NCBI GenBank assembly: GCA_002683825.1
Contig: NYUD01000072.1
Location: 1 to 64,000 of the forward strand
Reading direction: 5' to 3'
Source: Planctomycetota bacterium
Lineage (GTDB): Bacteria > Planctomycetota > UBA1135 > GCA-002686595
Length of the DNA: 64,000 nucleotides
Shown: one piece after another, positions 1-64,000 of the stretch
Layout: each line of letters starts with the position of its first letter
Numbering within the stretch: the first letter of the stretch is position 1
Notes under the pieces: generated by a model
Told to the model about the DNA's origin: nothing
Seen by the model: the letters and a program-made list of their open reading frames with translations, nothing else
Databases searched by the model: none
Translations under genes and position numbers: made by a program

Positions 1-81
1 AAGAAGGAGACCGGGGCGAGCAAAGCCAAGAAGGGGACCGGGGCGAGCAAAGCCAAGAAGGGGACCGGGGCGAGCAAAGCC
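1..81 (+). repeat. 27-bp tandem repeat (three copies) encoding K-K-G/E-T-G-A-S-K-A in the N-terminal extension of TopA
   Basis: aagaagg(a/g)gaccggggcgagcaaagcc at 1-27, 28-54 and 55-81; may continue left of the window. Confidence 0.9.
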
Positions 82-2457
82 AAGACACGGAAAGCCCCCC
101 GGAAGAAGTCGTTGGTCATCGTGGAGAGTCCGGCCAAGGCGCGCACCATCAACAAGTACCTGGGCTCCGATTTCGTCGTGAAGGCTTCGATGGGTCATAT
201 TCGCGACCTTCCGAAGGGCAAGTTCGGGATCGACATCGAGCACGGATTCGCGCCCGAGTACACCACGATACGCGGCAAGGGCAAGATCATCTCCGAGCTG
301 AAGAAGCTGGCCAAGGGCGCCGAGGCCGTTTACCTCGCTCCCGATATGGACCGCGAGGGAGAGGCGATCGCCTGGCACCTCTCGGAGCTGCTTGAGGTCC
401 CTGAAGAGCGCGTCTTCCGCGTCGTCTTCAACGAGATCACAAAGCGAGCCATCGAAGAGGCCTTCAAGAAGCCCGATCGGTTGGATATCGACAAGATCGA
501 AGCCCAGCAGGCGCGTCGGGTCCTGGACCGGATCATGGGCTACAAGTTGAGTCCGCTCCTCTGGTCCAAGATCGCCAAGGGTTTGTCCGCCGGTCGGGTC
601 CAATCTGTGGCCGTGCGTCTCATCGTGGAGCGCGAGAAAGAGATCCGAGCCTTCACCAGCGAGGAATACTGGCGCGTCACAGCTCACTTCAAGCAGAACG
701 AGAAGGACTTCAAGGCGGAACTGCGGCGTCTGGGCGAAACGCGGATCGAGAAGAATCTGGACGCGCAGACAGCCAAGGACCTCGTCTCGCGAATAGGCTC
801 CGACCCGTTGGTCCTGAGCGAGCTGGAGCAGAAGCCCAAGACCCGACGTCCCACCCCGCCGTTCACGACCAGCCAGCTCCAACAGAAGGCGTCGACCTTG
901 CTGCGCTTCGGCGCCAAGCGCACGATGATGATCGCCCAGCGGCTCTACGAGGGGAAGGATGTAGGGGATGAAGGGTCGGTCGGTCTCATAACCTACATGC
1001 GCACCGACTCGACCCGCGTGGGCGATGAGGCGTTGGCGCAGGTGCGCACTGTCATCGAGAATGACTACGGCAAAGAGTACGTGCCCGCCAAACCTCTCGT
1101 GTACAAGGCCAAGGCGAAGGGGGCGCAGGAAGCCCACGAGGCGATCCGTCCCACCGATGTCACGCGCACGCCCGAGATGCTCGAAAAATGGTTAAGGGAC
1201 GATGAGTTGAAGCTATACCGCCTCATCTGGCGGAAGTTCGTGTCCAGTCAAATGCTGCCGGCGCGCTTTACCGTGACGACGGCCGTTTTCGAGCATCCCG
1301 ATCCGGACGCCTCGACCAATGACCCGAAGGCGCGTTTCGTCGCCCAGGGCGAGGTGATGGAGTTCGACGGCCACCTGCGCGTCTTCTCTCCGGACCGCGG
1401 CGATCGTGACGAACAGGCCTTGCCCAAGGGCTTGAATCAAGGCGATTCTTACAAGCCCGAGAAGCTGGAGGAGACCCAGCACTTCACCCAGCCACCCCCG
1501 CGCTTCACGGAGGCGACGCTGGTGAAGGAGCTCGAGAAGAAGGGCATCGGCCGTCCGTCGACGTACGCGTCTATCATCTCGACGATTCAGGATCGCGGAT
1601 ATGTCACGCTCGAAACCCGGCGCTTCACTGCGACCGAGCTGGGCGAGGTCGTCAACGACCGCCTGGTCGAACATTTCAGCCGCCTGATCAATACCGACTT
1701 CACGGCGGAGATGGAGAACGATCTCGATGCCGTAGAGAACGGCGAGTCCCGCTGGGAAGATGTCGTAGGGCGCTTCCACAAGCTCTTCGCCTCGGACCTC
1801 GAAAAGGCCCAGACGGACATGGTGAGCATCAAGCAGAACCCCGAGCTAACGGACATCAAGTGCGAAAAATGCGGGTCGCCAATGGCGGTGCTGTTCAACA
1901 AGCGCGGCAAGTTCCTCGGTTGTTCGAAGTATCCTGATTGTCGCAATACGATGTCCGCCGATGGACCGCGCGAGAAAACGCCTGTCATCGAGACCGATCA
2001 CAAATGCCCCAAGTGTGAAAGCGCGATGGTGATTCGTGAGGGGAGTCGCGGGCGCTTTCTTGCATGCACGGCTTTCCCCAAGTGCAAGAGCACGGCTTCG
2101 GTGGACGAGAACGGCGAAATCGTCGTGCCGAAGAAGACGGGCATCGACTGCGACAAGTGTGGAAGCGACATGGTCATCAAGGGATCGCGCCGCGGACCGT
2201 TCCTGGCCTGTTCGGGCTTTCCGAAGTGCCGAAACGCCAAGCCGCTGCCGGACGAGCTGCGTGAAAAGCCCAAGGAAACGGACGAGATTTGCGACAAATG
2301 CGGCCAGACGATGGTTATCAAGCAGAGTCGCTGGGGGAAGGAGTTCCTGGCCTGTTCGGGCTATCCCGAGTGCAAGAACGCCCGCAATCTGGAGGAACCC
2401 GGAGAAGGCGAGACGGCTTCCGACGGGGCCGAAGTCCGCGTAGAAAACCCCTCCTAG
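1..2457 (+). CDS. topA: DNA topoisomerase I (type IA), 5'-truncated by window edge
   Basis: VIVESPAKARTINKYLG...GHIRDLPKG start, GLITYMRTDSTR active-site motif, four C-terminal CxxC zinc ribbons. The frame stays open from position 1 (KKETGASKAKKGTGASKAK...), so the TTG at 112 is probably not the true start. Confidence 0.96.
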   Translation, partial: KKETGASKAKKGTGASKAKKGTGASKAKTRKAPRKKSLVIVESPAKARTINKYLGSDFVVKASMGHIRDLPKGKFGIDIEHGFAPEYTTIRGKGKIISELKKLAKGAEAVYLAPDMDREGEAIAWHLSELLEVPEERVFRVVFNEITKRAIEEAFKKPDRLDIDKIEAQQARRVLDRIMGYKLSPLLWSKIAKGLSAGRVQSVAVRLIVEREKEIRAFTSEEYWRVTAHFKQNEKDFKAELRRLGETRIEKNLDAQTAKDLVSRIGSDPLVLSELEQKPKTRRPTPPFTTSQLQQKASTLLRFGAKRTMMIAQRLYEGKDVGDEGSVGLITYMRTDSTRVGDEALAQVRTVIENDYGKEYVPAKPLVYKAKAKGAQEAHEAIRPTDVTRTPEMLEKWLRDDELKLYRLIWRKFVSSQMLPARFTVTTAVFEHPDPDASTNDPKARFVAQGEVMEFDGHLRVFSPDRGDRDEQALPKGLNQGDSYKPEKLEETQHFTQPPPRFTEATLVKELEKKGIGRPSTYASIISTIQDRGYVTLETRRFTATELGEVVNDRLVEHFSRLINTDFTAEMENDLDAVENGESRWEDVVGRFHKLFASDLEKAQTDMVSIKQNPELTDIKCEKCGSPMAVLFNKRGKFLGCSKYPDCRNTMSADGPREKTPVIETDHKCPKCESAMVIREGSRGRFLACTAFPKCKSTASVDENGEIVVPKKTGIDCDKCGSDMVIKGSRRGPFLACSGFPKCRNAKPLPDELREKPKETDEICDKCGQTMVIKQSRWGKEFLACSGYPECKNARNLEEPGEGETASDGAEVRVENPS

Positions 2458-2618
2458 GCGTGTTCAGGAGGCCTTTTGGGCCCCCTTGCGCCGTCCACTG
2501 CCTAGACTTGCGCCCAGGGATGGTTTAGGCTAGATGGCGCTACCGCAGGGTCTGTGAGGGTGCGTCGAAGGGCTCGGGAAGAGCAAGAACGACCCTGGCA
2601 GGCGGACCTCTCGATAGG

Positions 2619-3710
2619 ATGCCGCAAAAAAACTGCATGGAAATCTCGGAGATTCAGGTCGACGGCTACGAGAAGGTCGTCCGGTGTCGGGACCAGTCGA
2701 CGGGGCTGCACGCGATTGTTGCGATTCACGACACCACCCTCGGCCCGGCCCTCGGCGGAATGCGGATGCTCCCCTACGTCTCGGAGGACGAGGCTCTCTA
2801 TGACGTTCTGCGGCTCGCCAAGGGAATGACGTACAAGTCCGCCGTGGCGGACACCGGCTTGGGTGGAGGGAAGGCCGTTATCCTCGGTGAACCGGCCAAG
2901 ATAAAGAGCCCCGCTCTCTTCCAGGCCATGGGCCGTTTCATTGAAAGTTTCGAGGGTAGCTACATCACCGCTGAGGACATGAATATCAGCGTGGCCGACC
3001 TTGAAGATGTGCGTCGCTCCACCCGCTGGGTCGTCGGCCTTTCCCGCGCCATGGGTAGCTCCGGCAACCCGAGCCCCTACACAGCACGTGGTTGTTTCAT
3101 GGGCATGCGGGCCGTTCTTGAAGATGTGTGTGGCTCCGACGACTTCACGGACCGACGCATCCTTCTCCAGGGGGTTGGCGCCGTGGGCGGCGATCTCGCC
3201 GTGAGGCTAAAAGAACACGGCGCCCACGTCATCATCTGCGATATCAACGAAGAACGCGTCGCCCAGCTTGTCCGCGGGCACGGTTTCGAAGTTGCCGAGC
3301 ACGATGGCCACGTGGGGATCGAGTGCGACATCTACGCGCCGTGCGCCCGCGGCGCCGGGATCAACGATCGCACGATTCCCAAGCTACGCTGCAAGGCGAT
3401 AGCTGGTTGTGCTAATAACCAGCTCGAAAAATCCGAACACGCGGTCGTACTGAAGGAGCGAGGGATCCTGTACGCGCCGGACTATGTGTTGAATGCGGGC
3501 GGCATCATCAACGTAGCCCAGGAGCTCCAGAAAGAGGGCTACGTCGAAAAGAGAGCCCTGAAATGGATCGATGGGATCTACGACCAGCTCAAGCTGGTCT
3601 TCGAGATCTCGCGCATGAAGGACATAGATACGCACGAGGCCGCGGCGCACCTGGCCGAGGTGCGCCTGGAGCAGGTCCGCGAAGACCAGGGCAAGGTCGC
3701 TCGCAGCTAG
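2619..3710 (+). CDS. Glu/Leu/Phe/Val dehydrogenase family, leucine dehydrogenase-like
   Basis: GPALGGMRMLPY, AKGMTYKSAVADTGLGGGKAVI, Rossmann GVGAVGGDLA, NAGGIINVAQEL motifs. Confidence 0.9.
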   Translation: MPQKNCMEISEIQVDGYEKVVRCRDQSTGLHAIVAIHDTTLGPALGGMRMLPYVSEDEALYDVLRLAKGMTYKSAVADTGLGGGKAVILGEPAKIKSPALFQAMGRFIESFEGSYITAEDMNISVADLEDVRRSTRWVVGLSRAMGSSGNPSPYTARGCFMGMRAVLEDVCGSDDFTDRRILLQGVGAVGGDLAVRLKEHGAHVIICDINEERVAQLVRGHGFEVAEHDGHVGIECDIYAPCARGAGINDRTIPKLRCKAIAGCANNQLEKSEHAVVLKERGILYAPDYVLNAGGIINVAQELQKEGYVEKRALKWIDGIYDQLKLVFEISRMKDIDTHEAAAHLAEVRLEQVREDQGKVARS

Positions 3711-3741
3711 CCTACCTCTGCGCGGGCCTTGCCCTTACGCG

Positions 3742-4668
3742 TCACTCCTTGCGTAGGAACTCCACGAGGTCCGTTTCGAGTTCCGCCAGCCCGTAGTCCA
3801 TCACCGTCATGCACCGGTAGGTGATCTTCTCGAGCACCTCGGGCGTATTGGGGTTGAGACTGCGCGGCGGGGGGTAGGAGAGGAAGTAGGACAAGCTCAA
3901 GCGCTCGACCTCGCCACCCTGTTCGCGACCTGCGTATTGCCACGGAACATCGTCGAAGGGCAGTGTGCCCGTGAGGATCTCGTAGAGCATCACTCCGATA
4001 CCCATGACGTCCGCTTTGTTGGAGCGCAGGAGTAAGGGGTTGTAGTGGGGCGTCGTCGAGATCAATGTGCGACGGGCCGTTCTCAGGGCCGGGTCGATCA
4101 TGACTACGCTGCCCGAGGGCTTGATGATGATGTTTTCGGGCTTGAGGTCGCCGTGGTAGTCGAGGGTGCCTTCATCGTGCATCTTTTGAAGCGCACGAAC
4201 GATGGCCAGGAACCAGTTGAGGCGGATGCCTTCGAGGGCACGGATCTTTTCGCGGAGAGTTTTGCCGCGCGCGTAGTCCATGACGATGACCGGACGGCCT
4301 TCGATGTCCATGACGTTGCGGACTTTGACGAGGTTCGGGTGACGGACCTCGGCGAGAAGTTCACCTTCGCTGCGGATGAGCGTGTCGATTTCGTGCATGT
4401 CGAGGAAATCGATACGCACGCCATCGGGGCGGAAGAACACGGCTTCGCCCGGAGTTTCGTCAGGACTGATCCACTCCTGTGAGCGTTCGTCGGTGATCTC
4501 GACAAAGCGGGTAACGTAGCGTCCGCCACCGGCAACGTCGCCGACCTTCAACGCTACCTTGCGGCCTTGAGTGTCCTCTGCGAGGTAGACATAAGCGAAG
4601 CCACCGCGTCCCAGGAATTTCTGTACGCGGTAGGAACCGAGGTGCTCGCCGACTTGTAGCTTGATCAT
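3742..4668 (-). CDS. Atypical Ser/Thr protein kinase
   Basis: LGRGGFAYVYLAED, VALK, HGDLKPEN; DFG replaced by DPA. Start placed at MIKLQVGEHLGSYRV (4668); the ORF extends to 4776. Confidence 0.82.
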   Translation of the reverse strand: MIKLQVGEHLGSYRVQKFLGRGGFAYVYLAEDTQGRKVALKVGDVAGGGRYVTRFVEITDERSQEWISPDETPGEAVFFRPDGVRIDFLDMHEIDTLIRSEGELLAEVRHPNLVKVRNVMDIEGRPVIVMDYARGKTLREKIRALEGIRLNWFLAIVRALQKMHDEGTLDYHGDLKPENIIIKPSGSVVMIDPALRTARRTLISTTPHYNPLLLRSNKADVMGIGVMLYEILTGTLPFDDVPWQYAGREQGGEVERLSLSYFLSYPPPRSLNPNTPEVLEKITYRCMTVMDYGLAELETDLVEFLRKE

Positions 4669-4795
4669 TTGGGAGGACCTAGTACGCCCCGGGGAAGGGG
4701 AATCTTGGGGGAGATGGTTCCTTCTTTCGAGCATTGCCGGTCTCTGTCTGGAGTGAATCGAGGAGGTGTTAGGCACCTCGGTTTTGGGAGCAGAA

Positions 4796-5242
4796 TCAGT
4801 TTCTTTGTGACTGCGTGGGGGCGGATTTCTCGGCGGTGAAGAGCGAACGAGCAGGACTTTCCGGGAGGGAAACTTCCTGCATGATCGGCTGGGACCTGGT
4901 TTTCAGGATTCGGTGCACGCCCCGGAGGATCGAACCGGAGCCAACCCACGTGGGTTTTTCTTCGTGCGGCTGATAGCGGAAGGCTCGCCCCAGGGCATCG
5001 ATGACGCCCAGATCCTGCTGGTGTAGGTTGCGAACGACGTAGAGGGCTTCTTGAGGTGAGGCGGTGGCCTCAAAAAGCACCACGAAGCCTTGCGGACCCC
5101 GTTCGTCTTGGACCTCGAACATCCGCGTCGGGGGAGCCGTTCGCACCGGCTCGGAACGATAGATCGGGCGCTTGGTCTCGATCGTCCGGCACGCAGCGGT
5201 CAGTCCGCACAGTACCAGCAGGGCTCCTATACACACTCTCAT
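4796..5242 (-). CDS. Putative lipoprotein of unknown function
   Basis: N-terminal signal with LTAAC lipobox; no recognised domain. Confidence 0.6.
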   Translation of the reverse strand: MRVCIGALLVLCGLTAACRTIETKRPIYRSEPVRTAPPTRMFEVQDERGPQGFVVLFEATASPQEALYVVRNLHQQDLGVIDALGRAFRYQPHEEKPTWVGSGSILRGVHRILKTRSQPIMQEVSLPESPARSLFTAEKSAPTQSQRN

Positions 5243-5379
5243 GGGGAGCTTCAGTCATCGGTCGGATTCCCCTTCTCCCTTAGCTTCGAGGGGAAGGGTT
5301 TTCCGATTTCGAGGCCTGGGGCTCTGGAGAGGTAGAGAGTCTCTGCACACCCTGTCCGGAGCCGTATACTCTCCCACCC

Positions 5380-6273
5380 ATGGACGCCTACGCCATCGAT
5401 TGTCATCGCCAGGCCGCGCGCATCGCCAAAGATTGCCGCGAGTGGGCCGTCCAGAACATCCGCCCCGGGGTCGAGGTGCGTTACATTCTCGAAAGCATCG
5501 AGAGCACCATTCGCGATCGCGGAGCCCATCCTGGATTTCCCGCGCAGTCGAGCCGTAATCACATTGCGGCTCACTACTGCTCCGCCCCAAACGATGAGCT
5601 TACCTATCAGGTAGGGGACTGCGTGAAAGTGGACCTGGGAGTCCATGTCGACGGCTACGTCGCCGACACGGCGGCTTCTGTCGATCTGTCCGAGGATGGT
5701 CGCTGGGCTCCCCTGGTAAAGGCGTCGGCGGATGCTCTGGCCGCCGCCATCGCCACCGTAGGCTCGGGCGTACGGGTCGGGGAGATCGGGGCGGCGATCG
5801 AAGAGACGATTGAAGCGGCCGGTTTTCAACCCGTCCGCAACCTGACGGGACACGGCCTGGGGCGCTGGAAGGTCCACACGCCCCCCCAGATTCCCAATTA
5901 TGCCGACGGTTCCGGCCCGGAGCTGCGGGAAGGGATGGTGTTCGCCATCGAGCCCTTTGCCTGCAACGGCAAGGGATACATCCGGGAATGTGGCCGTGCC
6001 GAGGTTTTCATGATGGTCCGCCCGCCCAAGAAGGCCAAGGGGCTCGACCGCGAGCTTCTCAAGGCGATCGAGTCATGGCGGGGCCTGCCCATAGCGCGCA
6101 GATACTTCCAAAATCACGACGAACAGGCCCTGGAAGACACGATAGGCAAGCTTGCGCGCCAAGGATCGCTCATGCGCTACCCCCCCTTGGTCGAAGAGGA
6201 GGGAGTTATGGTTGCCCAGACCGAACACACGATGTATCTGGGCCCTGATGGAGTCGAAGTCTTGACGGCCTAG
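5380..6273 (+). CDS. map: Methionine aminopeptidase, type II-like
   Basis: KVDLGVHVDGYVADTA, GHGLGRWKVHTPPQIPNY, EGMVFAIEPFA, helical insert ending LPIARRYF, QTEHTMYL. Order and spacing resemble archaeal/eukaryotic MetAP-II. Confidence 0.85.
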   Translation: MDAYAIDCHRQAARIAKDCREWAVQNIRPGVEVRYILESIESTIRDRGAHPGFPAQSSRNHIAAHYCSAPNDELTYQVGDCVKVDLGVHVDGYVADTAASVDLSEDGRWAPLVKASADALAAAIATVGSGVRVGEIGAAIEETIEAAGFQPVRNLTGHGLGRWKVHTPPQIPNYADGSGPELREGMVFAIEPFACNGKGYIRECGRAEVFMMVRPPKKAKGLDRELLKAIESWRGLPIARRYFQNHDEQALEDTIGKLARQGSLMRYPPLVEEEGVMVAQTEHTMYLGPDGVEVLTA

Positions 6274-6295
6274 CCCGGGCCGTTTCATCCCTGAC

Positions 6296-7969
6296 GTGAA
6301 GATCGCCCTCATCACCACTCCCCCCTCGGTTCGCTCCGGGATCGGGGACTACACGCGCCATCTCCTGCCGTACCTGTCGGAGCATTGCGACGTGCGGTGC
6401 TACGTAGAGCACGGGCACGATGAAGACGCCTGGGGTGACATAGAGGCCGCTCCGGTCGCCGATCTGAACCCGCGCAACTACGACCAGGTCCTCTATCAGC
6501 TTGGCAACGAGCTTGCGCACAGCTTCATGCCGCGCATGATCCGCGCCGTCGGAGGCACGGTGGTGCAGCATGACTGGGTTCTCTTCGACATGGCCATGAA
6601 GGCCTTCCCCGGGCTTTTCCGCGGCGGTGCGAAGGGGCTCGTGTTGGCGCTGCGTGAAGGAGGGCTTCAACAGGCGGGCATCTACACACGGAACTGGATG
6701 GACCGGCGGCGGCAACGGATGCACCCGATTCCCGCCGTCAATGACGAGAATCTCGACGGCGTCATTCTGGGCGGCTGGTTCGAGCCGGAGCGTTCGGGAC
6801 GCTGGACTTCGGACTACGCGACGTTCCGAGTTCCATCGGAAACCGTGAGCAAGGTCGAGATCGAACTGCACGCCGATGCCGGTAGACGCGTTCGCATCTA
6901 CCACCAGGACAAGTGCTGCTCCGAAGGGGGGGCCGGTACACACACTTTCCGGCCCGCGGAAAACCGCCCGCTCGTGACGATCGAGACGAAAGGGATCCGT
7001 GTCACCAAGGAGCAGCGCAGTTTCGGCGACTCGCGTCGCATAGGAAGCTTCGTCTACAAGATTCGCTATGAAGACGAGAAAGGCCAACATGAGATCGATC
7101 TGTCGGAGACGCCCGCGGTCGCCAACGTTTCGATTTCCCTCTCACGCGATCGTTTTAGTCTGCCGTTGAACCGTTCGGTCGTGCGCTTTGCCGATTCGTT
7201 TATCGTTCACAGCAACTACGTCGGCAACCGGATTCTGGACGAGCGCAACGCCAAGACACCTATCGGCGTCTTGCATCACGGCTCGGAATCCCGTTGGCGC
7301 GACGGAGATCGCAAGGAAATGCGCCGCAAGCTCGGCCTGCCCCGAGAATGGATCGATTCGTTCATGGTCGTGAGCTTTGGTGGCGTACAGCCGCACAAGC
7401 GCACGGACAAGGCCCTCCTCGCCCTGGCCGAGGCTCGCAAGGAGCGGAGTGACATAAGACTCGTGCTCGCGGGATCCAAGCATTCTGACGCGTTTGATCC
7501 GGTGGCGATGGTCAAGGCCCTCGGGTTGGAGGATGTGGTCCATTTCACCGGCTTCATCTCCGAGGAGGTCGCCTGGGATTGGCTGCACGCCGGAGATTTC
7601 TCACTGAACCTACGCGGCCCCAGCTCAGGCGGTACGTCCGGGGGCATCTTCCAGTCCTTCTCAGTCGGCCGTCCCGTCATTGCCAGCGATGCGTGCGAGC
7701 AGGTTGAACTCCCCGATTCCTGCGTCGTAAAAATTCCGCTCGACGAAAAGGAGGTCGGGGCACTGGCCCGGACCTTGATCAAATTGCGGGACGATTCCGA
7801 GCGGCGAGCCGCGTTGGAATCCGCCACGCGGCACTTCGTCGAAAACGAATGTCACTGGGGAATTGTCAGCAAGCAGTACGTCGACTACATGAGAGACTTC
7901 CCGAGGCCGCGCTGCTCACGCAAGGGCGTGGTCGCGATGCGACTCGCCTTGCGTCGCTCGGCGTTGTAA
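6296..7969 (+). CDS. Glycosyltransferase family 4-like protein with internal insert
   Basis: N-terminal GIGDYTRHLLPYL, C-terminal VSFGGVQPHKRTDKALLALAEA...LVLAGS and SSGGTSGGIFQSFSVGRPVIAS; GTG start. Confidence 0.82.
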   Translation: MKIALITTPPSVRSGIGDYTRHLLPYLSEHCDVRCYVEHGHDEDAWGDIEAAPVADLNPRNYDQVLYQLGNELAHSFMPRMIRAVGGTVVQHDWVLFDMAMKAFPGLFRGGAKGLVLALREGGLQQAGIYTRNWMDRRRQRMHPIPAVNDENLDGVILGGWFEPERSGRWTSDYATFRVPSETVSKVEIELHADAGRRVRIYHQDKCCSEGGAGTHTFRPAENRPLVTIETKGIRVTKEQRSFGDSRRIGSFVYKIRYEDEKGQHEIDLSETPAVANVSISLSRDRFSLPLNRSVVRFADSFIVHSNYVGNRILDERNAKTPIGVLHHGSESRWRDGDRKEMRRKLGLPREWIDSFMVVSFGGVQPHKRTDKALLALAEARKERSDIRLVLAGSKHSDAFDPVAMVKALGLEDVVHFTGFISEEVAWDWLHAGDFSLNLRGPSSGGTSGGIFQSFSVGRPVIASDACEQVELPDSCVVKIPLDEKEVGALARTLIKLRDDSERRAALESATRHFVENECHWGIVSKQYVDYMRDFPRPRCSRKGVVAMRLALRRSAL

Positions 7970-8426
7970 TCGGACACTCGGCGTAAAGGACTGACAGGGC
8001 CATGTTCCGGCCCGCCAGGAACTCCGGGCGATACGCAGGTTGCGGTGCCGGGCTGTGTCTCGACTCCCGACTCCTGCTTTCGAACACCCAACACACCGCC
8101 ACCGGGGAAGACAACCGTACTCCGATGGTGCGGTCGACACGACCGGCTGTCGTCCCTTCGTCGGGGGCCGGATGGACCCTTCCCGGGACTTCTCAGGAGC
8201 CGGGGATTCGGTGGACAGGCCGATCCGACCGAATGTCCTTCGATGGACCGGACAACGCTTCGGGGCGCCTCCGCCCGCCCTACAGGGTTTGGGTTGGCTC
8301 CGGTGGGGTCGAGCTCCCCGCGGAATCAAGCGGGAGGCTCTCTCGAAACCGAGCAGCTGAGAATCCTGGATCCTCTCGAGCCTTCCTGTAGAGTTCAGAG
8401 GGAGGTTGCAGAGGCCTTCAACGTCG

Positions 8427-9902
8427 ATGGCGAAGCGCAGGAAAGGCAACCCTGGGAGGGCGCGCGAGGGAGGGGCAAAGCCTGCGGGTGGCGCTGCACG
8501 TGGGGTCGGGCGTTGGACTCCACTCTTGTTGCTCGTGATCGGTGGGGTGGCGTTCGTTCTTTGGAGTGAACTACGTCCTGCCCCGGAACCGGTCGAGCCG
8601 ATGGACTACGCCCAGGTCGATCCGGAGGTGCGTTCGATCCTGCGCAAGAAGCTGGAGGAAGCGCAAGAGGATTCTAGGTCGGCGGAAGCGCACGGAGCGC
8701 TCGGCATGGTCTACGAGGCGAACGGACTCTGGACCGAGGCGGCGCGGTCCTATGTCAACGCCTCGAAGCTCGCTCCGTCCGATCCCCGCTGGCTCTTCCA
8801 TCGGGGTGTCGTCCTGGCCAAACTCGGGGCCTTCGACGAGGCTCTGGCCCTCTATGAGAGCGTCTCAGAGGATCGTCCAAGCGCGGGGGCCGCGCACTAC
8901 AGAAGCGGCGAAATTTTTATGGACACCGGACGCGTCGCGGAAGCAGAGGCGAGCTTTCAGAAGGCGTTGCTGCGCCTCCCCCGACGCGCGGAAGCTCACG
9001 CCGGACTGGCTTCCGTGCTCTTGCGTCAAGGGAACTACGCCGAGGCCGAGGCGCACCTGGAGAAGGCTCTCGAGCTCGATTCCGGATACAAGCAGGCGCA
9101 CTACCTTCTCGGCCTGGCCTATCGCGGTCAGGGGCGCGCCGAGGATGCCAGGCGCGAACTGTCGGAAGGGGTAGCTGCGGAGCGGCGCTATCCACCCGAT
9201 CCACTGTCGCTGCAGATCGCGGGCTTTCGGGTCAACATCGCCGCGCAAATCGAGCGTGCTCAGGTGCTGCTTGATTCCGGGAAGGTCGACGCGGCGCTCC
9301 GCCTCTTGGAAAACTTGAACAGGCGGCGTCCGGACGATACGCAGGTCTTGAATAACCTCGCCATCGCTCACATGCGCGGCGGCAGGAACGAACGCGCTTT
9401 GGAGTTCCTCGAAAATGCCGAGAAGAAACGGCCCGACGAATTCGCCACCTGGATCAACCGTGCCGGTTGTCTCTTGGCGCTCGAACGCCGCGATGAGGCG
9501 CTGTCGGCTGCGGAACGAGCATGTGAACTTGCACCCCAGATCGGCGCGGCGCACCTCTTGTGCGGCAAGATTCTTGCTCTCGAGGGGCGCCTGGCCGAGG
9601 CCTATCCGTATCTTCAGACCTCGGTCGGATTGGATGGCGGTAACGCGGATGCACACTTCCTTTTCGGTGAGGTGTGTGCTGCCCTCGGCAATTATCCCGA
9701 GGCCAAGTCCAGTTTTGAAATGGCGACGCGGATCGCTCCGAACCACCTCATGGCTCAGGTCAAGTTGTGTCGCGTCTATATTGGACTCGGTCTCTTCGAT
9801 GAAGCGGAAGAGTCCCTCGCCAGGGCGCGACGGCTGTCGCCGCGTGCTTCCGCGGTTGCAGCTGCCGGAAAATTCCTGGCCGAGCGACGGCCGGGAAGAT
9901 GA
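8427..9902 (+). CDS. TPR-repeat membrane-anchored protein
   Basis: N-terminal TM (WTPLLLLVIGGVAFVLW) then many 34-aa TPR units; stop overlaps the next ATG (ATGA). Confidence 0.85.
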   Translation: MAKRRKGNPGRAREGGAKPAGGAARGVGRWTPLLLLVIGGVAFVLWSELRPAPEPVEPMDYAQVDPEVRSILRKKLEEAQEDSRSAEAHGALGMVYEANGLWTEAARSYVNASKLAPSDPRWLFHRGVVLAKLGAFDEALALYESVSEDRPSAGAAHYRSGEIFMDTGRVAEAEASFQKALLRLPRRAEAHAGLASVLLRQGNYAEAEAHLEKALELDSGYKQAHYLLGLAYRGQGRAEDARRELSEGVAAERRYPPDPLSLQIAGFRVNIAAQIERAQVLLDSGKVDAALRLLENLNRRRPDDTQVLNNLAIAHMRGGRNERALEFLENAEKKRPDEFATWINRAGCLLALERRDEALSAAERACELAPQIGAAHLLCGKILALEGRLAEAYPYLQTSVGLDGGNADAHFLFGEVCAALGNYPEAKSSFEMATRIAPNHLMAQVKLCRVYIGLGLFDEAEESLARARRLSPRASAVAAAGKFLAERRPGR

Positions 9903-11605
9903 TGCGTACTGAAATGGGATGTCTTCGGGCGCATCAGAAATGTGCTCTCGCGAGCGCTCTTCTCTTTCTTGTCGCCGGGTGTGGGGGTGAGGGCGATGTT
10001 TCCGGCAGCGAAGCGACCCCTGCGGACAACCCGTCTTCGAGCGAGGCCTGGTTTCGGGACGTGACAACGGATGCGGGCATACGGTTCAAGCACGAGGCGT
10101 TGCGCGAGCGGCGCTTTTGGTTCCCAGAGATCATGGGCAGTGGGTTGGGTTTCGGCGATGTCGATGACGACGGATATCTCGATCTTTACCTTGTGCAAAG
10201 CGGAGTGCTTGGGGAGAGTTCGGACAACGCGCAGACCAACCGGATGTTGCGCAACCGAACCGACGGCACCTTTGAAGACGTGACCGGCTCGTCAGGTACC
10301 GGGGACCAGGGTTATGGGATGGGATGTGCTTTCGGGGATGCCGACGAAGACGGGGATCTCGACCTCTACGTGACCAACGTGGGGCCGAACGCTCTCTTTC
10401 AAAACGAGGGTGATGTGGTGTTCACCGACGCAACGGAGGCCGCCGGCGTCGGCGAGGGGCGCTGGGGAACGAGCTGCGGCTTTCTCGACTACGATGCCGA
10501 CGGGGATCTGGATCTCTTCGTCGTCAACTACCTGAACTGGTCGAGCGACCGCGAACTTCCATGCAGCTCGGCCTATGGGCTCGAGGACTACTGCAATCCG
10601 AACAACTACAACGCTCCCGCCTCGGATGTGCTCTATCGAAACGAAGGTGGAATGCGTTTCACCGACGTCTCCGAAGCGACAGGGATCGCACGCGTTTTCG
10701 GCAACGGCCTGGGGGTTGCGACGGGCGATTTTGACGGCGACGGGAGGGTCGACATTTACGTAGCCAACGACCTCATGGCCAACCAGTTATGGCGCGGACA
10801 GGCGGACGGCACTTTCGTGGACGACGCGCTACTGGCAGGTTGCGCGGTCGCCCTGGATGGCGGGGTGGAGGCCGGCATGGGCGTTCTGGCCATGGACATG
10901 GAAAACGATGGCGACCTGGATCTGTTCATGACGCACCTGCGAGAGGAGTCGAATACCTTCTACCTGAACGAGGGCGAGCTCTTCATCGACAACACGGCGA
11001 TGATGGGGCTTTCGAGCCCGAGCTTCCCGTTCACAGGTTTCGGAGTGGGGGCCGCCGACTTTGACAAGGACGGCTACCAGGACCTCTACGTGGCCAACGG
11101 TCGCGTGACCTTCGGCCGGCCTCTCTTCGACGCCGACGATCCATTCGCCGAGCCGAACCAGCTCTTCCGCGGCGTCGAGGGAGCGGGGTTCGAGGAGGTT
11201 CTACCCCGTGGGGGAGTTCGACCGGCGATCATCGGGAACAGCCGCGGGCTCGCGCTCGGCGACTACGACAACGATGGCGACGTGGACTTGGCGGTGCTGG
11301 ACAACGGCGGGGGTGTGCACTTGCTCGAAAACGTTCTCGAGAGACAGGAGCATTGGATTCAGATCCGCGTCTGTACGAAGAACGGGCGCGATGCGTACGG
11401 AACTCTCGTCGGCGTAGGCGATGTGAAGCGCCGGTGGCGCCAGGTTCAGGCGGCCTACAGCTATTGCTCGAGCAACGATCCAAGGGTCCACTTCGGCCTG
11501 GGTTCCGCTTCCGGTCCGGTCGAGGTTGAAGTGGTTTGGGACGGTCGTAAACAGCGTTTCGGTCCACTGGAGATCGACCGCATTCACACACTGCGAATGG
11601 AATGA
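9899..11605 (+). CDS. FG-GAP/VCBS repeat protein with C-terminal ASPIC/UnbV domain, lipoprotein
   Basis: Lipobox VAGC; repeated [13 protein letters not shown]-type motifs; C-terminal [10 protein letters not shown]...[18 protein letters not shown] UnbV signature. Confidence 0.9.
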
Positions 11606-11624
11606 GAGGTCCCGGGGCCGCAGG

Positions 11625-13403
11625 ATGAAGGCGTCTTTTCAGGGCACACCGTTCAGGCGGCTATTGGCGTACGGGCGACCCCATCGAAGGGTCATCCGGA
11701 AAGCGTCGTTGTTTTCGGTCCTCAACAAGATCTTCGACCTGGCTCCGCCGGCCTTGATCGGTGCGGCGGTGGACATTGTCATCGAGCGAGAGAACTCACT
11801 GATCGCGAAGTTCGGGTATTCCGATGGCTGGACTCAGCTACTGATCCTGACATTCCTGACGCTTGTGATCTGGGGACTCGAGTCGCTCTTCGAATACAAG
11901 CAGTCCGTCGCCTGGCGCAACCTGGCACAGACCGTGCAGCACGAGATGCGTTTGGACCTGTATGGACACGTTCAAGAAATGGAGTTGGCCTTCTTCGAGG
12001 ATCGAAGTACCGGCGGTCTGATGTCGGTGATGAATGATGATGTGAACCAACTCGAACGCTTTCTCGACACGGGGGGGAACGAAATCCTCCAGGTCGCGAC
12101 GACGGTCATCGTGATCGGGGCCGCGTTCTTCGTTCTGGCCCCTGAGGTGGCCTGGATGTCGATGTTGCCGATGCCGTTCATTCTCTGGGGGTCGCTGGCT
12201 TATCAACGGTTGCTGGCACCCCGGTATGCGAAGGTGCGCAAGGAGGTCGGGCTTCTGAATGCTGACCTCGCGGGGAACCTGGGTGGAATCGTGACGATCA
12301 AGAGTTTCACCGCCGAAGATCGCGAACGCCGTCGCATTTCGGAGCGAAGCGATACCTATCGCCTGTCGAACCAAAGCGCGATAGCGCTCAGCTCCGCCTT
12401 CTCCCCGCTGATCCGTTTCGTGATCCTCCTGGGGTTTTGCGGCACCTTGCTGTTCGGTGGCAAGATGGCCCTCGGGGGCGAGTTAGCCATCGGCGCGTAT
12501 GCCGTGATGGTCTTCATGACCCAGCGGTTGCTCTGGCCCCTGACCCGGCTGGGCGCGACGTTTGACCTGTATCAACGTGCCATGGCCTCGACCACCCGTA
12601 TCCTCGATCTTCTGGACGTGCGGCCCGCGATCCTCGGAGGAAGAAAGCGACTCGCGATGGAGGCGGTCCGCGGTCGCATGTGCTTCGAGGGAGTGCACTT
12701 CCAGTACTCGAACGGGACGACGATCTTCGACGGTCTCGACCTCGAAATTCCGCCGGGAAAGACGACAGCATTCGTCGGCGTGACCGGTGCCGGTAAGACC
12801 ACGCTGGTCAAGTTGCTACTGCGCCTGTACGACCCGACGGGCGGAACCATAACCCTGGATGGGCACGACCTCTGCGATCTAGAGCTTGCCGATCTGCGCC
12901 GCGCGATCGGATTGGTGGCTCAGGATGTCTTCTTGTTCCACGGTTCCGTCCGCGAGAACGTGGTCTACGGTCGTTCCGACGCTAGCGAGCATGAGCTCGT
13001 GCAAGCTGCACGGTTGGCGGAGGCTCACGATTTCGTGCGCGCCCTGCCGCAGGGCTACGACACGGTCGTCGGCGAGCGAGGACAGAAACTCTCCGGCGGG
13101 CAGCGACAACGGCTCTCGATCGCGCGCGCCGTGCTCAAGGCGCCGCCCGTATTGGTTCTCGATGAGGCGACGTCGTCGATCGACAATGAAACGGAAGCCG
13201 CGATTCAACGCTCCCTCATGCGAATGAGCATCGATCGGACGATGATTGTGATCGCCCACAGGCTATCGACGATCCGACATGCCGATCACATCCACGTGCT
13301 GGAGGAGGGTCGCATCGTTGAGAGCGGGACGCACGACGAGCTGGTATCGAAGAGCGGTCTCTACGCCGGTCTCTGGAGGGTGCAGACGGGCGAGGCTCGC
13401 TAG
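11625..13403 (+). CDS. ABC transporter, fused permease and ATP-binding protein (MsbA-like)
   Basis: Walker [24 protein letters not shown] signature, [10 protein letters not shown] Walker B, N-terminal TM domain. Confidence 0.93.
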
Positions 13404-13556
13404 TGCATGCGACTTCGCCCGCGTCGGTGCTCGCCTACGTGCCGAACGACTGCCGCCGGGAACTCGTCAAGCGGCGGACATTCTTGGCCAAGGCCGAGGA
13501 AAAGGCCGTCCAAGGGGTGCATGAAGCCACGCACCAGCGCCCGCTGAGGCCGGCCG

Positions 13557-16226
13557 TTACAGCTTGTCCTTGAGTTCCTGGAGCAATGTCAGGGCACGCA
13601 GCGGCGTCATGGAGTCCAGGTCCGCGCTGCGGAGCGCTTCCTCGATCGGACTCGGAGCAGCAAAGAGGCCCAACTGCACTCCGGCCCCTTGCCTTTCCAG
13701 GGGCGCCGCGGCTGCGGCGGGCGCTTCCGAGAGGATGCGTTGTGCCAACCCCTCTTCGTCGCGTTCAAGATCCCGGAGAATCGCCTTGGCGCGATCGATC
13801 ACCTCTCGCGGTACGCCGGCCAGGCGCGCGACGTGAATGCCGTAAGAACGATCCGTTCCGCCCACCAGGATCTTGTGCAGGAAGACGATTTCGTCTCCCA
13901 TTTCGCGTACGGCGACGTTGCGGTTGACAGCCCCCGGGTAGCGCGTCGAGAGATCGGTCAGCTGGTGGTAGTGCGTTGCGAAGAGCGTGCGCGCCGCGAC
14001 GTGTTCGTGGAGGTGTTCCGCGATCGACCAGGCCAGGGCCAGCCCGTCGAAGGTTGAAGTTCCGCGACCGACCTCATCCAGGATGATCAGGGAGCGAGCG
14101 CTGGCGTTGTTCAGGATGTTGGCGATCTCCACCATTTCGACCATGAAGGTCGAGTCGCCCCGGCTGATGTCGTCGCCCGCTCCGACGCGCGTGAAGATAC
14201 GATCGACCACACCTATACGCGCGCTGTCCGCGGGGACGAACGAACCGATTTGCGCCAGTAAGGTGATCAAGGCGACCTGGCGGATGTAGGTCGACTTGCC
14301 GGCCATGTTCGGTCCGGTGAGGATCGTCAAGCGATGGCTGTCGCGGTTGAGCCTGGCGTCGTTGGGCACGAAATTTTCGCACGAGCTGGAACCCTCGAGC
14401 ACCGGGTGACGCCCCTCTGTGATGTCGAGTTCGTCCGAGTCGTCCACCTCCGGTGCGACGTAGCGGTTCTGCGCCGCGACCTCCGCCAGAGATGCGAGTG
14501 TGTCGATCCTTGCCACCGCGTGTGCTGATTCCAGGACCCGGCGCACCTCTGCGGCAACCTCTTCCTTGAGCTCACAGAAGAGGACATATTCCCGTTCCTG
14601 CGAGAGCTCCTCGGACTTCAGAACCTTGGTCTCGAATTCCTTGAGCTCGGGCGTGATGTAGCGTTCGGCCGTCTTGATCGTCTGCTTGCGCACGTAGTGT
14701 TCGGGCACACGCTCGATCTGGCCGCGTGGCACTTCGATGAAGTAGCCGAAAACCGAGTTGAAGCCGATCTTCAAGCCGGGAATCCCGCTGCGCTGGCTCT
14801 CTTCCGTCTGGAACCGAGCCATCCACGACTTCCCGTCGCCGGCGATCTGGCGCAGTTCGTCCAGCTCGGGGCAGATGCCCGAGCGGATGATGCCGCCTTC
14901 CTTGATCGTCATGGGCGGTTCGTCCACCAGGGTTTCGTCGATCCGCTTCGTCAGGTCGTCCAGCGGGTCCAGATCGTCGCGTAGCTCGCCGAGAACGGAC
15001 GAAAGCGAGCTGTTCAGCTTTTCGCGCAGCGGCGGCAACTGCCGCATCGAAGCGGCCAGGGACACCAGATCGCGCGCGTTGCAACGCCCCGTCGAGATCT
15101 TTCCGACGAGTCTTTCCATATCCAGAACGTCGTGCAACAGATCGCGAATGTCCTCGCGCAGGACGGTCGATTCGACGAGTTCCGCCACACCCTGTTGGCG
15201 GTGGCGGATACGGGCGACGTCGCACAGCGGACTCAGCACCCACTCTCGCAGAAGCCTCGAACCCATCGGTGTGCGTGTGTCGTCCAGCACCTCCAAGAGC
15301 GTGCCCTCGCGCCGACCGTCGCGCTGCGTCTGAACCAGCTCGAGGCACGTGCGCGTCGCGCGGTCCAAAACAAGGTGGTTCTCCGTCGAGACCTTTTCGA
15401 TCCGCAGAATGTGTGCGCACCTCGCTTGCTGCGTCTCGGAGATGTATTCGAGCAGCGCCCCCGCCGCGGGGATGACGGCCGAATTCTCCTCGATGCCGAA
15501 GCCGTCCAGTTTCAACACGCCGAAATGTTTCGTCAGCGACCTGCGTGCGGTCTCGCCATCGAAGCGCCAGGGCTCCCGTTCGGTCACCGACAACCCCATG
15601 CGCTCCGTGATCTCGGTGCCCCAGCCCGGTTGCTGATCCAGGAGTTCGGGCGAAAGCAGGAGCTCGGCAGGTTGAATGCGACCGAGTTCATCCAGCACGC
15701 GCTTTGGTGAGAGTTCGGCGGCCAGCAAGCGTCCCGTCGACAGGTCGACCCATGCGAGACCCGCTTCCGTGCGTCCGACCGCCAGGGCCGCCAGGTAGTT
15801 GTTCGAACGGGCGTCGAGCGCGTTCTCTTCCGTCAGGGTTCCCGCCGTCACGATGCGCACGATGCCGCGCTCGACGATCCCCTTGGATTCGCGGGGATCG
15901 GTCAGCTGTTCGCAAATCGCGACCTTGAAGCCCTTCTTCACCAGCCGCATCAGGTACGTATCGAGCGACTTTACGGGGATTCCCGCCATGGGGATGGGGG
16001 AGGCGCTGCCCTTCGACCGCGAGGTCAATGTCAGGCCGAGATGGCGCGCCACCGTGACGGCATCGTCATGGAATAGTTCATAAAAATCGCCCATGCGGAA
16101 GAAGAGCAGGGCCCCGGGCGCCTCCTTCTTGGCGCGCCAAAACTGCTCCATCATGGGCGTGTCTTTGCTCGACGAGCCTTTCGCCTTGGCCGAGCGTGCG
16201 ACGATGCGGGTGCTACGGGGTGCCAT
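13557..16226 (-). CDS. mutS: DNA mismatch repair protein MutS
   Basis: MMEQFWRAKKEAPGALLFFRMGDFYELF, TGPNMAGKSTYIRQVALI, DEVGRGTSTFDGLALAWSIAEHL. Confidence 0.98.
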   Translation of the reverse strand: MAPRSTRIVARSAKAKGSSSKDTPMMEQFWRAKKEAPGALLFFRMGDFYELFHDDAVTVARHLGLTLTSRSKGSASPIPMAGIPVKSLDTYLMRLVKKGFKVAICEQLTDPRESKGIVERGIVRIVTAGTLTEENALDARSNNYLAALAVGRTEAGLAWVDLSTGRLLAAELSPKRVLDELGRIQPAELLLSPELLDQQPGWGTEITERMGLSVTEREPWRFDGETARRSLTKHFGVLKLDGFGIEENSAVIPAAGALLEYISETQQARCAHILRIEKVSTENHLVLDRATRTCLELVQTQRDGRREGTLLEVLDDTRTPMGSRLLREWVLSPLCDVARIRHRQQGVAELVESTVLREDIRDLLHDVLDMERLVGKISTGRCNARDLVSLAASMRQLPPLREKLNSSLSSVLGELRDDLDPLDDLTKRIDETLVDEPPMTIKEGGIIRSGICPELDELRQIAGDGKSWMARFQTEESQRSGIPGLKIGFNSVFGYFIEVPRGQIERVPEHYVRKQTIKTAERYITPELKEFETKVLKSEELSQEREYVLFCELKEEVAAEVRRVLESAHAVARIDTLASLAEVAAQNRYVAPEVDDSDELDITEGRHPVLEGSSSCENFVPNDARLNRDSHRLTILTGPNMAGKSTYIRQVALITLLAQIGSFVPADSARIGVVDRIFTRVGAGDDISRGDSTFMVEMVEIANILNNASARSLIILDEVGRGTSTFDGLALAWSIAEHLHEHVAARTLFATHYHQLTDLSTRYPGAVNRNVAVREMGDEIVFLHKILVGGTDRSYGIHVARLAGVPREVIDRAKAILRDLERDEEGLAQRILSEAPAAAAAPLERQGAGVQLGLFAAPSPIEEALRSADLDSMTPLRALTLLQELKDKL

Positions 16227-16286
16227 GCAGAGGAGTTTACAAACCGCGGCGGGCCCTTGAGCGGTAGGATCCCCATCTCTGGTTCC

Positions 16287-17612
16287 ATGCGTATTCTCTT
16301 TCCGCTGCTTTCCCTGGCCGCGTGCGCGTCCTACCCCGAAAAGGTCTCCGGAGCCCTCGGGAATTTCGAGGCCGGCCGCTTCGACGACGCCATGGCGGTC
16401 CTGAGCGATGAGGATCGCCTGGGGTCCGCGTTTCTCGCGGGCGCCGAGGCGGGGACCGTGGCCTTGGCCGCCGGCTATTGGGACCTGGCGCGATCCTATT
16501 TCGAGCAGGCGGCCGCCGCGTCGGCCGACATCGAGGAGCGCGCCCTGGTGGGACCGGAGGCCCTCGGAGAGGCGCTAGGCTCGTGGGTGCTCAGCGATGG
16601 CGTACGCTCCTATGAGGGCGAAGGCTTCGAGCGCGTCTACGTGCATACGTCCCTGGGGTTGACGTATCTGGCCCAGGGGCTCCTGGACGATGTGTATGTC
16701 GAGGCGCGGCTCGCCAATCGGCTCCTCGAAGCCGAGGAGAAGCTCTACGAGACGAAATACAAGGCCGGCGGATTCGGCCATCTGCTGTCGGCGCTGACCT
16801 ACGAGCTCCTCGGACAGCCCGATCAGGCCTACATCGACTACGAGCGGATGGAGGCCAAGGGTCTCGGCACGGCCCTGGCGGGTCGGGCGCTCGTGCGACT
16901 GGCGAAAGTCCTGGGACGAACGGAGGAGCTCGGGCGCTGGGAGGAGTCCTTCGGCAAGGACGTGGAACGTCCCGCCGGCGCGGCCGGCATCGTGGTTCTG
17001 GCGGGCGTCGGCATGGGGCCGTACAAGGTGGAGAACTCGCTGAACGTGTACACGCCCGACGGGCTGTTCCGCATAGCCGTACCCAAGTACCGTTCACGGC
17101 CGCAGGTCGTTTCCGATCTGCGCTTGATCGACGAAGAGAGCGGCGTCAGTCTCCGCACGGAGCGCGTCGAGGACGTCACCGCGGTCGCGCACAAGAACCT
17201 CAAGGATCGCCTGGCCTGGTTGACCGCCAAGTCGGCCCTGCGGAGTGCGGGGAAAATGGTGCTGACCAACCAACTGGAGGAGAAGTACGACGGAGCCGGC
17301 TTTCTTGCCGGAACGCTCTTCACAGCCATGACCGAACGCGCGGATTTGCGTGCCTGGATGTCCCTGCCCGATTCCTGGCAAGCTTGCAGACTCTTCGTCC
17401 CGCCGGGCACGCGCACCTTCACGCTCGAGGCGATCGGCGGTCACACCGTTTCGCTAGGCAGCTACCAGCTCGAACCCGAGGAAACCATGTTCGTGTTTGT
17501 CCGCACCCTGGGGCCCGATATCTACGCCCACGTGGTAGGTGGGCAGCGGGTCGAACCACCTATCGGCGAGCCCTCCGGGTTCGAATCGAACCGAGAAACC
17601 AACTCCCCATGA
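16287..17612 (+). CDS. COG3014-like lipoprotein
   Basis: Signal/lipobox SLAAC; TPR-like N-terminal region; start at MRILFPLLSLAAC; ATGA overlap with the downstream LpoB-like gene. Confidence 0.65.
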   Translation: MRILFPLLSLAACASYPEKVSGALGNFEAGRFDDAMAVLSDEDRLGSAFLAGAEAGTVALAAGYWDLARSYFEQAAAASADIEERALVGPEALGEALGSWVLSDGVRSYEGEGFERVYVHTSLGLTYLAQGLLDDVYVEARLANRLLEAEEKLYETKYKAGGFGHLLSALTYELLGQPDQAYIDYERMEAKGLGTALAGRALVRLAKVLGRTEELGRWEESFGKDVERPAGAAGIVVLAGVGMGPYKVENSLNVYTPDGLFRIAVPKYRSRPQVVSDLRLIDEESGVSLRTERVEDVTAVAHKNLKDRLAWLTAKSALRSAGKMVLTNQLEEKYDGAGFLAGTLFTAMTERADLRAWMSLPDSWQACRLFVPPGTRTFTLEAIGGHTVSLGSYQLEPEETMFVFVRTLGPDIYAHVVGGQRVEPPIGEPSGFESNRETNSP

Positions 17613-18247
17613 AAACAGCAACCGCTTCCACACTGGCCCTCACCGCCCTTCTTTCCTTCACGACCCTCGGTTGTAGCTCGATGGGCTACCAGGACCCCTC
17701 CAAGTCCGAGCTGGTCACGATCGACTTCGGTTCGACCGATCTGCAGACCCTTGCAGGAGACATGATGGTCTCGCTCGAAGAAGCCCCGGCCTTGATGTAC
17801 ATGGAGAATCCCGGCAAGGACGCCGACAAGCGCGTCATCCTCTTCATCGGTGACGTCGAGAACCGCACGGCCGAGCACATCGACACTGCGGCCATTACCG
17901 ACAAGATTCAGACCCAGCTTTTCAAGAACGGTAAGTTTCGTCTCGTCGCTGGAAAGCAAGGCCAGGCCCAGATCTCTGACCAGGTACGCTTCCAGCAATC
18001 AGGGGCGGTGCGCGAAGAGATGATGCGTACCGTGGGGCGCCAGCTCGGTGCCGACGTGGTGCTGTACGGGAGTTTGCGTTCCATCGACAAGAAGCGCAGC
18101 GCTTCCCTGGAAAGCGCTGGGCGCACCACTCGGGACAAGTACTACCAGTTCATTTTGCGCTGCGTGAATATCGAGACCGCTGAGATCCTCTGGCAGAACG
18201 AGGTCGAGTTGCGTAAACGCTCGAAAACCGGGGTCTTCGGTCGCTAG
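17609..18247 (+). CDS. Penicillin-binding protein activator LpoB-like lipoprotein
   Basis: LGCSS lipobox; VILFIGDVENRTAEHIDTAAITDKIQTQLFKNGKFRLV, RQLGADVVLYGSL. Confidence 0.82.
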   Translation: MKTATASTLALTALLSFTTLGCSSMGYQDPSKSELVTIDFGSTDLQTLAGDMMVSLEEAPALMYMENPGKDADKRVILFIGDVENRTAEHIDTAAITDKIQTQLFKNGKFRLVAGKQGQAQISDQVRFQQSGAVREEMMRTVGRQLGADVVLYGSLRSIDKKRSASLESAGRTTRDKYYQFILRCVNIETAEILWQNEVELRKRSKTGVFGR

Positions 18248-18305
18248 CGCGGGCGACCCCGCGATTCGCGGCAACGAGCCCCTCACCTCGGTGCCCTGCT
18301 CCGTA

Positions 18306-19709
18306 CTACTGCGCGGCCGCGCGTAGCTCGGCGCGTCGTGGCGGTTCGATCCGAAAGGCCTCGAAGACGAGTTCATCGATTTCACGACAGCTGCGTTCAA
18401 AGCCCTCGTCGGGAAGTTCCCTGACGCGCTGAACGATCTCATCGTGCAGTTGTGGAGCACTGGCTCGCTCAAGAAACGGGAAGGGCTGCGTGCGCAGATG
18501 GCCGATCTTCACCTGAGGGAAGTTTCTTTGGTTCGCTTCGAGAAACGACAGTCGGTGCCACGCGCCGGCGACCGACGCGTTGAGTACCGCGACGCAGAAC
18601 TCAGGGGCCAGGCTCGACGGTGGCGAGCAGCCGAGGAGGCTGTTGCGAAAATACGTGGGATCGGTGTGCAACGCGGCGATCGGACGCGAGGCCGTTTGAC
18701 GCAACAGGATAGGCACGCTCGTATACCGCTCGAGTTCTCCGTGGCGAAACCGCTGTTCGTCGGTCGGCTGGAGAGTGACGTCGAGGCTGTGGCGCGGGCT
18801 CGCCAGACGGAAGGGTGTCAGGTCGCGCCCCTCGCGCAGAGCTGGGAGAAAAGGATCGAGATCGAGCACCAGAAGCCTGGCCGAATTTCCCGTGTGGACC
18901 CCCAGGTCTCGGAAGCTCTTGGGTGGCAGGCGTGGAAAGTTCCAGAGCCCCTCGAGCCGTTCGGCGCGCCCGGGATCCAGACAGGCCCAGGGTTCTTCGG
19001 ACCCTGCGCCGGCCGAGGCCCGAGGGGTCAGGGTCAAGAGCAGACCAGGGACCGACACGCCCGGGAAGCTCGTTTCGCGGAGGAGCTCCGGCGGCTCGTC
19101 CAGTTGCGCCAAGCGCGTCGTTTCGGCCCGCAGTGGAGCGTAGCCCTCCTGCTCGGCGATCGAGGCCGGCAGAAGGATACGGGCGGGCCGCCGCTCGCTC
19201 GCCACGTGGGCCGCGATCCGGGCCAGGAAGGCACCGTGCAACGAGGGCCAGCGCCCGACCGCCTTTGCGGCTTCCTGATGGCGTCGCAGGTGGCTGGCCC
19301 CCTTCGGAGCCGCCTCCCGCCCCGAAAAGCTGACCCAGGGAGGGTTGGCAAGGACGGCCGTTCCCCGCTGCCATTCCACCTCGAGGGCGTCCTGGTTCTC
19401 GATCCGGCTGAGTTCGGCTCCGAAGGCCTGGTCGAGCCGGGTGCGGGCGACCGCCGCCCGGTCGGGGTCGATCTCGATCCCGATGAGTTCGAAGGGACGC
19501 CCCTCGGCTTTCAAGAGGCGCCCCGCCGCCAGGAGCAGCGCGCCCTCTCCGCAGGCGGGGTCGAGGAGTCGGACGGGGTCCCCACGGCTCCCCTGGGGCC
19601 CGTCCAGTCGCGAAATCAGCCCCCGACCCAGGTGTCGAGATAGCTCGGGCGGCGTGTCGACGACCCCCGGCCCCCTGCTCCCCGCTCGACCTGCTGAAAA
19701 AACCTCCAA
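18306..19709 (-). CDS. N6-adenine DNA methyltransferase, Eco57I/TaqI-like
   Basis: LLDPACGEGALLLAA (motif I), TAVLANPPWVSF (motif IV NPPW), C-terminal TaqI-like specificity region. Confidence 0.85.
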   Translation of the reverse strand: MEVFSAGRAGSRGPGVVDTPPELSRHLGRGLISRLDGPQGSRGDPVRLLDPACGEGALLLAAGRLLKAEGRPFELIGIEIDPDRAAVARTRLDQAFGAELSRIENQDALEVEWQRGTAVLANPPWVSFSGREAAPKGASHLRRHQEAAKAVGRWPSLHGAFLARIAAHVASERRPARILLPASIAEQEGYAPLRAETTRLAQLDEPPELLRETSFPGVSVPGLLLTLTPRASAGAGSEEPWACLDPGRAERLEGLWNFPRLPPKSFRDLGVHTGNSARLLVLDLDPFLPALREGRDLTPFRLASPRHSLDVTLQPTDEQRFRHGELERYTSVPILLRQTASRPIAALHTDPTYFRNSLLGCSPPSSLAPEFCVAVLNASVAGAWHRLSFLEANQRNFPQVKIGHLRTQPFPFLERASAPQLHDEIVQRVRELPDEGFERSCREIDELVFEAFRIEPPRRAELRAAAQ

Positions 19710-19867
19710 ACTTCGCCGCCTTTCCCGTTCGCTCGGGGACCCTTCTCCGCTGAGAGGGCAGAGACTGACCCTACGGGGTTGTAACTTTTAGAACTAGCTC
19801 TCTCTTCTAACATGCCATCCCGTCGCAGGGGACGGGTGGAGTTCAGGGAAGCTGTAGTCCTTCCTCC

Positions 19868-19911
19868 AGCGGGCGCCGGAATTTCCTGGCGCCCGCTTCT
19901 CTTTTATCTTC
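19868..19911 (+). terminator. Rho-independent terminator between the methyltransferase and epimerase genes
   Basis: AGCGGGCGCC-ggaatttcct-GGCGCCCGCT stem followed by TCTCTTTTATCTT. Confidence 0.75.
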
Positions 19912-19951
19912 TTCGAGTTGAATCGCTCGCCGGGCCGATAGCATCTTCTGC

Positions 19952-20911
19952 TTGGCTCTCTATCTCGTCACCGGCGGTGCCGGCTTCATCGGCTCCCACA
20001 TCACGACCGCCCTCGTCGCCCGCGGCGACCGCGTGCGCGTTCTCGACAGCCTCGTATCCGGAGCGAGCGAAAACCTCGAACACCTCGAGGTCGATGGCCT
20101 CGACAGCGGCGCCCCGGTCGAGTTCTTGCGTGGAGACGTCCGCGATGAGGCGAGTTGCGAAGAGGCCTGCCGGGGTGTGGTCGGCGTCTTCCACGAGGCG
20201 GCGCAGGTCTCGGTTCCGGCCTCGGTGGAGGATCCCGAGGAGAGCTTCGCCGTCAACGTGACCGGTACCCTGCGTATTCTCGAAGCGGCCCGTGCCGCCG
20301 GGGTCGAGCGCGTCGTCTTCGCCGCTTCCTCTGCGGCCTACGGAGACGATCCGAGCTTGCCCAAGGTCGAGAGCCAGATCCCCAACCCCCTCTCGCCGTA
20401 CGCTGCCGGCAAGGTAGCCGGCGAATCGTTGATGTCGGTCTGGGGCAGCGTCTACGGAATGAAGACCGTATCCCTGCGCTACTTCAACGTGTTCGGTCCG
20501 CGCCAAGCCGACGACAGCCCCTATTCCGGAGTGATCGCGATCTTCGCGCGGCGGCTCCTGGAGGGGAAACTGCCGGCGATCCACGGTGATGGCGAACAGA
20601 CCCGCGACTTCGTTTTCATTTCCGATGTGGTCCGGGCCAACCTGGCGGCCATGGGCACCGACTGCGAGCCCGGTGAGGTGTTCAACGTGGGCACCGCCCA
20701 CAGCATCAGCGTGAACGAGCTGTTGCGCACCATGGCGGAGATCGCCGGGCTAGAGGGCGATCCCGAGCACCTTCCGAGCCGCTCGGGCGACGTGCGCCAC
20801 AGTCGGGCGTCGATCGACCGCATACGATCCAGGCTCGGCTACGAGCCCGAAACAGACCTGCGCGAGGGTTTGGAGGAAACCCTGGCCTGGTACCGCGCCC
20901 GCGTCAGCTGA
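19952..20911 (+). CDS. NAD-dependent sugar epimerase/dehydratase, extended SDR (GalE-like)
   Basis: YLVTGGAGFIGSHI, SSAAYGD, SPYAAGKVAGE (YxxxK), NVGTAHSISVNELL. Confidence 0.92.
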   Translation: MALYLVTGGAGFIGSHITTALVARGDRVRVLDSLVSGASENLEHLEVDGLDSGAPVEFLRGDVRDEASCEEACRGVVGVFHEAAQVSVPASVEDPEESFAVNVTGTLRILEAARAAGVERVVFAASSAAYGDDPSLPKVESQIPNPLSPYAAGKVAGESLMSVWGSVYGMKTVSLRYFNVFGPRQADDSPYSGVIAIFARRLLEGKLPAIHGDGEQTRDFVFISDVVRANLAAMGTDCEPGEVFNVGTAHSISVNELLRTMAEIAGLEGDPEHLPSRSGDVRHSRASIDRIRSRLGYEPETDLREGLEETLAWYRARVS

Positions 20912-21206
20912 CTTGCCGCTGCGGGTCGGGTTCGCTCGTGGCGGGGCGAAGTTCCGTTCCGGGGACGGTGGCGAACTCGATGTGATCGCAGTACGGCTCG
21001 GGGCAGGTCAACGCGATGATGCTACGCTTGGTTCCTCTTACCGAATGGACCGGCAGGAGGGGGTAGTGGCAGCGCGGACAAACATGTACTTCCCTTTTCT
21101 TCTTCATCTTGCTGGGGCTCTCTTCGACCAGACCGGCCGAAAACTCGATGGTTGCAGGGAAGAGATTTCTCTCATCGGTGGAGGTTTCACGTGGGGTTTG
21201 CACCAC
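20904..21206 (-). CDS. Small zinc-ribbon-like hypothetical protein
   Basis: CPRCHYP...ALTCPEPYC Cys pairs; may start at 21107 (MKKKREVHVCPRC). Confidence 0.5.
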   Translation of the reverse strand: MVQTPRETSTDERNLFPATIEFSAGLVEESPSKMKKKREVHVCPRCHYPLLPVHSVRGTKRSIIALTCPEPYCDHIEFATVPGTELRPATSEPDPQRQVS

Positions 21207-21413
21207 ATACGCCGTCAGGCACCCCGTGTCGTCCGGCGAGAATCAAGGGAAAAGCCCGTCATTGCGGGCAAGAAGGGCTCTGTCGGCCTTGTTAGGGGGT
21301 GAAGGGGCCGGTAACCTCCTCGGATTCTCTTGCGCGAGCCGAACCCCGGTCTCCCCGTACTCATGCGCCCCTACAGCGGCCGATTCAGGTCGCCGCGACC
21401 CTCTCTCGATTCC

Positions 21414-23066
21414 ATGGATTACGTAGCCGCTCTCGACCAGCTCCTCGGGCTCAAGAACGTTCGATACAAGTACAACCTGTCGAAAGAGGAACTCTTCCAC
21501 GAAGCGATCGCAAACGATCGCGGGCGGATCAAGAAGGACGGACCGGACGACGATCAGAAGGCCTATCCGACCAAACTCGGCGTCGACGGCCCGCTCGTCT
21601 ACTACACCGATCCTACCTGTACGGGCCGTCCGGTTCAGGACACGTTCGGCGTCGCGTGGCCCGAGATCGACGACAAGGTCTGGTGGAAGAAGGACTATCA
21701 GCGCTTCGATCCCGACAAGTACCAGGGTCTTCTCGAGCGCGTGGTCGAGTACCTGAACCAGAAGGGCGGAACGCTCTACGTCAAGGACGTCTTCTGCGGA
21801 GCGGATCCCTCCTACGCCGTGCCCTATCGCTTCGTCGGCGAATACGCGACCCACGCGATGTTCGCGCACAACATGTTTCCCAAGGACGTGGCGGGCATCG
21901 AGAATCCCGAGGCGCGGCGCTGGACGATGCTGAACGTACCGAGCTTTCACTGCCAGCCCGACCGCGACGGGACCTTGACCGAGCGCGCGGCCATCATGGA
22001 TTTCAAGAACAAGATCGGCCTGGTCGTCGGCCGTGCCGACTACTGCGGCGTCGTCAAGAAGACCATGTTCACGGTCATGAACTACCTTCTGCCCGAGATG
22101 TCCGAGATGTCGATGCACTGCTCGGCCAACGTCGGCAGTCGGGGAGACTGTGCGATCCTGTTCGGCCTGTCCGGCACGGGCAAGACGACGCTCTCTGCGG
22201 ATCCGGACCGCAGGCTGATCGGCGACGATGAACACGCCTGGACGAAGGACGGGATCTCCAACTACGAGGACGGTTGCTACGCCAAGCTGATCGATCTCGA
22301 CAAAGAGGCCGAGCCCGTCATCGCCGCGGCGATTTCGATGAAGGGCACGATCATCGAGAACGTACCGCCGCTGGCGGGCAAGCGTATGGAAGAGCTCGAT
22401 CCGCAGGAGCTCGACCTCAACGACCGTTCCCTCACCGAAAACACGCGCTTTTCCTATCCGCTGGACTGCAATCCCAACGTGATGGAAGGGGCGCGGGGTG
22501 GACATCCCGAAACGATCGTTCTGTTGACCGCCGATGCGTTCGGTGTCTTGCCTCCGATTTCGATTCTCGAGGGCAAGGAAGTGATGTACCACTTCGTCTC
22601 CGGATTCACCGCCAAGCTCGCCGGCACCGAGGTCGGCATCACCGAGCCGCAGGCGGCCTTCAGTGCGTGCTTCGGCGCGCCGTTCATGGCCCAGAAGCCG
22701 CCGGTGTACGCGCGACTGCTCGCGCAGAAGATGGAGCAGCAGAACGCGCGTTGCATCCTGTTGAACACCGGCTGGTCCGGTGGTCCCTACGGCGTCGGCA
22801 AGCGCATCTCGATCGGCCATACGCGCGCGCTCTTGAACGCTGCGCTCGATGGCGAGTTCGACGACGCCGAGACGGAGCTGCACCCGCTCTTCAACCTGCG
22901 TATGCCGAAGAGTGCCCCGGGTGTGCCCTCCCGGATCCTGAACCCGCGCAATACGTGGTCGGACACGGCGGCGTACGACGCCCAGGCGACCAAGCTGCGC
23001 GACCTCTTCCGCACGAACTTCGAGGAGAAGGGTTTCGGCAGCCTGGGGATCGAGCCCGTCATCTAG
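21414..23066 (+). CDS. pckA: Phosphoenolpyruvate carboxykinase (ATP)
   Basis: GLSGTGKTTLSADPDRRLIGDDEHAW P-loop, PFMAQKPPVYARLL, NTGWSGGPYGVGKRI. Confidence 0.97.
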   Translation: MDYVAALDQLLGLKNVRYKYNLSKEELFHEAIANDRGRIKKDGPDDDQKAYPTKLGVDGPLVYYTDPTCTGRPVQDTFGVAWPEIDDKVWWKKDYQRFDPDKYQGLLERVVEYLNQKGGTLYVKDVFCGADPSYAVPYRFVGEYATHAMFAHNMFPKDVAGIENPEARRWTMLNVPSFHCQPDRDGTLTERAAIMDFKNKIGLVVGRADYCGVVKKTMFTVMNYLLPEMSEMSMHCSANVGSRGDCAILFGLSGTGKTTLSADPDRRLIGDDEHAWTKDGISNYEDGCYAKLIDLDKEAEPVIAAAISMKGTIIENVPPLAGKRMEELDPQELDLNDRSLTENTRFSYPLDCNPNVMEGARGGHPETIVLLTADAFGVLPPISILEGKEVMYHFVSGFTAKLAGTEVGITEPQAAFSACFGAPFMAQKPPVYARLLAQKMEQQNARCILLNTGWSGGPYGVGKRISIGHTRALLNAALDGEFDDAETELHPLFNLRMPKSAPGVPSRILNPRNTWSDTAAYDAQATKLRDLFRTNFEEKGFGSLGIEPVI

Positions 23067-23071
23067 TCTCG

Positions 23072-23452
23072 ATGTCTGACGCGGCACTCGAGCACTACAA
23101 GGGCGGGCTTGCGCTCTACGGCGAAGGCAAGTACACGCTGGCCGTCGTCGAGTACGACAAGGCGCTGGCGCTCAAACCGGAATGGAGCGACGTCCTCCAG
23201 GCCAAGGGCATGGCCCAGATGCACAGCGGCAAGCTCGAGCAGGCGCTGGCCACCCTCAAGCGCGTCACCGAGCTGGCTCCCGAGGATCCGCTGGCTTTCA
23301 CCAGCCTTTCGATGGCCTACGTGCGGCTCGAGAACATAGAGGAGGCCGAGAAGGCCCAGGCCCAGGCTCGCTTGCTTTCCTGGAAGCAGGAGTTGAAGAC
23401 GAATCCGGACGCACCTCGTCCCGATGACGGCGGGATGGCCGTGCAGCAGTAG
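23072..23452 (+). CDS. Small TPR protein
   Basis: EHYKGGLALYGEGKYTLAVVEYDKALALKPEW TPR motifs; 5 nt after pckA. Confidence 0.75.
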   Translation: MSDAALEHYKGGLALYGEGKYTLAVVEYDKALALKPEWSDVLQAKGMAQMHSGKLEQALATLKRVTELAPEDPLAFTSLSMAYVRLENIEEAEKAQAQARLLSWKQELKTNPDAPRPDDGGMAVQQ

Positions 23453-23467
23453 GGCTCTGCGCCCGGA

Positions 23468-23788
23468 CTACTCGGCCGGCTGGGGCTCTTCTTCGATCCC
23501 GAGGATCTTGCGTCCCTCGGGGCTGATCCTCTGGGGCGACCACTGCGGCTCCCAGACGATCTCGATCTCGCAAGCATCCACGCTGTCGATGCCGGTCACA
23601 CGCCGCTCGACGACCTCGGGGATCGTCTTGGCTTCCGGACACATCTTGGATGTGAGCGTCATCTTGATGTTGCAGGTGGCGCCTTGCAGCTTGACGTCGT
23701 AGATGAGGCCCAGGTCGACGATGTTGACCGGGATCTCGGGGTCGAAGACCTGTTTCAGCTCACCGTAAACGTCCTCTTCGCTAGCCAT
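23468..23788 (-). CDS. MIP18/DUF59 family metal-sulfur cluster assembly protein
   Basis: FDPEIPVNIVDLGLIYDVKLQG...TLTSKMCPEA. Confidence 0.9.
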   Translation of the reverse strand: MASEEDVYGELKQVFDPEIPVNIVDLGLIYDVKLQGATCNIKMTLTSKMCPEAKTIPEVVERRVTGIDSVDACEIEIVWEPQWSPQRISPEGRKILGIEEEPQPAE

Positions 23789-23837
23789 TTCTTCGTTTCC
23801 TTGGTTTCAAAGACAGCCCCGGAGTCTAGCAGAAAAA

Positions 23838-26186
23838 TCAGCCGGATCCGCGAACCATGAACGTGACCTCGGCGGTCCAGATGCCCTCTTTGTCCTGGTG
23901 CAGGTCAAAACCCGAGACCACCGAGGCTTCGCTCCTCGCCTCCATGGAGGCGATCCAGGCGGCGAACGTTGCGAGCGAGCGTCGTTTTGCAACTTCTGCG
24001 GTCTCTTCATTCTGCATGTGAATGGAGTAGGACAGGTCACCGATTTTGTTTACCTGGCGCGTCTTGACGTCGACCTCGCCGATGCCGCTCTCGGTCGCGA
24101 TCATGCGTAGCCACGAGGTGAGATCCCGCGACGAGTAGTTGACCGGGATGGGGATCGGCGGGTTGGCGGTACGGACATCCAGCAGCAAGTTACCTACACG
24201 GATGCCGCGGCCGTCCGGCAAGACCGTGGTGCTTCTCCTTTGGACCTTTGCCCCTGGGATCTCCCCCAGTTGCTTCGACAGTTCATCCAACCACGTCGTC
24301 GCCCGTTGCGCGTCCGCGGCGACAATGGATCCGTCGATGTCTAGTTTTACCTCGTTCCCCCGGGAACTCCTGGATTGGATCGACCTCAAACGGAGCTCTT
24401 CAGTGTCCGACTGTGCCCGATCCACGGCGGTGAGAAAGGCCTGGAATGCCGGATACGCCGAAGGAGCCAGCGGTTGGAACATCTGCTCCCAGTGGTTCAG
24501 AAGATGCGGCGGGAGTACGTCGTAGGTCTCGACCACGGTCTTCTTCCCGGGGGCCGTGATCGTGCACTCATATACTCCATCGTCGAAGCGAATCTCGTAC
24601 ACCTTGGATTCCCGACCGTCGTGGAAGAGTCCCGTATGCAAGGGATCCTGCGCGACAAGCGCCTCGAAGGCAATTTCACTCAAGAGTGCCCTCGCCCGGC
24701 GCAAGAACTGGTTCTGGAGGCGCTGGTCTTCCTCGGGAAACCCGGTGATCGTTACGCGCGCGGTCTTACCCTCGGTCTCGTAGTGGGTGTTGCTCTCTAG
24801 CAGGACAGTATACTCATCCCAGATGTCATACATGGTGGAGGTGAGGTCCTCTGCGACGTCGTCGCGGACATCGAAGACCTCGCGGAAGGGAAGGCTCATC
24901 TTGCGGGGTCCCTTCATGGGGCCCCCGTCAAAAACGTCGATCCCCCCGAGCTTGTCGAAGAGAGGATCGCGAATTACCCGGTCCCTTTCAGAAGCTTCTT
25001 GCTGCATCCTCGCGTCGCGCGCTTCCGCATCGTCTTCGGCAAGGCGGGGCGCCACCACAAGGCCGAACACACCGGTGAAGATCACCGACATCACGAGCAG
25101 AAGAAAGAACACGGCGGCGGTGATCGCGATCCACTTTCCAGCTTTCGACTTGCCCCGCGCGGAGCCGTCCGGCTCCCCGCCCACGGCGCCTGCCGCATGG
25201 ACCGGGGAGTGGCCGGACGCGGCCCTGCCTGCCGCGCCCGAGCCGGGGTTGCGAACGTGGTCGATCTCGGTCTTGACCGCGCTCGCCGTCTGATAGCGCA
25301 GCGACGGCTCCTTCTCCAGGGCGCGCAGCACCACCTCGTCCAGCTTCACATCCACCTGAACCTTGGCCGAGGGCGGCGCGAAGCGGCCCAGAGGCAGTTC
25401 GCCGGTCAAGAGTTCGTAGAACACCACGCCCAGCGAAAAGATGTCGGCGCGGTGGTCGACGTCCATCGGGTGCTCGACCTGCTCGGGTGCCATGTAGTGC
25501 GGCGTGCCCATGACCTGATGCGTCATGGTCAACCCCGTCAATCCGTCCTGGCGGCCCAGCATCTTGGCCAATCCGAAGTCCGTGATCTTCAGGTTACCTT
25601 TCCGATCCAGGAGGATGTTTTCGGGCTTGATGTCCCGGTGCACGATCCCCTGGTCGTGGGCGTATTGCAAAGCATCACAGATCTGAGCGATGATCTGCAG
25701 GGCCTGTTTGGGCGCCACCTTCTGTGTGTGCAGGAGCTGGCGCAGATTCACGCCGTCGACGAACTCCATCGACAGGAAGTAGTGCTCGCCCGCCTTGCCG
25801 AAATCGAAGACCGTCGTGATGTTGGGGTGGTTCAGACTTGCAAGGGCTCGCGCTTCGCGTGCAAAGCGTTCGGCAAAGGCCGGATCGCGCCCCGCCTTGG
25901 CGGGCAACACCTTGAGCGCCACCGTTCGTTCCAGGCCCTTTTGCCGCGCCCGATAGACGACGCCCATCCCGCCCTGGCCCAGGAGCGACTCGATCTCGTG
26001 GTTCGGAAACAGGGGCTGGAGCTCGGCCGGCGTCGGCGGGGGTGCCGGAGGTTCGGACGTCCCCGTGATGACCACGTGGGCCTCCTCTTCGAGACCCAGC
26101 TCCAAAAGGCAGCTCGTGCACATTCCCTGGAGGATTCCGCCGGGCGTCAGGTGCGCTCCACAGCGTTTGCAGGTCGAGTCGGTCAT
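23838..26186 (-). CDS. Transmembrane Ser/Thr protein kinase with N-terminal zinc-ribbon
   Basis: CKRCGAHL...MCTSC, LGQGGMGVVYRARQKGLERTVALKVL, HRDIKPENILLD, DFGLAK, mid-protein TM. Confidence 0.95.
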   Translation of the reverse strand: MTDSTCKRCGAHLTPGGILQGMCTSCLLELGLEEEAHVVITGTSEPPAPPPTPAELQPLFPNHEIESLLGQGGMGVVYRARQKGLERTVALKVLPAKAGRDPAFAERFAREARALASLNHPNITTVFDFGKAGEHYFLSMEFVDGVNLRQLLHTQKVAPKQALQIIAQICDALQYAHDQGIVHRDIKPENILLDRKGNLKITDFGLAKMLGRQDGLTGLTMTHQVMGTPHYMAPEQVEHPMDVDHRADIFSLGVVFYELLTGELPLGRFAPPSAKVQVDVKLDEVVLRALEKEPSLRYQTASAVKTEIDHVRNPGSGAAGRAASGHSPVHAAGAVGGEPDGSARGKSKAGKWIAITAAVFFLLLVMSVIFTGVFGLVVAPRLAEDDAEARDARMQQEASERDRVIRDPLFDKLGGIDVFDGGPMKGPRKMSLPFREVFDVRDDVAEDLTSTMYDIWDEYTVLLESNTHYETEGKTARVTITGFPEEDQRLQNQFLRRARALLSEIAFEALVAQDPLHTGLFHDGRESKVYEIRFDDGVYECTITAPGKKTVVETYDVLPPHLLNHWEQMFQPLAPSAYPAFQAFLTAVDRAQSDTEELRLRSIQSRSSRGNEVKLDIDGSIVAADAQRATTWLDELSKQLGEIPGAKVQRRSTTVLPDGRGIRVGNLLLDVRTANPPIPIPVNYSSRDLTSWLRMIATESGIGEVDVKTRQVNKIGDLSYSIHMQNEETAEVAKRRSLATFAAWIASMEARSEASVVSGFDLHQDKEGIWTAEVTFMVRGSG

Positions 26187-26275
26187 TACAGCAGTGTCTC
26201 TTTCCAGGGGGCGATGCAGGGAAACCCTTCGGGGGTTACAGCCATTTGAAGAAAAATCATGTGTTGGCGCGCCAC

Positions 26276-27001
26276 TCAGGCGCCAAGGGCCTCGAAGAGC
26301 CTGCGCAGCTCGTCCTCCACGTCCCCGGCCTGCGCGACCGTGTCGGCCACCTCCTGGCGCAGGTGCCCGCGATAGCGCGACCGCATGCGGTGGACCGCCA
26401 CCTTGATCGCACCTTCGCTGAATCCCAGTCGGGCCGCCAGCTCGGCATAGGGGGTTCCTTCGCCGCCGCCGAGCTCGTCCTTCAAGGCGTCGAAGAGCTC
26501 TTTTTTTTGTCGCGCGTCATAGTCCCGCCGCAGCCGCTCCAGGGCGCGCTCCAGGACCGATTGGGCCCAGGTGCGCTCGAAGGTGCGTTCGGGCGTCTCG
26601 CCGTCCACGGCCTCCAGCATCTTGCGGTCCGCCTCGCCCGCGTCGAAGGACACCGGTGACCGGCCGCCACCCCTCTTGAGGGCCCGCTCGCGCTCCTCCT
26701 CGTTGACCAGGAAGTTTTTGAGCGCGGTCAACAGAAAGGAGCGAAACCGTCCCCGCTCCGGCGAAGCGCTCGATACGTCGTGTCGTTCGATCAACCGCAC
26801 GAAGAAGCCCTGGGTGAGATCGCGTGCCGCTTCCTCGTCGTATCCCCGACGCCTGACGTAGGCGTACAGCGGGAACCAATAGCTTTCCGCCAGTCGCTCC
26901 AACGCCTCGCGCGCTTGCTCCTGTATCTGACCCTGCGGGTCGGTCTTTCCTGCGCGTAGAACCACGCTCCATCGCGTGGTCAGGAATCGCCCGTCGCCCA
27001 T
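26276..27001 (-). CDS. ECF-type RNA polymerase sigma factor
   Basis: LTTRWSVVLRA, EAARDLTQGFFVRLIER, C-terminal TPYAELAARLGFSEGAIKVAVHRMRSRYR (sigma region 4). Confidence 0.9.
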   Translation of the reverse strand: MGDGRFLTTRWSVVLRAGKTDPQGQIQEQAREALERLAESYWFPLYAYVRRRGYDEEAARDLTQGFFVRLIERHDVSSASPERGRFRSFLLTALKNFLVNEEERERALKRGGGRSPVSFDAGEADRKMLEAVDGETPERTFERTWAQSVLERALERLRRDYDARQKKELFDALKDELGGGEGTPYAELAARLGFSEGAIKVAVHRMRSRYRGHLRQEVADTVAQAGDVEDELRRLFEALGA

Positions 27002-27300
27002 GTGTGCAGGCTAACCTCTCGGTGCGACAGGCAGATCGTCGGCATGGAAAAGGAGATCGCCGACGGGGTCATCTCTTCGGCCCCGCCAGTCACTCACGCC
27101 GCAAAGACAGCGGCGCCACCTTCGTTCGGGCGGCGGCGGCCAGGCTCCGCGTGCCCGTTCTCGCCACCTCGCCCGGCGGGAGAGGCCCTCCAGGAGCGGA
27201 ACTTTCAAGGGCAGGGGGCCCTCGCCCGGCCGGGCGAGCCTTTCGCCTCGCCGGCCTCCAGCTCGGCCCCTTTCAGGAACGATGAAGGGTCCGCAAGACC

Positions 27301-28119
27301 ATGAGCGCCCCCCAAGAGATCCTCCAGCCGATCGACGTCGAGTCCCTGGCCCGTGGATTCCTCGCCGCCGAACCCACGCGCTTTTTCGTCATCGACGATT
27401 TCTTGAAGCCCGATTTCGCGCACGAGGTCGCCGAGTGCTACCCCACCTACGAGCAAGCGCTCGCCATCGGCCATCAATTCAAGGCGGTCAACGAGAACCT
27501 CAAGGTGCAGATCACCGAGAGCGAGCGCTTTCCCGGCCCCGTGCGTCGGCTCAACGATGCCCTCGCTTCCAGGGCGTTCATCGACTCGGTGGTTTCCATA
27601 ACGGGGATCCCAAAACTGCTAGCTGACCGCGATCTATCCGGTGGCGGGATGCACGTCATGGGCTCGGGCGGTCGCCTCGACGTGCATGTGGATTTCAACC
27701 TGATCCGCGAGCGGGGGTTGTACCGCCGCTTGAATATCCTGGTTTTCTTCAACGAGGAATGGGACGAGCGCTGGGGCGGCGCCTTCGAGCTGTGGGATTG
27801 TGAGGTCAAGCGCTGCGTCTTCTCCGCCGCACCCCGCTTCAATCGTTGCGTGGTCTTCAACACGACCGAGTCGAGCTTTCACGGAGTCAAGCCCATCAAG
27901 GCCCCCGCCGGCATGACGCGCAACTCCTTCGCGTCCTACTATTACACCCGCGAAGCGCCCGAAGGCCTGGGTGACTTCCACTCCACGGTCTTCAAGGCCC
28001 GCCCGGACGAGTGGTGGCGCGAGCACTTTCTCCTGCCGGCAGAACGCTCGAGCCGGTTTCTTCGTAAGAAACTCGAGCGCCTGCGCCGTCCCTTCCGGCG
28101 CGACGGGACCGACGGTTAG
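27301..28119 (+). CDS. 2OG-Fe(II) oxygenase-like protein
   Basis: LDVHVDFN (HxD), NILVFFNEEWDERWGGAFELWD, SSFHGV distal His, R at +10. Confidence 0.8.
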   Translation: MSAPQEILQPIDVESLARGFLAAEPTRFFVIDDFLKPDFAHEVAECYPTYEQALAIGHQFKAVNENLKVQITESERFPGPVRRLNDALASRAFIDSVVSITGIPKLLADRDLSGGGMHVMGSGGRLDVHVDFNLIRERGLYRRLNILVFFNEEWDERWGGAFELWDCEVKRCVFSAAPRFNRCVVFNTTESSFHGVKPIKAPAGMTRNSFASYYYTREAPEGLGDFHSTVFKARPDEWWREHFLLPAERSSRFLRKKLERLRRPFRRDGTDG

Positions 28120-28159
28120 GGGCCGAGCGGCGCCCCGCTCGATCCGTTAGAATGGTCCC

Positions 28160-29041
28160 GTGATTCAATACGAGGGCCAGCTCTACCGTCCACCGTCCGA
28201 GGCGAACAGCCTGATCCTGCAGGCGACGATCGGGTGTAGCTACAACGAGTGCACGTTTTGTGCGATGTATCGCGACAAGCGCTTTCGCGTGCGGCCGCTG
28301 GACGAATTGCGCGCGGAGATCGCCTGGGCGCGCGATCACCTGGGGGACGAGGTGCGCAAGGTGTTTCTGGGGGACGGAGACGCGTTGGTCGCCAAGACCT
28401 CGTTCATGGCCGGGCTGCTCGACGAACTGAACACAGCCTTCCCCAACCTGCGGCGGGTCTCGGTCTACGCCTCTCCCCAGGCCCTACAGGTTCGTTCGGT
28501 CAAGGACATGGCGTTGCTGCGCGAAAAAGGCCTGACGCTCTATTACCTGGGTATCGAAAGCGGTAGCGATACGGTCCTGGCGGACCTCGAGAAGGGGGTC
28601 GACTCGGCGGAGATGATTCGCGTGGCGAACAAGGCGACCGAGGCCGGCGTGGCGCTGTCCACGATGATTCTCCTGGGTGCTTCCGGAAGGCAGGGGTCCG
28701 CTGCACACGCCGCCGAATCGGCTCGCGTGGTCAACGCGATCCAGCCGCGCTTTGTCAGCACCCTGGTCATGACCCCGGTGGAAAACACGCCGCTCGGGGC
28801 CAAGGACGCGCGCGGTGAGTTCGACCACTTGAACCCGATCGAACTGGCCCGCGAGTTGCGAAACTTCGTAGGCGCCCTGAACCTCAAGGGCTCGGTTTTC
28901 CGCTCGAACCACGCCAGCAACTACCTGGCGCTGGCCGGAACCTTGCCCAAGGACAAGGAGCGAATCGTCGCACAGTTGGATGCGGTCCTGGAGCGGCCGG
29001 AAAACGCTCGCTTCGTCCCGGAGTGGCTCCGCGGTCTTTGA
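28160..29041 (+). CDS. Radical SAM protein
   Basis: GCSYNECTFCAMYRDKRFR cluster motif (CX4CX2C), VFLGDGDAL, YYLGIESGSD. Confidence 0.85.
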   Translation: MIQYEGQLYRPPSEANSLILQATIGCSYNECTFCAMYRDKRFRVRPLDELRAEIAWARDHLGDEVRKVFLGDGDALVAKTSFMAGLLDELNTAFPNLRRVSVYASPQALQVRSVKDMALLREKGLTLYYLGIESGSDTVLADLEKGVDSAEMIRVANKATEAGVALSTMILLGASGRQGSAAHAAESARVVNAIQPRFVSTLVMTPVENTPLGAKDARGEFDHLNPIELARELRNFVGALNLKGSVFRSNHASNYLALAGTLPKDKERIVAQLDAVLERPENARFVPEWLRGL

Positions 29042-29112
29042 AAGGGCTGCGACGAAATCAACCGGCGAAACGGGTCTCGACATGGCCTGTGTCGGCCTGA
29101 CGCGACGCCCCG

Positions 29113-29964
29113 CTAGTCCTTCTTTTTCTTGAAGAGGTCCCGTATGCCCTTGTCGAGTTCGCCCTTGCCTTTGTCCAGGAGGCCCTCGAGAAGCTGACCC
29201 GCTTCGGGACCGAGCTTTTCGGTGAGTTCGTCCAGCTTGTCCTCCGCCCTGTCGTAGAGGTGGTCCGAAGCTCCCTCGAGCCGGCCCTGAAGGTCGGTCA
29301 GGAGCTGTTCGGGCATCAGGTCGTCGCCCAGTTCCAGCGAGGCCTCCAGAAGGCTATCGAAGACCAGGTGGAACACATCCGAGAGCGTCATTGGCTCGCG
29401 GCCCAGACCCGTGATGAGGATCTCGGGAATCATTGCCGAGGCGGTGGATGAAGGCCCCTTGCCGAAGAGATCGACCGAGGTCGTGATGTCGCGCAGGATG
29501 ATCTCTTCGAAGAAGAACTTCTTTTTCTTTCCGGCGCTCTTGCTCTCATTTCCGCCTTGCTCGCCCGGCGACTCCAAGCGCTCGAGGTGATCCAGGACAA
29601 TGGCGTAGTTCATTCCGCCCGTCCCCTTCTGCAGGAGCAGTGAAATTCCAACGAGTTCCAGCTTCGGCGCGACGATTTCGTCTTTCAGGAGCGTCGGTAG
29701 GGATACCTCCAACCCGCCCTCGCGCAACTTGAGGATGTGTTCACCTTTGAAACCCTCGGGGTTTGCGATGCTCAGCTCTTCCAGGGTTAACCGTCCCGAG
29801 AGGAGCCCGACATCGGCTGTCTTCAATTCCGTGGGAACGCCGAGGGCGTAGGTTCCGCCCGCCTCGATTCCCCGCCGGACGATGGCGTCGATCGAGACGA
29901 TCGCAGCGACGGCCAGACCGACAGCGAGGGCAAAAAGGAGCAAGAGCAGGCGCCTGATCTTCAT
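29113..29964 (-). CDS. AsmA/DUF748-like membrane-anchored protein
   Basis: N-terminal TM; ELKTADVGLLSGRLTLEELSIANPEGFKGEHILKL. Start at 29964 preferred over 29994. Confidence 0.65.
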   Translation of the reverse strand: MKIRRLLLLLFALAVGLAVAAIVSIDAIVRRGIEAGGTYALGVPTELKTADVGLLSGRLTLEELSIANPEGFKGEHILKLREGGLEVSLPTLLKDEIVAPKLELVGISLLLQKGTGGMNYAIVLDHLERLESPGEQGGNESKSAGKKKKFFFEEIILRDITTSVDLFGKGPSSTASAMIPEILITGLGREPMTLSDVFHLVFDSLLEASLELGDDLMPEQLLTDLQGRLEGASDHLYDRAEDKLDELTEKLGPEAGQLLEGLLDKGKGELDKGIRDLFKKKKD

Positions 29965-29972
29965 GCGGATAG

Positions 29973-30003
29973 TGATGTTACGGAATCTGGTCACGTAACA
30001 TCA
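29973..30003. repeat. 10-bp perfect inverted repeat between divergent genes
   Basis: TGATGTTACG-gaatctggtca-CGTAACATCA; half-site centres 21 bp apart. Confidence 0.8.
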
Positions 30004-30293
30004 TGGGCGTGTTGAAGCTTCTGATGGTGTTTCTGGTGTCGGTCAACCTCGCGGCGTTCCTCGCCTTCGGGCTGGACAAGTGGTTTGCGCGCCGAGGGAT
30101 GCGCCGTATTTCCGAAGGCAGACTCTTGCAGTTCGCCACGTACCTCGGAGGTCTCGGGGCCTTTGCCGGGTCGAGGGTGTTTCACCACAAGACCCGAAAG
30201 CGCGGCTTCCTGCTGCGGCTTTACCTGGCGCTGGTGCTGAACCTCTTGGTTCTATCCGGCGCGCTGTGGTTGTTTCTTCGCGGTCTCGGTTAG
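30003..30293 (+). CDS. DUF1294 family small membrane protein
   Basis: NLAAFLAFGLDKWFARRGMRRISEGRLLQFATYLGGLGAFAGSRVFHHKTRK. Confidence 0.88.
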   Translation: MGVLKLLMVFLVSVNLAAFLAFGLDKWFARRGMRRISEGRLLQFATYLGGLGAFAGSRVFHHKTRKRGFLLRLYLALVLNLLVLSGALWLFLRGLG

Positions 30294-30304
30294 GCGAGGC
30301 CTCG

Positions 30305-31510
30305 TTAGACGAACAACTCCATCGGCCTGAGGTCCATGGACGTCTGGACGCCCATCCAGTCCTTTTCGACGGCCGTGTAGATCGATCGGAAGTCCGTCGT
30401 GAAGGGGACGTCACCGTCTTGCAGCGCCTCCAGGTCGGGCGGCGTGCCGTGCAAGCCCGGCCGGACCCTGGAACCTACCAGAAGTACGGGGCCCGCAGCG
30501 CCATGGTCGGTGCCTCTGGATCCGTTCTCCGCCGCCCGCCGTCCGAACTCACTGAAGACCAAGGTCGACACCCTGTCGTCGATGCCGCGGGCTTCCAGAT
30601 CCAGCTGGAACGCGCTGAGACTCTCGGACAGCTCCTCCAGAAGAGCCCCGTGCAGGCGGCCTTGCTGTGCGTGCGTGTCGAAGCCCGTCAGTTCGAGGTG
30701 GAGCACGCGCAGGCCGAAACCGGCCTCGATCAGACCGGCGACGAGTCGCAGCCGTTGAGCCAACCCGTATCCCGGCGTATCGGCTTTCTCGGAACGTTCG
30801 AACGCTCTGGAGAACCGTGTGGAAACGCGATAGCTCTGTTCCGCAACGGCGCGCAGGTAGGCCGACTCCCGCGCTTCGCCAGTTCGCGATCCGGTCATGC
30901 CATTGCGCAGCGATGCAAATCCCTGCAGTTCACGTAATTGCAGTCCGCGCGCGTCGGTGATCGCGGTGGGGTCGCTGGTTTCTCCGCGGAGCGCGAGCGG
31001 GATCTCCCGGCCGCCGACATGGATGGCTCCCATGGAAGCACGAGCGGGGTCTTCGCAAGAGCGATCCAGGAGTTTTCCGAGCCAGCCGTGATCCCTTACC
31101 CGATTCACCGGATCCGCCGTGTGCCAGATTTCCATCGAGCGGAAGTGCGAGCGGTTCGGTATCGGGTAGCCCACACCGTGAATCGCCGCGACCTTGCCGG
31201 CTTCGAAGAGCCTGGCGAGGGCACCCATCTGCGGGTGGAGTCCGAATCCACGACCGAGCGCGTGCAGGCGATCGCGTCCCAGAGCGAGGGTTGGGCGTGC
31301 GCGGTAGTAAGCATCCTGGCGGTGGGGAACCAGCATGTTCAAGCCGTCGTTGCCGCCGCTCAGCTGAACCACGACGAGGGTGCGTTCCAGAGGAAGCTTC
31401 CCTCCTACCTTCCCCTTCCGGAGCGCCGATTCCTTCATCAGACCCAGGAGGGACAACGAGCATGCCACCTGAATTCCGTTGACCAGAAAGTCTCTGCGAT
31501 CTGTGACCAT
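30305..31510 (-). CDS. DUF1501 domain-containing protein
   Basis: RRDFLVNG start, VVVQLSGGNDGLNMLVP, VFSEFGRRAAENGSRGTDHGAAGPVLLVG. Confidence 0.92.
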   Translation of the reverse strand: MVTDRRDFLVNGIQVACSLSLLGLMKESALRKGKVGGKLPLERTLVVVQLSGGNDGLNMLVPHRQDAYYRARPTLALGRDRLHALGRGFGLHPQMGALARLFEAGKVAAIHGVGYPIPNRSHFRSMEIWHTADPVNRVRDHGWLGKLLDRSCEDPARASMGAIHVGGREIPLALRGETSDPTAITDARGLQLRELQGFASLRNGMTGSRTGEARESAYLRAVAEQSYRVSTRFSRAFERSEKADTPGYGLAQRLRLVAGLIEAGFGLRVLHLELTGFDTHAQQGRLHGALLEELSESLSAFQLDLEARGIDDRVSTLVFSEFGRRAAENGSRGTDHGAAGPVLLVGSRVRPGLHGTPPDLEALQDGDVPFTTDFRSIYTAVEKDWMGVQTSMDLRPMELFV

Positions 31511-31514
31511 GGCA

Positions 31515-32792
31515 TCAAACCAGATGGAATTCGGGTGAAGTCAGGACGAGGGCCGCAGCAACCGCTATGGACGTGGGCGTGTCCGCGGCCTCGGCAAGGG
31601 CTCGACCTACTGCATCGTCCAGCTGCGGCGTATGGACATTCGCCAGCAACTCCTCGCGCATGGCCTCAGCTGTGGCGTGCCGCGGTGCATCACTGTCGAT
31701 CGTCGAGCGTTTTGCTTCCGCCACCTCGACCATGGCATTGTGGCGTGCGATCCAGGTGCCGACATTGACCCAGGCCTCGTGTCCGTCCCAGCCCTTGACA
31801 TTCGGAGGACGGAAGAGCGCCTGACCCATCTCCGCGCACAGCTGGGCCGCGCGCTTCGGAGCGAAGGGAACTCCGAGGGCACGTACGCTGAAGGCCATCA
31901 ATTCGACCGGGCTTGCGATACGAGCGCGCCTGACCTCATCGGAGAAGAAGAGCGTCGAGGCAAACAACGTGGCGAGCGTCGCGCCGATGTCCCATCGATT
32001 CGAGATCAGTTCCTCGGCCAGGGCGTCGACCCACTCCTGCCGTGGTCGGGGGGCGACGAATTCCTTCAGGAGCCTGTGAGCGACGTGGCGCGCACAGGCG
32101 GGGTGGTCGAGCACCGCGTCGATCACATCCGCGGCATCGAGTGTGCCCTTCATCCCCAGGACCTCTTTCATTCCCGCGTCGTGATGTTTTTCGCGGAAGA
32201 CACTCGATCTCCCCCTCGTGCCCCATCCTGTGAACCCGCGGGCGGCCTCCAGGACGTCGCCTTCGGTGTAGTTGCCGATGCCCAGTCCGAAGAGCTCCAT
32301 CACCTCGCGAGCGAAATTCTCGTTGGGATGGGACTTGAGATTGTCGCCTCCATCCAGCCAGAGAAGCATGGCCGTGTCCCGGGCGACCGCGTGAAGCAGA
32401 CGGCGAAAGTCCCCTAGCCCCTCCCGCCGGAAGAGCTCGTTTTGGCGGTGCATCAGGCGCACGTCGTCGACCTTGTCGAAAGACGTCGCGAAGTGATTGT
32501 GCCAGCAAAGTGCGGTTCGCTCGCGCAGCGGTGCACCACCAGCCAGAATCAAAGCCATCCACCAGGCTTGCAGGGTCGAGACCTCGCCCTGCGCGAGCAA
32601 GGGTTCGATTCCGCGGTACAGCTCTTCAGCGTGCGTGTCGGTTGTCAGGACGGTCTCCACGGCGCCGCTCAGGCCGAGCTCCAGCATCTGACGAACCTGC
32701 CCCTTTTTCGGTCCGAAGCCCGCGCGCCTGAGCAGATGGGTCGCCGCCTGGTCGTTCCATTCGCCTGGGCGCGGCTGCCAGGGGCGTAGCAT
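31515..32792 (-). CDS. DUF1800 domain-containing protein
   Basis: HLLRRAGFGP, WHNHFATSFDKV, HPNENFAREVMELFGLGIGNYTE, AARGFTGW. Confidence 0.93.
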   Translation of the reverse strand: MLRPWQPRPGEWNDQAATHLLRRAGFGPKKGQVRQMLELGLSGAVETVLTTDTHAEELYRGIEPLLAQGEVSTLQAWWMALILAGGAPLRERTALCWHNHFATSFDKVDDVRLMHRQNELFRREGLGDFRRLLHAVARDTAMLLWLDGGDNLKSHPNENFAREVMELFGLGIGNYTEGDVLEAARGFTGWGTRGRSSVFREKHHDAGMKEVLGMKGTLDAADVIDAVLDHPACARHVAHRLLKEFVAPRPRQEWVDALAEELISNRWDIGATLATLFASTLFFSDEVRRARIASPVELMAFSVRALGVPFAPKRAAQLCAEMGQALFRPPNVKGWDGHEAWVNVGTWIARHNAMVEVAEAKRSTIDSDAPRHATAEAMREELLANVHTPQLDDAVGRALAEAADTPTSIAVAAALVLTSPEFHLV

Positions 32793-34594
32793 CAGCGAAC
32801 TTCCTCGGGATTCGCCGTTTCGGAGGCGAGCTCCGCGCGCAGGGAAAACACGACGCGATCCTTGCCGGACGAAGGGAGATCGATCCGCAGTGTTCGCAGC
32901 GAGTGCGCGAGCATCTCCAGCCCGCCGATCTCTTCACGAGCCTTCTCGATCGAAACGCCGTCCTCCAGGACCTTGTTCATGACGAGAGCCTCGAAGTTGG
33001 CCTGGATCAACTCGGCGAGCGCCGGTCCGTCAATGTGCAGGCTTTCTGAGGCCGCCGTGGCGGGCGAGTGCAGGCTTTCCAGCTCGCGTATCAGCTCGCG
33101 CACGAGCTCTTCGTGCGTTCCCAGTATCAACGCGTCGCCGACGATCGCGCAGGCGGGGCGCAGGTTGTAGCGCATGTCGATACCGTCGCCTTCGTACGGA
33201 TCGAGAAAGCGCGCCACGCTGATCGGGATCCGCCCCTCCTGTCCCACGGAAAGCAGGAACGGGCGTCCCTGCTTCTGGGCCTGATCGACGCCGATGACCG
33301 AAACGATGCTTTGAAAGGCTGCGAGAAACTGGGGGCCGGAGCGCTCCGGCTGCTCGAGTTTGCCTATGAGCGCGAGTCCGGGCAGGGGGATCTCGGGTTT
33401 CGGCCCCGTCGAGAAATTCAGCGGACGCGAGATCAGGCGCAACCACGGGGAGAGGTGGGGCAACACCTTTTCGCCCACCTCCTGTCCGCCGAAGAAGAGC
33501 GACAGCTGGGACTCGGCCTCCGCCAGCTTGGGGACCTTGCGTGGCGAAAAAAGGTCGCTGCCCTGGGTCAGGATGGCCGCGAAGTCACGATAGATGAGGC
33601 CGTTGACGAGATCGTCTTCGGATTCCAGAGCCGGCGGGATCGGGGCGGAATTCTGCGGTAGGAGCGTCGCCGCGCCGTCGGTGTCGAAACCCCTCACGCT
33701 CAAGTGCAGCTCGTTCGCACCCAGAGACAATTCCGCAGTCACCGTTTGCGCGGTCGCGAGGGCCCCGAGTTGAGAGCCCAAGAGTGTGTGGACGGCGGGA
33801 TCTTCGTTGCCGGCTGCTAGCTGATGCAGTTCGGTGTCGAATGACTGTTCGATCGCCCGGCGGTCGGCGTAGGCCCAGAGCAGGCCGGCTTCGGAACGCG
33901 CTCCATAGAGGTCGCGAAACCCTTCCCGTGACACGAGATTCCGCTCGCCACTTTTTTCCGAACACGCATCGATCGCCAGCGCGTAGTCCCTCGAGTTTCC
34001 GAAGATGATCTGCGCTCCTCGCTGGACGACCAGAGCTTCCCCGATGTTCCAGAAACTCGCACCATCGAGTGTGGCGTGCGGGCGATCGAGCGCGCCGGGG
34101 TGATCCGTCTTGTCCTCCAGTAGATTGAAGATGTCTTCTCGAATGTCATCGGCAACCCCCGCGCTTTCCGCGCAAAGAACGAGAGCGGCTTGCGGATCTT
34201 CTTTGTCGCCGGCGAGTCCGAAGGCGACACCGTTTGCAGTGAGCTCTGCGAGACCTTCTAACGCCGACCGTCCGAGCGTGGAATTGACGAAAGCCAACCA
34301 ATCTTCCGGGGAGGCGGTGCTCGTCAGCGTGCGTCCGAGTTTCGTTGCGAAGAATGCTTGTACAAAGGGGTGCCCGAGTCCGTCGTCGAAAAGCTCCGAC
34401 AGGCCTGTTCCCTCGACGTACAGCACGGTCCCCTCCGGGAACCGCCGCGCGAGGCCGGGGCTCTGGTCCGGCCCTTGGCCCCAGGCCTCGGCCTCTGCGG
34501 TGAGAAGGGCCGGCACGAGACTCAGGATTCCGGTAAGGAAGAGGGGTGCTCGCGGCATACGAGGAGTCCCACAGTGGTTTCGGGTCGCTTGCAT
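32792..34594 (-). CDS. DUF3352-like secreted protein
   Basis: Signal-like N-terminus MQATRNHCGTPRMPRAPLFLTGILSLVPALLTAEA; 1-nt overlap with the DUF1800 gene. Confidence 0.6.
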   Translation of the reverse strand: MQATRNHCGTPRMPRAPLFLTGILSLVPALLTAEAEAWGQGPDQSPGLARRFPEGTVLYVEGTGLSELFDDGLGHPFVQAFFATKLGRTLTSTASPEDWLAFVNSTLGRSALEGLAELTANGVAFGLAGDKEDPQAALVLCAESAGVADDIREDIFNLLEDKTDHPGALDRPHATLDGASFWNIGEALVVQRGAQIIFGNSRDYALAIDACSEKSGERNLVSREGFRDLYGARSEAGLLWAYADRRAIEQSFDTELHQLAAGNEDPAVHTLLGSQLGALATAQTVTAELSLGANELHLSVRGFDTDGAATLLPQNSAPIPPALESEDDLVNGLIYRDFAAILTQGSDLFSPRKVPKLAEAESQLSLFFGGQEVGEKVLPHLSPWLRLISRPLNFSTGPKPEIPLPGLALIGKLEQPERSGPQFLAAFQSIVSVIGVDQAQKQGRPFLLSVGQEGRIPISVARFLDPYEGDGIDMRYNLRPACAIVGDALILGTHEELVRELIRELESLHSPATAASESLHIDGPALAELIQANFEALVMNKVLEDGVSIEKAREEIGGLEMLAHSLRTLRIDLPSSGKDRVVFSLRAELASETANPEEVR

Positions 34595-34823
34595 GATGTG
34601 TTTCCTGCCGTGTTCGGAAGAGACCGACGCCCGACGCTCCACCGCGTGAAAGGGAATCGGCCGCAATTCCGGACGATTCGCCGCTCCGGTAACGTGGCTT
34701 GGTCCCGCAGCTGACGCAACCCTTATCCCGAGCGAGTGGCCGGATCCGCACCCAGCGTGCAGAATGGTATCCGGGCGATGCATCGCCTTTGAGACTCCCA
34801 TCCCCACAGGCCCGGAGGAGGGC

Positions 34824-36713
34824 ATGCCCCACACCTTTTCTCGATCCATCCTCGTCGCTCTTCTCTTCACCTCCGCCCTGACTTCGAGCGGTTCTTCGCA
34901 ACGAGCCTTGCGACCTGAAGCGACGTTGATTCAGGACGTTTATGTCGGTCGCGAGCGTGACGAAGCGAAGAAGTTCAGCCTGCTCCTGCGCGACGGCGCG
35001 ATCGAGAAGGTCCTGGAAGCCGGAACGCCTCCTCCTCCGGGTGTCCGTGTTGTCGACGGACGCGACCTCATCTGTCTCCCCGCCTTTCTCGATGCCTATT
35101 CGAACACGGGTTGCGAAACACCAGAGCCGACGAAGGACCAGGACGTTCCCGTCGATGTGAAGTCGGATGTGCGTATCGACATGCGGCTCGCGAACCGCAA
35201 GGGAGTGCAACCGTCGTTCCGTGCTGTCGACGCCTTGGCGATGTCCAAGGAGAACTCAGCAGCGTGGCGCGAGGCCGGTTTCGGCACCGCTCTGATCGCG
35301 CCGGAGGGCGAGTTGTTGTCGGGGACCAGTGTGCTCGTGGCAACGGGTGAAGCAGCCGTGCGCGATCTCGTCATTTTGCCTGACGTCTTTGGGCATGCGG
35401 CGTTCGCGGCGAACGGTCCCGGCTATCCCTCGACGTTGATGGGGTACTTGGCCCAGCTGCGCCAGTTCTTCAACGATTCGAAGTATCTGGACGAGCTCGA
35501 GCGACGCCATGAGCAGGGGCGCCCGGGGTTGCGACCTCCCCACGACGAAGAGCTTGTCGCCGGCGGAGCCTTGCTCGCGAAGGGGCAGGTGCTGGTTTGC
35601 GAAGCCCAGAGTTCGCGCGACATGGAGCGCTGGTTCAAGTTGGCCGACGAGTTCGGGTTGCGTATCGGGTTCAGCGGAGGACTCGAGGCCTGGCGGGTTG
35701 CCGACGAGCTGTCGAACCGGGATGTGCCCGTGGTTCTGACTCTGGACTGGGGCAAGGAGGTCAAGGATCCCCTGGCGAAGGAGGAGAAGAAGAAGGACGA
35801 GGCCGAGGAAGGCGAACCGGAAGAGAAGGCGGCGGCCGAGGAGGCCCCGGATGTCGAGGAGGAAGCCGTCGAGAATGAGGACGCCGAGGAGAAGGCAGAC
35901 GCCGAGGAGGATGAGGACGCCGAGGAGGAGGATGAGGACGCCGAGGAAGAGTCCGTCTGGGAGTACACCGAGCCCTTGGGCGTGCGGGTCGAGAAACGCA
36001 GGCGTTGGGAGGAGAAGCGCGACTGCGCCATCCGCCTCACGGAGGCCGGAGTGCCCTTCGCCTTCGGCACGAAGGGCCGCGAGCCGGACAAGCTCCTGGG
36101 GGACGTGCGCAAGCTGGTTGAAGCCGGACTGTCCGCCGAGGCTGCCCTGGGTGCCCTGACCACCGAAGCCGCACGGCTCCTGGGGGTGTCCGATCGCCTG
36201 GGGCGCATCGCGGCTGGCCACAACGCCACTTTTTGTCTGTGGACCGACGACCCGCTGACCGACGAGAAAGCGCAGGCCTTGTGGGTGTTCGTCGACGGTT
36301 TTCCCACGGAGTACGAACGGAAGAAAGTAAAGAAGAAGAGCTCCGGCGAAGGCCCGGAGGAAGGACTCGATCTCACCGGGACCTGGAAGGTCGAGTTCCT
36401 CGACGCCGAAGGCATCGACGAGGCCAAGCTCGTCCTGGTGATGGACGAGCAGGGCGACATCACCGGGTCGATCTTCGTCGAGAGCCCGCGGGATGAGACC
36501 GAGGTCGAGGCTTCGATCGAGGGAACTCTAACGGGCACGGAGTTCTTGATGGATGCGAGCCTGGCCTTCGGCGAGTTCGCGATCGACGTCAGCTTCAGCG
36601 GAACCCTCGAGAAGAAGAGACTCGAGGGTGAGTCGACCTTCTCGGCGCCCTTCATGAGCGAACCGAGTTCCAATGATTTTATCGCCACGCTTCAACCCGA
36701 AAAAGTTCGCTAG
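34824..36713 (+). CDS. Amidohydrolase-like protein, degenerate, with acidic insert
   Basis: Composite-domain TLIQDVYVGRE...LLRDGAIEKV; expected HxH replaced by LPAFLDAYSNTG; ends like amidohydrolases (GRIAAGHNATFCLWTDDP). Start MPHTF preceded by GGAGGAGGG. Confidence 0.78.
   Translation: MPHTFSRSILVALLFTSALTSSGSSQRALRPEATLIQDVYVGRERDEAKKFSLLLRDGAIEKVLEAGTPPPPGVRVVDGRDLICLPAFLDAYSNTGCETPEPTKDQDVPVDVKSDVRIDMRLANRKGVQPSFRAVDALAMSKENSAAWREAGFGTALIAPEGELLSGTSVLVATGEAAVRDLVILPDVFGHAAFAANGPGYPSTLMGYLAQLRQFFNDSKYLDELERRHEQGRPGLRPPHDEELVAGGALLAKGQVLVCEAQSSRDMERWFKLADEFGLRIGFSGGLEAWRVADELSNRDVPVVLTLDWGKEVKDPLAKEEKKKDEAEEGEPEEKAAAEEAPDVEEEAVENEDAEEKADAEEDEDAEEEDEDAEEESVWEYTEPLGVRVEKRRRWEEKRDCAIRLTEAGVPFAFGTKGREPDKLLGDVRKLVEAGLSAEAALGALTTEAARLLGVSDRLGRIAAGHNATFCLWTDDPLTDEKAQALWVFVDGFPTEYERKKVKKKSSGEGPEEGLDLTGTWKVEFLDAEGIDEAKLVLVMDEQGDITGSIFVESPRDETEVEASIEGTLTGTEFLMDASLAFGEFAIDVSFSGTLEKKRLEGESTFSAPFMSEPSSNDFIATLQPEKVR
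35776..35955 (+). repeat. Low-complexity GAG/GAC/GCC-rich tract encoding an E/D/A-rich segment
   Basis: Translated ...EEKKKDEAEEGEPEEKAAAEEAPDVEEEAVENEDAEEKADAEEDEDAEEEDEDAEEE. Confidence 0.85.
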
Positions 36714-36725
36714 GAGGACCACGCC

Positions 36726-39302
36726 ATGAAATTCACAGCATTCTCCCTCCTAGCGCTGACCCTGGGTGGCGGCGACGACAACCCCTTCTCGCATCCCTTC
36801 GAGACCGATGCGCATCGGGCCGTAACGCTCGACGTCTCGGCGGGAGCGTTGATTCAAAACGTCACGATTCACTCCGCCGTCAAACCTGCGTTCATCGGCG
36901 ACATTCTGGTTCAAGGGGGCGACATTCAGGCGATCGGCGCCGATCTCGGAGCCCCTGAAGGGGTGGTCGTCATCGACGGATCGGGCAAGCATCTGGCTCC
37001 CGGCGTGATAGACACGCACTCGCATATGGCGATCGAACGCGGCATCAATGAGGGCACGCTTTCGATCACCGCGGACTGTGACATCACAGACGTCATCAAC
37101 GCCGACGATCTCGGGTTGTATCGCGCTCTCGCCGGCGGAACGACCACAATTCAGTGCCTGCACGGTTCGGCCAACGCCATCGGCGGTCGCAGCGAAGCCC
37201 TGAAGCTGCGCTGGAAAAAGACGGCCGACGAACTGCGCTTCCCAAACGCCCCCCAGGGCATCAAGTTCGCGCTTGGCGAGAACCCCAAGCGTTCGAACTC
37301 CGGGCGCGCAGGCCGGCGCTTCCCTGCCACGCGCCCCGGCGTCGAATCGATCTACTTTCGAGCCTTTGCACGAGCACAGGAATACGAGAGCGAATGGAAG
37401 CACTACGCCGAGCGTCTCGCTCGAGGCGGCGATCCTCAGCCGCCGCGCCGCGACGTACGCCTGGAGGTTCTCGTCGGAATCATGGATGGCGACGTGAAGG
37501 TTCACTCGCACTGTTATCGCGACGACGAGATTCTGATGCTCATGCGCGTGGCCGAGCACTTTGGATTCCGCATTCAGACGCTGCAACACGTGCTGGAGGG
37601 CTACAAGGTCGCCGCCGAGATCGCTGAACACGGCGCCGGCACCTCGACCTTTGCCGATTGGTGGGGTTACAAGCAGGAGGCCAACGACGCCATTCCACAA
37701 AACGCGAGCCTGCTGGACGAAGCGGGGGTCGTTTCCACGATCAATTCCGATTCGGGCGAGCTGGTGCGTCACCTCTATCACGAGGCGGCCAAGTCGGTGC
37801 GCTACAGCGGCATGGATCCGGTCGCCGCCCTGCGGCTCTGCACGCTCAATGGGGCCATCCAACTGGGTGTCGACGACCGCGTAGGCTCGATCGAGGTCGG
37901 CAAGGACGCGGATCTCGTGCTTCTGAACGCCGATCCTTTGTCGGTTTACTCGAAGGTCGAATGGACGATGGTCGACGGTCGGATCGAGTTCCAGCGTCGT
38001 GACGCCTTTGAGTTGGATCTTGAGCAGGCGCCGGTGCGTGTGCTGGAACGCAAGGTCCCCGCAGCCGTTCTTCTAGAAGCCTCGGCCGGCAAGAAGCAGG
38101 CGGACCATCTTGCGATCGTCGGTGGCACGATTCATCCCGTCGAAGGCGAGGACATCGAAGACGGGACGCTCCTGATCCGCGACGGTCGAATCGCCGGGCT
38201 TGGAAGGAGTGTGGACGTTCCACCCGGCTCGCAGATCATCGACGCCGAAGGGCTTCACGTTTGGCCGGGAATGATCGCGCTCAATACCCCTCTGGGGCTG
38301 CAGGGGGTGCGTTCGGTACGTGGGACCATGGACACCTCCGAGATTGGCGGCAACCAACCCGACCTGCGCGTCGCCAGCTCGATTCACGCCGCATCGGCTC
38401 ATATTCCCGTGACGCGTACGAACGGCATCACGCGTTCGCAGACCACACCCCAGGGCATGGGGCCGATGAGCGGCCAATCCGCCATTGTCCGCTTGAGCGG
38501 TGATACGTGGGAGGAGGCGTTGATGGTGGACAAGGACATGCTCCACATCCGTTTCCCGCGTATCAGCAACACGGCCGAGAAAAAGGAAGAACCCAAAGAG
38601 ATCGAAGGGGTGCGTGAGCTCCTCAAGCAGGCGCGCGAGTACGCGCGCCTGCTCGCGGAAGCGCAGGAGTTCGGGCTGCAGGGCCCGGCCTTTGATCCGC
38701 GCTTGGCAGCCCTCGTGCCCTATGCGCAGGGCACAGCTCGTGTGGGTATCCACGCCTCCAACGCCCAGACGATTCTCTACGCCATCAAGTTTGCAAAGGA
38801 GCAAGAGCTCGACGCGGTGCTCTACGGCGTCAAGGAGGGCTGGAAGGTCGTCGAGGCCATCGAGACTTCCGGCTTTCCGGTGGTCGTGGGCCCGGTCCTG
38901 ACGGTGCCCCGCCTCGCGTACGATCCCTACGATGCGAGCTACGCGAACGCCGCGGTGCTGCATCGTGCGGGGATCCCCTTTGCCATCATGGCGGCGGATG
39001 GGAGTAATACGCGCAACACACCGTTCCACGCCGGCTTCGCCGCGGGCTACGGTTTGCCCTATGAGGAAGCGCTGCGCTCAGTGACCTACTACGCGGCGGA
39101 GATCCTCGGGATCGAGGACCAGCTGGGCAGTCTGGCTGTCGGCAAGATCGCCGATGTCGTCGTCACGGACGGCGATCTGCTCGAGGTGACGACCCGGGTA
39201 AAGCACATCCTGATCGACGGTGTGCCCATGGACGTGGGGAACCGACAGACGGAACTCTACGAGTACTACCGCAATCGTCTGCATCGTCTTCAGAAGGACT
39301 AG
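36726..39302 (+). CDS. Tandem-domain amidohydrolase family protein
   Basis: Domain 1 with GVIDTHSHMAIE and GSIEVGKDADLVLLNADPL; domain 2 begins HLAIVGGTIHPVEGEDIEDGTLLIRDGRIAGLG and ends GSLAVGKIADVVVTDGD but lacks HxH (PGMIALNTPLG). Confidence 0.85.
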   Translation: MKFTAFSLLALTLGGGDDNPFSHPFETDAHRAVTLDVSAGALIQNVTIHSAVKPAFIGDILVQGGDIQAIGADLGAPEGVVVIDGSGKHLAPGVIDTHSHMAIERGINEGTLSITADCDITDVINADDLGLYRALAGGTTTIQCLHGSANAIGGRSEALKLRWKKTADELRFPNAPQGIKFALGENPKRSNSGRAGRRFPATRPGVESIYFRAFARAQEYESEWKHYAERLARGGDPQPPRRDVRLEVLVGIMDGDVKVHSHCYRDDEILMLMRVAEHFGFRIQTLQHVLEGYKVAAEIAEHGAGTSTFADWWGYKQEANDAIPQNASLLDEAGVVSTINSDSGELVRHLYHEAAKSVRYSGMDPVAALRLCTLNGAIQLGVDDRVGSIEVGKDADLVLLNADPLSVYSKVEWTMVDGRIEFQRRDAFELDLEQAPVRVLERKVPAAVLLEASAGKKQADHLAIVGGTIHPVEGEDIEDGTLLIRDGRIAGLGRSVDVPPGSQIIDAEGLHVWPGMIALNTPLGLQGVRSVRGTMDTSEIGGNQPDLRVASSIHAASAHIPVTRTNGITRSQTTPQGMGPMSGQSAIVRLSGDTWEEALMVDKDMLHIRFPRISNTAEKKEEPKEIEGVRELLKQAREYARLLAEAQEFGLQGPAFDPRLAALVPYAQGTARVGIHASNAQTILYAIKFAKEQELDAVLYGVKEGWKVVEAIETSGFPVVVGPVLTVPRLAYDPYDASYANAAVLHRAGIPFAIMAADGSNTRNTPFHAGFAAGYGLPYEEALRSVTYYAAEILGIEDQLGSLAVGKIADVVVTDGDLLEVTTRVKHILIDGVPMDVGNRQTELYEYYRNRLHRLQKD

Positions 39303-39304
39303 CT

Positions 39305-39610
39305 TTGGCCGAAAAGAAAGACGCCCGGGTCGTCTGCCCCTGCTGCAACAGTCGCATCGAAGTCGACGTGCGGACCGGGAAGATCCTGCGCTGGCGTCGT
39401 CCCGAAGAGCTGGACGAGACCGGGAAACCCATCATGCGCGACAGCGATTGGAACGACGCCAGCCAGCGCGTCTCGGGGCGCTTGGGCGAGGCGCAGGGCA
39501 GGTTTGATTCCAGCTTCGATAAGGAGAAGAGTCGCGAGCGGGATCTCGACGATCTGTTTCGCAAGGCCCAGGACAAGTTGCAGAAGAAAAAAGAAGAACG
39601 CCGAGAGTAA
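39305..39610 (+). CDS. Small zinc-ribbon/coiled-coil hypothetical protein
   Basis: VVCPCCNSRIEVDVRTGKILRWRRPEEL...; TTG start; charged C-terminal helix; tightly packed between neighbours. Confidence 0.65.
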   Translation: MAEKKDARVVCPCCNSRIEVDVRTGKILRWRRPEELDETGKPIMRDSDWNDASQRVSGRLGEAQGRFDSSFDKEKSRERDLDDLFRKAQDKLQKKKEERRE

Positions 39611-39616
39611 TCCGCG

Positions 39617-40789
39617 ATGGGCATCAAGCGTCTGACGATGCGCGCCCTGATAGCGGTGGGTGTGTTGCTCGTTGCGGATCAGATCGCGTTCTACACGGTT
39701 CTCCGTGACGGTTTATTCTTCGGCAGGCCGGTCGCGCCGTTCGATCCCCCGCTTTTTTCGCCGGCCCAGATGGAAGGCCTGGCACGCATCGAAAGGGCCC
39801 TGGCGACGGGCGACCCGGATCCGAAGAAGCTGCGATTCGATGCCGAGCTGGGTTGGCACAACCTCCCAGGTGGTGGGTTTGGCGAATTTCGCTACGACTG
39901 GGCGGGGTGTCGCATCGGTGCTCGGCCGCTGTCTCGAACCAAGGAGCCGGGGGTCCGCCGGCTGGTGGCCGTGGGATGTTCGATGACCCACGGCGATGAA
40001 GTGAAGGCAACAGAGACGTGGTGTGCCCAGCTGGACGAAGCCCGGTCGGACCTCGAGGTTGCCAATCTGGGCGTGTCCGCATACGGCATCGATCAAGCGT
40101 TGTTGCGTCTGCGACGCGACGGTCTCCCCCTGCAGCCGGACGTCGTTTGCCTGGGACTTCTCCCAGGAGCGGTTTTGCGCCTGACGTCGCTATACCGCCC
40201 GGCCCTGCGCCACTGGTCCCGGGACGTGGCGTTCAAACCGCGCTTTCGACTGGACGCGAGCGACGAGCTCGAGCTCGTGCCCAACCCGGCCCGCACGCTG
40301 GCGGATATCCCGCGACTGATTCGCGATCAGAGAGCTTTCCTCGAGGCCTTTTCCGAGCACGACCATTGGCTGCGACGCGCCCGCAGCGCGTATGCGCCCC
40401 GTGGAACGCACTGGATGCATGCTCTCTTCGCGACACGGGTGGGCCTTAGTCTGTACGAGGCCGGCGGCCGCGACACGCAAGCTTGCTTCAAGAATCCCGC
40501 GCACGGTATCTATCGCTTGCTGAAGGCCGTCGTTCTCGAAACCCGGGCGGTCGCTTCCGAAGCGGAGGCCGAATTCCTGTTCTTGATTCTCCCGGGCCGC
40601 GCCGTCCTGTCGGTTGGCTCCTACTGGGACGGGTTTGTGCAGGAATTGCGCTCGGAGGGGGTCGAGGTGCTCGACTTCAGCGAGATCCTGCGCGGGGCGC
40701 CTCCAGATCGGCTTTTCGCACCCCTCGGCCACTATGGTCCCGAATTTTCGCGCATTGTCGCAGAGACCCTCGCGGAGCACCTGCGCTAG
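39617..40789 (+). CDS. SGNH/GDSL-hydrolase-like membrane-anchored protein
   Basis: N-terminal TM; VAVGCSMTHGDEV block I-like; FAPLGHYGPEFSRIVAETLAEHL. Confidence 0.65.
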   Translation: MGIKRLTMRALIAVGVLLVADQIAFYTVLRDGLFFGRPVAPFDPPLFSPAQMEGLARIERALATGDPDPKKLRFDAELGWHNLPGGGFGEFRYDWAGCRIGARPLSRTKEPGVRRLVAVGCSMTHGDEVKATETWCAQLDEARSDLEVANLGVSAYGIDQALLRLRRDGLPLQPDVVCLGLLPGAVLRLTSLYRPALRHWSRDVAFKPRFRLDASDELELVPNPARTLADIPRLIRDQRAFLEAFSEHDHWLRRARSAYAPRGTHWMHALFATRVGLSLYEAGGRDTQACFKNPAHGIYRLLKAVVLETRAVASEAEAEFLFLILPGRAVLSVGSYWDGFVQELRSEGVEVLDFSEILRGAPPDRLFAPLGHYGPEFSRIVAETLAEHLR

Positions 40790-41042
40790 CTTTCCGAAGA
40801 AGCCGGCAAGTGAATTGAGTTCCAGGGCTCGGCCCTGAAGGGTTCGTTTTGTGGGGTCGAGGTGAAGCCCCGCTGGTCATTGGAGAGGGCGATGGCGGCA
40901 AGTTTTTCCGACCTGCCTGTGAACTTTGCCTTTGCCTGCAGGTGCTGTAACCAGAGGACCGATAGGGCAGGCTCCCGACCTTCCCTCTTCTCCACTTTCG
41001 TCGGCAGGAGTCCAGCCCGTGGCAGTAACCCTCGTAATCCGA

Positions 41043-41591
41043 ATGGCGCATGTGGTCTTTTTGATCCGCATGCTGGTTGGTGCAACCCTTGTGCTCTTTG
41101 GCCTCAACGACTTGATGGAACTCTTTGAGGTCGACTACGGTTCAAAGGCGAATGCGTTTCTGCAGGACATGGAAGGCAGCGGGTACCTGCAAGAGGTGCG
41201 CGGCGGCCTGCTGATCCTCTGCGGCATCATGTTCGTCATTGCGCGTTGGGTTCCCTTGGCCTTGATTCTCTTCGCGCCGATCATCCTGAACATCCTGGTC
41301 TTCCACGCCTTCCTGGCCCCGACGAAGATCGCGGCTGCAGCGGCCCTGGGTGTCGCCCAGGTCTTCCTCGCGTACTGTTACTGGCCGTACTTCAGGTCGG
41401 TATTCGTGATGAACACACCTTCGCGGTACGGAACGGTTCGCAGACGCGGCGGTGGCGGGATGAGCCGCCCTGCGGCAGCGTCGGCCCAGCGCCCGCCCGC
41501 GCAACGGCCCCCGTCCGCGCAACGGCCCCCGTCCGCGCAACGGCCCTCGTCCGCGCAACGGCCCTCGTCTGCTCAGCGTCCTACCCCGTAG
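41043..41591 (+). CDS. DoxX-like small membrane protein with repetitive C-terminal tail
   Basis: Multiple TM helices (RMLVGATLVLFGLNDLMELF...); tail SAQRPPAQRPPSAQRPPSAQRPSSAQRPSSAQRPTP. Confidence 0.65.
   Translation: MAHVVFLIRMLVGATLVLFGLNDLMELFEVDYGSKANAFLQDMEGSGYLQEVRGGLLILCGIMFVIARWVPLALILFAPIILNILVFHAFLAPTKIAAAAALGVAQVFLAYCYWPYFRSVFVMNTPSRYGTVRRRGGGGMSRPAAASAQRPPAQRPPSAQRPPSAQRPSSAQRPSSAQRPTP
41499..41587 (+). repeat. 18-bp tandem repeat encoding SAQRP(P/S)
   Basis: About five copies of gcgcaacggccc(c/t)cgtcc. Confidence 0.85.
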
Positions 41592-41605
41592 GGGGAAAGC
41601 GGCTT

Positions 41606-42394
41606 TCACCGCGCCAACACGTCGACAAGTTGCGTCGCTGTCGAAAGCGCGATCGCTGACGGCTCCTTCGAGCCGCGGCTGACTCCGATCGGGCAGGTCA
41701 CCTTATCGATCGCTTCGGGGCTGTATCCCCTTTGCTCGAGACGCTTTCGGAAACGTACCCACTTGCGCTCGGACCCGATCAAGCCCACGAAGGCAAACCT
41801 CCCGCGCTGTAGCACGCGCTCGATGATCTCGAAGTCAAGAGCGTGGCTGTGGGTCATGACGACGATCGCTGCGTCCGAGGGCAACAGATCGATCTCGCCT
41901 GCGGGGGCGTCCACGCAGATGAGTTCGTAGGGGCGGTCGGCAGGGATGCGGGGCCGGATGAGAGCTTCCTCACGGCTGTCGATGACCATCACGTCCGCGC
42001 CCATCCACGGGGCCAGACCTCCGAGGGCCTGGCCGACGTGGCCGGCACCGAACACCGCGATGGACTTTCGCTGCCAACGGAACGGTTCAAAGAAGAGCGT
42101 TACGGCCCCGCCGCAACATTGCCCGGTCTTTTCGGCGAGGGGGAAGTCGACGCATTCCGAGGCACCGTCGTCCCGGCCGAGAAGCCTGGTCGCGTGTTCG
42201 ATCGCTTGTAGCTCCAGGTGGCCACCGCCTATCGTTCCGTGCGCCAGCTCGCCGTCGGCGCCGACCAACATGCGCGCTCCCGCTTCGCGCGGCGCGCTGC
42301 CGCGAACTTCGGTGACGACCACCATGACACAGGCGCGGCCCGCCATGCGGAACCCGCCCAGCGCTTCGATCCAGTCCTGGCCGCCTTCACCCAT
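41606..42394 (-). CDS. XdhC/CoxI family accessory protein
   Basis: TEVRGSAPREAGARMLVG, GTIGGGHLE, GQCCGG, IAVFGAGHVGQAL, VMTHSHALDFEI, GLIGSERKWVRF. Confidence 0.92.
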   Translation of the reverse strand: MGEGGQDWIEALGGFRMAGRACVMVVVTEVRGSAPREAGARMLVGADGELAHGTIGGGHLELQAIEHATRLLGRDDGASECVDFPLAEKTGQCCGGAVTLFFEPFRWQRKSIAVFGAGHVGQALGGLAPWMGADVMVIDSREEALIRPRIPADRPYELICVDAPAGEIDLLPSDAAIVVMTHSHALDFEIIERVLQRGRFAFVGLIGSERKWVRFRKRLEQRGYSPEAIDKVTCPIGVSRGSKEPSAIALSTATQLVDVLAR

Positions 42395-42423
42395 CGAGAC
42401 AGGATAGGCGACAAGAGCCCTCG

Positions 42424-44184
42424 CTAGTAAGGCGGGACATCAGGGGCGATCTTCGATTTGCGAAGTCGGATCTCCTCCGGCGGAAGTTTGGGGGGATAGA
42501 GAACGAGGTCATCACCTTCCAGGGCCCCGATACGGGCCTCCTGTTCCACGTAGCCAAGTCCGGACAGGGCGGACAGAACGTCGCCGGTGACGGCGACCCT
42601 TCCCGGGGACCGACGTTGCCCGAGAAAGGTCTGGTAGGCCCGTCGGAAATCTTCCAGGGCTTGCGCTTCCTCTTCGTGTTCGAACTCCTGCCACAGCTTC
42701 TTCTCGTCCGGAGAAGCGTCGAGAAGGGTCCAGTTCAGCGCCTCGTTTGCGAGCATGTCCAGCCGCAGATCGTCGATCACGATTGTGAGTTTGTCGGAGG
42801 TCTTTTCGGTCGGTTGGATCCAGCTGATCTCACGAAAGATCTTGATTCGGCCCTTGCGAAAGGATTCCAGAACGCGCGTGCGGGCTCCGGACAGAGGCGG
42901 GTCGACGACGGCCAAGGGAGTCTCTTGCGTTGTCACGATGCGTCCGAAAACCGGGCCGGGAGAGCGGCCGCCGAGGATCGCTTGCAGGCCGACTCCGGAA
43001 AGACCGCTGACACGGGTCCCGGCGGCGAGGAGGATTGTCGGAGCGATCTCGATCGAGGATAGCGGTTGCTCGATCCTGCTTCCCGGTGGAAAGGCCCTCG
43101 GATAACGCACGATCAGGGGGACGCGTACGAGTTCTTCATACAGCGTGCTGCGGTGTCCGATCGAGCCGTGTTCGAAGAACTCGTCGCCGTGATCGGAGGT
43201 GATGATGACCAGCGTATCTTCCGCCAGCCCCAGCTTCTCCAGACGGTCGAGCACGCGTCCGATCTGCGAATCGGTCCAGGCGACCTCGGCCTCGTAGAGT
43301 GCCCACAGGTGCTGCAGCCCGCGTTCGTCCACCACCCGTGTCCGTCCTCCAGGGCGGATGTGCGAGATGGCCGGGTTGCGAATGAAGTCCGTCGCATCGA
43401 GATCGCCGGAATAGTCGGGATCGAAGGTCCGAGCGAATTCCTCCGGAGGCGCGTAGTCGTAGTGGGGATCGAAGAAGTGTCCGAAAAGGAAAAAGGGGCG
43501 ACCTCGCGCGGGCTTGTTCAGCTCCTCGATCAGCGCATCGGCCACAAGCTCCGAGCTGCGGTCGCGGTGGGAGGCGGTTTCGACCGCCTGCTGGGCCCTG
43601 GCGTGGCTCGCCAGCGCCGTGTACAGCTCGCCTTTCTTCCCCCGCTTTTCCGCCTCGTCCAACGCGGCCTGGGAGCGGCGTAGGTCCTCCATCGCGAAAC
43701 GCAGGTCGTCGCCATAGCGCGCCTCGTACGTATCGAAGCCTCGTCCGAATCCAAAGGCCGGATCGAGGTACGGGCCCGAATAGAACCCCGCGGTTCGATA
43801 GCCCTCCGCCTTCAGTGTTTCGCTGATCAATGGCAGGGATGCGTGGATCTCGTGTCCATCCTGTTCGACTCCGTGCACGAGTTCCGGGTGTCCCGTGAAA
43901 ATCGAGACATGGGAAGGCAGGGTCCAAGATGAAGTCGCATGGGCCTGTTCGATCAAGAGCCCCTCGCGGGCAAGCTGATCGATCCGCGGGCTGGGCGACG
44001 CGTCTCGAAAACGAGATCGATGGCCATAGGCGCCCAGTACATCGGCGCGCACGCTATCCAGCGTGATCAGCAGGATGTTGGGAGCCTCCAAGGGCCGGGT
44101 TTCTCTCTCCTCTGAACAAGCCCCCAACCCGAGGCCGATGCCCATGAGGGAAACGAGCAGTGCATCCTTCCGCGCGGGGTTCAT
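42424..44184 (-). CDS. Sulfatase-superfamily hydrolase, lipoprotein
   Basis: NILLITLDSVRADVLGAYGH, SSWTLPSHVSIFTG, VIITSDHGDEFFEHG; lipobox LGAC. Confidence 0.88.
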   Translation of the reverse strand: MNPARKDALLVSLMGIGLGLGACSEERETRPLEAPNILLITLDSVRADVLGAYGHRSRFRDASPSPRIDQLAREGLLIEQAHATSSWTLPSHVSIFTGHPELVHGVEQDGHEIHASLPLISETLKAEGYRTAGFYSGPYLDPAFGFGRGFDTYEARYGDDLRFAMEDLRRSQAALDEAEKRGKKGELYTALASHARAQQAVETASHRDRSSELVADALIEELNKPARGRPFFLFGHFFDPHYDYAPPEEFARTFDPDYSGDLDATDFIRNPAISHIRPGGRTRVVDERGLQHLWALYEAEVAWTDSQIGRVLDRLEKLGLAEDTLVIITSDHGDEFFEHGSIGHRSTLYEELVRVPLIVRYPRAFPPGSRIEQPLSSIEIAPTILLAAGTRVSGLSGVGLQAILGGRSPGPVFGRIVTTQETPLAVVDPPLSGARTRVLESFRKGRIKIFREISWIQPTEKTSDKLTIVIDDLRLDMLANEALNWTLLDASPDEKKLWQEFEHEEEAQALEDFRRAYQTFLGQRRSPGRVAVTGDVLSALSGLGYVEQEARIGALEGDDLVLYPPKLPPEEIRLRKSKIAPDVPPY

Positions 44185-44334
44185 CGGCTTGAGGATACCG
44201 GGCTACAGAGGAGAAGAAGACCCCCCCGGCGCCGAACTCGCCGTGGCCGCCGGCGATTTCCGACCGGCGCACGCCGTGGGCCCGTTGCAGCCCGGTGTCA
44301 CGCTTTCCTCGCTGCGCCGCGGCCAGATCCGGTT

Positions 44335-44835
44335 CTAGCTCGAGCCGTCGGGAGCCCCCGCGTTCCTGGTCCGCTCGCCTGTTTCAGCATAGGGCTTCAA
44401 GCAGTCGCGCAGGAGCAACGTCCAACCGCTCTCCAGAGACTCACGCGTCTCGTCGCTGATACGCCCGAAGATCGAGTGTTCGAAGCTCAAGCGCGTCGCC
44501 TCGCCCTCGCTTTTCAACCGAATGGTCATGATGCCTCGCGAGGGACCGCCCCAATCCTTGTCGGAGTCCCCGGCGATCTGCAGGAACTCAGGGGCCTTGA
44601 CACCGTTGACAAGGCCCCAGATCTGTCCTTCGCCGTCGCCCCAATCCTCATACATCCAGCCGCCCAGCTTCTGTTCGATGCGAAATTTCCCGAGCCCCGG
44701 TCGCGTGAAGAAATCCTCGTGCCACCACTCGGAAGTGTCGACGACAAGCGTCTCCCAGACCCGTTCCCTTTGGACCTCGATCAGGACCTCGACCAGGACG
44801 CTTGTCACCGTGATGTCGGTCGATTGCTTACTCAT
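44335..44835 (-). CDS. SRPBCC/AHSA1-like protein
   Basis: VEVLIEVQRERVWETLVVDTSEWW..., overlaps the upstream ArsR-like gene by 8 nt. Confidence 0.78.
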   Translation of the reverse strand: MSKQSTDITVTSVLVEVLIEVQRERVWETLVVDTSEWWHEDFFTRPGLGKFRIEQKLGGWMYEDWGDGEGQIWGLVNGVKAPEFLQIAGDSDKDWGGPSRGIMTIRLKSEGEATRLSFEHSIFGRISDETRESLESGWTLLLRDCLKPYAETGERTRNAGAPDGSS

Positions 44836-45190
44836 CGTTCTTCGTCTTCTCCTCTTCCGCGAGGGCCTTCAACCGCAGGAGCCGGTCCGAGAGCGGTTCC
44901 TCGAAGGGCCGGATCCAACGCCGGTAGATCTCGCGAATGGGCAGAGGGTTCAAGTGATTCCAGCGCTCGCGGCCGCGCGTCTCGACCACCACCAGGCCGG
45001 CCTTCTCGAGGACCCTCAGGTGCTTCATGACTCCGAAACGGCTCATGTCGAAGCTCCGGGCCAGCTTGCCCGTGGTCTTCGGGTTGCGGCGGAGCTCGTC
45101 GAGCATCCGCCGACGGCTAGGATCGGCCAGGGCCCTCCAGACCGCATTCGCGGGGCCGGAGGTCGGTACCGGTGAGGGGCTGGAACTCAT
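44828..45190 (-). CDS. ArsR-family winged-helix transcriptional regulator
   Basis: VWRALADPSRRRMLDELRRNPKTTGKLARSFDMSRFGVMKHLRVLEKAGLVVVE. Confidence 0.92.
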   Translation of the reverse strand: MSSSPSPVPTSGPANAVWRALADPSRRRMLDELRRNPKTTGKLARSFDMSRFGVMKHLRVLEKAGLVVVETRGRERWNHLNPLPIREIYRRWIRPFEEPLSDRLLRLKALAEEEKTKNDE

Positions 45191-45208
45191 GTGACGATTA
45201 GGTCACAT
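45189..45208. promoter_or_regulatory. Palindrome at start of ArsR-SRPBCC operon, candidate autoregulatory operator
   Basis: ATGTGAC-gattag-GTCACAT, perfect 7-bp arms overlapping the ArsR start codon. Confidence 0.65.
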
Positions 45209-45329
45209 ATGGCCAAACAGGGCAACCCCGGGAAGTTGGAGTTTGGGTTTCTGCCCGAGATCCCGAAATCTATCTAGATCCAGGCCCACACGACAGGCCA
45301 CATTCTCCAGAGCACGCGCCTCCTACCCC

Positions 45330-48300
45330 ATGTCACCGACCCCCCTGAATGTGCCCCCGCGAGGGCCGCACTTCCAGACCACCACGCGCTCGCGTGGAGA
45401 ATCCTATTTCAAGGAGGGTCGCGTCGAGCTCGAGGCCCTGGGGGGGGACTCGGCCCGTTTTCGCGTGCAGGACGACGAGGTCTATCCGGTCGAGCTCTCC
45501 TGGAACCTGAACGGCTGGGACGGAATCTGCGCGTGCCCGGCATTCGCCCGCTACGGTCCCTGCAAGCACGTGCTTGCGGCGGCGCTCTACCTCGCTGCGG
45601 ACGGAACCGCTTCGGCCGAGATCGTGGAGCAAACCCGCGCTCGCTGGCGGGAAACCCTGGCGGGAATCGCGAGACAGATCAGGCGCGTTCTGCCCGCCCC
45701 CCGGACGGACGCGGAACAGACACGCCTGGTTCTCTGTCTGGTTCACGGGTTCGGACAGGCGGAGCACTTCGAGATCGAGATCCGGCGACAGGATCGTCGC
45801 AGGGATGGGCGCTTGGGTATTCCACGTCGCATCGTGGACTGGTCGGAAGATTTTTACGAAGAGTTTGAACCGGCGGATCGGGAGCTGCTCGAGCGGCTCG
45901 AAGGAGCGCGCGAGCCTTTCACGGTTTCGCTTCTGGAGGGAGGTTCGGCGCGTCGCGTCCTATCGGGGGCTCTCGCTCGCGAACTCCTGCCGCAGGCCGC
46001 GCGTACCGGCCGGCTGATGCGCGAGACCGTCGCGGGGGGATCCGTCACACCCCTCGAATGGGATGACGGTGAACCCTGGAGACGAGTTTTTTCCATCCGC
46101 GAGATCGGAGGCGGCGAGATTCACATCGTGCCGCTGCTCGCACGCGGCGACGAGCAGCGCGAAGTGCGGGACGCCGATGCCTTCTATGAGGAACAGGGCT
46201 TGGCGATCGTCGACGGAGTGCTCGGGAACTACGTCGTCGAGCCGGGACACGAGCGCCTCGGGACAGCGGCGCTCGGCCGCGGACTTCGCGCAGCGGGAGA
46301 GGATGCTGTTGAGTTCGTCAAGTCCGTCACGGCTCTGGTCGGGGATGCCTTGATCGAGGCGCCCAAGCTCGAGTGGGTCGAAGGCATGCAGCCCCGGCCG
46401 CTCTTGCACGTGTCCGGGTGGGCCGTGGCGAGCTCTATGGGAGGAGAGGCCGGACAGGGCCTTTCCTGCGAACTGGGTTGTGTCTATGGCAAGGAGGAAG
46501 TGACCGCACTCGAGCTGCCGCCCCTGGGTGTGTGCGTGGAAGAGGGACGCTACGCGCTTCGCGATCTCGCTGCGGAACGGGCGTTGGTCGACGAGTTCGT
46601 CGAACTGGGCGGCGAACGGAGCGCGCTCGATGCCTCGCGGGGCAAGAGCCGGGGCGGCCTGCGCGCCGCCGGGTTCGTTCTCCTCGCCCGCAAGCTGATG
46701 GACGCGGGCTGGGTCATCGTGGCCGATGGAAAGGTGGTGCGTTCGCCGACCAGCTGGAGCGTGGCGGTCAAGAGCGGGCAGGACTGGTTCGACCTGGAGG
46801 GTGGGGTCGCCTTCCATGAGGAGACCGTGCCGATCCCGGCGCTCCTGGAGGCGGCGCGGCGGAGCGGTGGATTGGTGCACCTGGGCGATGGGAAGATAGG
46901 GCTCTTGCCCGAGCGCTGGTTGGATCAATGGGGACTCCTGGAACTCGCCGAGAAACAGGACGGAGGGTCGCTCCGATTCCGGCGCAGCCAGGGGATCCTC
47001 CTGGACGCTTTTCTGTCCGAGCGCGAAGTCGAATTGAGGGCCGATGCCGGGTTCCGTAGCCTGCGGGAAAACATCGAGCGCTTCACAGCGGTCGCGCCTA
47101 TCCACGAATCGAGTTCGTTCCACGGCGAGCTTCGTCCCTACCAGAGGGTCGGTCTCGGTTGGCTGGGTGCCTTGCGTGAGCTCGGTTTGGGCGGGTGCCT
47201 GGCGGACGAGATGGGCCTGGGCAAGACCGTCGAGGTGTTGGCGCACATCCTGCGCATCCGCGAGCACACGACCGATCGTCGCCCCGTGCTTGTCGTGGCC
47301 CCGCGTTCGCTGTCGTTCCAGTGGATGGCCGAGGCCGAACGCTTCGCTCCCAGCTTGAAGGTCCTCGACCACCGCGGTACGACCCGCAAAGTCTGTTCGG
47401 TGACCTTCGAGCAGTACGACATCGTCATCACGACCTACGGCACGCTGCGTGCCGACATCGAGCATCTGAAGGAGTTTGTGTTCGATACGGTCGTTCTCGA
47501 CGAAGCCACGGCGATCAAGAACGCGTCCAGCCAAACGGCCAAAGCGGCACGGCTCCTGCGCACGGCGAATCGCGTGGCGCTGACAGGAACTCCGGTCGAA
47601 AACCACCTGGGCGAACTCTGGTCGCTTTTCGAGTTTCTGAACCCGGGTATGCTCGGCCGGGTGGGCCGCTTCCGAGAAATGCTCAAGCGCGACACCAGGG
47701 CACTGGCGGAGGTTTCAGAAACGGACGAGGCCGGGGAGCCCCAGCGCTTTCTCGAAGGCGTTCACCGGGCGATCCAGCCCTTTCTCTTGCGGCGGCTCAA
47801 GCAGGACGTCCTGGCGGACTTGCCCCCGCGTACCGTCGAGACCATCTACGTCGAGCTGGGCCCGACCCAGCGGCGCGAGTACGACCGCCTCAAGGCCCAC
47901 TTCCAGGGCGCTCTTCTCGGCAGCGACGAAAAGAAGCTTCAGCGGATGAAGGTGCAGGTACTCGAGGCACTGCTGCGGCTACGCCAGGCCTCCTGTCACC
48001 TGGGTCTTTTGGATGAGTCGTACAAGAAGGAGAGCTCCGCCAAGTTCGACGCCCTGTTCGAACGCATCGACCTCATGCTGGAGGAGGAAGAAGGCAAGAC
48101 TTTGATCTTCTCGCAGTTCACAAGCCTGCTCGATCTCGTGCGAGTACGGCTCAAGGAACGAGGGATCGATCACGAGTTTCTCACCGGACGCACGCGTAAA
48201 CGCTCGCAGTGCGTCTCGCGTTTCCAGGAGGATCCCAACTGTCGGTTGTTCCTCATCAGTCTCAAGGCAGGCGGTCATGGCCTCAACCTGACGGCGGCGG

Positions 48301-48545
48301 ACACCGTGTACCTGCTGGACCCTTGGTGGAACCCGGCCGTGGAGGATCAGGCGATCGACCGCACTCACCGCCCGGGGCAGACGCGGCCCGTGTTCGCCTA
48401 TCGCCTGATCGCCCGCGACACGGTGGAAGAGACGGTCGTCGCCCTGCAGGCCAAGAAGCAGGCGCTGAGCCAGGCGATCCTCGGGTCGGCGAAGTCGCTC
48501 CTCGGCGATCTGACCCGGGACCAGCTGGAAAAACTCCTGGCGTAG
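45330..48545 (+). CDS. SWI2/SNF2 family helicase with N-terminal SWIM zinc finger
   Basis: CACPAFARYGPCKHVLAAAL (SWIM), LADEMGLGKTVEVLAHIL, VLDEATAIKN, LISLKAGGHGLNLTAADTVYLLDPWWNPAVEDQAIDRTHRPGQ. Confidence 0.95.
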   Translation: MSPTPLNVPPRGPHFQTTTRSRGESYFKEGRVELEALGGDSARFRVQDDEVYPVELSWNLNGWDGICACPAFARYGPCKHVLAAALYLAADGTASAEIVEQTRARWRETLAGIARQIRRVLPAPRTDAEQTRLVLCLVHGFGQAEHFEIEIRRQDRRRDGRLGIPRRIVDWSEDFYEEFEPADRELLERLEGAREPFTVSLLEGGSARRVLSGALARELLPQAARTGRLMRETVAGGSVTPLEWDDGEPWRRVFSIREIGGGEIHIVPLLARGDEQREVRDADAFYEEQGLAIVDGVLGNYVVEPGHERLGTAALGRGLRAAGEDAVEFVKSVTALVGDALIEAPKLEWVEGMQPRPLLHVSGWAVASSMGGEAGQGLSCELGCVYGKEEVTALELPPLGVCVEEGRYALRDLAAERALVDEFVELGGERSALDASRGKSRGGLRAAGFVLLARKLMDAGWVIVADGKVVRSPTSWSVAVKSGQDWFDLEGGVAFHEETVPIPALLEAARRSGGLVHLGDGKIGLLPERWLDQWGLLELAEKQDGGSLRFRRSQGILLDAFLSEREVELRADAGFRSLRENIERFTAVAPIHESSSFHGELRPYQRVGLGWLGALRELGLGGCLADEMGLGKTVEVLAHILRIREHTTDRRPVLVVAPRSLSFQWMAEAERFAPSLKVLDHRGTTRKVCSVTFEQYDIVITTYGTLRADIEHLKEFVFDTVVLDEATAIKNASSQTAKAARLLRTANRVALTGTPVENHLGELWSLFEFLNPGMLGRVGRFREMLKRDTRALAEVSETDEAGEPQRFLEGVHRAIQPFLLRRLKQDVLADLPPRTVETIYVELGPTQRREYDRLKAHFQGALLGSDEKKLQRMKVQVLEALLRLRQASCHLGLLDESYKKESSAKFDALFERIDLMLEEEEGKTLIFSQFTSLLDLVRVRLKERGIDHEFLTGRTRKRSQCVSRFQEDPNCRLFLISLKAGGHGLNLTAADTVYLLDPWWNPAVEDQAIDRTHRPGQTRPVFAYRLIARDTVEETVVALQAKKQALSQAILGSAKSLLGDLTRDQLEKLLA

Positions 48546-48554
48546 GGGTGCGGT

Positions 48555-51110
48555 TCAGGCCACGGCGGCGTGCTGCTCCACCGTCGCCTTCGAAACCTCC
48601 AGCACGTAGCCGCTCTCGCTAAAATCGATCCGCGCCGTGTCGCCGGGGGCGAGCTCTCCGGAGAGGATTGCGTCGGCCAGTCGGTTTTGGACGCGGCGCT
48701 GGATGCAGCGCTTCAAAGGCCGAGCGCCGAACTCCGGATCGAAGCCTTCTTCAGCCAGTGAGTCCTTCGCTTTCTGCGAGAGTTCGATCGAGATCTCCTG
48801 TTCGGCCAGGTGCTTGGCGAGCCGCTTGAGCTGTACGTCGACGATGCAGTGGATCTGAGCCTTTTTGAGAGTGCTGTATTCCAGCACCTCGTCCAGGCGG
48901 TTCAGGAACTCCGGCCGGAAATGTGCCGACAGGGTGTCCTTGCCCCTCAGATTGCTCGTCATCAGGACCAGCGTGTGTGTAAAGTCGATCTGGTGGCCCT
49001 GACCGTCGGTCAACCGGCCGTCATCGAGGATTTGCAACAGGACGTTGAAGACGTCGGGGTGCGCCTTTTCGATCTCATCCAGAAGGATGACCGAGTGCGG
49101 TTTGCGGCGCACGGCTTCGGACAGAGCGCCGCCCTCTTCGTAACCCACGTAGCCCGGAGGCGCGCCGAGCATGCGCGAGACGGAGTGCTTCTCCATGTAC
49201 TCGCTCATGTCGAGGCGTATCATCGCGCTCTCGTCGTCGAACAGGAACTCAGCCACCGCGCGGGCGGTCTCCGTCTTACCTACCCCGGTCGGCCCAAGGA
49301 GCAGGAACGATCCCAACGGGCGGGTCGTTTCCTGGATGCCGGCCCGAGCGCGGCGAACGGCTTCTGCGATCCGCGCCAGGGCTTCGTCCTGACCCACGAC
49401 CCGTTCGGCGAGGCGTTCCTCCATGTGCAGGAGCTTCTCGCGTTCGGTTTCCAGCAAGCGCTGGGCGGGAATGCCCGTCCAGCGCCCGACCACACCGGCG
49501 ATCCCTTCAGCTTCAACCTCTTCGGGCAGCAGGGCGCCCGTGGCTTGCGCCCGCTGCAACCTCTCCCGTGCGTCGCGCACGTCGAGCTCGGAGTCGGGGA
49601 TCTCGCCGTAGCGAATCTGGCTGACGCGCTCGAGGTCCCCCTCGCGCTCGCAGCGGTCGGCTTCCGCGCGCAGGCTCTCGATCAGGGCCTTCCCCGCGCG
49701 AATGCGCGTGATGAGGTCCTTTTCCGCCTGCCAGCGCGCTTGCAGCGCGCTGCGAGCCTCGACCAGGTCCGCCAGCTCGGCCTCGATGGCGGCGAGACGC
49801 TGGGTTTGTGATCCCTCTTTTTGAAGGGCCTTCTTCTCGATCTCCAGCTGGCGAATCCGACGCTCGAGGTTGTCGATCTCCGGTGGCATCGAGTCGATCG
49901 AAATCTTCAATTGAGCGGCCGCCTCGTCGACCAGGTCGATGGCCTTGTCCGGCAGGAAGCGCTCGCTGATGTGCCGATCGGACAGTCGCGCGGCGGCTAC
50001 GAGGGCCTCATCGGTGATGCGCACGCCGTAGTGTGTCTCGTAGCGCTCCTTCAAACCGCGCAGGATCGCGATCGTGTCCTCGACGGTGGGTTCATCGACC
50101 AGGACGGGCATGAAGCGCCGCTCGAGGGCCTTGTCCTTTTCGATGTACTTGCGGTACTCCTCGAGGGTCGTTGCGCCGATGCAGTGCAGCTCGCCCCGCG
50201 CCAGCGCGGGTTTCAGCATGTTGGCCGCATCGATCGCGCCTTCTGCACCGCCGGCCCCGACCAGTGTGTGCAGCTCGTCGATGAAGAGGATCACGTCGCC
50301 GTTTCCCTCGGCGATCTCCTGCAGGACCGACTTCAAGCGCTCCTCGAATTCGCCGCGATACTTCGCGCCGGCCAGCATCGAGCCGAGATCCAGCGCCATG
50401 ATGCGTTTTTGCTTCAGGCCCTCGGGCACATCCCCCGCGACGATGCGGTTGGCGAGGCCCTCGGCGATCGCCGTCTTTCCGACACCGGGATCGCCCATGA
50501 GGACGGGGTTGTTCTTGCGTCGGCGCGAGAGCACCTGCATGACGCGCCGAATCTCGTCGTCGCGGCCGATGACCGGGTCGAGCTTGCCCGCCCGCGCGTC
50601 TTCTGTGAGGTCCCGGGCGAATCGCTCGAGCGATTCGAACGTCGCTTCGGGGTCCTGCGTCGTCACGCGGCTTTGGCCGCGCGCTTCGACCAGGGCGGCC
50701 TCGATGCGTTCGCGTGTCAACTGCCGTGCGGCGAAGAGCTCGCTGATCCCGTGCCCGCCCTTCTCGACCAGAGCGAGCAGCAGGTGTTCGGTCGAGACGT
50801 ATTGATCCCCGAGTCGTTTCGAGTGTGCGCAGGCTGCAGCGAGAACCCCGGCGAGCTCGGCGGAGACCGGCGGCTGGGCTCCGGTTCCGCTCGTCGTCGG
50901 GAGCTTTTTCTCCAGCCGCTCGAGTTCGGTGACGAACAGGGCGGGCTGGCTATCCAGTCGGGAGAAGAGCGCCGCCAGGAGCCCCTCGACGTCGCTCAGG
51001 AGAGCGTGCGCGACGTGGAGAGAGGTGAGCTCGGCGTGGCGCTGTTCGAGGGCGCGGCCGACGGCGGCCTGGAGGATGGATTGGGTCTTTCGGGTGTATG
51101 CGTCTTGCAT
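48555..51110 (-). CDS. clpB: ATP-dependent chaperone ClpB
   Basis: [15 protein letters not shown] and [19 protein letters not shown] Walker A motifs, coiled-coil middle domain, [28 protein letters not shown]. Confidence 0.97.
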
Positions 51111-51139
51111 GGTGGTATAGCTCCTCTCGGGGTAGGAAG

Positions 51140-51155
51140 AGCAAGCACGGTGCCA
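51140..51155 (-). promoter_or_regulatory. Sigma-54 (-24/-12) promoter upstream of clpB
   Basis: Minus strand TGGCAC-CGTGC-TTGCT; GG-N10-GC spacing exact; about 30 nt upstream of the clpB ATG. Confidence 0.7.
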
Positions 51156-51208
51156 AGCCCAAAAGGCCCCTTCCTGCCACCAGAGACGCCCACGTCTGGG
51201 GGGGGCGC

Positions 51209-51241
51209 GGCCATAACGGCAGATGGACTGCCATTATGGCC
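51209..51241 (-). promoter_or_regulatory. 14-bp hairpin/palindrome upstream of clpB
   Basis: + strand GGCCATAACGGCAG-atgga-CTGCCATTATGGCC; 13/14 matched as DNA, fully paired with one G-U as minus-strand RNA. Confidence 0.75.
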
Positions 51242-51288
51242 TCTCAGGGGTCGGCTCCGCGGCCGGGTACTTGCCCGGGGGCCCGGCG

Positions 51289-52170
51289 CTAGAGCAGTTC
51301 GCACGCCCCGAGCGCTCGCTCGAGGCGCTCGGCGTTCTCGCTCTCGATCTCCACCAGGGGCAAACGCAGTTCCGGGGTGCAATGGCCCAGACGCGCCAGG
51401 GCGGTCTTCAGCGGGGCGGGATTCGTTTCCAGCGCGAGCGCGCGAATCAAGGGCCGTACGGTCTCGAGCGTGTGGGCGGCTCGATCGTCGTCCCGGCCGA
51501 TGGCTTCGATCAGGAGAGCGATCTTCCCGGGCATGAGATTGCCCACGACCGAGACCGCTCCGACGGCTCCGGCCTGGATGCCCTCCACGATCCCATCGTC
51601 GTCTCCGCACAGGGTGTCGATTCCGCGCTCGGCCAGGGCCCTGATCTCTTCGACGCCCGCCGATTCCTTGACGGCGACGACGTTCCCGCAACGCTCACGC
51701 ACCCTCGACACCGTCTCCGGCTCGAGCGCGACGCCCGTTCTCTTGGGAATGTCGTAGAGAATGACCGGCAGCGGCGTGGCGGCTGCAACGGCGCAGAAGT
51801 GCTCGACGATGCCTCGCTGGGGCGGCTGCACGTAGATCGGGGTGGTCACGAGAAGCCCGTCAGCTCCCGCGCCGTGGGCCTCTTGCGCCATTTGGACCGC
51901 CGACCGGGTGGAAGAAGAGCCCACGCCGGCGATGACCGGAATGCGGCCGGCCGCCGCCCCGACGCCGAAGGCGACCACCGACGTTCTTTCCGTACGGCTG
52001 AGTGAGGCCCCCTCGCCCGTCGAACCGGCCAGGACGACGCCGTGGCTTCCACCTTGAACCTGCAGGTCGATGAGCCGGTGCAGGCTATCGAAGTCCACAC
52101 GCCGGTCCCGGAAGGGCGTGGGAAGCGCAACCAGGCTGCCCCGAAAGGGGTTTTCGAGCGTGCCCGTCAT
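51289..52170 (-). CDS. dapA: 4-hydroxy-tetrahydrodipicolinate synthase
   Basis: GSLVALPTPFRDRRVDF, GSTGEGASLSRTER, VILYDIPKRTG, VAVKES. Start MTGTLENPF overlaps the pdxJ stop (ATGA). Confidence 0.94.
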   Translation of the reverse strand: MTGTLENPFRGSLVALPTPFRDRRVDFDSLHRLIDLQVQGGSHGVVLAGSTGEGASLSRTERTSVVAFGVGAAAGRIPVIAGVGSSSTRSAVQMAQEAHGAGADGLLVTTPIYVQPPQRGIVEHFCAVAAATPLPVILYDIPKRTGVALEPETVSRVRERCGNVVAVKESAGVEEIRALAERGIDTLCGDDDGIVEGIQAGAVGAVSVVGNLMPGKIALLIEAIGRDDDRAAHTLETVRPLIRALALETNPAPLKTALARLGHCTPELRLPLVEIESENAERLERALGACELL

Positions 52171-52889
52171 GCCACCGTCCTGCCCATCCGACGGAGCATG
52201 TCGCGCACAGCGGTTTCCACGCCACAGAAGACGGCGCGGGAGACGATCGAATGGCCGATGTTCAGCTCTTCGAGGTGGGGGAGATCGAGCACTCCCTGCA
52301 CGTTGTCGTAGCTGAGCCCGTGGCCCGCGTTGACACGCAAACCCAGCTCGTGCGCACAACGGGCGCCCCCACGGAGTCGTTCCAGCTCCTCTTCGAGCGC
52401 CCCTTCGCTCGCGTTGGCGTAGCTACCCGTGTGCAGTTCGACGAACTCCACGTTCAGGGCACGGGCCACCTCGAGCTGGTCGGGTTCGGGGTCGACGAAC
52501 AGGCTGACCGGCATACCGCGTTCACGAAAGCGCGGGACTGCCTCCGCCAATCGGCCGCGTTCCGCGATCGCATCGAGTCCACCCTCGGTCGTGATCTCCT
52601 GGCGGTTCTCCGGAACGATGCAGATCTCGTCGGCGCCGCTCGCGAGCGCCAGGCCGACCATCTCCTCGTCCAGAGAGACCTCCAGGTTGAGGAGCGTCGT
52701 CACGGCCTTTCGCAGGGCGACGAGATCCGTGTCCTGGATGTGGCGACGGTCCTTGCGCAGGTGGCACGTGATTCCGTCGGCCCCGCCACCCTCCACCGCC
52801 CGGGCCCAGGCGACCGGATCCGGCTCGATCCCGCGGCGTGCCTGACGCAGGGTGGCGACGTGATCGATGTTGACGTGGAGTTTCAGCAC
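52167..52889 (-). CDS. pdxJ: Pyridoxine 5'-phosphate synthase
   Basis: VLKLHVNIDHVATLRQARRG, GGADGITCHLRKDRRHIQD, RVNAGHGLSYDNV, NIGHSIVSRAVF; GTG start. The longer ORF to 53552 is antisense to xrtH. Confidence 0.95.
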   Translation of the reverse strand: MLKLHVNIDHVATLRQARRGIEPDPVAWARAVEGGGADGITCHLRKDRRHIQDTDLVALRKAVTTLLNLEVSLDEEMVGLALASGADEICIVPENRQEITTEGGLDAIAERGRLAEAVPRFRERGMPVSLFVDPEPDQLEVARALNVEFVELHTGSYANASEGALEEELERLRGGARCAHELGLRVNAGHGLSYDNVQGVLDLPHLEELNIGHSIVSRAVFCGVETAVRDMLRRMGRTVA

Positions 52890-53042
52890 AGGTGCGAGGG
52901 CAAGGATGCGAAACGACTTTCGTCGCTTCCAGCGCTCAGCGAGTATTCGGGCCGAATGGGCCCGTCGAGTCACGTGGCCCGCATCGAAGCCCTGGTGTAT
53001 CCTGCGCACCTCGTGGTCCACCCCGAGAGACGATAAGGGCGC

Positions 53043-53663
53043 ATGGGAAGCAGCAAGAAAAAGCGGCGCGAGAAAAAGCGAGCCGCGCCGGAGGTCGTCT
53101 CCCGAGGGGAAGCCGGTTCGTGGTACGCCGCCAAGAGACCCGCCCTGCGCTTCCTGTTGATCGTGGGGGGCTTCATGCTCCTGTTCTACGCGATCTTCTA
53201 TACGTCCCCGCAGGACAGCCCCGGGGTCCATGCGGCGATCGAGGCCTATCTGGGGATCTACGCCTCGGTCGCGGGCTTCGTCTTCGATACCTTCGGCTTC
53301 GACGTGCGCGTTTCGAGCACGATGATCTTTCTCGAGGGCCGGGCGGTGAAGGTCGTGCGGGGCTGCGACGCGATGGAGCCGATCGCGCTCTACATCGCCG
53401 CCGTGATCGCCGTGGAGGCCGGCAACGTGCGTTCCAAGCTCATCGGTCTCGCCGTCGGCGTTTCGATGCTCGTTTTCGCGAACCTCCTGCGCATCATCGC
53501 CCTGACCTACATCAACGTGCGCTTCTCCTCGTTCTTCGACACGGCGCACCACACGGTGGGCCAGACGCTCTTCATCCTGTTCACCCTTTCCCTGTGGTTC
53601 GCCTGGGTGGTGTGGGCTTCGAGAGAGGGGAAGGAGCCTGACGATGCCGGTGCTGCCGACTAG
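53043..53663 (+). CDS. xrtH: Exosortase H-like transpeptidase (IPTLxxWG-CTERM type)
   Basis: Multi-TM; catalytic-triad-like VVRGCDAMEPIALYIAAV (Cys), ANLLRIIALTYI (Arg), DTAHHTVGQTLFI (His). Subtype inferred from linkage to the VPTVSQWG protein. Confidence 0.82.
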   Translation: MGSSKKKRREKKRAAPEVVSRGEAGSWYAAKRPALRFLLIVGGFMLLFYAIFYTSPQDSPGVHAAIEAYLGIYASVAGFVFDTFGFDVRVSSTMIFLEGRAVKVVRGCDAMEPIALYIAAVIAVEAGNVRSKLIGLAVGVSMLVFANLLRIIALTYINVRFSSFFDTAHHTVGQTLFILFTLSLWFAWVVWASREGKEPDDAGAAD

Positions 53664-54225
53664 GCGTATCGCGATCTTCGCCCTGCATTTCGTCCTGATC
53701 TACAGCGCTCTGATCCTCTCCTGGCCGCTCCTGCGTCCGGTCTACCGACCGCTCTACTGCACCTTCGGAAACCTCGTTTTCCAGGGCGGCAGGGCCTCCA
53801 CCACCTTCCGTGAGCGGGAGGGGGACGAGGAGCTGGACATCGCCCTGCGACTCGAAAAGCGCGGCAGCGGCGTCTGGGCGGAGATGGAAACCAATAGCCG
53901 CCTCATCGGCTACCTGCCCACGGTGAGTCTGATCGCCTTCGTGCTGGCCACCCCGATCCCGTGGAAGCGCCGCCGCAAGGCGCTTCTCCAGGGGCTCCTT
54001 CTCGTCAGTCTATTCGTGGCCCTGCGCATGGCCATTCCCCTGTGGCGCGACTTCAGCCGTCCCGATGCGCTGCAGGTCTACCACCCGGGCCCACCGGGGC
54101 GGTGGTTTCTGGGAATCCTCGAACGGGCCTTCCTGAACGCTCCGGCCAGCTGGTTTGTGGTCCCCATCTTCGTCTGGGTCGCGGTCGCGTTCCGTCGCGC
54201 GGACTGGGAAATCGTGGAAGAGTGA
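53644..54225 (+). CDS. Exosortase H-associated membrane protein (putative)
   Basis: Overlaps the xrtH 3' end by 20 nt; N-terminal TM, periplasmic-like segment, further TMs. Confidence 0.65.
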   Translation: MPVLPTRRIAIFALHFVLIYSALILSWPLLRPVYRPLYCTFGNLVFQGGRASTTFREREGDEELDIALRLEKRGSGVWAEMETNSRLIGYLPTVSLIAFVLATPIPWKRRRKALLQGLLLVSLFVALRMAIPLWRDFSRPDALQVYHPGPPGRWFLGILERAFLNAPASWFVVPIFVWVAVAFRRADWEIVEE

Positions 54226-54249
54226 CGGTCTGCAACGGGCCACCAAGGG

Positions 54250-54270
54250 GACGTTGCACCCTGCAACGTC
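54250..54270. repeat. 9-bp perfect hairpin downstream of the exosortase operon
   Basis: GACGTTGCA-ccc-TGCAACGTC; no T-tract. Confidence 0.75.
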
Positions 54271-54435
54271 AAGGTAAGTGCCTGTTGTTTCAATGCGTTA
54301 GGGCGTTGGAAAGAACTTCCGGGTGCAGGGACCGTGTATTCTGCACCACCTGACCCGGGAGCCGTTTCCTGCGGGGCCCGGTGGAATACACCCAACTTAT
54401 TATAGATAAGGCACTTATGTGCTTCTTGCCTGGCC

Positions 54436-54451
54436 TGGCCCGGGGTTTGCA
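54436..54451 (+). promoter_or_regulatory. Sigma-54 (-24/-12) promoter upstream of the IPTL-CTERM gene
   Basis: TGGCCCG-GGGT-TTGCA; one mismatch to TGGCACG-N4-TTGCW; GG-N10-GC exact; about 88 nt before the ATG. Confidence 0.6.
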
Positions 54452-54538
54452 CTAAACCCCCAGGCGCAGGGCCCTCCCGGGATTCGGCCTTGCACACCCT
54501 TCACCCCCACAAAAGCAAGTAACGAGAGCTAGCTCACC

Positions 54539-55228
54539 ATGAAGAAGACCCTGATATTCGCAACCTGCCTCGCCGTCGCCTCGACGGTCGCGGCCCAGAA
54601 GAACGCAACAGCTCCCCCGACGCTCGCCTCCGGCAGCGGTACCGACCACACGGGACAGACGATCGTCCCCGCGACGGTCATCTCCTCGAGCACCTTCGAC
54701 GGCAGCACAGAGACGGTCGTCAGCGTCGCCGGCGAGCAGAGCTGGGACCTCCAAGGCGATCCCTCCAACACCGTTCTCTCCCTCGACATCGGCGCGGGCG
54801 AGGCCGTCACGGGCCTCGGCTGGGACGTCAGCTGCACGACCGTCGGCGGTAGCTGGTTGAACGAGGCCCAGTTCGCGTTCGGCCCCAACGGCGGCGCCGT
54901 CGAAGTGTTCCTCACTCCCTCCCCGACGGGCGGTCCCGGCACGGAATCCAACTCGAGCCCCGTCCTCATTCTCGCTGATCTGGGAATTCCGGACATCGTC
55001 TGCCCGGATGGAACGCTGCTGATCGAGCTCGACGAGACCTTCGACGACGCGGCCGACGCGGTCGACGCCGACTGGACAGCCGGTGGGGTCACCATTCAGC
55101 ACACCGGCGGCGGCGGTGGCGGCGGTGTTCCGACGGTCAGCCAGTGGGGTCTCATGATCCTTACAGCCCTCCTGTTCGGCGGTGTCGTCTGGCGTAGCGT
55201 CAGCCGCAAGACCGCCACGGCGAGCTAG
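54539..55228 (+). CDS. IPTLxxWG-CTERM sorting-domain surface protein
   Basis: N-terminal signal peptide MKKTLIFATCLAVASTVAAQ; C-terminal Gly-rich linker + VPTVSQWGLMILTALLFGGVVWRSVSRK (motif, TM, basic tail). Confidence 0.88.
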   Translation: MKKTLIFATCLAVASTVAAQKNATAPPTLASGSGTDHTGQTIVPATVISSSTFDGSTETVVSVAGEQSWDLQGDPSNTVLSLDIGAGEAVTGLGWDVSCTTVGGSWLNEAQFAFGPNGGAVEVFLTPSPTGGPGTESNSSPVLILADLGIPDIVCPDGTLLIELDETFDDAADAVDADWTAGGVTIQHTGGGGGGGVPTVSQWGLMILTALLFGGVVWRSVSRKTATAS

Positions 55229-55282
55229 TCTTCGCTCGCTCCGGTTTCTTACCCGAGGTTGGGGGAAACCGAGTTCATCCGC

Positions 55283-55323
55283 ACGCGCCCTGGTCCTGGC
55301 GGCCAGGGCGCGTTTTTTTTTTT
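55283..55323 (+). terminator. Strong Rho-independent terminator after the IPTL-CTERM gene
   Basis: ACGCGCCCTGG-tcctggcgg-CCAGGGCGCGT followed by 11 T. Confidence 0.93.
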
Positions 55324-55348
55324 GCCCGTGCTCTGCCCGAAGCGGCCC

Positions 55349-57094
55349 GTGGGTACGATCACACGCGCCTTGGATTCTCGCGTTCTTCCTGGGGTCGCAA
55401 TCGCCCTGGCCCTGGCCCCCGGCTGCGGGGGGTCCTCCACCCCGCCCCCGGTGTATGAACCGGCGAACTCGGCGAACTCGGCCGACGAGGCCAGCGGCTC
55501 CCCCTGGTTTCGCGAGGTGCACGAAGAGGTCGGGATCGACTTCGTTCACGTGTCCGACGCGGGGGGAGCGCTGCGACGCTTTCCCGAGATCATGGGTGGC
55601 GGTGCGGCACTGGCCGATCTCGAGGGCGACGGCGACCCCGACCTGTACCTGGTGCAGTCCGGGGAACTGGATGGGCCCGCGCCCGGCTCGCCGGTCAACC
55701 GGCTCTTTCGAAATGGGGGCGCAGGTCGGTTCACCGACATCACCGAAGAGAGTGGCAGCGGCGATCCCGGGTACGGCATGGGGGTCGCGCTGGGGGACGT
55801 CGACAACGACGGTGCTCTCGACCTCTACGTCACGAACGTGGGGCCCAACGTGCTGCTCTTGAACCGCGGCGCCCTCACCTTCGAGGACCGCTCGGAACGG
55901 GCCGGGGTCGACCAGCGGGCCTGGAGCACCAGCGCGGCGTTCTTCGACCTCGACGTCGATGGCCGGCTGGATCTCTTCTGTTGCAACTACGTCGACTGGT
56001 CGCTCGGGGGGGAGCTGGCGTGTTCGACCGCGGCGGGACGCCCCGACTATTGCAGTCCCAATAGCTACGATGCACCGGTAGCCGATTCCCTCTATCGCAA
56101 CGAGGGCGGCGGGCGCTTCACGGATGTTTCCGCGGCGGCGGGTCTCTTCGCGCGACGGGGGAACGGACTGGGCGTGGTCTGCGGCGATTTCGACGGGGAC
56201 GGCGCGATCGACATCTTTGTCGCCAACGATCAGATGGAGAACCACCTCTGGCACAACGGGGGCGATGGGACGTTCACCGACATCGCGGGAGCCAGCGGCT
56301 GTGCGGTCGATCAGCACGGCCAACCGAAGGCGGGCATGGGGACGCTGGCCGAGGATGTGGACGGCGACGACGACCTCGACGTGCTCGTCGTCAATCTACG
56401 GGCACAGGCGGATTCCTTCTTTCGCAATGAAGGCGCCTACTTCAACGACGACACGGCGGCCGTAGGGCTCGGCGGGGCGAGCCGCCCCTTTACGCGCTTC
56501 GGTGTCGGCTGGGTGGATTTCAACAACGACGGCTTCTTCGATCTCTACCAGGCCAACGGCCGCGTCGCGATATCCTCCGAGCTCCATGCGCGTAGCGACG
56601 ACCCCTACGCGGAACCCAACCTGCTCTTCACCGGCCAATCCGGTGGGCGCTTCGATGTTTCCGAACACGAAGGAGGTGTTCCTTCCGGACTTGAACTCGT
56701 GCACACGAGTCGCGCCGCAGCCTTCGGGGACATCGACGGCGACGGCGGGATGGACGTCGTCGTGGTCAATCGCGATGCGTTTGCTTACGTCCTGCGCAAC
56801 GTGGTGCCCGATCGGGGGCATTGGGCGCGATTCCGCGTGCTGGACGGCAACGGCCGCGATGCGCTGGGCGCCGAGCTGCGGATCGAGATCGAGGGGCGCA
56901 GCCTGCGGCGCGACGTGAAGTCGGCCTACAGCTATTGCGCAGCCAACGATCCACGCGTGCACGTCGGGTTAGGAGACGTCGCGAACATCCGCCGCGTGCG
57001 CGTGCGCTGGCCGGGGGGTCGTGAGGAATCCTTCGGTCCCTTCGAGGTCGACCGCGATCACATCCTGCGGGCCGGCGAAGGTACAGAGCGATGA
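55349..57094 (+). CDS. FG-GAP/VCBS repeat protein with ASPIC/UnbV domain, lipoprotein
   Basis: Lipobox LAPGC; repeated GDVDNDGALDLYV motifs; RDALGAELRIEI...SAYSYCAANDPRVHVGLG. Start moved to GTG 55349 because the terminator lies in the longer ORF. Confidence 0.88.
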   Translation: MGTITRALDSRVLPGVAIALALAPGCGGSSTPPPVYEPANSANSADEASGSPWFREVHEEVGIDFVHVSDAGGALRRFPEIMGGGAALADLEGDGDPDLYLVQSGELDGPAPGSPVNRLFRNGGAGRFTDITEESGSGDPGYGMGVALGDVDNDGALDLYVTNVGPNVLLLNRGALTFEDRSERAGVDQRAWSTSAAFFDLDVDGRLDLFCCNYVDWSLGGELACSTAAGRPDYCSPNSYDAPVADSLYRNEGGGRFTDVSAAAGLFARRGNGLGVVCGDFDGDGAIDIFVANDQMENHLWHNGGDGTFTDIAGASGCAVDQHGQPKAGMGTLAEDVDGDDDLDVLVVNLRAQADSFFRNEGAYFNDDTAAVGLGGASRPFTRFGVGWVDFNNDGFFDLYQANGRVAISSELHARSDDPYAEPNLLFTGQSGGRFDVSEHEGGVPSGLELVHTSRAAAFGDIDGDGGMDVVVVNRDAFAYVLRNVVPDRGHWARFRVLDGNGRDALGAELRIEIEGRSLRRDVKSAYSYCAANDPRVHVGLGDVANIRRVRVRWPGGREESFGPFEVDRDHILRAGEGTER

Positions 57095-58503
57095 GCCGGC
57101 GCTCCATCCTCGTTGTGGCTGCGCTGCTCTTGTCGGCGGGGGGGGGCGGCTATCTGGCCTACCAGCGGGCCGGACCCATGCCAAAGCCGCCGGCGGACAT
57201 CGAAACCCTCGACCCCCTGCTGCGCCGACGCATCGAGCAAGAGCTTGTCCGCGTCGGGAACCGTCGCCGTTCCACCCCGGCCTGGCGGCGTCTCGGCATG
57301 GTTTACGAGGCGAACGCCCTGTATGGGGATGCGGCGCGGTGCTACGAGCACATCCTGTCGGAGCGGCCGAACGACGGCGAGAGCTTGCACCGCCTCGCCC
57401 GCGTGCAGGAGCGCATGGGCGATCTTTCCCGCGCCCGTTCGACCATGGAGCGCTCGGCCCTGGCGGAGCCCGGCTATGCCGCTTCCTGGTGCCGACTCGC
57501 GCTGTGGTCGCTCGATCTCGGCGAGCACGAGGCGGGGGCGGCGGCACTCGAGAAGGCGCGTGCGTTGACACCCGATGACCCCACGATTCACTTCATCGAC
57601 GTACGCCTCGCGCTCGCGCGGCGATCGCCGGACACGGCCATCTCTCTCCTGGAACGCGGGGGGCTTCTGGAAGGAGCTCAGGCGCCGTACGGTTTTCACC
57701 TCCTGTCGAATGCCCGCAGACAGGCGGGCGATATCGAGGGGGCGGCTGCGGCCCATGCGAAGGGTGACGGCAGCCGCCTGCGTTTCTCGGACCCGTGGAC
57801 GCAAGAGATGCAGCGCTGGCAAACGGGCTATGCGGCGATGCGTCGCAGCGCCGGTAGGCACGTCCTGGCGGGGCGCTTCGCCGTCGCGCAGCAACTCCTG
57901 GAACAGGTGCTCGCCGAGGACCCGCTCGATGTGCGCAGTCTCAACATGCTCGCGGTCTGTCGAATAGAGCAGGGAGATCCGGGCGCTGCGATGGAGATCC
58001 TGACGCGGTTGCTCGCGATCGACCCCGTACATCACGACGGCGCCTTGAACTTCGTTCGCGCCCTTCTGCGCCACGGCAGCGCGGACGGCGAAGTCTCTCG
58101 CGCGGCCTTTGAGCGTTTGCAGCGTGCGCTGGAGCTGCGTCCCTCCGAGAGCATGGGGTGGCGTCTCATGGCGTCCCTCGAGGAGGCGCTAGGGCGTCCC
58201 GACGAGTCACTCGAGGCCATGGAGCGGGCGATGGCGCTCGAACCCGCGGCGACCGACATCCGTTTGAAAGCCGGCTACACCGAACTCAAGAAGGGCGCAT
58301 TCGACGATGCGCTGGAGCGCTTTCGCGGTTTGAAGGAAACCCATCCCGAACTGACCGAAGCTTGGTTCGGAGAAGTGGCGACCCTGGTGTACGCGGGACG
58401 GGCGAGCGCAGCCCGCACGGCCCTGGAAGAACTGTCGCAACGATCGGACGCGGACCCAGAGCGTCTTGCGCAACTCGCAAGCGCCGTGGCCGGGCTGCGG
58501 TGA
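57091..58503 (+). CDS. TPR-repeat membrane-anchored protein
   Basis: N-terminal TM and TPR repeats; LGMVYEANALYGDAARCYEHI resembles the protein at 8427; ATGA overlap with the upstream UnbV gene. Confidence 0.85.
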   Translation: MSRRSILVVAALLLSAGGGGYLAYQRAGPMPKPPADIETLDPLLRRRIEQELVRVGNRRRSTPAWRRLGMVYEANALYGDAARCYEHILSERPNDGESLHRLARVQERMGDLSRARSTMERSALAEPGYAASWCRLALWSLDLGEHEAGAAALEKARALTPDDPTIHFIDVRLALARRSPDTAISLLERGGLLEGAQAPYGFHLLSNARRQAGDIEGAAAAHAKGDGSRLRFSDPWTQEMQRWQTGYAAMRRSAGRHVLAGRFAVAQQLLEQVLAEDPLDVRSLNMLAVCRIEQGDPGAAMEILTRLLAIDPVHHDGALNFVRALLRHGSADGEVSRAAFERLQRALELRPSESMGWRLMASLEEALGRPDESLEAMERAMALEPAATDIRLKAGYTELKKGAFDDALERFRGLKETHPELTEAWFGEVATLVYAGRASAARTALEELSQRSDADPERLAQLASAVAGLR

Positions 58504-58608
58504 CAACCGCACCCCGCTCGTCGGGCGGCTCGGGAGCTTCCTCGCGCCGACCGGCCGGCACCGGACGTTCAGAGCGGTTTGCGATCCATGCGCGCTGACG
58601 AGCCCGCG

Positions 58609-59943
58609 TTACTCTTCTCCGTCCTTGTCCGGGTGCTCTCGGGACGGCATCGCCGCGAGCTTGCGCCACAGGGTCGAGCGATCGATGCCGAGTGCCTGCG
58701 CCGCTTTCCCCCGATTGCCGCCGGCGGCCTCGAGAGCGCTCAGAATCGCGTTTTGCTCGATCTCGCGCAGCGTAAGGGCTTGCGTCGCGGACTTGTGTTG
58801 TTCCGTGGACGTCGCACCGCCCAGGGATGACTGGAGGTTCATGTGCTGGGGCTCGATCTTGCCTTCGCCTGCAAAGACGAGGGCGCTTTGCACGACGTTC
58901 TTCAGCTCGCGCACGTTGCCGGGCCAATCGTGCCCCTCGAGCACGGCTACCGCTTCAGGTGTGAATCCGGGCGCTCCTTCCGAGAGGAAGTGCTGGACCA
59001 GGTCGGCGATGTCCTCCCGTCTTTCGCGCAGAGGGGGCAGAAAGAACTCGATGCCACGCAGACGGTAGTACAGATCTTCGCGGAGCTTGCCGGATCGCAT
59101 CATCTCGGCCGGAGGCTGATTCAGGGCGGCGAAGAAACGCACCGAAACGCGGCGGCTTTTCTGCATACCGACGGGGCGCACCTCGCCATCGTCGATGACG
59201 CGCAAGAGCTTGGCCTGGTGCTCCATGGCCATCGAACTCAGCTCGTCCAGAAACAACACACCGCCGTCGGCCGCTTCGAGCAGGCCGACGTGATCCTGGA
59301 CCGCGCCCGTGAAGGCGCCCTTCTTGTGTCCGAAGAAGTGGCTCTCGAAGAGCTCGGGAGGCGTGGCCGCGCAGTTGTGGGCGATGAAGGGGGTGTCGGC
59401 GAACTTGCCGCTCTTGTGGACGGCCCGGCTGACCACTTCCTTCCCCGTACCCGTCTCTCCCGTGATCAAAAGGTTCACGTCACAACGCGCTGCGAGCGTG
59501 ACGAGGTGACGAACCTCCACGAGCGCCGGGCTGCGGCCGCGGATCGTGGCTGCGGCGCTCTTCGGCTCGGCCTTGTCGGAACGCGGCGTCAGGAGGGCCC
59601 TCGCCACGGCGTTGGAAATCGACTCGGGGGTGAAGGGCTTCAGGACGTAGTTGTGGGCGCCCTGGCGGATCGCCTCGACGACAAGTACCACGTCCTCCTG
59701 CACCGAGACGACGATGACCGGTAGCTCGGGCCATCTCTGGCGGACGCGGCTGAGCAGGCCCATTCCGTCGAGCTTCGGCATCTGCAGGTCGCTCACGATG
59801 AGATCGGGCACCTGCTTCTCGATGCAGAGCAGGGCCTCGATGCCGTCGGTCGCGGTGCGTACGGCGTGTCCCTCCCCTTCCAGGGTGAGTCGTGCGTACT
59901 CGAGACTCGAAGGATCGTCGTCGACAGCCAGGATCAGCGCCAT
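58609..59943 (-). CDS. Sigma-54-dependent response regulator (NtrC family)
   Basis: Receiver LAVDDDPSSLEYARL...LIVSDLQMPKLDG; AAA+ GETGTGKEVVSRAVH, GAFTGAVQDHVG; C-terminal Fis-type HTH. Confidence 0.95.
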   Translation of the reverse strand: MALILAVDDDPSSLEYARLTLEGEGHAVRTATDGIEALLCIEKQVPDLIVSDLQMPKLDGMGLLSRVRQRWPELPVIVVSVQEDVVLVVEAIRQGAHNYVLKPFTPESISNAVARALLTPRSDKAEPKSAAATIRGRSPALVEVRHLVTLAARCDVNLLITGETGTGKEVVSRAVHKSGKFADTPFIAHNCAATPPELFESHFFGHKKGAFTGAVQDHVGLLEAADGGVLFLDELSSMAMEHQAKLLRVIDDGEVRPVGMQKSRRVSVRFFAALNQPPAEMMRSGKLREDLYYRLRGIEFFLPPLRERREDIADLVQHFLSEGAPGFTPEAVAVLEGHDWPGNVRELKNVVQSALVFAGEGKIEPQHMNLQSSLGGATSTEQHKSATQALTLREIEQNAILSALEAAGGNRGKAAQALGIDRSTLWRKLAAMPSREHPDKDGEE

Positions 59944-59944
59944 G

Positions 59945-61213
59945 TCATCCGGTCGATAGTTTGGGCCGCGAGTCGGGTAAGGCAATTCGGAACGATGCGC
60001 CCGCATCGCAGGGAGAAAGGGAGAGGCTTCCCCCTAGAGATTCCATGAGACTGCGCGCCAGGTAAAGCCCCATCCCGTGTCCATTCGACTTGGTGGAATG
60101 TCCCGGTCGGAAGATGTGGCTTTCCATTCCGACGGCGATCCCAGGTCCCGTGTCGGTAACCAGGATTTCAATGCCGTGGCTCGCTTTTACTACGTGCACA
60201 CCCACCTCGCCTGTGCGATTCATCGATTCGGCTGCATTGAGGAGCAGGTTCGAAAGGACCTCTCTCAACACCTTGGCGGGCACGCGCAGGGCTTCTTCCT
60301 GCTCCCAGACGACGCGGCAACGAACCTCCGGATGGCAGAGCGTGAGCTCCGCGGTGGCCGCGTCCAGAACTTCGCGCAGATCGCTGTCAGCCTGCTCACA
60401 GGTCTCCGCTTGATCGTCCTGCGGCGGCTGTGCCTTCGATTTCAGGGTATCGAGGGCGAGTCGCTCGAGTTGGTCGATGGAGTCCTTCAGACCCCGCAGG
60501 GCAGCGTTGTCGCTCGCGGAGACGTCCTTGCCTCTCTCGATCAGGGAGCTGAAACCCCGCAGGCTGTGCACGGCGTTCTTGAGCCCATGACCGATGCGCG
60601 CGGTCTGGGCCCCGAGATCGGCCAGGGTCTGGGCGTCCGCGAGTTGCCCTTCGATGGCCTGCAACCTGTCTTGCTGTTCGACGAGCCGGGAAGAAAAGCT
60701 CTCCTGCCCCCTGACCCAGCTTCGCCGGACCCAGGCCGTCGCTGCTCCGACGATCACGAGGAAAGAGGTTTGCAGAACCAGGGGGGCGAGGATGTCTGTG
60801 AACCCCAGGAAGTACTGCTGGGCGAACAAGGCGAAGGCGCTCGCCAGCGTGACGCAGACCACGCTCAGAACGGAATGCCCGACCGCGGAGAGCAGGATCT
60901 CGAACCAGAAGCCGACCAAAAGGAGCGAGGTGCCGACGCCTCCCCCGAGGTAGGTCAAGACCGCCCAGGTCACGATGCCCAGCAGAGGGGCCAGTCGATT
61001 CGCGACCGGGTGCAAGGAGCGTGGCCCGGTCCGGACGAAGACGAAGGTGGCGAGGTTGATCAGGGCCGCCGCCCCGAGAACCACGAGGGACCCCGGCCCG
61101 GCCTGCAGCCACCCGGCCTGGACGTAAAGGAAAAGGCAGGCTTGAAAGAGAAAACTCGTCAAGCAGCGGAGACGAAGCCCCCGCTCGATCACATCTTGAG
61201 AAGCGTTCACCAC
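59945..61213 (-). CDS. Membrane sensor histidine kinase
   Basis: Multi-TM N-terminus; IGHGLKNAVHSLRGFSSL H-box; NLLLNAAESM, VTDTGPGI, GHGMGLYLARSLME. The ORF extension to 62044 is antisense to the sulfatase gene; GTG start near 61213. Confidence 0.85.
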   Translation of the reverse strand: MVNASQDVIERGLRLRCLTSFLFQACLFLYVQAGWLQAGPGSLVVLGAAALINLATFVFVRTGPRSLHPVANRLAPLLGIVTWAVLTYLGGGVGTSLLLVGFWFEILLSAVGHSVLSVVCVTLASAFALFAQQYFLGFTDILAPLVLQTSFLVIVGAATAWVRRSWVRGQESFSSRLVEQQDRLQAIEGQLADAQTLADLGAQTARIGHGLKNAVHSLRGFSSLIERGKDVSASDNAALRGLKDSIDQLERLALDTLKSKAQPPQDDQAETCEQADSDLREVLDAATAELTLCHPEVRCRVVWEQEEALRVPAKVLREVLSNLLLNAAESMNRTGEVGVHVVKASHGIEILVTDTGPGIAVGMESHIFRPGHSTKSNGHGMGLYLARSLMESLGGSLSLSPCDAGASFRIALPDSRPKLSTG

Positions 61214-61300
61214 GCGATCCGCACCTCCTCCATCCCACCACGAAACGGGGAATCCTTCAATCCGGCCCAGCTTTGATAGATTCTCCTGGACGCGCCCGCG

Positions 61301-62878
61301 ATGCTCAAACTCCGCTTGCTTTCCACCCTGCTCGCCGCCCTCCTCGGGTCCTGCGGTGGACAGGCGGGAAAAGGGCATTCGGTCCTTCTGATCACGCTGG
61401 ATACGACCTCTGCGGGGGCTCTCTCGTGTTACGGGGCCTTGCCCGGCCTCACGCCGCACCTCGATCGTCTGGCGCGCGAGGGGGTCGTCTACGACAACGC
61501 GCGCACGGTCGCCCCCCTGACCGGGCCCGCGCACGCATCGATGCTGACGGGGCTCTATCCGCCCCGCCACGGGGTTCGGGTGAACGCTTCGATGGCCTTG
61601 CCGGAGGCCGCCAGGACCCTGGCAGAGGAGGTCGGGCCGCGGGGGGTGGCGACCGGGGCGGTCATCGCCGCTGCCGTCCTGGACCACAGCCTCGGATTCT
61701 CCCAGGGCTTTGCGGAATACGACGAGCCCGATGGGGAGGCCGGCGCTCCGCGGCAGGCAGCCATGGTCGCGCGCGGGGGGATCCGCTGGCTTCGAAAGAA
61801 GCCCGTCGGCGAGCCGTTTTTCTTGTGGCTGCACTTCTTCGATCCGCACCATCCCTACGAGCCGCCGCGGGCTTTCCTGGAGCGGGCGCAAGGGGACCCC
61901 TATCTCGGTGAAGTGGCCTACATGGATCACCACATCGGGAGGGTGCTGGAGGTTCTCGAGCAAGAGGGCCTTTTGGACGAGACCTTGATCCTCGTGGTCG
62001 GCGATCACGGCGAAGGGCGTGGGCTGCACGGAGAGGATACGCACGGCAACTGCGTCTTCGACTCGACCTTGCGGGTGCCGCTGGTGGTTCGCTACCCCGA
62101 CGGTTGGGGTGGGGGAGAGCGATATTCAGAGCCGGTGAGCGTGGTGGATGTCCAGCCCACCGTACTCGAGGCCTTCGGATTGGCCGCGCCTTCCAATGTC
62201 GATGGACGCAGCCTGTATCGGACTCTTCCGGACCCGGAGCGCGGCGTGTATTTCGAGAGCTATCTCGGCCACGTTTCGTTCGGGTGGAGCCACCTGGTCG
62301 GTTGGGCGGATCGAAAGGGCAAGTTCATTCACGGCAGTTCGCCCGAGTTCTACGTCTTGATGGACGATTCGCAGGAGCACAAGAACCGGATCTCCACGGT
62401 GGGCTCGGACGTCGGTCCTTACCGACGGAGCCTCGGAGAGGTGTGCGGTCGAGGGCGTCTCGAGCGGGGCGAGTTGCAGGACTCCCCCGAAGATCTCCAG
62501 GCGCAGATCGCGGATCTGGGCTACGCCGGAACGGATTCGGAAGTGACGCAGCTGCCGGACCCTCTGGACGGAAGCGACCGACCGAGTCCCCATGCGCGCA
62601 TCACAGAGGCGCGGGAGTTTCAGAAGGCGCACCTGCTGGTGAGTCAGGGCCGTTTCGCAGAAGCGCTTCCGATCCTCCTCGAGATGACCGAGGAGGACGG
62701 GACCAACCCCACCGCTCTCTATCTTCTTGGGCGCTGCCTGATGAAAGCGGAGAGATATCACGAGGCGATCGCGGCCTTCGAGCGAGCCATCGACCTGCGC
62801 GACGGGCGCTTCAGCGCCTGTCGCCTGAGGCTCGCGCGTTGCTACGAGGCCATCCGCATCACCGGCGAAGCTCGATAA
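61301..62878 (+). CDS. Sulfatase-superfamily hydrolase with C-terminal TPR repeats, lipoprotein
   Basis: VLLITLDTTSAGALSCYG, VAPLTGPAHASMLTGLYPPRHGVRVN, LVVGDHGEGRGLHGEDTHGNCVFD; C-terminal TPRs; LGSC lipobox. Confidence 0.88.
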   Translation: MLKLRLLSTLLAALLGSCGGQAGKGHSVLLITLDTTSAGALSCYGALPGLTPHLDRLAREGVVYDNARTVAPLTGPAHASMLTGLYPPRHGVRVNASMALPEAARTLAEEVGPRGVATGAVIAAAVLDHSLGFSQGFAEYDEPDGEAGAPRQAAMVARGGIRWLRKKPVGEPFFLWLHFFDPHHPYEPPRAFLERAQGDPYLGEVAYMDHHIGRVLEVLEQEGLLDETLILVVGDHGEGRGLHGEDTHGNCVFDSTLRVPLVVRYPDGWGGGERYSEPVSVVDVQPTVLEAFGLAAPSNVDGRSLYRTLPDPERGVYFESYLGHVSFGWSHLVGWADRKGKFIHGSSPEFYVLMDDSQEHKNRISTVGSDVGPYRRSLGEVCGRGRLERGELQDSPEDLQAQIADLGYAGTDSEVTQLPDPLDGSDRPSPHARITEAREFQKAHLLVSQGRFAEALPILLEMTEEDGTNPTALYLLGRCLMKAERYHEAIAAFERAIDLRDGRFSACRLRLARCYEAIRITGEAR

Positions 62879-64000
62879 TGCGATTCACGCCCGGCACCTG
62901 GATCTTCTCGCGCGTTCCATCGATCCATCGCACCTCGAGCGACTCGACCTTCGTGTGCTCTCCCAACCCGAAGTGCACGCGTGGATCGCTCGCCGAACAA
63001 TAGCTGTAGGCGCTGCGGACCTCGCGCAGGACGGTTCGGTCGGCGAGTCGGAGCGTGAGCGTGGCGCCCAGGGCGTCGCGCCCATGTTCGTCGAGCACGC
63101 GGACAAGGAGCCAGTTGCCGGAGGCTTCCACCGCATTGAAAAGGACGTACGCAGGTGCGTCCCGGTTTGCGACCACGATATCGACCCGCCCATCGTTGTC
63201 GAGGTCGCCGAACGCCGCCCCGCGCGAGGTATGAATGAGCGGCGGATACGTGCCCCCGCGCGGCGAGACCTCCTCGAAGGATCTAGGCCCTACTCCGCGG
63301 AAGAGAAGGTTCGGCTCCGCCAGAGCATCGTCGTCATCGTGCCCATCCACATCGCTCGCCACGCGACCGTTGGCCTGGTACAGATCCAACCTGCCATCGT
63401 TGTCGAAATCCGCCCAACCGGTCCCGAAGCGCGTGAAAGAGCGACTCACCGTGCCCAATCCCGAGATCGCGGTGATGTCGGTAAAGAACCCCCCGTCGTT
63501 CATGAAGAGCGAATCGGATTCGCGGCGCAGGTTGCTGACGAGCACGTCGAGGTCCCCGTCGTCGTCGATGTCCGCGGCGGTCACTCCCATCCCCGCCTTG
63601 GGCTTGCCGTCCTGGTCGATGGCGCAGCCCAAGAGCATCGCCTGGTCCTTGAAACGGCCGTTCCCCTGGTTCACCCACAGCTGATCCGGCCGCCCGTCGT
63701 TGGCGACGAAGATGTCGACCTGCCCGTCGCCCGTGAAGTCGCCGCACACGACCCCCAAGCCCGTTCCGAAGGCCGAACGAATCCCGGCCTCCTGGGAAAC
63801 ATCGCTGAAAGCGCCGCTCCCGTCGTTGCGGTAGAGCACGTCGACCGCGGGAGCGTTGTAGACCGCGGGAGCGCAGTAATCCCGTTGCCCGAGCGTGTTC
63901 CAGCAGTCCTTCTCCGTCCCCGTGGACCAGATCAGGTAGTTTGCGACGAAGAGGTCGAGATCGCCGTCCGCGTCGTAGTCGACGAAAGCGGCGCTGCTTG
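62859..64000 (-). CDS. FG-GAP/VCBS repeat protein with ASPIC/UnbV domain, 5'-truncated by window edge
   Basis: Frame open to 64000 ([24 protein letters not shown]...); RDALGATLTLRLADR...[18 protein letters not shown]. Confidence 0.9.
   Translation of the reverse strand, partial: SSAAFVDYDADGDLDLFVANYLIWSTGTEKDCWNTLGQRDYCAPAVYNAPAVDVLYRNDGSGAFSDVSQEAGIRSAFGTGLGVVCGDFTGDGQVDIFVANDGRPDQLWVNQGNGRFKDQAMLLGCAIDQDGKPKAGMGVTAADIDDDGDLDVLVSNLRRESDSLFMNDGGFFTDITAISGLGTVSRSFTRFGTGWADFDNDGRLDLYQANGRVASDVDGHDDDDALAEPNLLFRGVGPRSFEEVSPRGGTYPPLIHTSRGAAFGDLDNDGRVDIVVANRDAPAYVLFNAVEASGNWLLVRVLDEHGRDALGATLTLRLADRTVLREVRSAYSYCSASDPRVHFGLGEHTKVESLEVRWIDGTREKIQVPGVNRIIELRR

Follow-up and report, generated by a model that had tools for sequence, protein, structure and literature searches.

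Sigma-54 control of exosortase substrates has so far been described only for proteobacterial PEP-CTERM genes. These genes were reported to form single-gene units with leaders of more than 200 nt and to co-occur with a kinase/regulator pair (PMC1569441). Their sigma-54 site preceded the start codon by a mean of 71 nt (range 23-221), the activator site was on average 63 nt upstream of the sigma-54 element, and Haft et al. (2006) found the pair of regulatory motifs only in Proteobacteria (PMC1569441). The pepA gene of Aquincola tertiaricarbonis was RpoN1-dependent, as established by a mapped transcription start and a test of rpoN loss (PMC9850573). For IPTL-CTERM genes, a literature search that had most subscription journals outside its reach found no paper on regulation.

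We analysed a 64,000-nt stretch of the genome of an uncultured Planctomycetota bacterium (contig NYUD01000072.1, positions 1 to 64,000; hereafter the window) that carried an IPTL-CTERM gene next to an exosortase gene. A sequence-only reading of this DNA had proposed that the IPTL-CTERM gene has a sigma-54 promoter, with nested inverted repeats as enhancer sites, in parallel to the PrsK/PrsR system. The genome of the window is denoted G000, and three other genomes with orthologues of the IPTL-CTERM protein are denoted G007, G023 and G081. The features of the locus were the following:

53043-53663, plus strand: exosortase of an XrtH/XrtX-like group by NCBIfam, under both family cut-offs
53644-54225, plus strand: small membrane protein 3' of the exosortase, with a similar neighbour in G007, G081 and G023
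54250-54270, no strand: the leader's tightest palindrome, GACGTTGCA-CCC-TGCAACGTC, 9 bp with a 3-nt gap
54275-54283 and 54409-54417, no strand: outer repeat, TAAGTGCCT and AGGCACTTA, an exact 9-bp pair 125 nt apart, weak singly
54322-54347, no strand: GGTGCAG-N12-CTGCACC, candidate site for the activator, some 115-140 nt upstream of the predicted start
54334-54341 and 54384-54391, no strand: middle repeat, GTGTATTC and GAATACAC, an exact 8-bp pair 42 nt apart, weak singly
54384-54417, no strand: the two right arms, GAATACAC and AGGCACTTA, flanking an AT-rich stretch
54436-54451, plus strand: putative -24/-12 promoter element TGGCCCGGGGTTTGCA (TGGCCCG-GGGT-TTGCA), 11 of 12 positions to TGGCACGN4TTGCW
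54539-55228, plus strand: IPTL-CTERM protein of 229 aa with a signal-peptide-like N-terminus and the tail VPTVSQWG (TIGR04174, PF18203); orthologues in G007, G023 and G081
55283-55323, plus strand: intrinsic terminator closing the IPTL unit, 13-bp stem and T run
58609-59943, minus strand: NtrC-family response regulator, candidate activator, with REC (PF00072), sigma-54 activator (PF00158) and Fis-type HTH (PF02954, HTH_8) domains
59945-61192, minus strand: membrane sensor histidine kinase (HATPase_c), encoded directly 5' of the regulator gene and in the same orientation

The exosortase scored 47.8 bits against TIGR04178 (cut-off 23) and 35 against PF09721 (cut-off 25.7), which placed it in the superfamily. 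Its assignment to XrtH was rejected since it scored 67.9 bits against TIGR04177, below the curated cut-off of 86; against XrtX it scored 69.9 bits (cut-off 170). Family profile searches found no match for the small membrane protein. The tail of the IPTL-CTERM protein exceeded the cut-offs of both TIGR04174 (22.5 bits against 20.5) and PF18203 (23.2 against 20.8), and this protein is a candidate dedicated substrate of the adjoining exosortase. Because it had its own terminator, the IPTL-CTERM gene was considered a one-gene unit. The 313-nt leader (54226-54538) between the exosortase operon (53043-54225) and the IPTL-CTERM gene folded better than shuffled sequences (z -3.4); a search for structured RNA gave no Rfam match in it, and a scan for sigma-70 promoters was negative.

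Several neighbouring or related genes were observed as well. Genes for an FG-GAP/ASPIC-UnbV protein and a TPR protein adjoined the IPTL gene both in the window (55259-58503) and in G007 (L014, 8342-11784), in opposite order relative to it, and they may be members of the cluster. The genome of the window encoded a second exosortase on contig C61 (L026, 6770-7420) that reached 83.9 bits against the XrtH cut-off of 86 and had its own small partner gene; the surrounding 14 kb contained no IPTL gene. In a phylum-wide search, the relatives recovered matched only the body of the IPTL-CTERM protein. One relative, read over its full length, came from another Planctomycetota family (G499; L062, 1348-2124) and ended in a PEP-CTERM-like tail, VPAPGALALLGLGGLATARRRR; by its sequence it was the same passenger with a different sorting tail.

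The best-supported new result was that the kinase/regulator pair very probably belongs to the IPTL/exosortase sorting system, since the regulator was found solely in IPTL-bearing genomes and since the gene order of G023 pointed the same way. We searched 154 genomes of the order for orthologues, and a class-level search covered the same 154. The IPTL protein had orthologues in four of them (G000, G007, G023 and G081), with 39-44% overall identity; the regulator had orthologues in three (G000, G007 and G023), with 65-72% identity against 42% for the next best match. Thus, the regulator-bearing genomes were nested within the IPTL-bearing ones, with a counting probability of 6.7e-6 that overstates the support, since linked genes may have been inherited as a single cluster and since relatedness makes the genomes non-independent. 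The genome with the IPTL protein and no regulator orthologue, G081, was 77% complete. Kinase orthologues in G007 and G023 were 42-51% identical across the sensor part and the kinase. In G023 the genes for IPTL, kinase, regulator, exosortase and partner followed one another on a single strand, behind a site matching the -24/-12 consensus at 10 of 12 positions. In G007 the kinase and the regulator were on a contig separate from the IPTL gene, and the regulator orthologue (L059, 8135-9455, C326) was split across two frames, either by a frame error in the assembly or because the gene is broken.

All three domain models of the regulator (PF00072, PF00158 and PF02954) scored over their cut-offs and its translation contained GAFTGA; by domains, it is a complete NtrC-type activator. 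Identification of the pair as PrsK/PrsR was rejected because both proteins missed the curated cut-offs: the regulator scored 281 bits against TIGR02915 (cut-off 502.6), and the kinase 80.5 bits against TIGR02916 (cut-off 300), from the kinase part alone. The score of the regulator against the NtrC model (372 bits) was also below the cut-off (558.6), yet above its own PrsR score. No -24/-12 site was found in the leaders of the kinase and regulator genes, a point against the proposed circuit. The co-occurrence suggests dedicated sigma-54 regulation of the IPTL gene by the neighbouring pair; we infer the action of the regulator on the IPTL promoter from its membership in the system, and the linkage is an association.

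The -24/-12 match had been described with one mismatch and correct spacing, and we found it so: in TGGCCCGGGGTTTGCA the GG (54437-54438) and the GC (54449-54450) are 10 bp apart. The element was 87 nt from the IPTL ATG, a distance within the range of PEP-CTERM genes (23-221 nt; PMC1569441), and the start predicted from it was near 54462, 77 nt 5' of the ATG. The exact class TGGCMCGN4TTGCW had 4 matches in the whole 5.4 Mb genome (2 for the reversed control), and the chance of such a match on the sense strand of one 313-nt leader was about 6-9e-5. For a site of at least 11/12 with GG and GC, the chance was about 0.3-0.5% per leader, the higher figure being conservative because this background came partly from loci fetched for carrying a site. 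The window contained 9 one-mismatch matches against 7.3 expected from shuffling, which is chance level, so the motif alone proves little. A palindrome, GGGGTTT-GCACT-AAACCCC (54442-54460), overlapped the -12 element and could be an operator or due to chance.

A genome-wide search for TGGC(A/C)CG-N4-TTGCW upstream of all IPTLxxWG-CTERM genes had also been suggested as a check. No IPTL regulon emerged from the other three exact matches, which were located upstream of a tRNA gene (C114; L030, near 6850), between convergent genes (C26), and, on a foreign-looking contig (C23), before the gene of a secreted protein that had no sorting tail. RpoN was present in the genome, with two PF04552 matches. 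A second RpoN dedicated to the sorting system was rejected because two rpoN genes were usual in the family, with or without this system.

The orthologous leaders gave a mixed picture of promoter conservation. G023 had CGGCACAGGCCTTGCT (10/12) at 128 nt before the IPTL ATG, where about 0.02 such sites were expected, and the IPTL leaders of G007 and G081 had nothing above 8/12 to the consensus. Thus, G007 combined a regulator orthologue with an IPTL leader without a site above 8/12. A Fisher combination gave about 0.0006 for the two site-bearing genomes, which were chosen post hoc, and about 0.013 for all four. The leaders of the window and of G023 shared no 9-mers, and four orthologues were too few for comparative footprinting. 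In addition, the genome of the window encoded an IPTL-like paralogue on contig C3 (L028, 4641-5315), with a degenerate tail (VPTVSRRG) and beside polysaccharide-export-like genes. The composition of C3 differed from the rest of the genome, and this contig may be foreign. By the sequence-only reading, the absence of -24/-12 elements before other IPTL-CTERM genes of the genome would count against the promoter, and this paralogue, with nothing above 5/12 in its leader, went halfway towards that outcome. On balance, the proposed sigma-54 promoter of the IPTL-CTERM gene is plausible, given the good site, RpoN, the co-inherited NtrC-type activator and the 10/12 site of G023 on one side and the leaders of G007, G081 and C3 without a site on the other.

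The three inverted repeats that had been claimed for the leader were all present where they had been placed. Their supposed enhancer role was unsupported for each repeat taken individually, and wide nested pairs would be an abnormal layout for activator sites. As a group, short inverted repeats were enriched in the leader, with the wide pairs (42 and 125 nt) weak singly: there were 4 pairs of at least 8 bp within 130 nt (against 0.7 expected, and reached in 0.6% of shuffles) and 4 pairs of at least 7 bp within 20 nt (0.43 expected; 0.1% of shuffles). The repeat of the leader least likely to arise by chance, the palindrome at 54250-54270, was absent from the earlier list; a pair as good at any position occurred in 1.2% of shuffles. 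It is a candidate activator site, or alternatively a candidate 3' hairpin of the exosortase transcript. The AT-rich 22-mer at 54391-54412 was in the top 0.4% of the window. TGCA occurred 7 times in the 313-nt leader (about 0.9 expected). TGCACC was found 3 times in it (0.14 expected) and twice in the leader of G023 (0.25 expected); the leaders of G007 and G081, both without a -24/-12 site, had none. This restriction of TGCACC to the two site-bearing leaders is suggestive, several motifs having been tried. A genome-wide regulon of GGTGCA-N4-20-TGCACC was rejected because the pattern was not enriched (12 against 8 in the control).

These data can also be read in other ways. The kinase and the regulator might be ordinary NtrC-family proteins that lie near the sorting genes by coincidence, as the 13 matches to the regulator in the genome at the search threshold and the opposite orientations of the pair and the IPTL gene in the window would allow. 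However, the confinement of the regulator orthologues to genomes with the IPTL protein, and the placement of the pair between IPTL and exosortase in G023, largely refuted this explanation, and we regard it as very improbable. It is easier to imagine, if still unlikely in our view, that the pair belongs to the sorting system and acts on other promoters. The match at 54436 would then be fortuitous, and transcription of the IPTL gene would start at a promoter of another type or read through from the exosortase operon. Such sites are cheap in a GC-rich genome, one-mismatch matches in the window are at chance level, and this explanation would also fit the site-less IPTL leaders of G007 and G081 and the separate contig of the G007 regulator. 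Against it, the exact class is rare in the genome and lies here in the expected position before a one-gene unit, the sigma-70 scan of the leader was negative, and a site was also present in G023.

The inverted repeats could be mainly structural, with 54250-54270 as a hairpin at the 3' end of the exosortase transcript, the other pairs as background in a hairpin-rich leader, and no activator role. The distance from the stop codon at 54225 to the palindrome is 25 nt, folding of the leader is better than that of its shuffles, and the GGTGCA..TGCACC pattern was not enriched genome-wide. On the other hand, no T run follows the hairpin, TGCA is far above expectation in the leader, and TGCACC recurs in G023. 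We consider this explanation possible, if somewhat short of even; it concerns the repeats and is compatible with the sigma-54 promoter.

The reading that we prefer, with moderate confidence in the model as a whole, is a Prs-like sigma-54 circuit for the XrtH-like/IPTL pair, in which the promoter at 54436-54451 is combined with control by a dedicated kinase and regulator. Of its parts, we directly observed the -24/-12 site, RpoN, an intact set of activator domains, and the joint inheritance of the pair and the IPTL protein. In this circuit, the IPTL-CTERM gene would be driven as a single-gene unit from the sigma-54 promoter, and the pair at 58609-61192 would be the dedicated control circuit of the sorting system. 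The membrane kinase would sense a signal, and the phosphorylated regulator might bind one or more sites in the leader, with the TGCA-containing repeats at 54250-54270 and 54322-54347 as tentative candidates. As in its family, the regulator would then loop to the RpoN polymerase at 54436 and open the promoter with its AAA+ domain. Finally, the XrtH/XrtX-like exosortase encoded nearby would process the secreted IPTL protein. A promoter of this type would, in G023, drive all five genes (IPTL, kinase, regulator, exosortase and partner) together. With a single substrate and a dedicated kinase and regulator, such a small system would make the activating signal of exosortase substrates testable on a single promoter.

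Comparison with the described systems showed both likenesses and differences. As in the PrsK/PrsR system (PMC1569441), there was a one-gene unit with a leader of more than 200 nt, a -24/-12 element comparably far from the start codon, and a tandem NtrC-type regulator and membrane kinase confined to genomes with the sorting system. In contrast to it, the host was a planctomycete, the tail was IPTL-CTERM, the exosortase was XrtH/XrtX-like, and the kinase and the regulator were far under the PrsK/PrsR cut-offs. Motif 1 of Haft et al., compared by its TTTACA end alone, had no TTTACA counterpart in the IPTL leader (PMC1569441). The parallel drawn earlier between XrtH/IPTL and PrsK/PrsR was strengthened by the co-occurrence, even with the exosortase below the XrtH cut-off and the pair below those of PrsK/PrsR. 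Aquincola pepA (PMC9850573) likewise encodes an exosortase substrate, has a -24/-12 promoter and belongs to a genome that carries multiple rpoN genes; it differs in being a PEP-CTERM gene with a mapped start, whereas the IPTL gene here is known from sequence alone. With respect to the XrtH/IPTL-CTERM system (TIGR04177/TIGR04174), the IPTL tail was over its cut-off and the exosortase aligned across the whole XrtH model, although it scored under the XrtH cut-off and about equally on XrtX, and here one candidate dedicated substrate was encoded next door. The proposed circuit would work like the Prs circuit and is a non-member by curated models. We tentatively suggest, while leaning slightly to the contrary, that a sigma-54/NtrC circuit for the XrtH-like/IPTL-CTERM pair arose in Planctomycetota independently of PrsK/PrsR; if so, enhancer-dependent control of exosortase substrates would be a recurring solution that extends beyond Proteobacteria.
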